Positions 1 to 37,945 of a DNA stretch of 37,945 nt are shown here, piece after piece. Numbering within the stretch: position 1 is the first letter of the stretch; the number at the start of each line of letters is the position of its first letter. The stretch is from Thermoproteota archaeon (GTDB lineage Archaea > Thermoproteota > Bathyarchaeia > Bathyarchaeales > Bathycorpusculaceae): contig JAAZBP010000084.1 in NCBI GenBank assembly GCA_012513715.1, positions 1 to 37,945 of the forward strand. Reading direction: 5' to 3'. Below the pieces are notes generated by a model. The model ran no database searches. It worked only from the letters and a program-made list of their open reading frames with translations, and had not been told where the DNA came from. The translations under genes and the position numbers were made by a program.

Positions 1-206
1 ATGGGTAGCAGATATACCCTACCTGATAATCGAGGATCAGTTTGTATAGTGGCTACATTTGGATTGATTAAAACGGTTTTTATACCTTCTTCATTTAGAG
101 CTTTTAGGCATTGACTACCAGAGTAATCGAATTCTGCGGCTTCACCAATTTTAATGGCGCCACTTCCCAGAACTAGTACTTTCTGTATCCAATCTAACTT
201 GGGCAT
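1..206 (-). CDS. carB: Second carbamoyl-phosphate synthase large subunit, N-terminal fragment truncated by the window edge
   Basis: Reverse complement from the ATG at 206-204 reads [68 protein letters not shown]. This is a clear CarB N-terminus, paralogous to the complete CarB at 1485-4658. It is absent from the ORF track because it runs off the edge. It starts 1 nt after the carA stop. Confidence 0.93.
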
Positions 207-207
207 T

Positions 208-1347
208 TTAGTGAACCTCTAAATTTTTAGCAAAAACATCAAACAATAATTCGGTATCATAAGGCCCAGGTGAAGCTTCAGGATGCCATTGCACAGCAAA
301 AACAGGTTTGTTCTTGTGACGAATACCTTCTGTGGTTTTATCGTTTGGGTTTATGAACCAAGGCTCAAGCTGGGTCGCCTTAAGAGATTCCATGTTTATA
401 GCGTAACCATGATTTTGTGTTGTAATATAACAACGTCTATTGATTAAATCAAGCGCTGGCTGATTTTGTGCACGGTGACCGAATTTAAGTTTGTATGTGT
501 CTGCGCCCATAGCCAAAGCGATAATTTGAGCGCCTAGGCAAATGCCCATAACAGGCAATTTTTCACATAATTCTCTTATTGTTGCTACTGTTTGAATACA
601 TTTCTTTGGGTCACCTGGACCATTACTGAGCAAAATGCCATCAGGATTATAAAATAAAACATCATTTGCTGAAGTATCATAGGGTACGCGAACAACGTTT
701 ATTCCTCGTTTAAGCAGATTTCGTATAATACTATACTTTACTCCACAATCAATTAGCACAACTGTTTTTCTCCCGTTAACATTATAGGTTACTGGATTTT
801 TTGTTGTAACTTTCGCCACCAAATCAGTCAGGTTAGGATCAGCGATAGTCTTACAGTTCTCAAGCAAAACATCAAAGTTAGGGTCGTCGTTTTTTTCAAA
901 AACCTGCAGTAAACCAAGCATAACTCCACGGTTTCTAAGTTTCTTAGTTAATCTACGTGTATCTAAACCATAAATTCCAGGTATCCCCTCTCCAGATAAC
1001 CACTCATTTAGTGTACTTGAAGATGCCCAATGATATGGTTCATGGCATAAGTCATGAATTACTAAACCATTGACTTGAATTTTATCAGACTCAAAATATA
1101 AAGGTAAATCTAAATCAAGAACTTTTGATGGAACGCCATAATTGCCTACCAGAGGATAAGTTAAGCTTAAGATTTGACCCTTGTATGATGGATCAGTTAA
1201 AGCTTCTGGGTAACCAACCATCTGGGTTGAAAAGACTACTTCTCCAGAAGTTTTTCCAGTGGCACCAAAACCGTTACCTAGAAATAGTGTTCCGTCTTCT
1301 AGAACCAGAACTGCTTTTTTATTGCCGGTGGAATTAAAGTTTAGTAT
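208..1347 (-). CDS. carA: Carbamoyl-phosphate synthase small subunit (glutamine amidotransferase); 5' end uncertain
   Basis: The ORF from 1221 has the class I GATase motif ([18 protein letters not shown]). In-frame sequence upstream of that ATG encodes the conserved CarA N-terminus ([46 protein letters not shown]). The proposed 5' end is an ATA at 1345-1347, 6 nt after GGAGG. The first ATG is at 1221. Confidence 0.9.
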
Positions 1348-1484
1348 TGAAACCCTCCACCTAATTTTGATTAGTACTCTTAAATGTTACCCATTTATTT
1401 CATATACCAAAAAAGGAATCGTTTATCATCAGCATAAAACAAAAAAAGAGAGCATAATCAAAAATATTAGAAGATTGGGGCGGA

Positions 1485-4400
1485 TTAGCTTATTTGTAGG
1501 TTTATGTTATTTCGCAATGCATTAGCTAGACTATCAACTAATTCTAAATTCGTGAAAACTGGAACACCCAATTCAACAGCTTTTCTACGAATAAGGTAAC
1601 CGTCTGTAATCGCCTGTGCCACAATTCGATTTGGATGAGGTATATTGAATACAAAATTAATTTTCCGCTCAGCCAAAAGGTCGAGAGCATTAGGTTTCTT
1701 TCCTTCACTTATTTTATAAACTTTCTCGCACACAATACCATTTGCGGTTAATGCGTCAGCTGTGTGGCCAGTAGCAAGTATCCTGTAACCATTGTGCATA
1801 ATTTTTTTGGCAGTCTCAACAGCTTTTTCTTTTTCGCCGCCCACGCTTATAAGTATAGAATCGCCTGGTTTGGGTATTTTTGTACCACCAGCTATCATAG
1901 CTTTCAACAGAGCTTCCTCAAAACTTCTACCGAAGCAAGCAACTTCTCCAGTTGAAACCATTTCTACTCCAGTGATGGGGTCTGCACCCTCAAGACGCAT
2001 AAAAGAAAACTGTGGATATTTAACTCCAAATTTTTCAACTACCGCTTCTCCATCTTCGATTTTCTCGCCTAACATTGCGTTTGCAGCTATATCCATGAGG
2101 TTTTTACCTATTGCTTTGGAAACAAAAGGCATGCTTCTAGAAGCTCTGAGGTTACATTCTATGACGAATACATCACGGTTTTTTACTAAATATTGAATGT
2201 TGAAAGGACCTTTGATACATAGATCTCTTGCTATTTTCCTAGTTATTCTGCGTATCTTCTCTTTAGTTATCTCATCTATTGTCATAGCAGGTAAAGACAT
2301 TGTGGCGTCTCCGGAGTGTACACCAGCATTCTCTACATGTTCGATTATTGCACCTACAAAGACGTTTTCTCCATCGCAGACTCCGTCAACTTCAACTTCT
2401 CGAGCGTTTAACATGAACTTTGAAATCACTACTGGGTGTTCTTTTGAGACATCAGTTGCCTTTTTAAGGTAGTCTTCAAGTTGTGTTTCGTCATATGCAA
2501 CACTCATTGCAGACCCTGATAAAACGTAAGAAGGCCTAATTAGTACTGGATAACCAATTCTACTGGCGAAAACTTTAGATTTTTCTAAACTTTCTAGTTT
2601 ACTCCATTTGGGTTGCTCTATTTCCAAGTCATCTAGTAAATCACTAAATTTAGATCGATCTTCTGCACGGTCAATGTCTTTTGCAGTAGTTCCTAAAAGT
2701 TTTATTCCGTTTGCATCAAGTTTAAGTGCTAAATTGTTGGGTATTTGACCGCCTACACTAACTACTACACTAGGATGATTTTCTTTTTCCACAATGTCTA
2801 GTACACGCTCTAATGTTAACTCTTCAAAATACAGTTTATCTAAAACGTCAAAGTCAGTTGATACTGTTTCTGGGTTACAGTTTATCATAACTACTTCTTT
2901 AATTCCTCTTTCCTTCAAAGCCCAAGTAGTGTTAACGCAACACCAATCAAATTCTACACTAGAACCAATACGATAACAACCTGACCCTAATACGATTGCT
3001 TTGTTTGATTCAGAGAAATTTACTTCATCAGTTTTATCACTGTTGTAGGTACAATAGAGATAGTTTGCTTTTTCAGACCACCGTTTTGCTGTTTGAATTT
3101 GTTTAACTGCAGGTTTAATGTTGAATATTGAACGGAGTTCTCTAATTGTATCTTCATTCTTTCCGAAAAGTTCTCCAATTTTTTTGTCTGAGAACCCGAG
3201 AAGCTTTGCTTTCTTGAGACTTTCTTGAGTTAAGCCTGTCGCAGCTAATTCTTTTTCATATTCAACTATTTTTTTTATGCTCTCAAGAAAGAGGGGCACT
3301 ATTCCAGTTAATCTATTCACTTCTTCAATAGCTATTCCTTTTCGTATGGCTTCAACCACATAAAAAAGACGCTCATCTGTGGGATGTTTTAACTCGTTTT
3401 TAATAATGTTCAAGTCAGTCTCATTGAGTTGATTGGTCAACTCTCTACCGTTACCAATCATTCTTACTGCTTTCTGCAAGGCTTCCTCAAAAGTCTTACC
3501 GATAGACATGACCTCTCCGACAGATTTCATTTGTGTACCTAAACGACGGTTGAGGTTTCTGAATTTCTGGAAGTCCCATCTGGGCATTTTTACTACTATG
3601 TAATCAACAACAGGTTCCAAGATACCTGCAGGTTTCCCAGTGAGTTTATTGACTATTTCAGGTAATCTATAACCTAAAGCCATTTTTGCTGTGACATATG
3701 CAATAGGATAACCAGTTGCCTTAGAAGCTAAAGCAGAACTCCTTGATAATCTTGAATTGACTTCTATTACTTTGTATTCGCCTGTAACTGGGTGAACTGC
3801 ATATTGAATGTTACATTCTCCAACTAGACCAAGAGCTTTCAATACAGCAAAACTAGTAGATTTCAATTTTTGGAATTCTTCATCACTCACGGTTTGAGAG
3901 GGGGCAACTACTATACTGTCACCAGTATGAACACCCATAGGATCAAAATTTTCCATACTGCAAACAATCATGCAGTTATCATCTAAATCTCTCAAAACTT
4001 CATATTCTATTTCTTTCCATTTTCCAACATATTCTTCAACCAAAACCTGAGAGATTCTACTATGAACCAAACCAATCGAAGCAACACGCCGCAACTGTTC
4101 CTCATTAAATGCAGCACCAGTTCCTTGGCCACCTAGAGTGTAGGCTACCCTGACCATTACTGGATAACCTATTTCGTTTGCTGCTCGAACAGCTTCTTCT
4201 ATAGAATTCGCCTTTTTACTTTTTGGGATAGGTACACCAGCGTTGATCATTGTTTTTCGGAAAAGGTCTCTATCATCAGCTTTTTCTATCGCCTCAACGC
4301 TTGTACCTAAAACTTTGACGTTATACTTTTCTAGAATGCCTTTCTCTGCTAGTTCGGTCCCACAGTTCAAAGCTGTTTGACCTCCGAAACCAAGTAAAAT

Positions 4401-4658
4401 CCCATCTGGGCGCTCTTTTTCTATTACTTTTTCAGCGAATTCGGGAGTTATCGGTAAGAAGTAAGCTTTATCGCCAACGAATTTTTTATCAGTTTGTATT
4501 GTAGCTACGTTAGGGTTTATTAAAACAACTTCGATACCTTCTTCTTTTACGGCTTTAATAGCTTGGGCACCTGAGTAATCAAATTCGCCGGCCTCACCAA
4601 TTTTGATAGCGCCGCTTCCAAGAATCAGGACTTTTTTAATATTTTCGAATTTCGGCAT
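1485..4658 (-). CDS. carB: Carbamoyl-phosphate synthase large subunit
   Basis: Full-length 1057-aa CarB: duplicated ATP-grasp halves and a C-terminal MGS-like domain. It starts immediately after the argH stop. Confidence 0.97.
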   Translation of the reverse strand: MPKFENIKKVLILGSGAIKIGEAGEFDYSGAQAIKAVKEEGIEVVLINPNVATIQTDKKFVGDKAYFLPITPEFAEKVIEKERPDGILLGFGGQTALNCGTELAEKGILEKYNVKVLGTSVEAIEKADDRDLFRKTMINAGVPIPKSKKANSIEEAVRAANEIGYPVMVRVAYTLGGQGTGAAFNEEQLRRVASIGLVHSRISQVLVEEYVGKWKEIEYEVLRDLDDNCMIVCSMENFDPMGVHTGDSIVVAPSQTVSDEEFQKLKSTSFAVLKALGLVGECNIQYAVHPVTGEYKVIEVNSRLSRSSALASKATGYPIAYVTAKMALGYRLPEIVNKLTGKPAGILEPVVDYIVVKMPRWDFQKFRNLNRRLGTQMKSVGEVMSIGKTFEEALQKAVRMIGNGRELTNQLNETDLNIIKNELKHPTDERLFYVVEAIRKGIAIEEVNRLTGIVPLFLESIKKIVEYEKELAATGLTQESLKKAKLLGFSDKKIGELFGKNEDTIRELRSIFNIKPAVKQIQTAKRWSEKANYLYCTYNSDKTDEVNFSESNKAIVLGSGCYRIGSSVEFDWCCVNTTWALKERGIKEVVMINCNPETVSTDFDVLDKLYFEELTLERVLDIVEKENHPSVVVSVGGQIPNNLALKLDANGIKLLGTTAKDIDRAEDRSKFSDLLDDLEIEQPKWSKLESLEKSKVFASRIGYPVLIRPSYVLSGSAMSVAYDETQLEDYLKKATDVSKEHPVVISKFMLNAREVEVDGVCDGENVFVGAIIEHVENAGVHSGDATMSLPAMTIDEITKEKIRRITRKIARDLCIKGPFNIQYLVKNRDVFVIECNLRASRSMPFVSKAIGKNLMDIAANAMLGEKIEDGEAVVEKFGVKYPQFSFMRLEGADPITGVEMVSTGEVACFGRSFEEALLKAMIAGGTKIPKPGDSILISVGGEKEKAVETAKKIMHNGYRILATGHTADALTANGIVCEKVYKISEGKKPNALDLLAERKINFVFNIPHPNRIVAQAITDGYLIRRKAVELGVPVFTNLELVDSLANALRNNINLQIS

Positions 4659-6164
4659 TTATTTTCTCACTTTTTTATTAAAGTCATTTTCTACTGATAA
4701 CTCTGAGATAGAATAAGTCTCCACAACATCATTGAGTTGTTTAGCTCTATTTTCATAAGTCTCTTTTATTTTGATAATTTCATCTTTTAGCAGCTGTAAA
4801 GCCTCAACCTTTTTTGCCAAAGTATTTTTAACTATTACCGGTGATGGCCCACCTTTAACCTGATAGGTTTCAACGAGTTTACGCGGATTACTGCATTCAC
4901 CTATATCCTCAGTTTTGACAGTTAACTTTAAGCCTACACTTTCATATGCAAGTTTTTCAATAAGCTGAGGTGTTGTATCAGGCAATGTTTTTTTGGAGGC
5001 GACCAATTCTTTTACTATTGATCCAGTAATTTTGTGAGCTGTACGAAAGGCAATATGATATTTTCTAACTAACATATTAGCTAATTCAGTAGCACCAACA
5101 AAGCCTACAGCTGCCTTATGTTCAACGTTACCTGAAACTTTTAAGTTAGGAATAAGTTTAGTGAAAATATTCAAAGACGCACATAAGTTATTGGTAGCAG
5201 CCCAAAGTTTAGGTGTCATTTCTTGAAAATCGAGGTTATAGGTAGAGGGTAAACTTTTAAGGGCAGCAATTACTGCCACATAGTCACCTATTATATAACT
5301 TGCTCTAGCGCGTATAACCTCAAGAACTTCAGGATTCTTCTTTTGAGGCATTATGCTACTTGTTGAAGTGAATTCATCAGGCAACTCAATTGTACCAAAA
5401 TCTGGTGAACTCCAAACAATTAAGTCCTCAGCTAGACGACTTAAATTCACTGCATTCAAAGCTAAATTAGCTAAAGTTTCAACTATGAAATCTCTACTAC
5501 CAACTGCGTCAATCGAGTTCTCTAGTACATCACTAAAACCTAGAAGTTCAGCAGTCCTACTACGATTTATGGGAAAACTGGTCGTTGCTAATGCACATGC
5601 ACCAAGAGGGCACAAGTTTACTCGAGAATAAGCATCGCGCATACGTTGCAGATCCCGGTCTAGAGCATCAAAATGGGATAGAAGATAGTGAGCAAAAGTT
5701 ACAGGCTGAGCTGGTTGAAGATGAGTATATGCTAATATTACTGTATCAACATGTTTTTCAGCTGTTACCAGAAGACTTTCTTGCATCTTTAATATTTCAA
5801 ACATAATTATTTGAAGTTCTTGACGAAGACGCATTCGGATGGCTGTTGCAACTTGATCATTTCGGCTTTTAGCAACATGCAGGTTCCCACCGATTTCTGG
5901 CCCTGTTTTAGCTAAAACAGACTCTTCTAAAGCCATATGAACATCTTCTGCATGAGGGTCAAGATTACTTGCTGACTGGGTTAAAAGCGCTTTGAGAAGT
6001 TTTACCCCGTCTTGCCAAGGAATAATTTTTTGCTCCATTAACATAACTACATGTGCTTTGTTAATCGAGATTACAGAATCGGATAGACATAAATCATTTT
6101 TTCTTGAAGAGGTAAAAGCGGCAACATCATCTCGAACATCACCCAGTCGTCCACCATGCAGCAT
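4659..6164 (-). CDS. argH: Argininosuccinate lyase
   Basis: Fumarase/ASL superfamily signature SSIMPQKKNPE and typical length (501 aa). Adjacent to argG. Confidence 0.95.
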   Translation of the reverse strand: MLHGGRLGDVRDDVAAFTSSRKNDLCLSDSVISINKAHVVMLMEQKIIPWQDGVKLLKALLTQSASNLDPHAEDVHMALEESVLAKTGPEIGGNLHVAKSRNDQVATAIRMRLRQELQIIMFEILKMQESLLVTAEKHVDTVILAYTHLQPAQPVTFAHYLLSHFDALDRDLQRMRDAYSRVNLCPLGACALATTSFPINRSRTAELLGFSDVLENSIDAVGSRDFIVETLANLALNAVNLSRLAEDLIVWSSPDFGTIELPDEFTSTSSIMPQKKNPEVLEVIRARASYIIGDYVAVIAALKSLPSTYNLDFQEMTPKLWAATNNLCASLNIFTKLIPNLKVSGNVEHKAAVGFVGATELANMLVRKYHIAFRTAHKITGSIVKELVASKKTLPDTTPQLIEKLAYESVGLKLTVKTEDIGECSNPRKLVETYQVKGGPSPVIVKNTLAKKVEALQLLKDEIIKIKETYENRAKQLNDVVETYSISELSVENDFNKKVRK

Positions 6165-6208
6165 TTTTGACGTTTTTTACCCTCCCTCAACTACTTTCTT
6201 ATGCTATT

Positions 6209-7411
6209 TTAGGGTTTCTTGCTCGCTTTCTTAAGTGTATTATAAATTCTGGTTTGCATACCCCATAGTTCTATAAACCCTTTTGAGGATGATTGATCAA
6301 AAGTTGTCTTGATATTATAGTTCGCCAAGTTTTTATCATAAAGCGACATCGGTGATGAACGACCAATAACTTGGAGACCGCCCTTGTAAAGTTTGAGTTT
6401 GACTTCTCCGCTTACTTTTTCCTGTGAACAATTAATAAACGCATCTAAATCATCTTTTAAAGGATCAACCCATAATCCAGCGTACGCTAAGAAAACCCAT
6501 TGGGCATCAATCTGTTGTTTGAATAAAACTTCATGGCGAGTCATAACCATCTTCTCTAAATCTTTATGGGCTTCTAAAATAACAGTCGCAGCAGGACATT
6601 CATAGACCTCACGTGATTTTATTCCCACTAAACGGTCTTCAATATGATCTATACGACCTACACCATGTTTACCTGCTATGCTATTAACTTCTTTAATAAG
6701 TAATAGAGGCGCCATTTTCTTGCCGTTGACTTTGACGGGCACACCTGCCTCAAAAGTTATAGTGATTAACTCTGGTTTGTCAGGTGCTTTTTGGGGTGAA
6801 ACAGTCCAGTCATATGCATCTTCCGGAGGTTCTTGATTTGCATCCTCAAGAAGACCACATTCTATAGCGCGGCCCCAAATGCTAGCATCAATGCTATATT
6901 TTTTTGCATCTTCAGAAATCGGGATTCCTTTTGTTTGTGCATAAGCGATTTCTTCTTCACGTGTTAATCCCCAATCACGTATTGGTGCTAGGACCTTTTT
7001 GTCAGGAGCAAGAGAACTAAGAGTTATATCAAACCGTACTTGGTCATTTCCTCTTCCTGTACAACCATGAACTAAACCTGTGGCACCTTCCTTTGCTGCG
7101 ATTTCAACCATTTTTTTGGCGATTAATGGTCTGGATAGACTTGTGCTTATTGGATATTTACCTTCATAAAGAGCATTAGCTTTGATTGCTGGAAAAACAT
7201 ATTCTTTTGCGAATTCTTCTTTGGCGTCAATTGAAAAATGTTTGATAACCCCAAGTTTTTGGGCTTTTTCTTCTGCTGCTTTTAGGTCTTCACCTTGACC
7301 AACATCAACTGTTACAGTAATTACTTGCGCATTACATTTCTCTTGGAGGTATTTGATTAATACTGATGTATCTAATCCTCCAGAATAAGCTAACACGAAT
7401 TTTTCAGACAT
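6209..7411 (-). CDS. argG: Argininosuccinate synthase
   Basis: N-terminal LAYSGGLDTSVLIKYL and GCTGRGNDQVRF motifs. Confidence 0.97.
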   Translation of the reverse strand: MSEKFVLAYSGGLDTSVLIKYLQEKCNAQVITVTVDVGQGEDLKAAEEKAQKLGVIKHFSIDAKEEFAKEYVFPAIKANALYEGKYPISTSLSRPLIAKKMVEIAAKEGATGLVHGCTGRGNDQVRFDITLSSLAPDKKVLAPIRDWGLTREEEIAYAQTKGIPISEDAKKYSIDASIWGRAIECGLLEDANQEPPEDAYDWTVSPQKAPDKPELITITFEAGVPVKVNGKKMAPLLLIKEVNSIAGKHGVGRIDHIEDRLVGIKSREVYECPAATVILEAHKDLEKMVMTRHEVLFKQQIDAQWVFLAYAGLWVDPLKDDLDAFINCSQEKVSGEVKLKLYKGGLQVIGRSSPMSLYDKNLANYNIKTTFDQSSSKGFIELWGMQTRIYNTLKKASKKP

Positions 7412-7476
7412 TTATCTGCTCCCCCATTTTTTGTTTTAAAGTATTCCCTGTACCTTGAGGGCTGTATTTTTAAACG

Positions 7477-7496
7477 TTGTGACTTTTTTGCCACTT
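7477..7496. promoter_or_regulatory. Candidate operator TTGTGAC-TTTTTT-GCCACTT, imperfect inverted repeat
   Basis: Lies in the argG/ACT-gene divergent region. Closely matches the block at 26039-26058 in the lysW/Lrp divergent region, with adjacent TTTAAA-like elements conserved. Confidence 0.55.
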
Positions 7497-7537
7497 AAGA
7501 AGCTTTAAATGTACCATTTGATACATCACACAAACAC

Positions 7538-8116
7538 ATGACAATAGCACAGAATGTTCGAAACCATCTACGAAATAAGCCATATTTACTGGAAGCTTTA
7601 GAAAAAGGCATCGTAAATCTAAGCGAACTTTCAAGACAGATTCAAAAAGAACTAAAAACAGATAATGCAAGTGCAATTAAAGCTGCTTTGAGACGATATT
7701 CTGAGGAACTACAGAAACACAGGCAAAAAAGGGAAGAAAAAGTCCTTCAACTTCTAAAACGCAGCGGAATAGCGATTTATGACCGTAAATCAGTAATTAT
7801 CACCTCAAAAGAACTTGAATCAAATACAGGAATGAAAGTTGATTTACTAGATAAATTTGTTTATCTCCTTGATAGAAGCGATTTACCTGACCGAATAAAT
7901 GCATTGGTTAAACACGAAAATTGTACGATGATGGTAATTCATTCTCCAGAGGAATTAGAAGCAACACCAGGTGTCGTAGCATTTTTAGCCACATTACTCG
8001 CAGAACAACACATTAACATTGTTGAATTCATATCCTGTTGGACTGAAACTATAATGGTAGTTGATAAAAAAGACAGCCTAAAAGCATACGAAGTTCTATC
8101 TAACTTAATGGGTTGA
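7538..8116 (+). CDS. ACT-domain protein, putative amino-acid-responsive regulator
   Basis: Helical, possibly HTH-like N-terminal half (NLSELSRQIQKELKTDNASAIKAALRRYSEEL) and a C-terminal ACT-like segment (TMMVIHSPEELEATPGVVAFLATLLAEQHINIVEFISCWTETIMVVDKKDSLKAYEVL). Confidence 0.65.
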   Translation: MTIAQNVRNHLRNKPYLLEALEKGIVNLSELSRQIQKELKTDNASAIKAALRRYSEELQKHRQKREEKVLQLLKRSGIAIYDRKSVIITSKELESNTGMKVDLLDKFVYLLDRSDLPDRINALVKHENCTMMVIHSPEELEATPGVVAFLATLLAEQHINIVEFISCWTETIMVVDKKDSLKAYEVLSNLMG

Positions 8117-8167
8117 ACTGTCCAATGGTGAGCAACAAAATTAATAATCATTAGTAAATATCTGTGG

Positions 8168-8174
8168 ATATATA
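8168..8174 (+). promoter_or_regulatory. Possible TATA box of thrC
   Basis: TATATAC about 35 nt upstream of the thrC ATG (8208). Confidence 0.35.
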
Positions 8175-8207
8175 CGAACAGTCGATTACCTAACGGAAGA
8201 TGCGAAA

Positions 8208-9458
8208 ATGGTTCATCAAGAATGTATAAAATGTAAAACAAGTTATGGAATAGATGAAATCGTCTATTTCTGTAAAAAATGTGGAGATATTCTGGAAGTA
8301 AAGTTTGACCAAAAAGAGTTACTGGAAAAAATAAGTGGAAAAGACTGGAAAACTTCACCCCTTTCTGTATGGAGGTATAGAGAGTTAATGCCTATTCATG
8401 AAACCACAAAAGTGGTTACATTAAATGAAGGGGGCACTGGATTACATAGAGCTCAAAGGTTAGGAAGCGAGTTGGGTCTAAGTAATCTTTACATAAAAAA
8501 TGAAGGTGAAAATCCTACAGGGAGTTTTAAAGACAGGGGAATGACTGTCGGGGTTACAAAAGCTGTTGAACTAGGCGCACGTCATGTTATTTGCGCTTCC
8601 ACAGGTAATACTAGTGCCAGTTTAGCAGCTTACGCTGCACGTGCAGGAATCAAATGTACTGTACTAATTCCTTCAGGCAAAATTGCTTATGGAAAACTCT
8701 CTCAAGCAATGATACATGGAGCTAAAGTGTTACAGGTTAAAGGTAATTTTGATGAAGCATTAGAGTTTGTTCTTAAACTTGCTGAAAAGCACAAAACAAT
8801 CTACTTATTAAACTCGATTAATCCTTTCCGCATCGAAGGACAAAAATCTCTGGGTTATGAGATTTGTGAACAGCTAAACAATGAACCCCCAGACCGCATT
8901 ATTGTCCCAGTTGGTAACGCAGGAAACATCAGTGCAATATGGAAAGGACTAAAAGAGTTTTATCAGCTTGGTCTGATTAAGAAATTACCCAAAATGACAG
9001 GTATACAAGCTGTTGGTTCTGCACCCATTGTTCAAGCAATTAAAACCGATTGTGACAAAATTATCCCAGTTGAAAATCCCGAAACAGTCGCCACTGCAAT
9101 CCGAATAGGTGCTCCGGTTAGCTGGAAAAAAGCTGTAAATGCAATTCGAGAGTCACATGGTACAGCTGAAACTGTAACAGATGAAGAAATCTTGAATTCG
9201 CAAAAGCTACTAGCACAAATAGAGGGGATATTCGTAGAGCCTGCAAGTGCAGCGTCTATAGCAGGGTTGAATAAGCTCATTAAAAGGGGAATAATACTCG
9301 AAGATGAACGGGTTGTTTGTGTAACAACTGGACATGGATTGAAAGATCCTGATACCGCAGTGAAGATGAGTGAGAAGCCTATTGAAGTTGATGCAGAGAT
9401 GACAGCTATAGAAGAGGCATTAGGTTTGAGAAATAAAGTAAGTATATTGGCGCAGTGA
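8208..9458 (+). CDS. thrC: Threonine synthase with N-terminal zinc ribbon
   Basis: CIKCKTSYG...CKKCG zinc ribbon; PLP-lysine motif GENPTGSFKDRGM; followed by hom and lysC. Confidence 0.93.
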   Translation: MVHQECIKCKTSYGIDEIVYFCKKCGDILEVKFDQKELLEKISGKDWKTSPLSVWRYRELMPIHETTKVVTLNEGGTGLHRAQRLGSELGLSNLYIKNEGENPTGSFKDRGMTVGVTKAVELGARHVICASTGNTSASLAAYAARAGIKCTVLIPSGKIAYGKLSQAMIHGAKVLQVKGNFDEALEFVLKLAEKHKTIYLLNSINPFRIEGQKSLGYEICEQLNNEPPDRIIVPVGNAGNISAIWKGLKEFYQLGLIKKLPKMTGIQAVGSAPIVQAIKTDCDKIIPVENPETVATAIRIGAPVSWKKAVNAIRESHGTAETVTDEEILNSQKLLAQIEGIFVEPASAASIAGLNKLIKRGIILEDERVVCVTTGHGLKDPDTAVKMSEKPIEVDAEMTAIEEALGLRNKVSILAQ

Positions 9459-9464
9459 GCAAAT

Positions 9465-10484
9465 ATGAGGATAATTTTAGTTGGTTATGGTGTAGTCGGT
9501 AAGGGAGTTAGTACGATTCTTGCCAGCCGATATACCGAAAAATGTAGAGATTTTGGGTTTAATCCGAAAATAGTTGCTATAGCAGACATAGACGGTGCAG
9601 TGATAAATCATAGAGGAATAAAGCCTGAAAAATTGGAGGCGTTAAAAAAAGTTCGACCGGTATCATCTGATCCTGAAATAGGTTATCCAAACATGTCGGC
9701 TTTAGATGTTATTGAGGAAGTTGAAGCAGAAGTCGTTGTTGAAGTTACTCCAGTAAACATAAAAACCGGTGAACCTGCAATGTCTCATGTTACAAAAGCG
9801 TTTAAAACTGGAAAACATGTCGTAACAACAAACAAAGGACCTCTAGCACTTGCTATGCCGGCACTAACAGAGTTAGCTGAATACAATAATGTCTATCTAA
9901 GATTTAGCGGAACAGTTGGGGGTGGAACACCTATGTTAGAATTCGCTAAGAGGTGCTTGGCAGGAGACAGAATACTGGGTATACGTGGAATATTAAATGG
10001 TACAACTAACTACATATTATCTGAGATGTCTCAAAACAGAATTAGTTTCCAAGAGGCTCTTGCTACTGCACAAAAACTTGGTTATGCAGAAAGAGAACCA
10101 TCAATGGATATTGACGGATTTGACACTGCATGTAAAGTAGTTATATTAGCCAACTGGATAATGAACAGAAAAATAACTTTAAAAGATTTAAACATAAAAG
10201 GAATCAGAGACATTTCTCTGCAAGAACTTGATGAAGCTTCAAAGCGAGGCAATACTGTGAAGCTTATTGGGTCGATAGATGGAAATACACCAACAGTGAA
10301 GCAGATGGAAATACCTAAAAACAATCCACTATGTGTAAGCGGGGTTCTAAATGCAGTAACTTTCTCTACTGAATTTGCCGGAGAACAAACCCTAGTAGGC
10401 AGAGGAGCGGGTGGAGTAGAAACTGCAAGTGCAGTTTTAAGAGACCTGTTAGACATAAGACATAAGTTAGCAAATAGATACTAA
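9465..10484 (+). CDS. hom: Homoserine dehydrogenase
   Basis: N-terminal Rossmann motif VGYGVVGKGV; GGGTPMLEFAKRCLAGDRILGIRGILNGTTNYILSEM. Confidence 0.94.
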   Translation: MRIILVGYGVVGKGVSTILASRYTEKCRDFGFNPKIVAIADIDGAVINHRGIKPEKLEALKKVRPVSSDPEIGYPNMSALDVIEEVEAEVVVEVTPVNIKTGEPAMSHVTKAFKTGKHVVTTNKGPLALAMPALTELAEYNNVYLRFSGTVGGGTPMLEFAKRCLAGDRILGIRGILNGTTNYILSEMSQNRISFQEALATAQKLGYAEREPSMDIDGFDTACKVVILANWIMNRKITLKDLNIKGIRDISLQELDEASKRGNTVKLIGSIDGNTPTVKQMEIPKNNPLCVSGVLNAVTFSTEFAGEQTLVGRGAGGVETASAVLRDLLDIRHKLANRY

Positions 10485-10506
10485 CCTAAAGGAAAAGGCG
10501 AGAGCA

Positions 10507-11916
10507 ATGAAATTAGTGATGAAATTTGGTGGAACAAGTGTGGGTACTGGCGAGAATATTCGCCACGTAGCAGACATAGTTGCAAAGTATCGTGAGAAAA
10601 GTGACAAAATAGCAGTCGTGGTTTCAGCTTTAGCAGGTGTCACAAACTCACTCTTAGAAGTCTCCTGCCAAGCTAAGAAAAGCGATGATAAAAAAGTTCA
10701 AACATTCACAACAGAACTTCTAAAGAAGCATAAAGAAGCTATTACTAAAGCTATTACAAGCAAAACAATACAAGAAGAAGTTACCAGAATAGTTGAAAGA
10801 ATAGTTACTGAACTAGAAAAAGTTTTAACAGGCATATGTTATGTAGGGGAACTTACTCCGAAATCAAAAGATTATGTAGTTTCTTTTGGCGAAAGATTAT
10901 CTGCACCTATAGTGTGGGGTGCCTTAAAAGATCATAAAGTAGAAACACAATTTTTTACAGGAAAAGAAGCGGGTATAGTAACTGACTCTAACTTCGGGGA
11001 AGCAGACCCGCTTATGAACTATACAACTCACCTAGTTCGTGAAAGACTGATGCCACTATTTGATAATGGTGTAATACCAGTTGTAACAGGATTCATTGCA
11101 GCGAACCAAGATGGAGTAGTGACTACTGTAGGTCGAGGTGGATCAGATTATACTGCCACAATTTTGGGTGTTGCATTGCAGACAGATGAGGTTTGGATTT
11201 GGACAGATGTGGATGGAATAATGACTACTGACCCCAAAATTGTCTCTACAGCACGTATGCTTCCTCAACTTAGTTATCAGGAAGCAGCAGAGATGGCTAT
11301 TTTCGGAGCTAAAGCAATGCATCCGAGGGCTTTAGGACCTGTAATTAAAGAAAACATACCTGTAAGGATCAGAAATGTATTCAATGTAGATAATCCAGGC
11401 ACATTGATAACTAAAGAGCCGAACTCGAATACTTTTGGAGCGGTCAAAGCTGTGGCATTGATAAAAGATGTAGCAATGGTAAACGTTAACGGTGCAGGAA
11501 TGGTTGGAGCACCAGGAAGCTATGCTAAAGTCTTCGAAGTACTTGGCAAGAACAACATTAATGTGATGATGGTATCTGCAGCTGTTTCCGAAGCCAACAT
11601 ATCAATGGTAGTAAAACGGGGATTACTAGGTAGAGCAATTAGCAGCATAGAAATTGCATTACTTGAACGTGGAGGAATAGTAAATGAAGTTACAGCCGAA
11701 GACGACGTTGCAGTTATAGCAGTTATGGGAGCTCACATGAAAGGCATGCTTGGTGTAGCATCAAACATTTTTAGCACTGTAGCCAAAAGAGGTATAAATA
11801 TTAGAATGATAGCACAAGGCAGCTCAGAATTAAACATATCATTTGTCGTCAAAGAAAAAGATGGAGTAAATGTTGTTCAAGCAATTCACGAAGAATTCAA
11901 TTTAGATAAAAAATAG
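10507..11916 (+). CDS. lysC: Aspartate kinase with C-terminal ACT domains
   Basis: MKLVMKFGGTSVG N-terminus; GRGGSDYTATILG; two C-terminal ACT regions. Confidence 0.95.
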   Translation: MKLVMKFGGTSVGTGENIRHVADIVAKYREKSDKIAVVVSALAGVTNSLLEVSCQAKKSDDKKVQTFTTELLKKHKEAITKAITSKTIQEEVTRIVERIVTELEKVLTGICYVGELTPKSKDYVVSFGERLSAPIVWGALKDHKVETQFFTGKEAGIVTDSNFGEADPLMNYTTHLVRERLMPLFDNGVIPVVTGFIAANQDGVVTTVGRGGSDYTATILGVALQTDEVWIWTDVDGIMTTDPKIVSTARMLPQLSYQEAAEMAIFGAKAMHPRALGPVIKENIPVRIRNVFNVDNPGTLITKEPNSNTFGAVKAVALIKDVAMVNVNGAGMVGAPGSYAKVFEVLGKNNINVMMVSAAVSEANISMVVKRGLLGRAISSIEIALLERGGIVNEVTAEDDVAVIAVMGAHMKGMLGVASNIFSTVAKRGINIRMIAQGSSELNISFVVKEKDGVNVVQAIHEEFNLDKK

Positions 11917-11960
11917 GCAAAATCAAATCTAACTCAGACAAGTGAGTTGATAACCACGCT

Positions 11961-11985
11961 TTGAGGTTTTCACCTCAACTTATTT
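11961..11985 (+). terminator. Hairpin plus T-rich tract downstream of lysC
   Basis: TTGAGGT-TTTC-ACCTCAA (7-bp perfect stem) followed by CTTATTTTT, 44 nt after the lysC stop. A smaller AACTCA-GACAAG-TGAGTT hairpin lies at 11931-11948. Confidence 0.5.
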
Positions 11986-12143
11986 TTATCTTCCGTGAAA
12001 GAACATTTAGAAACTGTTTTAGTAAAAGGAGTAAGGTAAAAGTCTGCGAGAATATTTTTGCCAAATAAAAATTAGGTGATAAAATATTAACTAAAGGTTG
12101 AAGTGGTTCTTGAATTTGAGTGGATACAAAAAGTTAGATATTT

Positions 12144-12680
12144 TTAAAGTCTGTTCTGAAATATTTCATCGCGCCACTTTTGTTGCCAACTAGCCCAGCC
12201 AGTCTTCACTAAACCTTCTCGTAAGTTGGGAGATTGACCTACCCATTTTAAAAAAACCCAGAATCGTCTCTTGTTTTCCAGTAAATCCTTTGGAACACCC
12301 TTTTCAACACACCATCTAACATAGGCGTCTTCGACTAAATGCTTAAGATTTCCAGTGTCTTCAACTTTTTGGACGTTAAAACCTTTTTTTTCAAGGTGAC
12401 TTATTACTGTAGATAATACATATTCTGAGCTTACCCTAAAACATGTTTCATCATCAGGCTGCATAACGTCAACAATCTCATCTACAATTTTTATTGAGTC
12501 TTCGAGATATTTTTTATTTTTAAAATTTGGAGGTTGAAAAGAAGATACGGAAATTCTGCGTTCCATAAGCATGCGAGAGGGTGGTTTAAGTGCACCAACA
12601 ACTACACCTAGTAAAAGGTCACTCCATCCTGACGCGTCGATAATTATCATTTTACCAGGAAGAAAACAGTCTAAAGCCAA
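12144..12680 (-). CDS. Conserved-looking hypothetical protein
   Basis: 178-aa isolated ORF with coherent composition (MIIIDASGWSDLLLGVVVGALKPPSRML...). No family recognised with confidence. Confidence 0.6.
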   Translation of the reverse strand: MALDCFLPGKMIIIDASGWSDLLLGVVVGALKPPSRMLMERRISVSSFQPPNFKNKKYLEDSIKIVDEIVDVMQPDDETCFRVSSEYVLSTVISHLEKKGFNVQKVEDTGNLKHLVEDAYVRWCVEKGVPKDLLENKRRFWVFLKWVGQSPNLREGLVKTGWASWQQKWRDEIFQNRL

Positions 12681-12912
12681 TTTTTAAACAACCCCACAAA
12701 TTATCTAATTGAATATATAATAAATGCATCTCGACTTTTTTAGTTAATGGTCAATTATTTTTTTGGATTAAACAATAGCACGAAATATACAGAAAAGTAT
12801 AGGGGCGCATTTTTAATAGAAATTAGAGAGACATAACATTTCAGGTTTAAATATTTACGCTAAAGGTTTATTTTTTAGAAAATATGACTTTTTGAGCTGA
12901 GCGACAGATAAT

Positions 12913-14142
12913 TTGACAGAAAATACTGAACACGAAAATCAGCAGACAAAACAACGTAGATTAGAATTCAATTTTCCAATGTTAATTGTGAGAACAGAAA
13001 AGTTCTCAGGTGTATTCGAAAAGTTAGGAAAGCTGAAATTTTCAAAGTTTATTTCGTGGATATTTCTGTTATTAGTTCCCTTTGTAGCAGGAATTGCACT
13101 TTATCTATTTATAAACAGCTTAATTGGTATAATATCAATGCCTATGGCTGGCGAGTTAATCCGTGAGTTAGGACCAGGAGTAATCTTGATGTTACCAGGT
13201 CTTAACCCTATTCTTCCGATAGTTTATGGTTGGGTCGGAATTATTTGTGCTATAGTAATACATGAGGGAGCACATGGAATAATCGCAAGAAACGTCAATT
13301 TAGACGTGAAATCTAGTGGGTTACTGTTTTTTCTGTTTATACCCATAGGTGCATTCGTTGATGTTGATGAAGAACAAATAAAGAAGGCTAAACCGAGAAG
13401 TTCTCTAAAAGTAATGGCTGCAGGTGTAGGTGGAAACATACTTGTGGGAGCAGTATGCCTTCTAGGTGTTCTGCTTATCGTCGGAGGTCTAAGCCCTGTT
13501 GTCGAGGGAGTTTACATTAATGATGTTACAGATGGAATGCCAGCTCAAGTTGCAGGATTACTACCTGAAGATGTTATTATTTCACTTGACCAAGTTAAAG
13601 TGAACGACATAAACGAGTTAAAAGCCATTTTAGATAATAAGACAGCCGGAGACCAAATTCAGGTAACTGTAGCTAGGGGAGAAAGATGGCAGAACCAAAT
13701 TTCAATGACAGTTAACCTGACTTCATCAGAGAATCGAACAGTCATGGGCATAAGTGTAGCTGATTTAATGCTTGAAGAGAGGCTACAAGAGTATAGGACT
13801 TTTTCTCTTGACAGATTAGCGATATATATTGTACCTCCAACTTTAGCGTCTGGGTTAACACCTTTTTCTGATGCACTAACACCGTTCTATACACATTCAA
13901 TACCCTACTGGAGTATACTTGCTAATTGCCTTTTTTGGATCTGGTTTGTTAACTTTAACCTAGCAATATTTAATGCATTACCGATTTACCCATTAGATGG
14001 TGGGAGAATATTTCAAATATCATTGAAGAAGGTAGCAGGTAAAAAAATGAGTGAACGTAAGGTATATTTGACAACTGTTGGAGTAACCATCGCTTGCGTG
14101 ACTCTCGTAGTGTTAGTTACTGCGTTACCATTTGTTTTGTGA
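12913..14142 (+). CDS. Site-2 protease family (M50) membrane metalloprotease with PDZ domain
   Basis: HExxH motif (IHEGAHGIIARN), multiple TM segments, internal PDZ-like region (INDVTDGMPAQVAGLLPEDVIISLDQVKV), C-terminal NALPIYPLDGGRI. TTG start. Confidence 0.9.
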   Translation: MTENTEHENQQTKQRRLEFNFPMLIVRTEKFSGVFEKLGKLKFSKFISWIFLLLVPFVAGIALYLFINSLIGIISMPMAGELIRELGPGVILMLPGLNPILPIVYGWVGIICAIVIHEGAHGIIARNVNLDVKSSGLLFFLFIPIGAFVDVDEEQIKKAKPRSSLKVMAAGVGGNILVGAVCLLGVLLIVGGLSPVVEGVYINDVTDGMPAQVAGLLPEDVIISLDQVKVNDINELKAILDNKTAGDQIQVTVARGERWQNQISMTVNLTSSENRTVMGISVADLMLEERLQEYRTFSLDRLAIYIVPPTLASGLTPFSDALTPFYTHSIPYWSILANCLFWIWFVNFNLAIFNALPIYPLDGGRIFQISLKKVAGKKMSERKVYLTTVGVTIACVTLVVLVTALPFVL

Positions 14143-14453
14143 TTTGGATTTAATTTGAAACAATCCCGCGATTAAACACCAAAGTTAAGGTAATACTAAA
14201 AAAGTAATAAAAATGGAAATGGTAATCCTAAATACCTAATTGTATCGTAAGACATTACTGCCTGTTTTTAATAGTAAAACTTTTAAAAATACGGAAATTA
14301 AGATATCTTCGTAAAAACAAAAGGAAACCAATAATTTACAGAAAACTCAAAATCATTTTTAACAATAAATCGGCAGCGAACAATGGATATTTATCGAAAA
14401 TAATTAACCTAATAGTGAACAACTTCAGACAATAAACAAGGTGTAACAATAGA

Positions 14454-14774
14454 ATGGTACAACACTTCAGTGAACAAAAAATGCAGCAACTCTTAAAAGC
14501 AGAATTAGGATGGGACAAACCCCTCAAATGCCGAGAAGGATTCTGGATAAACAGTTACACACTAATCAAAGCTGATGAGGTACGGGTAGTGAATGTGGAG
14601 CGACAAACACTCGACGGAGAAACCAACAAAGGTCCTGTACCTTTGGCTATCTTTGAGGGAGTGGTTGAACTAATTATTGACAAGGAAAACAAAATAGTAT
14701 CAGTTGACACAAGAGATAAACTTGGGTTATGGATAGATTCACTGAGAAAGATAATAAAAGAACAAAAACATTAA
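14454..14774 (+). CDS. Hypothetical protein, 106 aa
   Basis: Intact ORF with no competing longer frame. No family recognised. Confidence 0.5.
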   Translation: MVQHFSEQKMQQLLKAELGWDKPLKCREGFWINSYTLIKADEVRVVNVERQTLDGETNKGPVPLAIFEGVVELIIDKENKIVSVDTRDKLGLWIDSLRKIIKEQKH

Positions 14775-14941
14775 GTTAAAGATCAACAGTAAATGGCTAA
14801 TTAAAAATTTTGACTTGCCAAACCGATATTTGTATAATACAAAAATGGTAATAGTAAAAATTTTTTGAAGACAAAAATTTCATTGATTTAGACTAAAAAA
14901 TTATGAATTAAATCAGCAATAGAAAAAAGAAAAGATTAGGG

Positions 14942-14956
14942 TCAACTTTAAGTTGA
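14942..14956 (-). terminator. Possible terminator of the downstream minus-strand gene
   Basis: Perfect inverted repeat TCAACTT-T-AAGTTGA. On the minus strand it is followed by a T-rich run (CTTTTCTTTTTTC). Confidence 0.35.
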
Positions 14957-14986
14957 GTTTGGCTAAACAATATTCCAAGTTGCAGT

Positions 14987-15586
14987 TTAGTTAATTGCTA
15001 TATCTACGTTATCAATGAAGTAGGTCATTTGTGTTTCCCATCGAACAGATATGCCTAATGCAACATGGACATCTCCTGAAGAACCTGTATGTACTTCAGA
15101 AGAGAGGCTGTAGGTTTTCCAGCCTTCAGCTTGGTTAGCTGCCCCGATTACTTGAAAGTCTTCTTCTACCTCAGCGGTTTCATTGCCGATGTAGCCAACA
15201 ACTACAGCAAGTTCGTTGAAGCTCTCTGTTTCGCTCCAAAACTGGAAGGATACAGTGACATTTCGTATTGTGTTGGGATCGGTCGAGAATTTATTTTTAA
15301 TCCATATAGTTCCATCGTCTTGTAAGCCATCAATGTAGAACAATAGAGATTTGTTTCCAGAATATGAAATGTTATTTGCAGAATCAATAGTCCAATTAAT
15401 TAATTGTCCAGGTCTATTGGGGTCTTCGGGTACATCTGAGTCGGTTGTCCAATCTGAAAGCCCATCTTCAAAGTCAAAAGAATATGTTTTGTTTTGAGGT
15501 TGTTGTGCAGGCTGAAATAGTATTAGACCTGCTAAAACTGCAACAGCTATAACTGCTACTGCAAAGATGTAGATTGATTTTTTCAT
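14987..15586 (-). CDS. Secreted or membrane-anchored protein with a jelly-roll-like ectodomain
   Basis: N-terminal signal/anchor MKKSIYIFAVAVIAVAVLAGLILFQP. The rest is beta-rich and resembles carbohydrate-binding jelly rolls (YSFDFEDGLSDW... GWKTYSLSSEV... YFIDNVDI). Confidence 0.6.
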   Translation of the reverse strand: MKKSIYIFAVAVIAVAVLAGLILFQPAQQPQNKTYSFDFEDGLSDWTTDSDVPEDPNRPGQLINWTIDSANNISYSGNKSLLFYIDGLQDDGTIWIKNKFSTDPNTIRNVTVSFQFWSETESFNELAVVVGYIGNETAEVEEDFQVIGAANQAEGWKTYSLSSEVHTGSSGDVHVALGISVRWETQMTYFIDNVDIAIN

Positions 15587-15751
15587 TTTTTATTCCATCC
15601 ATTAATTGAGCAAGTAAAAAGTCTGATTTATCACTATACTTTAGAACAAAATGTCTAGAAAATGGACACCTGCATCAGTCAAGCACAAAACTGTGTTGGA
15701 GCCAATATTGCCGCACTTAATTTGATGAGGATAAAATAAATGAGCCTTTTG

Positions 15752-18700
15752 TTACTTCTCTGATTTAACGTATATCTCAATTCCTACAGAGGCTGTTTGC
15801 TGACCAAGAAAATCTGATATGTCACCAGCCCATTTCGGTTTTGAATCAGCAGTAAAACCAACTGTTGCAGAAATACCACGCCACAATAAAGCTTTATCGT
15901 AGTCACGCGCATCTTGTGGCATAAACTCAAAAATTGATCGACTAGCGACAATGATTAACTTTTTCTTCATGCGAGAGATAGCAACATTAATACGATTAAG
16001 GTTTAGTAAAAATTCGCTTTCAGTTCTCACATAATCAGGGTCGCTTACAGTAGAGGAGATTATTATTAGGTCAGCTTCTCCACCCTGATAACGTTCGACC
16101 GTATCAACTCTCAAACCTTTGTAGTCAATCAATTTATTCTTCAGCAGACCTTTCTGTGCATTATGCGGAGTTATTATACCAATACTTTCAGACAAAGAGT
16201 TCCTCACCAGAGCCTCTACAATTTGTACCTCAGTAGGGTTAGATTGGAAACTTTTGGCTTCGTCATGCACTATCAGAACAAAAACATTTTCAGGTGCTAA
16301 AGCTATGTTCAAACCTTCGGTTTCTGTTTTTATAGGAGCTAAGGTTTCTAATTGATCAGAATGAAAGTCAATTTTATCTTTCTCATAAACCCATTCTCTG
16401 AGAAACTCGGCAACAACTTGGTGACATCTATGACTTTCACATAAACGTACCGCTGGAATATCCACACCGAAATCACGTTTAATGCGTTCAATTCCTAAGT
16501 CTTCCTGGCGCAGTAATCTCAGAAAGTCCATTGCTGAAAGAAAAGATGCAGTTTCTTCAAGCGTACGACGATCTTCTTTTTCCCAGTTATGCGCTACGAT
16601 TGGAGGAAGCTGTCGATGGTCTCCAGCGACTAAAATCTGACTATCTTTTGAGAGAAAACTACCTGAAAGGATTAGTTCCGGTACACGCATCATGCTTGCT
16701 TCGTCAACCACAAGTAAATCAAAGAATCCTGATCCCCAAGGAGGATCTTTTTCACCTATCTTTTTCATTAAACCATAAAGTCCAGGCGGCGTCAAGCATA
16801 ATATCATAGGATAAGATGATAAAACTTCACCTGTTAGAGTGGTTTGATTTACTAGACAATTGGCAAGTTCCTCAACGGTCTCTTGGTTTTCGTTATAGTT
16901 TATGTATTTGACGCCTTCTATGCATTGAGCTGAAGAAACTCGGCTACTTAAAACCCGGTAAATTTGGAGGTCTTTTAAGTCTTTGCCTCCTTGACTGGTA
17001 TATTCTCTCCAGCACCGGGCGAGTTTAACTACAAACTCTTGGATGGCTTTATGGGTAGGAGCAACCATTAATACTCTACAGTGAGAATTGACACTATGGG
17101 CAGCTACATGAGCTAAAACTGCCAACTGTAATGTTTCTGTTTTTCCTGTTCCAGGTGGACCCTGTAACATAACAATAGGGTCCGCAGCGAAAACACGTTC
17201 GATTAATCTTTTCTGCTCAGCTTTAGGTTTATGAGCTCTGTGTTCTATCCATTCTAAAAATGAAGCTGCATTAGTTTTTGTTAAAGCAGTATGCATAGAA
17301 CCGCCGGTTTTACCTGCTAAGTAATCGGCTAATAGAAGGTAAAGAACATTAGAGCCAGCGTAGTCAAGACTTTTTGCTGCACGGTCAGATATGATATCGT
17401 CAGCTATCTCATCGAGTATATAGTATCGGTCTACCTCAAATAGCTGCATATACTTATTCTTTGCTTTTTCAGGATCAGTTGTTGGAAGATTATGCCAGGA
17501 ACTGTATTTGCTACCGCGACCACGGGGCCAACAGACTACTTTAAGGGTTATTTCAAGTTTTGGGACGTTCACATTTTCAACTATTGCACGAGCAGATTTC
17601 TCTACTTCTGAGGGTGAACGTCGCTCAAGTTCTTCAAATTGGTCTTGATCATTACGTCTTAATTCTGTAACAACCATCCAGTCTCCGGAACTAGAGTTAT
17701 CTGAGCCCTTAACTCTGCAGGCGTTAGCTACGCATTCAGTTTTAGGTAACCCTATGCCTTCATAGATTAGTCGACCATAAACTAAAAATTCTTCTTCATT
17801 GGCCACAACTGAAGTGCATTGAAAAATCAGTGAGCGACCAGAAGCTACCCTTTGGTAGGGCAACATGGCATAATGCTGGTATAATTCTTGTCTTTTTGAG
17901 AAATATTCTAAGTCTAAGAACTCTCGGCAACTACGCTCCAATGTAGCAGGACCTAAAGAGAACTCGGATATCTTGGGGATAGCTATTGGCTTTTTTCCTA
18001 AACGTCTGTTACGAATAGTTAATGATCGCTCGATGCATTCTAAGGCAATACATATTTTTTTTCCCATCAAGTTGAGTTCTTCATCAGTTATTCTGCGAGT
18101 TTTTCGGTTATAGTCACACCATTTACGTTTCTCTAACTGGATTTTTGCTGGACCTGTAACTTGACTGAAATTGTCTAGTCTACCTTTAGCGCCCCATATG
18201 TATTCTATAGGCAGTTGGTCTCCGAATCGGGCTCTTGCGGGGTAGTATCCATCGGCTACGCCATCTTTGATGAAAGATATTGATCCTCGGGGATTTTTGT
18301 GGTAGGGAAGAGAATAATTGAAAAATCCATCCCGGAAAATTGTACTTAAATCGACGGTTGATCCGTCTTCACGTTTAACTGCCCATTGTTTGTGGTCAAA
18401 GTAACATGCTTGTTCAAGCAAAGGCAGCAAACCATAACTATGGTACCGCAGAGCTTTACGATATGCAACTTCATCTTGGATTATCGAAAACATGGGTTGG
18501 TCAATAGCTTGCCTTAAGCCTAATAAATCTCGAACAGCCTGTGCAGTAATCATTGAGCGGTGACGACAAACTGCCTTCATAAGTGCGTCACGCTCCCATC
18601 TGGTGAAAAAATAGAGGTGAATCGGAGCTTCATCTGGGCTGCCTATTTCGTAGGCAACCTCACCTATCACACAAGTTAAGTCTTTGAAAAAAGACTCTAA

Positions 18701-20098
18701 AAGTTTACGTTCTTCATCTAGACAAGCATCACGGTTTTCAGGTAGACTTGTAATAACATGTGATATACATTGGGAAGTTCCTTTGTATTTAGTGCAACTT
18801 ACTTTGGCGCTTACAATCGAGATTACATCCAACATGTAGTCCCATTCAATGAAGAGGTAAACGCGAATCATGCCGTCTGGACTATAAAGTAACGCTGAAT
18901 CTAATCCAGCTACTGGGCTATCTTCGGGTAGAGTGCCGTAACCTGATCCTATTAACCAAGGCATCCAGCGGCTTCTACTTGCGTAGGGACTTCCAGGTCT
19001 AATACCGCCAAGCATATATTGAGCACGTTGAACCAGCCAATCTATTTTTGACCCTATTATAGGGTCAGTTGCCAGTTCATTTGCTTTAGCTATATCTCTT
19101 GCAGGCAAAGTTTTGTAGAGGTAAGGACGTAAGTCAACTGTGTCAACCACATATTTGATTTTGGCTAAATCTTCAAGCGACTTTAAACCGTGGTTAAGCA
19201 GTGCATTCTGTTCGCCCCTGCTTAGATTAAGCAAAGCTATATTTTCCTTTTCTATCGCTTCAATTATGCAACATTCATTATAGCCGCAGTTGTCACAGCT
19301 CCAGCAGAGTTGATAAACAATTTCGTCTAGCGGAGTATGACGTATGCGGTTTAATTCGCCTTTTTCAGCTAATAAACGCTCTACATCTTGAAGTAAAGGT
19401 GTAAGTTTAAATTTCGGAAGGGCCTCGGCTTCAAGACTTTCTAGAGGGGTTTCTCGATTTATTACACCCCCTTCTAAATCAACTTGTGCAGCCAACTGAC
19501 CTAACTCTTTAGATAGTAACAGCACATAAATTGCCACCTGAATACGATGGGCTGTTTGTTCTTTCCACGAAGACTTTAACTCGAAAATTCTAACTTTAAC
19601 TTTACCGTCTTTTAACGGCCAAACAGCTATCAGGTCTGCTATTCCTTTAACAGCCCAAACACCGATTTTACCCTTCATAGGAACCTGATACACTAAAATC
19701 GGACGATTATCTACTTGTTCACCTGCAGCGATTTGAGATTGAATAACATAGTAGAGGTGGTTTACCGAGTCTTTTGCTTTCTCCCATCCGTCTTTACTAT
19801 GTTGTTTTGGATCATAACGGGTGAAATCGAGATAAGTGGAGGCTTTTTCTTTAAGTTGTAAAACTTTTTTTTCTTCGAGTGCTTTACCTGTGCCGTAGAG
19901 TAGAGGACTAATGGGTTTAAAAGCGCCAAACCGAGTGGTTTTCCGTACTTCTTTACCTTGAAATTTTAACTTGAAGAATCGTGGGCAACAGTTGAAGTGA
20001 ATGTACTCTGCTAGTCCTGACGCAGTTAAAGACCCTTCTTCAACTTGTTCTTCATCTAAATCGTCGATAACGAAATATTCTTCAGTCAAATATTCCAC
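15752..20098 (-). CDS. Large multidomain protein: Fe-S-type RecB-like PD-(D/E)XK nuclease plus SF1 (Dna2/UPF1-like) helicase
   Basis: N-terminal Cys (FNCCPRFFKLKF), nuclease core RIFELKSSWKEQTAHRIQVAIY, Cys cluster CWSCDNCGYNECC. C-terminal SF1 motifs: MLQGPPGTGKTETLQL (Walker A), LLVVDEASMM (Walker B), VAGDHRQLPPI, ERYQGGEADLIIIS, NRINVAISRMKKKLIIV. Confidence 0.88.
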   Translation of the reverse strand: MEYLTEEYFVIDDLDEEQVEEGSLTASGLAEYIHFNCCPRFFKLKFQGKEVRKTTRFGAFKPISPLLYGTGKALEEKKVLQLKEKASTYLDFTRYDPKQHSKDGWEKAKDSVNHLYYVIQSQIAAGEQVDNRPILVYQVPMKGKIGVWAVKGIADLIAVWPLKDGKVKVRIFELKSSWKEQTAHRIQVAIYVLLLSKELGQLAAQVDLEGGVINRETPLESLEAEALPKFKLTPLLQDVERLLAEKGELNRIRHTPLDEIVYQLCWSCDNCGYNECCIIEAIEKENIALLNLSRGEQNALLNHGLKSLEDLAKIKYVVDTVDLRPYLYKTLPARDIAKANELATDPIIGSKIDWLVQRAQYMLGGIRPGSPYASRSRWMPWLIGSGYGTLPEDSPVAGLDSALLYSPDGMIRVYLFIEWDYMLDVISIVSAKVSCTKYKGTSQCISHVITSLPENRDACLDEERKLLESFFKDLTCVIGEVAYEIGSPDEAPIHLYFFTRWERDALMKAVCRHRSMITAQAVRDLLGLRQAIDQPMFSIIQDEVAYRKALRYHSYGLLPLLEQACYFDHKQWAVKREDGSTVDLSTIFRDGFFNYSLPYHKNPRGSISFIKDGVADGYYPARARFGDQLPIEYIWGAKGRLDNFSQVTGPAKIQLEKRKWCDYNRKTRRITDEELNLMGKKICIALECIERSLTIRNRRLGKKPIAIPKISEFSLGPATLERSCREFLDLEYFSKRQELYQHYAMLPYQRVASGRSLIFQCTSVVANEEEFLVYGRLIYEGIGLPKTECVANACRVKGSDNSSSGDWMVVTELRRNDQDQFEELERRSPSEVEKSARAIVENVNVPKLEITLKVVCWPRGRGSKYSSWHNLPTTDPEKAKNKYMQLFEVDRYYILDEIADDIISDRAAKSLDYAGSNVLYLLLADYLAGKTGGSMHTALTKTNAASFLEWIEHRAHKPKAEQKRLIERVFAADPIVMLQGPPGTGKTETLQLAVLAHVAAHSVNSHCRVLMVAPTHKAIQEFVVKLARCWREYTSQGGKDLKDLQIYRVLSSRVSSAQCIEGVKYINYNENQETVEELANCLVNQTTLTGEVLSSYPMILCLTPPGLYGLMKKIGEKDPPWGSGFFDLLVVDEASMMRVPELILSGSFLSKDSQILVAGDHRQLPPIVAHNWEKEDRRTLEETASFLSAMDFLRLLRQEDLGIERIKRDFGVDIPAVRLCESHRCHQVVAEFLREWVYEKDKIDFHSDQLETLAPIKTETEGLNIALAPENVFVLIVHDEAKSFQSNPTEVQIVEALVRNSLSESIGIITPHNAQKGLLKNKLIDYKGLRVDTVERYQGGEADLIIISSTVSDPDYVRTESEFLLNLNRINVAISRMKKKLIIVASRSIFEFMPQDARDYDKALLWRGISATVGFTADSKPKWAGDISDFLGQQTASVGIEIYVKSEK

Positions 20099-20307
20099 CT
20101 CACACTCGAGTCCAGCATTCCTCTTAAACTAACATTGAGATTATTGTATTTACCGTCAATTAACCTAAAAATCATATTTAACAAGATTTTTTAAAAAAAT
20201 AATTTTTGGAATGCTCATTTTTGATTTAATAGTTGTTCAAAACGAAATTAAATAAAAATCAAAAAATGAGTCCAATTGCAGTCTTGGTTAACAAACTACC
20301 AAAAAAA

Positions 20308-21435
20308 TTACTTAATCCCAGCTTTACTGTTGTGTAATTCAGATATTTTGATAATTGTTTCTTTATAGATTTGGATGGCATTAAGGTAATCGCTTATTTT
20401 AATGTGTTCGTCGAGTGTGTGATCAAGGTGTGAATCACCAGGACCATAGGTTACAATTGGCAAATTCATAGAATTACCTAAGATGTTCATGTCACCTGTG
20501 CCTGTTTTACGTAACAAAGTAGCTGGTTGATTGAGCACTTTTCTAACTGCTGACGACATAACATGAACTAAAGGTAAAGATTTGTTGGCTTCAAAAGGTT
20601 CAACAGTATCTAAAACTGAGGCTTTAACATTAACATTAGGGTGGACTTTCTGGTAGTTTGCTATTATTTTCATCATTTTGTCATAAACTTGTGTTGTCGT
20701 AAATTGTATTGGAACACGGACGTCAAGGTTCATTTCAGCCTCAAAAGGAATAACAGAGTTTCCTCTGCCCCCAATCATTCGTACTAGACATGCAGTAATT
20801 GCGGTAAAAGGAGTTTCTTGGGGTTCAATAGAAGGATAAGTACAAGCTGCTTTGATTGTTTCCCAGAGTTGATATGCTTTCTCTAAAGCGTTATCATAAA
20901 GCCAAGGAGTCGAAGAGTGACCAGTTTCAGTTTTAACTACAATTTTAAGTTGAATTTGTCCTTTGTAACCGATGGTTATGTTTTCGACACCGCTCGGTTC
21001 GCCGAATATTGCGTAATCTGCTTTGATTCCTTGTGTAATCAAATGGCGAACACCCTTACTAGTTGCCTCTTCCTCTACGACGCTGGCAACCAAAATTTTA
21101 CCTTTAAAGTTAGGTTCCTTTGATGCTTCAAGTGCAGCCATAACCATGGAAGCTAAGGGCCCTTTCGCGTCTACTGCGCCGCGAGCATAAATTTTACCTT
21201 CCTCTATTCTAAGCGGCATGTGGCCGGCTACAGTGTCCATATGACCACACAGTAAAATTACAGGTTCTCCTTCTCCGACAACCCCAATGACGTTTCCTAT
21301 CATGTCTATTCCGACTTCAAAACCCATCCGTTTCATTTCAAGGGCTAAAAAATTGGCTATGTCTTGTTCTTTGCCGGATGGACTATAAATGCCCAATAGG
21401 TTAGTTAGAAATCGTACTGCTGCTTGCTCGTCCAT
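20308..21435 (-). CDS. lysK: LysK-type [LysW]-lysine/ornithine hydrolase (M20 family)
   Basis: M20 metallopeptidase motifs (LLCGHMDTVAGHMPLRIEEGKIYARGAVDAKGPLASM; VEEEATSKGVRH). ORF extends to 21459, but the family-like start is MDEQAAVRFL at 21435. Last gene of the lysW cluster. Confidence 0.88.
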   Translation of the reverse strand: MDEQAAVRFLTNLLGIYSPSGKEQDIANFLALEMKRMGFEVGIDMIGNVIGVVGEGEPVILLCGHMDTVAGHMPLRIEEGKIYARGAVDAKGPLASMVMAALEASKEPNFKGKILVASVVEEEATSKGVRHLITQGIKADYAIFGEPSGVENITIGYKGQIQLKIVVKTETGHSSTPWLYDNALEKAYQLWETIKAACTYPSIEPQETPFTAITACLVRMIGGRGNSVIPFEAEMNLDVRVPIQFTTTQVYDKMMKIIANYQKVHPNVNVKASVLDTVEPFEANKSLPLVHVMSSAVRKVLNQPATLLRKTGTGDMNILGNSMNLPIVTYGPGDSHLDHTLDEHIKISDYLNAIQIYKETIIKISELHNSKAGIK

Positions 21436-22615
21436 TACTTTCTTCCTCCAAAGCCGCATCTAAAGCGGTTATTGCTACATCTATTTGTTGTTTAGTTATA
21501 ACTAGAGGCGGTAGTAACCGAATAACTGTTCTTCCAGCATCCAATACTAATACACCTTTAGCTATCGTCTTCATGAGCACGCCATAAACATCGTAGCGGA
21601 GCTCCATCCCCAGCATTAAGCCTAAACCGCGGATTTCCTTTACAATTTTATGTTTAGAACATAATTCTTCAAGACGTGTCTTGAAGTAGGCACCGTTTGC
21701 AACTGCATTATCTGCTAGTTTTTCTTGTATCAGAACATCAATCGCAGCGCAACCAGCTGCACAAACAAGAGGACTACCACTGAAAGTTGTTGAGTGTTCA
21801 CCAGTCTTAAAAGCTGACATTATATCCTCTCTGGCGATTGTGATTCCGATAGGTAACCCGCCGGCGAATGGTTTAGCTAAACACATGACATCAGGAGTCA
21901 CATTCCAGTTTTGACATGCAAACAGTTTTCCTGTTCGTCCAAAGCTTGATTGCACTTCATCAAAAATCAAAAGAATACCTTTTTCATTGCAGATTTCGCG
22001 GACTTCCGGAAGATAACCGTTTGGTGGCACACGTACTCCTCCTTCACCACGAATAGGCTCCATTATTACGGCTGCTGTCTTATCGGTTATAGCTTCACGT
22101 ATTTTGTCGGGGTTATCTGGAGCAACATGTTTGATGTCGGGTATAAGTGGCTGAAATGGTTCACGGTATTTTTTATCCCAAGTTAAAGATAAGGCACCCA
22201 TAGTTTTACCGTGGAATGCCCCCATTAAACCGATTATTTCAGTTTTACCTGTGGCTTTACGGGCTAGTTTTATTGCGCATTCAACTGTTTCCGCTCCGCT
22301 GTTAGAGAGAAAAGCTTTGTCTAAACCTTTAGGGGTTATTCTGACAAGTTTTTCTATAAATTCTGCTCGTTTATCATTGTAATAGCAACTGTGACAGGTT
22401 ATTAGATTTTCAACTTGAGCTTTCAAGGCTTCAACAATTTTTGGGTGACAATGACCAAGGGCTGCTACACCGTAGCTGCTGGCGCAGTCAATGTATTCTT
22501 TACCGTTAATATCCCACAGTAAAGCACCTTTACCGTGAGTAAGAACAAGTGGTTTTTTAGAGAAAACGTTAGCTAAGTTGCGATTTTCGATAGCCATAAT
22601 TTCTTGGTCATTCAC
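21401..22615 (-). CDS. lysJ: [LysW]-semialdehyde aminotransferase (acetylornithine aminotransferase family)
   Basis: Class III PLP aminotransferase: LLIFDEVQSSFGRTGKLFACQ, CLAKPFAGGLPIG (PLP Lys), TFSGSPLVCAAG. Confidence 0.92.
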   Translation of the reverse strand: MNDQEIMAIENRNLANVFSKKPLVLTHGKGALLWDINGKEYIDCASSYGVAALGHCHPKIVEALKAQVENLITCHSCYYNDKRAEFIEKLVRITPKGLDKAFLSNSGAETVECAIKLARKATGKTEIIGLMGAFHGKTMGALSLTWDKKYREPFQPLIPDIKHVAPDNPDKIREAITDKTAAVIMEPIRGEGGVRVPPNGYLPEVREICNEKGILLIFDEVQSSFGRTGKLFACQNWNVTPDVMCLAKPFAGGLPIGITIAREDIMSAFKTGEHSTTFSGSPLVCAAGCAAIDVLIQEKLADNAVANGAYFKTRLEELCSKHKIVKEIRGLGLMLGMELRYDVYGVLMKTIAKGVLVLDAGRTVIRLLPPLVITKQQIDVAITALDAALEEESNGRASSSTISN

Positions 22616-23426
22616 TAGTAATCACAGTACCTGTTTGATGATTAAGAACAGAAGATATAGGTTTTTTTGCAGTGCCTGAAGTTACAAGGACTTCTTTAAC
22701 ACCTTGATTTAGAGCCTCAAGACCTGCATGAACTTTAGTGCTCATTCCGCCGCCAATTTTATTTAGAACCTCTTTAACTTCAGTAGCAGCGATTTTTGGT
22801 ACACATTGTCCTTTAAGCATTAAACCTTCTACGTCAGTAAGTAAAATCAGTTTGTCTGCTTTTAATGCACCTGCAATTATTGCTGCAGTACGGTCACCGT
22901 CAACGTTAAGCGGTTCATAGTCTTGGCTTATCGCGATAGGCGTCACAATTGGCACATAACCATTAGTTATCAACATCGTCAGTAGTTCAGTGTTTACTTG
23001 GGTGATTTTGCCTGTATAACCACCGTCAATAACTTTTTTTCGGCCTCTTTCATCGACAGCTATTAATCGGGTTTTACGTTCAGCTTTAAGAGTCATTGCG
23101 TCTAGACCGCTTAAACCTACTGTTGGAATCCCTTGGCGCTGTAAAGCTAATACGATTTGTTTGTTAATTTTACCTGCCATAACCATTGTGTAGATTTCTA
23201 TGGTTTCTTTGTCTGTGTAACGACTTCGAAAGCCGTCAGGTGACATAATGAATTTTTGTTCTTTGCCTAGTTTAGATGCGATTTCAGTTACTTCTACTCC
23301 ACCGCCGTGGACCAGGACAATTTTGTGTTGATTTAAGATTTCTTTAAGGTCACTAACTAGGTCAGCTGATGCGCCTTCTTTTAGAATACTACCGCCCATT
23401 TTAATTACTAACAACATCGTTATCAC
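22608..23426 (-). CDS. lysZ: [LysW]-aminoadipate/glutamate kinase (acetylglutamate kinase family)
   Basis: Amino-acid kinase fold: VIKMGGSILK, VLVHGGGVEV, DGDRTAAIIAGALKADKLILLTDVEG. Confidence 0.92.
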   Translation of the reverse strand: MITMLLVIKMGGSILKEGASADLVSDLKEILNQHKIVLVHGGGVEVTEIASKLGKEQKFIMSPDGFRSRYTDKETIEIYTMVMAGKINKQIVLALQRQGIPTVGLSGLDAMTLKAERKTRLIAVDERGRKKVIDGGYTGKITQVNTELLTMLITNGYVPIVTPIAISQDYEPLNVDGDRTAAIIAGALKADKLILLTDVEGLMLKGQCVPKIAATEVKEVLNKIGGGMSTKVHAGLEALNQGVKEVLVTSGTAKKPISSVLNHQTGTVITSE

Positions 23427-24478
23427 ATCGGATGGAATCCAGTGCTCTTAATACCGGTGGTTTCGTCTATGTCCATAAGTAAGTTAAGACATTGCACACC
23501 TTGCCCTGCGGCACCTTTTACCATGTTGTCAATTGCGGAGAAAATTAAGAGACGATTTACTCGCTCGTCTATTTCGAAGCCGATGTCGCAGAAGTTTGTG
23601 CCTAAAGTTATTTTGGGGTCTGGAAGTTGATATGGTCCTTTCTGGTATTTCACTAAGCGAATAAAGGGTTCAGTTCCATACATTCCGCGAAGAGCTTTCC
23701 AGAGGTCTTTGTTGGTCAAAGGTTGCTTGGGGAAAACATGAATTGTAGAGAGAATTCCGCGTACCATATTTACTGCATGTGGTGTGAAGCCAATTTTAAC
23801 AGGTTCATCACTTAACGCAGTTAATTCTTGTTCAACCTCTGCTGTGTGCCGGTGACCCACAACTTGGTATGGACGAACTCCACCGGAACGTTCAGGATGA
23901 TGAGAAGCAAGAGTAGCTTTGCTTCCGCCTCCTGAACTTCCAACTTTGAGGTCTACAATTATTTTGTTATTTTCCACTAAACCATCTTTTATTATTGGTG
24001 CTAAGCCTAAAATTGCGCTTGTCGCCATACAGCCTGGACAAGCAACTAAGTTAGCCTGCTTGATTTCTTCACGGTGAAGCTCAGGTAAACCATACACTGC
24101 TTCTTTAAGCATCTCGGGATGAGCATGAGACCAACCATAGTATAGGTCATAATCACTTGGATTTTTAAGTCTAAAATCTGCACTCATATCAATTACTTTT
24201 AGACCTGCTTCTAAGAGTTTAGGCACTAAATTTACTGAGCCGCCATGCGGAGTTGCAGTGAAAACTAAATCACAGTTCTTCTGCAATTCATCCATGTCCT
24301 GTGGAACAAACTTCAGTTGTGTTAGACCCCGCAGATTTGGATGTATATTGAAAATGAATTCTCCTGCACTTTGACGGGAAGTAACCATAGTTACTTCAAC
24401 TTGAGGGTGCATAAGAAGCAAACGTAAAAGTTCACTTCCCACATATCCTGAACCTCCTATTATTCCGATTCTCATCAT
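23423..24478 (-). CDS. lysY: [LysW]-phosphate reductase (N-acetyl-gamma-glutamyl-phosphate reductase family)
   Basis: IGIIGGSGYVGSELLRLLLMHPQVE; catalytic Cys ACPGCMATSAILGLAP. Overlaps lysZ by 4 nt. Confidence 0.93.
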   Translation of the reverse strand: MMRIGIIGGSGYVGSELLRLLLMHPQVEVTMVTSRQSAGEFIFNIHPNLRGLTQLKFVPQDMDELQKNCDLVFTATPHGGSVNLVPKLLEAGLKVIDMSADFRLKNPSDYDLYYGWSHAHPEMLKEAVYGLPELHREEIKQANLVACPGCMATSAILGLAPIIKDGLVENNKIIVDLKVGSSGGGSKATLASHHPERSGGVRPYQVVGHRHTAEVEQELTALSDEPVKIGFTPHAVNMVRGILSTIHVFPKQPLTNKDLWKALRGMYGTEPFIRLVKYQKGPYQLPDPKITLGTNFCDIGFEIDERVNRLLIFSAIDNMVKGAAGQGVQCLNLLMDIDETTGIKSTGFHPM

Positions 24479-24502
24479 ATCTTTTTTCCTCTTATTGTTT
24501 AG

Positions 24503-25687
24503 TTAATTTCCAATCAGGCTTTGAGCGCCTTTCAACAAGGGTACTGCAAGGTTAAATCCGGTTGCGAGCCGAGTGTTCTCCCAGAATTCTGGGCATGAAT
24601 TTGACTCGTGAAATACTAGGACATTCTTATTATCATCCAAGTTTTCTTCTATTATATTTGTGATGTTTTGGTATGCAACAGAATTTTTATACGTTGCAAA
24701 AGCTTCTTCGAGTTTACTGTTCCACATTTGGAAATCTGTTAGTCGTTTTTCATCCTGCTTGATTTTTTGAACGGGTAGAAACCCTTGAGCGGCTAAATCC
24801 AGTTGAGATTTAAGGTGGGCTTCGTCAACATTTGTATTATCTTTAACGTTAACCATTGCATCAAGAGCAAAAATCCAAGCGTCACTCCCTTCTCCGAGTA
24901 TGTTACCACATTTTACAGATAGATTCTGAACACTTAATGGTAATTTTGCGTGAAAAACTAGGTTGCCGAGAAAAGTGTTTGTTCGGAAGTCTTTGAAACC
25001 TGCGCGGACCATCGCAGTATCGTGGCAAACAGGGAGTTTACCCTTCTCTTTTGATACGATTATGCGTAAATCATAGAACCATTTATGGATTAGTTCCTGC
25101 CCAACCACACCAATAGGATTAATTATAGTTGGTTTTATTTCTTTTATGTTGGTTTCGAGTTCTTCGCGGTTTTTTGATAGCATTATCATTTTGCCGTGTG
25201 TTCCAGAATCAGCTTTTAGGACGACTCCATCCTTGAGTGAAAGTTCTTTTTCAAGAAGGTCAGCGATGTCTTTTTCATTGTTGATTTCTTTGCCATTTTT
25301 CATTATGTCTGTTGCGTCGCAAGGCACGAAAACGGTTTTCGGGATAGGTATGTTTTGTTTGTTGAAGTTAAGTAATGTTCGGAGTTTACTGTAGCAGATA
25401 AACTCGACTTTTGAGGTGTTTAATGTTTTTTTGCCCAAAGATTCCATTAGGTAGGAAGCTTGTAGACGTCGGTTTTTGCTCTGTGCACGGTTAAGAACAA
25501 CTTCAACATCCTGAAAGGTTTTTGTATAGTCTTTACCTTTTGTTGTAGCGCTGAAACCATCTTTAGATATGGATAAGGCGATTTTTCGGAAAGGAAGATA
25601 TATCAGGTTTATTCCGAGTTGTTGGGCAGTAAGTTTGATGCCGTTTTCGTCGCTTTCAGAGCGTTCATATAAAAGTGCAATACTCAT
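24503..25687 (-). CDS. lysX: Divergent LysX/ArgX-like ATP-grasp ligase, longer than typical LysX
   Basis: Position between lysW and lysY. RimK/LysX-like features: DGVVLKADSGTHGKMIMLS, VGQELIHKWFYDLRIIVS, TNTFLGN, and a C-terminal ESNSCPEFWENTRLATGFNLAVPLL aligning by eye with the LysX NEVN...EF...TG region. Confidence 0.8.
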   Translation of the reverse strand: MSIALLYERSESDENGIKLTAQQLGINLIYLPFRKIALSISKDGFSATTKGKDYTKTFQDVEVVLNRAQSKNRRLQASYLMESLGKKTLNTSKVEFICYSKLRTLLNFNKQNIPIPKTVFVPCDATDIMKNGKEINNEKDIADLLEKELSLKDGVVLKADSGTHGKMIMLSKNREELETNIKEIKPTIINPIGVVGQELIHKWFYDLRIIVSKEKGKLPVCHDTAMVRAGFKDFRTNTFLGNLVFHAKLPLSVQNLSVKCGNILGEGSDAWIFALDAMVNVKDNTNVDEAHLKSQLDLAAQGFLPVQKIKQDEKRLTDFQMWNSKLEEAFATYKNSVAYQNITNIIEENLDDNKNVLVFHESNSCPEFWENTRLATGFNLAVPLLKGAQSLIGN

Positions 25688-25758
25688 CGCCTTCAGCGCC
25701 CGTGAAAAATTTTCTAAAAGAGTGGATTAATATAAAGTAGGAAGTTAGTTGATACTGT

Positions 25759-25974
25759 TTATTCGCCCCAGTCTTCGCCTTCAATAGTTAATTCTTGAAG
25801 GTCTACGCATCCGCTTTGGATTTGTTTGACTTCGAGTTCAAGTCCGCAACTAGGACAACTTAGGATTTCTCCTTTTTCTATATCTTTTGGAATGTCGAGT
25901 TCTGCATCACAGTCTGGGCATTTTGCTTTGATGATAGCATTCATCTCTTCGGGTTGATTTGCTTGTTTAATCAT
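25759..25974 (-). CDS. lysW: LysW amino-group carrier protein
   Basis: Zinc-finger pairs CPDC/CPSC and the C-terminal EDWGE motif with terminal Glu. Confidence 0.95.
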   Translation of the reverse strand: MIKQANQPEEMNAIIKAKCPDCDAELDIPKDIEKGEILSCPSCGLELEVKQIQSGCVDLQELTIEGEDWGE

Positions 25975-26038
25975 TTTTTCGTCACATTATTTTTTCTTAG
26001 GAAATGTCATTGTGAGTATTTCGGGTATCTTTTAAACA

Positions 26039-26058
26039 TTGTGACTTATTTGTTACAA
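26039..26058. promoter_or_regulatory. Candidate operator TTGTGAC-TTATTT-GTTACAA, near-perfect inverted repeat
   Basis: 6/7 arm complementarity. Matches the argG upstream block (7477-7496) and lies at nearly the same distance from the lysW ATG. Confidence 0.6.
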
Positions 26059-26129
26059 CTTAAACTTTTAATGTTCTATTTGATGCAAACAAAAAATCAC
26101 CACATACAATCACGGAGAAACTAAAGACA

Positions 26130-26170
26130 ACGGAAAACGAAGTTTTTAACCAACTTATATACGGAAAACG
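26130..26170 (+). promoter_or_regulatory. Direct repeats ACGGAAAACG flanking a TATA-like element upstream of the Lrp/AsnC gene
   Basis: ACGGAAAACG at 26130-26139 and 26161-26170 (31-bp period), with CTTATATA between them. Confidence 0.45.
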
Positions 26171-26209
26171 TTAAATTTTTCCAAATCGTTAACTGATTAG
26201 GCGAGAAGA

Positions 26210-26620
26210 ATGGATGATAAAGACAAACAAATCATCAAAATACTAAAAGAAGACTCCAGGGCAGGATACAACAACATCGGCTCAGAAATAGGTTTATCTG
26301 AAGGAGCCGTACGCAAAAGAATTAAAACATTGATTGATGAAGGCACAATAAAGAAATTTACTGTTAAATTAGGCGTTGCTGAGGGCGCCCAAGCTATTAC
26401 TTTACTCACCACAAACCCCGCATATCCAACACTAGAAGTATCTAAAAAAATCCGGGACATCCCCCATGTTGAAACAATCTATGAGGTAACAGGGGAATAT
26501 GACATAGTTGCAGTAATCACTGGTATGAATGTTGTAGAAGTTAATGAGTGTATAGAGAAAATTCGCAGAGTAGAGGGAATAATGAAAACCAACACTATGA
26601 TAGTTCTACACAATTGGTGA
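26210..26620 (+). CDS. Lrp/AsnC family transcriptional regulator (HTH + RAM domain)
   Basis: MDDKDKQIIKILKEDSRAGYNNIGSEIGLSEGAVRKRIKTLIDEGTIKKFTVKL HTH; RAM domain with HVETIYEVTGEYDIVAVI. Divergent from lysW. Confidence 0.92.
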   Translation: MDDKDKQIIKILKEDSRAGYNNIGSEIGLSEGAVRKRIKTLIDEGTIKKFTVKLGVAEGAQAITLLTTNPAYPTLEVSKKIRDIPHVETIYEVTGEYDIVAVITGMNVVEVNECIEKIRRVEGIMKTNTMIVLHNW

Positions 26621-27073
26621 ACTCTTTTTTTGAGTAGATTTTTTACTTATCACTTTTATGCCGTTTTTCTTAAGTAATGCTGTGGTTACACCATTCCCTT
26701 GAATTAGTCTATTTGAAAAAGTACCGTCAAAAATTAAGTTAGAACCGCATGAAGGACTCTTTTCAGCAAAAAATGCTTCTTTGGCACCAATTGCCTGAGC
26801 AATCCTTAATGTTTCATATGCACCCTTCAAAAAATTGTTTGTAACATCTACCCCAGCTGAATTAACCACTTTAGCCTTTCCTTCGATAACATCTAAACCA
26901 TCTCCCGCTACAATTTCAGATGGAGATCGTGGAACAGATAAACCTCCTAAAACTTCTGGGCAAACAGGAAATAAATCGCCTTTCACAAAGTCAGCCATCA
27001 AAGCGGAATTTAAAGAGTGGTTACCTTCAAAATTGCATTTGACACCCAATAGGCAGGCGCTTACAATCTTCAT
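26606..27073 (-). CDS. DUF523 family protein
   Basis: SACLLGVKCNFEG, CPEVLGGLSVPRSPSEI and EKSPSCGSNLIFDGTF, typical of DUF523. Confidence 0.85.
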   Translation of the reverse strand: MKIVSACLLGVKCNFEGNHSLNSALMADFVKGDLFPVCPEVLGGLSVPRSPSEIVAGDGLDVIEGKAKVVNSAGVDVTNNFLKGAYETLRIAQAIGAKEAFFAEKSPSCGSNLIFDGTFSNRLIQGNGVTTALLKKNGIKVISKKSTQKKSSPIV

Positions 27074-27154
27074 ATATTTAGATGAGAAAAAGGTAACTTA
27101 AGAATGTTACAGCCTACAGCATTAAAATACATTTAGAGTTAAAAGAGAAGTGGT

Positions 27155-27868
27155 TTATTTTCTTGATTTTTCTATTTTTTCTAAACCACAGCTTGTTCCA
27201 ACATAGGCAATGTCAGTTAAACCTACAAAAAGACCTACTTCAACTACGCCTGGAATCATCTTTATAGTTAATTGCAGTTTGACAGGATCTTTTATTTCCC
27301 CAAAAACTACATCCAAAACTATGTTGCCGTTATCTGTAATAACTGGACCCAGCTTACGGATACCTTCACGTACAACAGTTTTTCCACCCAATCTAAATAA
27401 CTGATGGTTAACAGGAGAAAGCGCAAAAGGTAAAACCTCAATTGGGACAAACTGGTTATTGAGACCGAGAAAATCAACTTTTTTCTTTTCATCACCAATT
27501 ATAATATTTTGTTTAGATGATGAAGCAACAATTTTTTCTCTAGCTAAAGCTGCCCCGCCACCTTTAATTAGAAACAGTTCAGGAGTCAACTGGTCAGCAC
27601 CGTCAATGGTTACATCAATTACGGGGTGTTCATCTAGAGTTGTTACAGGTATACCGCATTCAACTGCTAAAAGAAAAGCTTGATAAGAAGTTGGAACACC
27701 CATAATTTTAAGACCTTCATTTTTGATGCGTTCACCAAGAGCAGTAATAGCTAAAGCGGCAGTGCTTCCGCTCCCTAAACCAACAATAAATCCGTCTTTA
27801 ACATGTTTAACAGCTTCAGAAGCTGCTTTTTGTTTTTGTTCAAAAACAACGTCGTGGTTAACTTTCAA
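27155..27868 (-). CDS. rpiA: Ribose-5-phosphate isomerase A
   Basis: VGLGSGSTAALAI, DVTIDGADQLTPELFLIKGGGAALAREKIVA. Confidence 0.95.
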   Translation of the reverse strand: MKVNHDVVFEQKQKAASEAVKHVKDGFIVGLGSGSTAALAITALGERIKNEGLKIMGVPTSYQAFLLAVECGIPVTTLDEHPVIDVTIDGADQLTPELFLIKGGGAALAREKIVASSSKQNIIIGDEKKKVDFLGLNNQFVPIEVLPFALSPVNHQLFRLGGKTVVREGIRKLGPVITDNGNIVLDVVFGEIKDPVKLQLTIKMIPGVVEVGLFVGLTDIAYVGTSCGLEKIEKSRK

Positions 27869-28610
27869 TTTCCATCTGTCCTAATCTGTCAAGTACTTTT
27901 TCAACTTCACTTCGAATTGACTCTATTCGCCGTTCAGCTTCTGTTTTAGCGCTAGGTTTTTCTTGAGGTAACTTACGCTTTTTAGCTGGTTTCTTTGAGG
28001 TAGATTTTGTTTCTGTTGTTTTCTCTTCTGTTTCTTCTTCCTCTTCTTCATCTTCGATTTCAGATGGTGCCTGAGGAAGTTTGATTGGAATTTCTTTAAT
28101 AGGTTTAACATCAATCCGTGTTCTAAGTTCTTCAACTTTACTAGTTAATTCACCAAAGCGTTCACTGAAAAGAGCCATCAAGTCCTCTTGCATACTTTCT
28201 AGTTCATGCAATGCAATTATGCTTTCGTCTTTAGCAATTGATTCCTTTATTGTGTTCATACGAACTTTGTAGGTTCCAGCAAGACGTTCCCGTTCGTTCT
28301 CAGAGATTTTACCTTCTGCGTGAGCTTCATATAGTCGCCTAAGAGCATCACCAAGGATTTCTCGTTCTAATTCTAGAATTCTAAGTTCATCCTTTGCAGT
28401 TGAAGCCATTGTTGTCTGAACTGTTTTTGAGACCTTAAAGGGTAAACTGCTGCCATATTCTAGGTCAACGATTGGTTCACGAGGATTATCTTTGGGTGAA
28501 GAAGGCTTTTTTTGGCCATATTTTCGCATAATAAAAATTACTGTGCCGCAAGCGATGATAACCACTAACACGATTATTATAACGGTTATTGGGTCATCGT
28601 ACCAAGCCAA
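27858..28610 (-). CDS. Single-TM protein with acidic/basic coiled-coil cytoplasmic region
   Basis: N-terminal TM (VIIIVLVVIIACGTVIFIM), then charged heptad-like sequence. Overlaps the rpiA start by 11 nt. Confidence 0.65.
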   Translation of the reverse strand: MAWYDDPITVIIIVLVVIIACGTVIFIMRKYGQKKPSSPKDNPREPIVDLEYGSSLPFKVSKTVQTTMASTAKDELRILELEREILGDALRRLYEAHAEGKISENERERLAGTYKVRMNTIKESIAKDESIIALHELESMQEDLMALFSERFGELTSKVEELRTRIDVKPIKEIPIKLPQAPSEIEDEEEEEETEEKTTETKSTSKKPAKKRKLPQEKPSAKTEAERRIESIRSEVEKVLDRLGQMEIES

Positions 28611-28852
28611 TACATGTCATCCTCGGTATTTGAATGTGCAGCATACATATATTAATTAAGTTATTTGCTATTTTTGGTTGTTCGAGTTTAAATAAATATT
28701 CCAAGCTTATTCAGTTTTTTGCATTATACACTATATCGTTTTAAACTATTAAGGAAACCGTAAAGCCATTGTTCAATTAGGTCTAATTTTTTGGTTTTAT
28801 AAAAAATCAGAAAATAAAAGAACCATTGGGAGTGGAAATTAAAAAAGGCTAC

Positions 28853-28860
28853 ATTTAAAT
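28853..28860 (+). promoter_or_regulatory. Possible TATA box for the 28883-32184 unit
   Basis: ATTTAAAT about 25 nt upstream of the ATG at 28883, consistent with a near-leaderless transcript. Confidence 0.35.
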
Positions 28861-28882
28861 CTGAAATCACTACCCCTTAGTT

Positions 28883-29236
28883 ATGAGATTAATAGCGGTA
28901 ATTGGCGGAGTAATTGCTGCAGTATTGTTCTTTTTTGCAGTAATATTTGCATTAGCTTCATCTGTGCAAGCAACTACATCGCGACTTGCCATAAGCATTA
29001 TCCTATTTGCAGTTGGTTTAGCAATAATTGCTGGAATATACTATGTTACACGTAAACCCAAAACTGTTATCCAGCGCCTTGAGCTTTCTGGAGAAATGAA
29101 AGCTGCTCAAATTCGATGCCCCAACTGTTCAGGTGTAGCTGATGTGAACCAAATAAAAATAGTTTCAGGGGTACCATACATTAAATGTGCTTATTGTGGA
29201 AACATGTTTGAGGTTGTTGAGGAACCGAAATGGTAA
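28883..29236 (+). CDS. Two-TM protein with C-terminal zinc ribbon
   Basis: Two hydrophobic N-terminal helices, then CPNC...CAYC. Stop overlaps the next ATG (ATGGTAA region). Confidence 0.75.
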   Translation: MRLIAVIGGVIAAVLFFFAVIFALASSVQATTSRLAISIILFAVGLAIIAGIYYVTRKPKTVIQRLELSGEMKAAQIRCPNCSGVADVNQIKIVSGVPYIKCAYCGNMFEVVEEPKW

Positions 29237-30849
29237 GAAGAAGACAACTTTTATTTTTGATTATAGTTGGGTTATTTGTTTTTTCTTTAGTTAACTTTTC
29301 GGCGGCTCAAAGTATCGAGTATAGTGTTGATCATCAATGGTGTCAAATCTTTATTAATCAAGATGGAACAATCGACTTGAAATACAATGTTACTTTAACA
29401 GTTACTTCAGGAAAAATCAATGGGTTCTATGTGGGCCAACCGAACAGTGATTTTACACCTGGCATAGCTTTAGATCAGAATAACAATTTGTTAGATGTTT
29501 TTGATGCGAGTAGTGGCAGCGACTACAAAATAGATGTAATCTTGTATGAGCCATTAACAGCTGGTAATTCTTTATGGTTCACAGTTACCACTAACGTAGC
29601 AGGTATGATATTCAATGATACCACAAACCCCGGTAACTTAGGGCTTAGATTCGCGCCACAGTGGATTTCAGATAAGACAATAAATGATGTACGGGTACAG
29701 ATTATTTTGCCAGAAGGTGTATCCTCTGGAGACTACGCAACTGAAAACCTTCCCAACGGCACCTCAACAGTTGAAGGCAGATTGGCTCTTTACTGGGAAA
29801 AAGCGTATCTAGAGCCTAATGAAAGGTTCTTTTTCGGAGTTTCTTTTCCAGCTGAATTCATGCCTGATTATAAACCAAGCGAAGACAGCTTTCAAGGTTT
29901 AGCTGTAGTAATTGCGGGTGTTGTAGCTTTCCTGTTTGCAACTTTCAGTTTCATTTTTGTACTCTCTAGAGTTGGGAAAAACAAGTATGCCTCTCCGAAA
30001 ATTAGTATGGAAACTTTAGGCATTAAACGTGGTTTAACAGCTATAGAAGCAGCATACCTTTTAGATTTAAAGCCGCAGCAAATCATTACCGCAACCCTTT
30101 ACAGTCTATTACATAAGAGGGCAGTTTGGGTAGAAAAACCGAATCCAGCAGTTAAAATCAAATTGTTACCGCCCTACGAAGACAAAATTGGCACAAAAGA
30201 AAATCCCTTAAGATACTATGAAATTGATTTTCTTAACTCGTTAAAAACTGATGGTACATTAAACGAGGAAAAACTGGCCCGCACTATTATGACCCTCCGA
30301 GATACAGTTGAGAAAAAGATAGAAGGTTACAGCAGAAAAGAAACAGTAGAGTACTACCGCAAAATAGTGGATAAAGCATGGAAACAAGTGGAGTTGGCAG
30401 GTACCCCTGAATTAGCATCTAACGCTTATGATGAACAGTTACTTTGGTTGATGCTTGATCCCAATCAGAGACAGCGTACAACAACAGTTTTCCAGGATAA
30501 AGTGTTTCAGCCTAATCCGCTTTGGTACTGGTGGTGGTATGGTTACGGAACTTATCATCCGCATCCCACGTATAAGCCGGATGTTAAAGCACCAACGCAA
30601 TCAAGTAAGCCGCCTGTTATTCCAGGCGCAGAATTCGCTGATAACATAGCAACATCTATTGAAACTACAGCAAATAGTATAGTGGCTAATATTGAGAAAT
30701 TTGCTAATTCTATTGTTCCGCCACCGCCGAAAGTATCACATCAACCAGCTCGGAAAGGGAGCAGTTGTGTTTGTGCGTGTGCAGCATGTGCATGCGCCTG
30801 TGCGTGTGTTTCATGTGCATGTGCATGTGCGGGTGGAGGTGCGCATTAA
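29230..30849 (+). CDS. DUF2207-like predicted membrane protein with a Cys/Ala-repeat C-terminal tail (candidate rSAM substrate)
   Basis: Signal peptide (QLLFLIIVGLFVFSLVNFSAAQS), beta-rich ectodomain, TM (GLAVVIAGVVAFLFATFSFIFVLS), then a predicted cytoplasmic region ending GSSCVCACAACACACACVSCACACAGGGAH (10 Cys). Stop abuts the rSAM ATG. Confidence 0.82.
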   Translation: MVRRRQLLFLIIVGLFVFSLVNFSAAQSIEYSVDHQWCQIFINQDGTIDLKYNVTLTVTSGKINGFYVGQPNSDFTPGIALDQNNNLLDVFDASSGSDYKIDVILYEPLTAGNSLWFTVTTNVAGMIFNDTTNPGNLGLRFAPQWISDKTINDVRVQIILPEGVSSGDYATENLPNGTSTVEGRLALYWEKAYLEPNERFFFGVSFPAEFMPDYKPSEDSFQGLAVVIAGVVAFLFATFSFIFVLSRVGKNKYASPKISMETLGIKRGLTAIEAAYLLDLKPQQIITATLYSLLHKRAVWVEKPNPAVKIKLLPPYEDKIGTKENPLRYYEIDFLNSLKTDGTLNEEKLARTIMTLRDTVEKKIEGYSRKETVEYYRKIVDKAWKQVELAGTPELASNAYDEQLLWLMLDPNQRQRTTTVFQDKVFQPNPLWYWWWYGYGTYHPHPTYKPDVKAPTQSSKPPVIPGAEFADNIATSIETTANSIVANIEKFANSIVPPPPKVSHQPARKGSSCVCACAACACACACVSCACACAGGGAH

Positions 30850-32184
30850 ATGGATTTTTTGAAGAAGAAAAAGATACCGATGGGACGTTACACATATCGT
30901 GGCGAAGGCGAATTTTCAGGCATGTCCCTGCAGCTTCGAGTTGAACAGGCGGGTCGGGGGGTAATGGTGATAAACGCAAACACTGTACTCCACCTTAACC
31001 AGTCAGCTACAGCTTTTGCATATTACTTTATGCAGGGAATGCCAGAAAAAGAAGTTTTATCGAAAATATCGCAGATGTATAGGGTTAAAGCTGAAAAAGC
31101 CAAAGTAGACTACGAGAAACTCATCTATACAATCAGCACTCTAGCGCAAACTGAAAAAATTGATCCAGTGACATTTCTTGAAATTGAAAAAGAAGAACCA
31201 TTCACCTACAAGTATACAGCACCCTTACGTATGGATATGGCTTTGACGTTCAAATGCCAAAACGACTGTGTACACTGTTATGCAGGCGGATCACATCAGA
31301 CAACAGAACTCACGACAGAACAGTGGAAGCAGGTGATTGAGAAATTAAGCGAAGTTGGAGTGTTTATTTTAACTTTTACAGGCGGAGAACCTACATTACG
31401 AGACGATTTACCTGAACTGTTGGAGTATGCTCAGAATAAGGGGATAGTTACAGGCTTGATTAGTAACGGTCGTAAACTAAAAGATGAAAAATACGTTGAT
31501 ACACTAGAGAAAGCAGGTTTAGACTTTGTACAAATAACATTAGAGTCACATTTGCCGAAAGTACACGATGCCATGACCAACTCAGAGGGAAGCTGGAAAG
31601 ACACTGTTAAAGGAATAAAAAACGTTGTAAAATCAGAGATTTATGTGTCCACTAACACAACTCTAAGCAGACACAACGCTGGCGAATTCCTAAAAACCAT
31701 AGACTACATACAAGAGTTAGGGGTAGACGCGTTTGGCTGCAACAGCCTCATCTATTCAGGTAAAGCGTCAACAGTAAGTGAAGAATTCGCTTTAACAATA
31801 GATGAGTTGAAGTCGCTTCTGCCTAAAGTTAAAGAGAAAGCTCAACTTTTAAGCCTCAAATTCCTGTGGTATACACCTACACAGTATTGTCAATTTAACC
31901 CAGTTCAGTTTGGGTTAGGAGTAAAAAGCTGTACCGCTGCCCTGATCAATGCATGCGTAGGACCTAACGGAGATGTCTATCCCTGTCAAAGCTATTTTGA
32001 AAGCTTAGGAAACATACTTACTGAGCAATGGGAAAAAATTTGGAGCCACCCACTGGCAGAAAAACTTCGAAGCAGAAGCTATGCAGAAGAAAAATGTAAA
32101 GACTGCAGCGACTTACAAGTTTGCGGTGCAGGTTGCCCTCTAGAACTTCAAGATAAAGAACATAAATGCACCTCACCAGGTTAA
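30850..32184 (+). CDS. Radical SAM/SPASM protein with PqqD/RRE-like N-terminal domain
   Basis: CQNDCVHC (CX3CX2C) radical SAM motif, TFTGGEPTLRDDL, and a C-terminal SPASM-type Cys region (CVGPNGDVYPCQSYFESLGNI...CKDCSDLQVCGAGCPLE). N-terminal ~90 aa resemble PqqD (VINANTVLHLNQSATAFAYYFMQGMPEKEVLSKI). Confidence 0.92.
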   Translation: MDFLKKKKIPMGRYTYRGEGEFSGMSLQLRVEQAGRGVMVINANTVLHLNQSATAFAYYFMQGMPEKEVLSKISQMYRVKAEKAKVDYEKLIYTISTLAQTEKIDPVTFLEIEKEEPFTYKYTAPLRMDMALTFKCQNDCVHCYAGGSHQTTELTTEQWKQVIEKLSEVGVFILTFTGGEPTLRDDLPELLEYAQNKGIVTGLISNGRKLKDEKYVDTLEKAGLDFVQITLESHLPKVHDAMTNSEGSWKDTVKGIKNVVKSEIYVSTNTTLSRHNAGEFLKTIDYIQELGVDAFGCNSLIYSGKASTVSEEFALTIDELKSLLPKVKEKAQLLSLKFLWYTPTQYCQFNPVQFGLGVKSCTAALINACVGPNGDVYPCQSYFESLGNILTEQWEKIWSHPLAEKLRSRSYAEEKCKDCSDLQVCGAGCPLELQDKEHKCTSPG

Positions 32185-32231
32185 ACTATCTTAAAATTTT
32201 GAACGGGAACTTTTAGTGGGAGTGCTTAGAA

Positions 32232-33464
32232 ATGGTTCAAAGGGATAAACAGAAACTGGTGGTCTTTGACGTTGAAGGAGTACTTATCCCTAGAAACCGT
32301 TTTCTATTTGATCTTGGGAAGAAAGCAGGGTTAATTGTTCTTTTAAAAGTGTTTTTCTACGGCTTTCTCTATGAAGCAGGCATATTAAATTTAGAATCAA
32401 CTTTGAGAAGAATTTTTAAGAATTTAAAAGGAACAAAAATTGATACAATCCTTGAAATTTTCAGCAGAATTCCTTCAAGACCATATCTGCAAAATCTTTG
32501 TCAACAACTAAAAGCTAGAAATTGTAAAGTCGCCCTAATCAGTTCTGGAATACCAACCGTAACTCTAGAAAAACTATCAGTTGCTTTGGGCGCTGACTAT
32601 GTTTACGGAGTCGAAGTGGAAATCATAAATGGAAAATTAACTGGAGAAATTTTAGGTGAAGCAATAAGCAAAAATGGAAAATTCAAGATTCTAAGCGAAA
32701 TCCTGCAGCGTGAAGGATTATCCGATAACGACTGCATAGTTGTTGCTGACGACCGAAATAACAGTTGCATATTCCTGCCGGACATGTTAAAAATCGGATT
32801 TAACCCAGACTTCATAATCAGAGTAAAAGCAGACAGAGTTGTCAACGGTAAACTATCAAATATTTTGCCCATAATAGATGGAAAACGCAAACAATACAGG
32901 CTGGAAACTAATGACTTAGTCAGAGAAACCATCCATGCCTCAGGATTATTCATGCCAATAATCGCAGGAATCGTCGGTTTACAATTTGTTGTTTTAACTA
33001 TTATTTTAATAGCAGCTGCGTACACGATATCAGAATTGGCAAGGTTAGAGAAGATTTCTGTACCAGTTATTTCTCATATAACTCGAAATGCTGCATCCAC
33101 TTCTGAACTATACGGCTTCGCTGCAGCACCGCTATATTTTGCATTCGGAATCACCTCAACACTGATACTTTTCCCTACGACAGCTGGGGCAGCAGCCATA
33201 GCAATGTTCTGTTTAGGAGACAGCACTGCATCACTTTTCGGAGGATCAGTTTCTGATGCTTTACCATTTAACAAGGGAAAAACATGGGAGGGTACACTAT
33301 CAGGATTTTTCTTTGCCTTTTTAGGCGGATGCCTTTTTGTTCCCCCATTAATCGCGTTAGTTGGGGCTGCTGTAGCGATGACTATAGAAGTTTTACCTTC
33401 ACCCATAAATGATAATATAACAGTACCAATCATAACAGGTGCTTTGTTGACGTTATTACTCTAA
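32232..33464 (+). CDS. Fusion of HAD (SerB-like) phosphatase with a dolichol/phytol-kinase-like (CTP-dependent) membrane domain
   Basis: HAD motifs VVFDVEGVLIP, LISSGIP, VVADDRNNS. C-terminal multi-TM region with CLGDSTASLFGGSV...NKGKTWEGTLSGFF and EVLPSPINDNITVPI, as in SEC59/VTE5-type kinases. Confidence 0.8.
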   Translation: MVQRDKQKLVVFDVEGVLIPRNRFLFDLGKKAGLIVLLKVFFYGFLYEAGILNLESTLRRIFKNLKGTKIDTILEIFSRIPSRPYLQNLCQQLKARNCKVALISSGIPTVTLEKLSVALGADYVYGVEVEIINGKLTGEILGEAISKNGKFKILSEILQREGLSDNDCIVVADDRNNSCIFLPDMLKIGFNPDFIIRVKADRVVNGKLSNILPIIDGKRKQYRLETNDLVRETIHASGLFMPIIAGIVGLQFVVLTIILIAAAYTISELARLEKISVPVISHITRNAASTSELYGFAAAPLYFAFGITSTLILFPTTAGAAAIAMFCLGDSTASLFGGSVSDALPFNKGKTWEGTLSGFFFAFLGGCLFVPPLIALVGAAVAMTIEVLPSPINDNITVPIITGALLTLLL

Positions 33465-33707
33465 ACTTTTAGTTGTAAGATCCAGTTTCTGTTGGTGACT
33501 TAGTTTTTTTATTTCTCGTTCACGCTTCATCGCTTTACTTCGGGAATCAAAAGCCTCTGTGTAAACTACACTTTCAGGTTTATGGAGTCTAGTGTAACGA
33601 GCGCCAGTCCCATTTTGATGTTGTCTAGTACGTTCCTCAACATCTTTGGTGTATCCAGTGTAAAAACTGCCGTCTAAACATTTCAAGATATAAACGTAGA
33701 AAACCAC
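33456..33707 (-). CDS. GIY-YIG nuclease superfamily protein (UPF0213-like)
   Basis: YVYILKCLDGSFYTGYTKDVEERTRQHQNGTGARYTRLHKPESVVYTEAF. Confidence 0.92.
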   Translation of the reverse strand: MVFYVYILKCLDGSFYTGYTKDVEERTRQHQNGTGARYTRLHKPESVVYTEAFDSRSKAMKREREIKKLSHQQKLDLTTKSLE

Positions 33708-33712
33708 TAGAA

Positions 33713-34411
33713 CTATAACTCCTCAAACTCCGACGATAGACAATCAAAAATAACTCCTTTCTGCATAGCCATCTTAAGATAAACTTCCGGGTCTACAGCC
33801 TGAACTTTACTCCTATCAACATCAATAATATAGACTACATGTATACGGGCATTGCGGATTTCATCATATGTAACAGGCGGATTTTGATAGTAAGCATCGC
33901 ATAACGCTTTGATTTGTTCAATCTCAAGGATAGTTCGGTTCGGAATCGGTTTCGCCAAAGCAAGAGGAAAAGGCAGAATATAATGTTGTGGCACACCCAA
34001 CGCGAAGTTGCTGGCAAAGCTGCTGTACCTGATTATTTTGCTTGCTAAGCGAGCAGAAGTATAAGTTAAAGGTGACAAAGCAGTTTCAGGTGGAATAAAT
34101 CCAGTCTCTATCTCAACAATAAAATTCTCTAAACTCTTAACCCCATACAAATCACAAGTTAAAAGCGAATTCAGACCATATTCAAGTTCAACGTCGTAGC
34201 CTTCTTCAATAAGGTATTTTGCACAAACAAGCTCCATAACAGAATGATTGATTTTTACCACATTTTCTTTGTGAAGAGTAACAAGCCGATCTTTAAGTAA
34301 CTGCAACTTTGCTTCTACAGTTGGCTCAGAAGTATAAGTTAACCTTTGCAGAAGAATTGTTAAGTCGCGTTCAAATTTTTCTTTGTTACTCATCTGCCCA
34401 TGTCCTTGCAA
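33713..34411 (-). CDS. Hypothetical protein, possibly PD-(D/E)XK-like
   Basis: 232-aa ORF with GYDVELEYGLNSLLTCDLYGVKSLENFIVEIETGF, a weak resemblance to a restriction-like core. Family not identified. Confidence 0.6.
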   Translation of the reverse strand: MQGHGQMSNKEKFERDLTILLQRLTYTSEPTVEAKLQLLKDRLVTLHKENVVKINHSVMELVCAKYLIEEGYDVELEYGLNSLLTCDLYGVKSLENFIVEIETGFIPPETALSPLTYTSARLASKIIRYSSFASNFALGVPQHYILPFPLALAKPIPNRTILEIEQIKALCDAYYQNPPVTYDEIRNARIHVVYIIDVDRSKVQAVDPEVYLKMAMQKGVIFDCLSSEFEEL

Positions 34412-34563
34412 GTTGCACTTTTTTAGTAACTTTTTGATTACCTTAATTGTGTTTTTCAGATATATAAAACCGCGAAGAACAAGGGTAAATTCTCGACAAC
34501 AAATTTATCCTTAAAATCTTGCAACAGAATTTTCTGCAATATTTTTGTAGTGAACTTTTAGGA

Positions 34564-34743
34564 TTATTCTTGAGTGAGAACTAGTCGCGCGTTGGGAACA
34601 TCAACTTCTGTGATTTTGCACCCTTGAAATTCTTTGGCTTGCCCAAGAATATTTTTAACTATTACTTTGTCGCCATCAATTTTCGCGTAGATTACATCTC
34701 TAATTTCTGTTTTGCCGTTTAAGATAACATTAAATTCACACAT
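34564..34743 (-). CDS. CooT-family small protein (predicted nickel-binding)
   Basis: MCEFNVILNGKTEIRDVIYAKIDGDKVIVKNILGQAKEFQGCKITEVDVPNARLVLTQE; the Met-Cys start is typical of CooT. The ORF-track extension to 34809 is probably not translated. Confidence 0.75.
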   Translation of the reverse strand: MCEFNVILNGKTEIRDVIYAKIDGDKVIVKNILGQAKEFQGCKITEVDVPNARLVLTQE

Positions 34744-34932
34744 TTCGATCAGAATAATAAGAAAAAGTTGAAGGTAATAAACTTGAAGTAGAAAGCCTAA
34801 AAAAAACAATATTTTTTTAAAAAAATAAAATGTGACAACTCAATTTACCGTGAAATTTGAAGCGTAAAAGTCAAGTTGTTTTTCATTAAGGAACTTGGCG
34901 GTTGTGTTTAGTGATGTAGATGATTTGTTTGT

Positions 34933-35703
34933 CTATGCGCTTGTGTTGGGTGGTGGTCGTACACGTTTTCTGCCTAATTTAATTCTGATGGCAGTACGGT
35001 AGAGTTTACGTAAAGATTTTATCAGTTGCTCAACAGTAGGCGAAGTTGAGAAAATAAGGGGTATCTGTTCGTATTCTGCTATGCGGATGGCTTCTTCATC
35101 AGGGGGGGTTTTATGGAAGACTACTACACGGGGTTTAAGGCTGCTTACGCGAACAATCATCATAGGCAAGCTTCCCCCGTCAACATTAGTAAATATTAGC
35201 GCCCTCTCGGTGGTAGCGCCGAAAAGTTGCGTATATTCATATCCAGAGTAGGTTTCAACTGTTTTTCTGCTATCGACGACTGTATAGCCATTTACTTCTT
35301 TTACGAATTTTTCTTCGCAGGCAACAAGTTTGCCGTTTATAGCTTTACATAAGTATTCTACTCTAACTGGAATTGGGAACTCTCGAAGATCCATCACTGC
35401 CATACTTGGGGAACTTGTAAGTTTAGAGAATTCTCGGATGAAACGGCTGCCTTTTTGTTCGTCTAACGAGAGTAGAGAAAGAACAAATTTCTTGATAAAT
35501 TTGGCACCCGGACTTTTACGTCTGCTGCTTTCGTAGTCACTTATGACTGATGAAGAAAGCCCCATATGTTCGGACAAACTAGTTTGCGAAACAGCAAAGA
35601 GTTCTCGCCACTTCCTCATTGTGGCACCTGGTTTACCTGAAAGAATAATTTCGCCGGCAATTCTTCGGGCTAAAACTTCTCTGAGACTAGGCGACACAGA
35701 CAT
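34933..35703 (-). CDS. XRE-family HTH transcriptional regulator with C-terminal effector-like domain
   Basis: WRELFAVSQTSLSEHMGLSSSVISDYESSRRKSPGAKFIKKFVLSLL helix-turn-helix. Confidence 0.8.
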   Translation of the reverse strand: MSVSPSLREVLARRIAGEIILSGKPGATMRKWRELFAVSQTSLSEHMGLSSSVISDYESSRRKSPGAKFIKKFVLSLLSLDEQKGSRFIREFSKLTSSPSMAVMDLREFPIPVRVEYLCKAINGKLVACEEKFVKEVNGYTVVDSRKTVETYSGYEYTQLFGATTERALIFTNVDGGSLPMMIVRVSSLKPRVVVFHKTPPDEEAIRIAEYEQIPLIFSTSPTVEQLIKSLRKLYRTAIRIKLGRKRVRPPPNTSA

Positions 35704-35998
35704 GAGTTTTTTCTCCGCACTTGCAGTGTTCCTTAAAGCTTGAAGTATAAAACTATAACGCTTCTTACTAGTTCAACATTGAAGAGTTAATATCTAAATC
35801 AAACAGTATGAAATGACTTATTTTATATGAATAAGATCAAAAAAACAAGAAAACTTGCTGATACATAGTTTTGAGGGTTGAAATTTGTTTATTAGGAAGT
35901 TCAGCGATACTAACCAGTAACGTTCGTAGTCTACGACAAGCAAGACAACACGGGCGTTAAACAACGCAAAAACCACATAAAAAAAGGAGTGAATATAC

Positions 35999-36289
35999 AT
36001 GTCTGAAAAAGCAAGTGATGTAATATTCGTTGGAAACAAACCACCAATGAGCTATGTGCTCGCAATCATAACAGCGTTCTCTTCAGGAACACAAAAAGAA
36101 ATTACCCTAAAAGCAAGAGGCCAAGCAATAACTACAGCAGTTGACGTTGCAGAAATTACCAGAAGCCGTTTCATCAAAGATATCAAGGTTACAAGAATTG
36201 CAATCGGAACCGCAGAGATGCCACCAAGAGAAGGCGAAAATAGGTCCAGAATGGTTTCCACGATAGAGATTACTCTAACGAAAGCGTAA
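35999..36289 (+). CDS. albA: DNA/RNA-binding protein Alba
   Basis: VIFVGNKPPMSYVLAIITAFSSGTQKEITLKARGQAITTAVDVAEITRSRF; GGAGTGA ribosome-binding site upstream. Confidence 0.96.
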   Translation: MSEKASDVIFVGNKPPMSYVLAIITAFSSGTQKEITLKARGQAITTAVDVAEITRSRFIKDIKVTRIAIGTAEMPPREGENRSRMVSTIEITLTKA

Positions 36290-36313
36290 ACCATAGAGGA
36301 CTCAAAATAAATA

Positions 36314-36336
36314 GAGAGTTTAGCTCTCAACCCTTT
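36314..36336 (+). terminator. Possible terminator of albA
   Basis: GAGAG-TTTAG-CTCTC followed by AACCCTTTTT, 25 nt after the stop. Confidence 0.4.
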
Positions 36337-36343
36337 TTAATTT

Positions 36344-37195
36344 TTATTTAACAGTTTTTAATTGTTCTTGAACTTTAGCTACGATTTCCATGAAAGCTTT
36401 TGCTGCAGCTGAGTCTTTATGTGATAACACAAACGGTGTTCCCTCATCAGAGTCAACGCCTACTTTGGGGTCTATGGGTATGCTACCGAGGAAGCGTACT
36501 CCAGCTTGTTGCGCTATTTTTTCGCCGCCGCCGGACCTGAAAATTTCTGTTTTTTCGCCGCATTTAGGACAAACAAAGCCACTCATGTTTTCAACTACAC
36601 CCAGAGGAGACATTTTCAGGGTTTCTGCGAAAGTAATTGATTTCTTAACTATAGTACTTGAAAGTTCAGAGGGCATAGTTACAATAATTACGCCGTCAAG
36701 TTCAGGTAACAATTGAGCAATGCTTAAGGGTTCATCTCCTGTTCCCGGAGGCAAATCAATAAACAAATAGTCTAGTTCGCCCCATACGATGTCAACTAAA
36801 AACTGTTTAATCGCCCGCATTTTTAATGGTCCACGCCAGATAGTCGGCGAAGCTTCATCTAAAAAGAAGTCAATAGACATCACTTTCATGTCTAATGGAC
36901 CTGTAACTGGGAAAGCCCCTGCAGGACTAGACTTTACCTGCTGACCGGAAACGCCTAACAGCTTGGGCACACTTGGACCGTGAATGTCTGCATCCAAAAT
37001 GCCAACTTTGTGTCCCTGCAAAGCAAAAGCAGTTGCAAGATTTACAGTAACAGTACTTTTTCCAACCCCGCCTTTACCACTGATTACGGCAATTTTATGT
37101 TTGATTTTGCCCATGCGGATTTTAAGAATTTCTTGTTCTTCAGCTTGTTTTTGTCTGTATGCTTCAAGTTGAGCTGTATTGTTCTCTAAAGCCAT
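36344..37195 (-). CDS. Mrp/ApbC-NBP35 family P-loop ATPase (Fe-S carrier)
   Basis: ISGKGGVGKSTVTVNLA deviant Walker A, DADIHGPSVPKLLGV, FVCPKCGEKTEIF. Confidence 0.94.
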   Translation of the reverse strand: MALENNTAQLEAYRQKQAEEQEILKIRMGKIKHKIAVISGKGGVGKSTVTVNLATAFALQGHKVGILDADIHGPSVPKLLGVSGQQVKSSPAGAFPVTGPLDMKVMSIDFFLDEASPTIWRGPLKMRAIKQFLVDIVWGELDYLFIDLPPGTGDEPLSIAQLLPELDGVIIVTMPSELSSTIVKKSITFAETLKMSPLGVVENMSGFVCPKCGEKTEIFRSGGGEKIAQQAGVRFLGSIPIDPKVGVDSDEGTPFVLSHKDSAAAKAFMEIVAKVQEQLKTVK

Positions 37196-37379
37196 AAAAC
37201 ATCAACCGATAGTAGTTATGCGTAAAAGTCAGTCCAATGTTTAGTAAAAAGGTTATGGTCAATTTCTAAAAATCGGGAAATAAGGGTTTAGATAAAAATA
37301 AGTGCTAAAAATGTTTTTGGCTGTTATATCCCAAAAATCAGAGTGTACAACTAAAAGCATGTATTATGTGATAACGGAA

Positions 37380-37865
37380 TTAGCCTAGTTTGTAACCTAT
37401 TTTACGCAGAAATTTTTGCCGATCAATAATGTCACTTTGCGACTCAATACCTTTGCTTTTATATCCGTCTACGACACCCATGACTCCTCTTCCCTGTTCA
37501 GCTTCGACAACAATTATCTCCAGCGGGTTAGCAGTGGCAGCGTAAATCGTACAAACTTCAGGGGCAGCCTTTATTTTTCCTAAAACATTAAGCGGAAAAG
37601 CATTTTTCAAGTATATGATAAAACTGTGGCCACACGCGATTTCAAAGGCTTTATCAGCTGCTAAACGCCTCAGTTCATCGTCATTACCTTCATGTCGTAC
37701 AAGACAAGGACCGGAGGCTTCACAAAAACCCAACCCGAAGGTGATGCCTGGAACAGAATTCACCAAGGCCTCGTAGAGGTCTTCAACGGTCTTAATAAAA
37801 TGTGCCATACCAAAAATCACGTTACAATCTTTAGGCACATCAACCTTAACAGTTTTAAACTCCAA
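37380..37865 (-). CDS. Adenosine-specific kinase family protein
   Basis: GLGFCEASGPCLVRHEGNDDELRRLAADKAFEIACGHSFIIYLKNAFPLNVLGKIKAAPEVCTIYAATANPLEIIV, characteristic of the family. Confidence 0.88.
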   Translation of the reverse strand: MEFKTVKVDVPKDCNVIFGMAHFIKTVEDLYEALVNSVPGITFGLGFCEASGPCLVRHEGNDDELRRLAADKAFEIACGHSFIIYLKNAFPLNVLGKIKAAPEVCTIYAATANPLEIIVVEAEQGRGVMGVVDGYKSKGIESQSDIIDRQKFLRKIGYKLG

Positions 37866-37945
37866 CTTCTTTCACCAAAAAAACATACCAACACCACAAA
37901 TATAACATTAAGCATCCAACACAAAAATAGACAGACAAAATAAAC

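Follow-up and report, generated by a model that had tools for sequence, protein, structure and literature searches.

Gene organisation and the carrier membrane protein

The window, by which the whole analysed stretch of 37,945 nucleotides is meant, contains a group of three adjoining genes on the forward strand (Table 1). The central gene encodes a membrane protein whose C-terminal end, SSCVCACAACACACACVSCACACAGGGAH, is dominated by a regular array of cysteines. It is followed by a gene for a radical SAM enzyme and overlapped at its start by a short gene with a zinc-ribbon-like end.

Table 1. Features of the tail locus, with window positions and the evidence for each
Feature	Position	Strand	Basis
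117-aa protein with a hydrophobic N-terminal half, the C-terminal half resembling a zinc ribbon (CPNC...CAYC)	28883..29236	+	weak zinc-ribbon matches
Tail protein, 539 aa, divergent DUF2207-like single-pass membrane protein	29230..30849	+	homologues, Pfam, AF2 model
Predicted extracytoplasmic beta domain, residues 30-207	29317..29850	+	AF2 model, Foldseek; DUF2207 N-domain in 3/27 homologues
Predicted transmembrane helix, residues 222-247	29893..29970	+	AF2 model
Conserved helix before the tail, residues 463-497, candidate enzyme-docking segment	30616..30720	+	80% mean column identity; modelled helix 466-495
Variable Pro/His/Lys linker, residues 498-512	30721..30765	+	54% mean column identity
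Cys array CVCACAACACACACVSCACACA, residues 513-534	30766..30831	+	sequence, codon analysis, pattern scan, tail listing
Terminal GGGAH	30832..30846	+	homologues with [GSH]-G-G or a near variant
RRE-radical SAM-SPASM enzyme, 444 aa, beginning directly after the stop codon of the tail gene	30850..32184	+	domains, alignment, AF2, fold search
PqqD-like RRE domain, enzyme residues 12-100	30883..31149	+	PqqD match in 19/24 homologues; strand/helix order in the model
CxxxCxxC radical SAM cluster motif, C136, C140, C143	31255..31278	+	invariant in 24/24
SPASM region, C361 to C429	31930..32136	+	PF13186 in 24/24; C361, C379, C416, C419, C425, C429 invariant

The tail protein matches no named family above cut-off. 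Its copy in the window gives no match to the DUF2207 models PF09972/PF20990 and thus lies below Pfam detection; among 27 homologues, the DUF2207 N-domain is found in three (best 1.6e-5) and the C-domain, weakly, in one (0.023). In the AF2 model (mean pLDDT 76, pTM 0.43), single domains are confident and their relative placement is not. The model comprises a hydrophobic N-terminal helix (residues 3-21), the beta domain, the transmembrane-type helix, a helical domain at about 271-421, the helix before the tail and a low-confidence end (487-535). This is the DUF2207 layout of signal helix, outer beta domain, transmembrane helix and cytosolic domain, and the protein is best called divergent DUF2207-like. 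Because it has a signal helix, an outer domain and one transmembrane helix followed by basic residues, the tail is predicted to lie on the cytosolic side of the membrane.

In a fold search, Foldseek ranked highest structures of M1 aminopeptidases and of oligosaccharyltransferase complexes, in the latter the ribophorin I chain; whole-chain TM scores are low because a single domain aligns. The part concerned is the beta domain, which resembles ribophorin I, a eukaryotic oligosaccharyltransferase subunit, and the M1 aminopeptidase chains, and one homologue gives a weak Pfam match to Ribophorin_I (0.0038).

Conservation of the cysteine array

The ten cysteines of the tail stand at residues 513, 515, 517, 520, 522, 524, 526, 529, 531 and 533, so that C513-C533 corresponds to 30766-30828; the array occupies 22 of the 539 residues of the membrane protein. 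It contains multiple CxC/CxxC motifs, the tail is without Tyr, Trp, Lys and Glu, and the only cysteine elsewhere in the protein is C38. Re-reading of the ORF reproduced exactly the frame, coordinates and Cys spacing reported in an earlier note on this DNA. ORFs in other frames or strands across the tail were set aside as overlapping by-products, rich in His or Cys and unsupported.

Three sources supplied the homologues: 101 relatives, of which 39 gave a match; named GTDB contigs, with 17 loci; and 400 genomes of the phylum. Most of the genomes are metagenome assemblies. The array is present in all intact homologues fetched, and nearly all distinct tails share the spacing 2-2-3-2-2-2-3-2-2. The 3-4-3 symmetry described in the earlier note is the usual form, and it is not universal. 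A 3-3-3 form with nine Cys, in which one Cys-Ala unit is lost, occurs in L003/L032. L067, L068 and L070 have a 2-4-3 form, again with nine Cys, whose first segment is shorter. The breaks between segments measure exactly two residues in all listed tails, and the last segment always reads CACACA, followed by GGG, SGG, HGG or a near variant. A spacer is replaced by His in a few copies (L018, L047). The tail ORFs of L045 and L027 run a few residues beyond the usual end (GGVGIAEGRK and GGVGLKK, respectively), so the position of the C-terminal carboxylate is not strictly fixed. Short tail ORFs in L075 and L077 arise from runs of N in the record and represent no real short form.

The tail also occurs in families beyond the class of the window (f20, f38, f59, f63), and its length is nearly constant across many genera and a second class. 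Every named record that the tail protein hit is from Candidatus Bathyarchaeota, which places the window in that group; viral contigs yielded no relative. A scan of the 400 genomes of the phylum with a degenerate DNA version of C[AV]C[AV]xCACA found matches in 28, always within the tail gene family, and the reversed-pattern control gave zero matches in the same genomes.

Codon analysis of 38 aligned ten-Cys tails gave mean pairwise differences per site of 0.041, 0.042 and 0.608 at codon positions 1, 2 and 3. Third positions are saturated and the first two barely vary; at all ten Cys and six Ala columns the amino acid is invariant and the codons are scrambled. The Cys tail is thus a selected feature under extreme purifying selection, with the ordered spacing that the earlier note had described. 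That note had also named tail-less close homologues, or homologues with random Cys spacing, as evidence to the contrary, and neither appeared when the tails were aligned.

Mean column majority identity is 97% in the tail, 80% in the helix before it, 75% in the cytosolic domain, 62% in the ectodomain and 54% in the linker. Judged from sequence, a conserved helix that leads through a variable linker into a hyper-conserved Cys core reads as the layout of a precursor peptide, here placed at the end of a membrane protein.

The radical SAM enzyme and its pairing with the tail gene

Radical SAM and SPASM domains were detected in all 24 aligned enzyme homologues and an N-terminal PqqD match in 19 of them (best 3.6e-5); besides the cysteines listed in Table 1, C347 is likewise invariant in this set. 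In the AF2 model of the enzyme (pLDDT 83, pTM 0.86), the N-terminus forms four strands and three helices in an RRE-like arrangement. The solved structures closest by sequence are SkfB and PqqE, and those closest by fold are SkfB, SuiB and 5why (CteB, a sactipeptide thioether enzyme). With the peptide maturases SkfB, SuiB and CteB, the enzyme aligns over more than 400 columns. No cut-off was reached for any NCBIfam radical SAM/SPASM subfamily scored (NirJ2, AhbD, mycofactocin, PqqE, ACGX, SkfB, AlbA and others), the highest score being 155.8 bits for TIGR04055, whose cut-off is 500.

The tail gene and the enzyme gene form a pair. The enzyme gene lies directly after the tail gene in nearly all loci, and the 117-aa zinc-ribbon-like gene is kept as a neighbour in 21 of the 29 mapped loci. 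In L067 and L070 the order has changed, with the zinc-ribbon gene divergently oriented and the enzyme gene beyond it, and the trio is still together; its linkage outlasts gene rearrangement. When 400 genomes of the phylum were searched with two profiles, 27 contained both genes, three the tail only, two the enzyme only and 368 neither, so that both occur together in 27 of the 32 genomes having either. A genome with a distant 20-bit match and no tail (G112) was excluded from these counts. Fisher's exact test gives p 2e-36 for this co-occurrence, a value that ignores genome relatedness. Within the genus of the window, seven genomes have both genes, nine have neither and none is discordant (p 9e-5, again ignoring relatedness); since co-occurrence is patchy inside this one genus, the concern about relatedness is reduced. 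Divergences of the tail protein and the enzyme correlate with r = 0.95 across 15 loci, a coefficient that shared ancestry also raises.

Two of the three tail-only genomes (G057, G084) have a contig that ends within the tail gene, and the third (G052) holds both genes in pieces side by side. At this last locus (L076) the two genes are broken as if lost together, with assembly error as a possible cause. The enzyme-only genomes, G321 and G442, belong to one genus, and no array-like pattern was found in either; the enzyme may have another substrate there. Its orthologues lie at 4273-5628 of L088 and 5648-7027 of L089, and a second SPASM-like radical SAM gene is located nearby in both.

No gene for a protease, an exporter, metal transport or metal regulation is conserved around the trio in the mapped loci. 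Genes past the trio are common to near relatives almost exclusively and are therefore uninformative on function. One such gene in the window, at 32232-33464 on the forward strand and in a position common to near relatives only, encodes a HAD-IB phosphatase domain (SerB-like) with a long hydrophobic C-terminal half; its GDxxAS...GKTWEGT stretch presumably recalls polyprenol/phytol kinases.

Candidate chemistries of the tail and known systems

The earlier note had raised iterative thioether formation as one possible role of the tail, and thioether formation by the adjacent radical SAM enzyme is now the best-supported reading, given the co-occurrence and linkage of the two genes, the RRE and SPASM domains of the enzyme and SkfB, SuiB and CteB as its nearest structures. 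The tail would be the substrate of the adjacent enzyme, most probably receiving thioether bridges and remaining anchored in the membrane; we place the probability of this reading at roughly 0.6. The PqqD-like RRE domain would dock on the conserved helix before the tail, after which the radical SAM and SPASM centres would act on the Cys-x-Cys segments, working along the array. In the most probable bridges, the sulfur of a Cys would be bonded to a carbon of an Ala, Val, Ser or Gly in its vicinity. The chain may turn tightly at the two-residue breaks; its three short strands would then fold back on one another, every Cys facing one side and the spacers the other. From spacing alone, the Cys could then align in the rows C513-C524-C531, C515-C522-C533, C517-C520 and C526-C529. 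The modified tail is expected to stay attached, because no protease or exporter is conserved. Uncleaved, it would form the cytosolic terminus of a protein that crosses the membrane once and carries the DUF2207-like domain outside, and would serve as a rigid or redox/metal-active module.

A more specific form of this proposal is put forward tentatively, at somewhat less than even odds. In it, the enzyme would convert the three CxC segments to a sheet held by multiple thioether bridges, or to a partly bridged and metal-loaded one. The sheet would remain attached at the inner terminus of an archaeal membrane protein of the DUF2207 type and act as a tethered cofactor or sensor module rather than as a released peptide. 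Purifying selection, adjacency, co-occurrence, correlated divergence, the RRE and SPASM domains, the maturase-like structure and the precursor-peptide layout all speak for the main reading, with the tail as substrate of the adjacent enzyme. Against that reading stand the enzyme without a detectable tail in one genus, the lack of a conserved protease or exporter, unlike usual sactipeptide clusters, and the fact that the possible acceptors in the tail are mostly Ala. The sactisynthase RumMC2 tolerates an Ala acceptor (PMC8188230); AlbA in vivo does not act on Ala acceptors (PMC8172795).

The main rival is a membrane-tethered metallothionein, in which the CxC/CxxC thiols would stay free and sense or buffer metal by binding Cu(I), Zn or iron-sulfide clusters, with the enzyme playing an auxiliary part or modifying only a few positions. 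CxC ranks among the most frequent motifs in metallothioneins; dense metal binding therefore stays a live rival, and the earlier note's view that the spacing is unlike that of metallothioneins is not supported. The small spacers are typical of metallothioneins as well, and the zinc-ribbon-like end of the third trio member and the His that replaces a spacer in a few copies point the same way. Nevertheless, we consider this reading unlikely, for usual metallothioneins are short and spacer-tolerant, whereas Ala, Val and Ser spacers are nearly fixed here over several families. The tight pairing with an enzyme of the peptide-maturase type would be left unexplained, and no conserved gene for metal transport or regulation accompanies the trio.

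A different SPASM reaction on the tail, such as conversion of Cys to formylglycine, epimerisation, decarboxylation or C-C cross-linking, would agree with the place of the enzyme in no named subfamily and with the matches of its model to anSME, EpeE, SuiB and PqqE in the fold search. Such a reaction is judged rather improbable: the best match by both sequence and fold is SkfB, which forms thioethers, and several of these reactions need Tyr, Trp, Lys or Glu, which a tail with ten Cys does not offer. Functionless repeat slippage or assembly error, to which the repetitive look of the tail, the lost unit and the shortened first segments might point, is refuted by the codon analysis and the pattern scan and has practically no probability left, with saturated synonymous sites over fixed amino acids, near-constant length and confinement of the pattern to one gene family.

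A search of the open-access literature, with subscription papers outside its range, found no published description of the tail/enzyme pair in archaea and no link between DUF2207, radical SAM enzymes and Cys-rich tails; DUF2207 is mentioned in seven open-access papers, and papers on the Methanococcus voltae proteome and on phage shock proved unrelated to the tail system. The analysis suggests an undescribed, chemically modified Cys tail at the archaeal cell membrane. If the thioether reading is true, radical SAM peptide modification is not confined to short, mostly secreted peptides and reaches a tail that stays part of a membrane protein in archaea. The hosts are uncultured archaea, and their lineages have almost no experimental biology. 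The regularity of the tail would make it a clean test case for how an enzyme handles Cys-x-Cys arrays, and the system provides a handle on the role of DUF2207-type membrane proteins.

Typical DUF2207 members carry a low-complexity, Gly-rich C-terminal tail. The window protein shares their architecture, including a low-complexity tail; it differs from them in falling below Pfam detection, in the Cys-rich character of this tail and in its linked radical SAM enzyme. Metallothioneins resemble the array in their dense CxC/CxxC motifs and small spacers. They are, however, short cytosolic proteins consisting mostly of the Cys domain, whereas here the array belongs to a membrane protein, has near-invariant spacers and spacing, and is accompanied by a constant enzyme partner.

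Retention of thioethers in a working protein has a counterpart in QhpD, a radical SAM/SPASM enzyme that makes thioethers in the gamma subunit of quinohemoprotein amine dehydrogenase. They are kept in the functional protein and not in a released peptide, as is proposed for the tail; the gamma subunit, by contrast, is part of an enzyme and soluble, and its links join Cys to Asp/Glu.

The closest systems are those of sactipeptides and ranthipeptides (SkfA-SkfB, ruminococcin C-RumMC2, CteB), in which an RRE-radical SAM-SPASM enzyme likewise lies beside a Cys-rich substrate, and SkfB and CteB are among the solved structures nearest to the enzyme. The locus has such a maturase with an adjoining Cys-rich substrate candidate. 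In place of a short leader precursor that is cleaved and exported, this candidate is the C-terminal tail of a 539-aa archaeal membrane protein, with ten Cys in a CxC array, no conserved protease or exporter, and thioethers that are predicted. Since a short released precursor is absent and the cross-links are predicted ones, the pair is described as a variant of radical SAM maturase and substrate and is kept apart from the sactipeptides.
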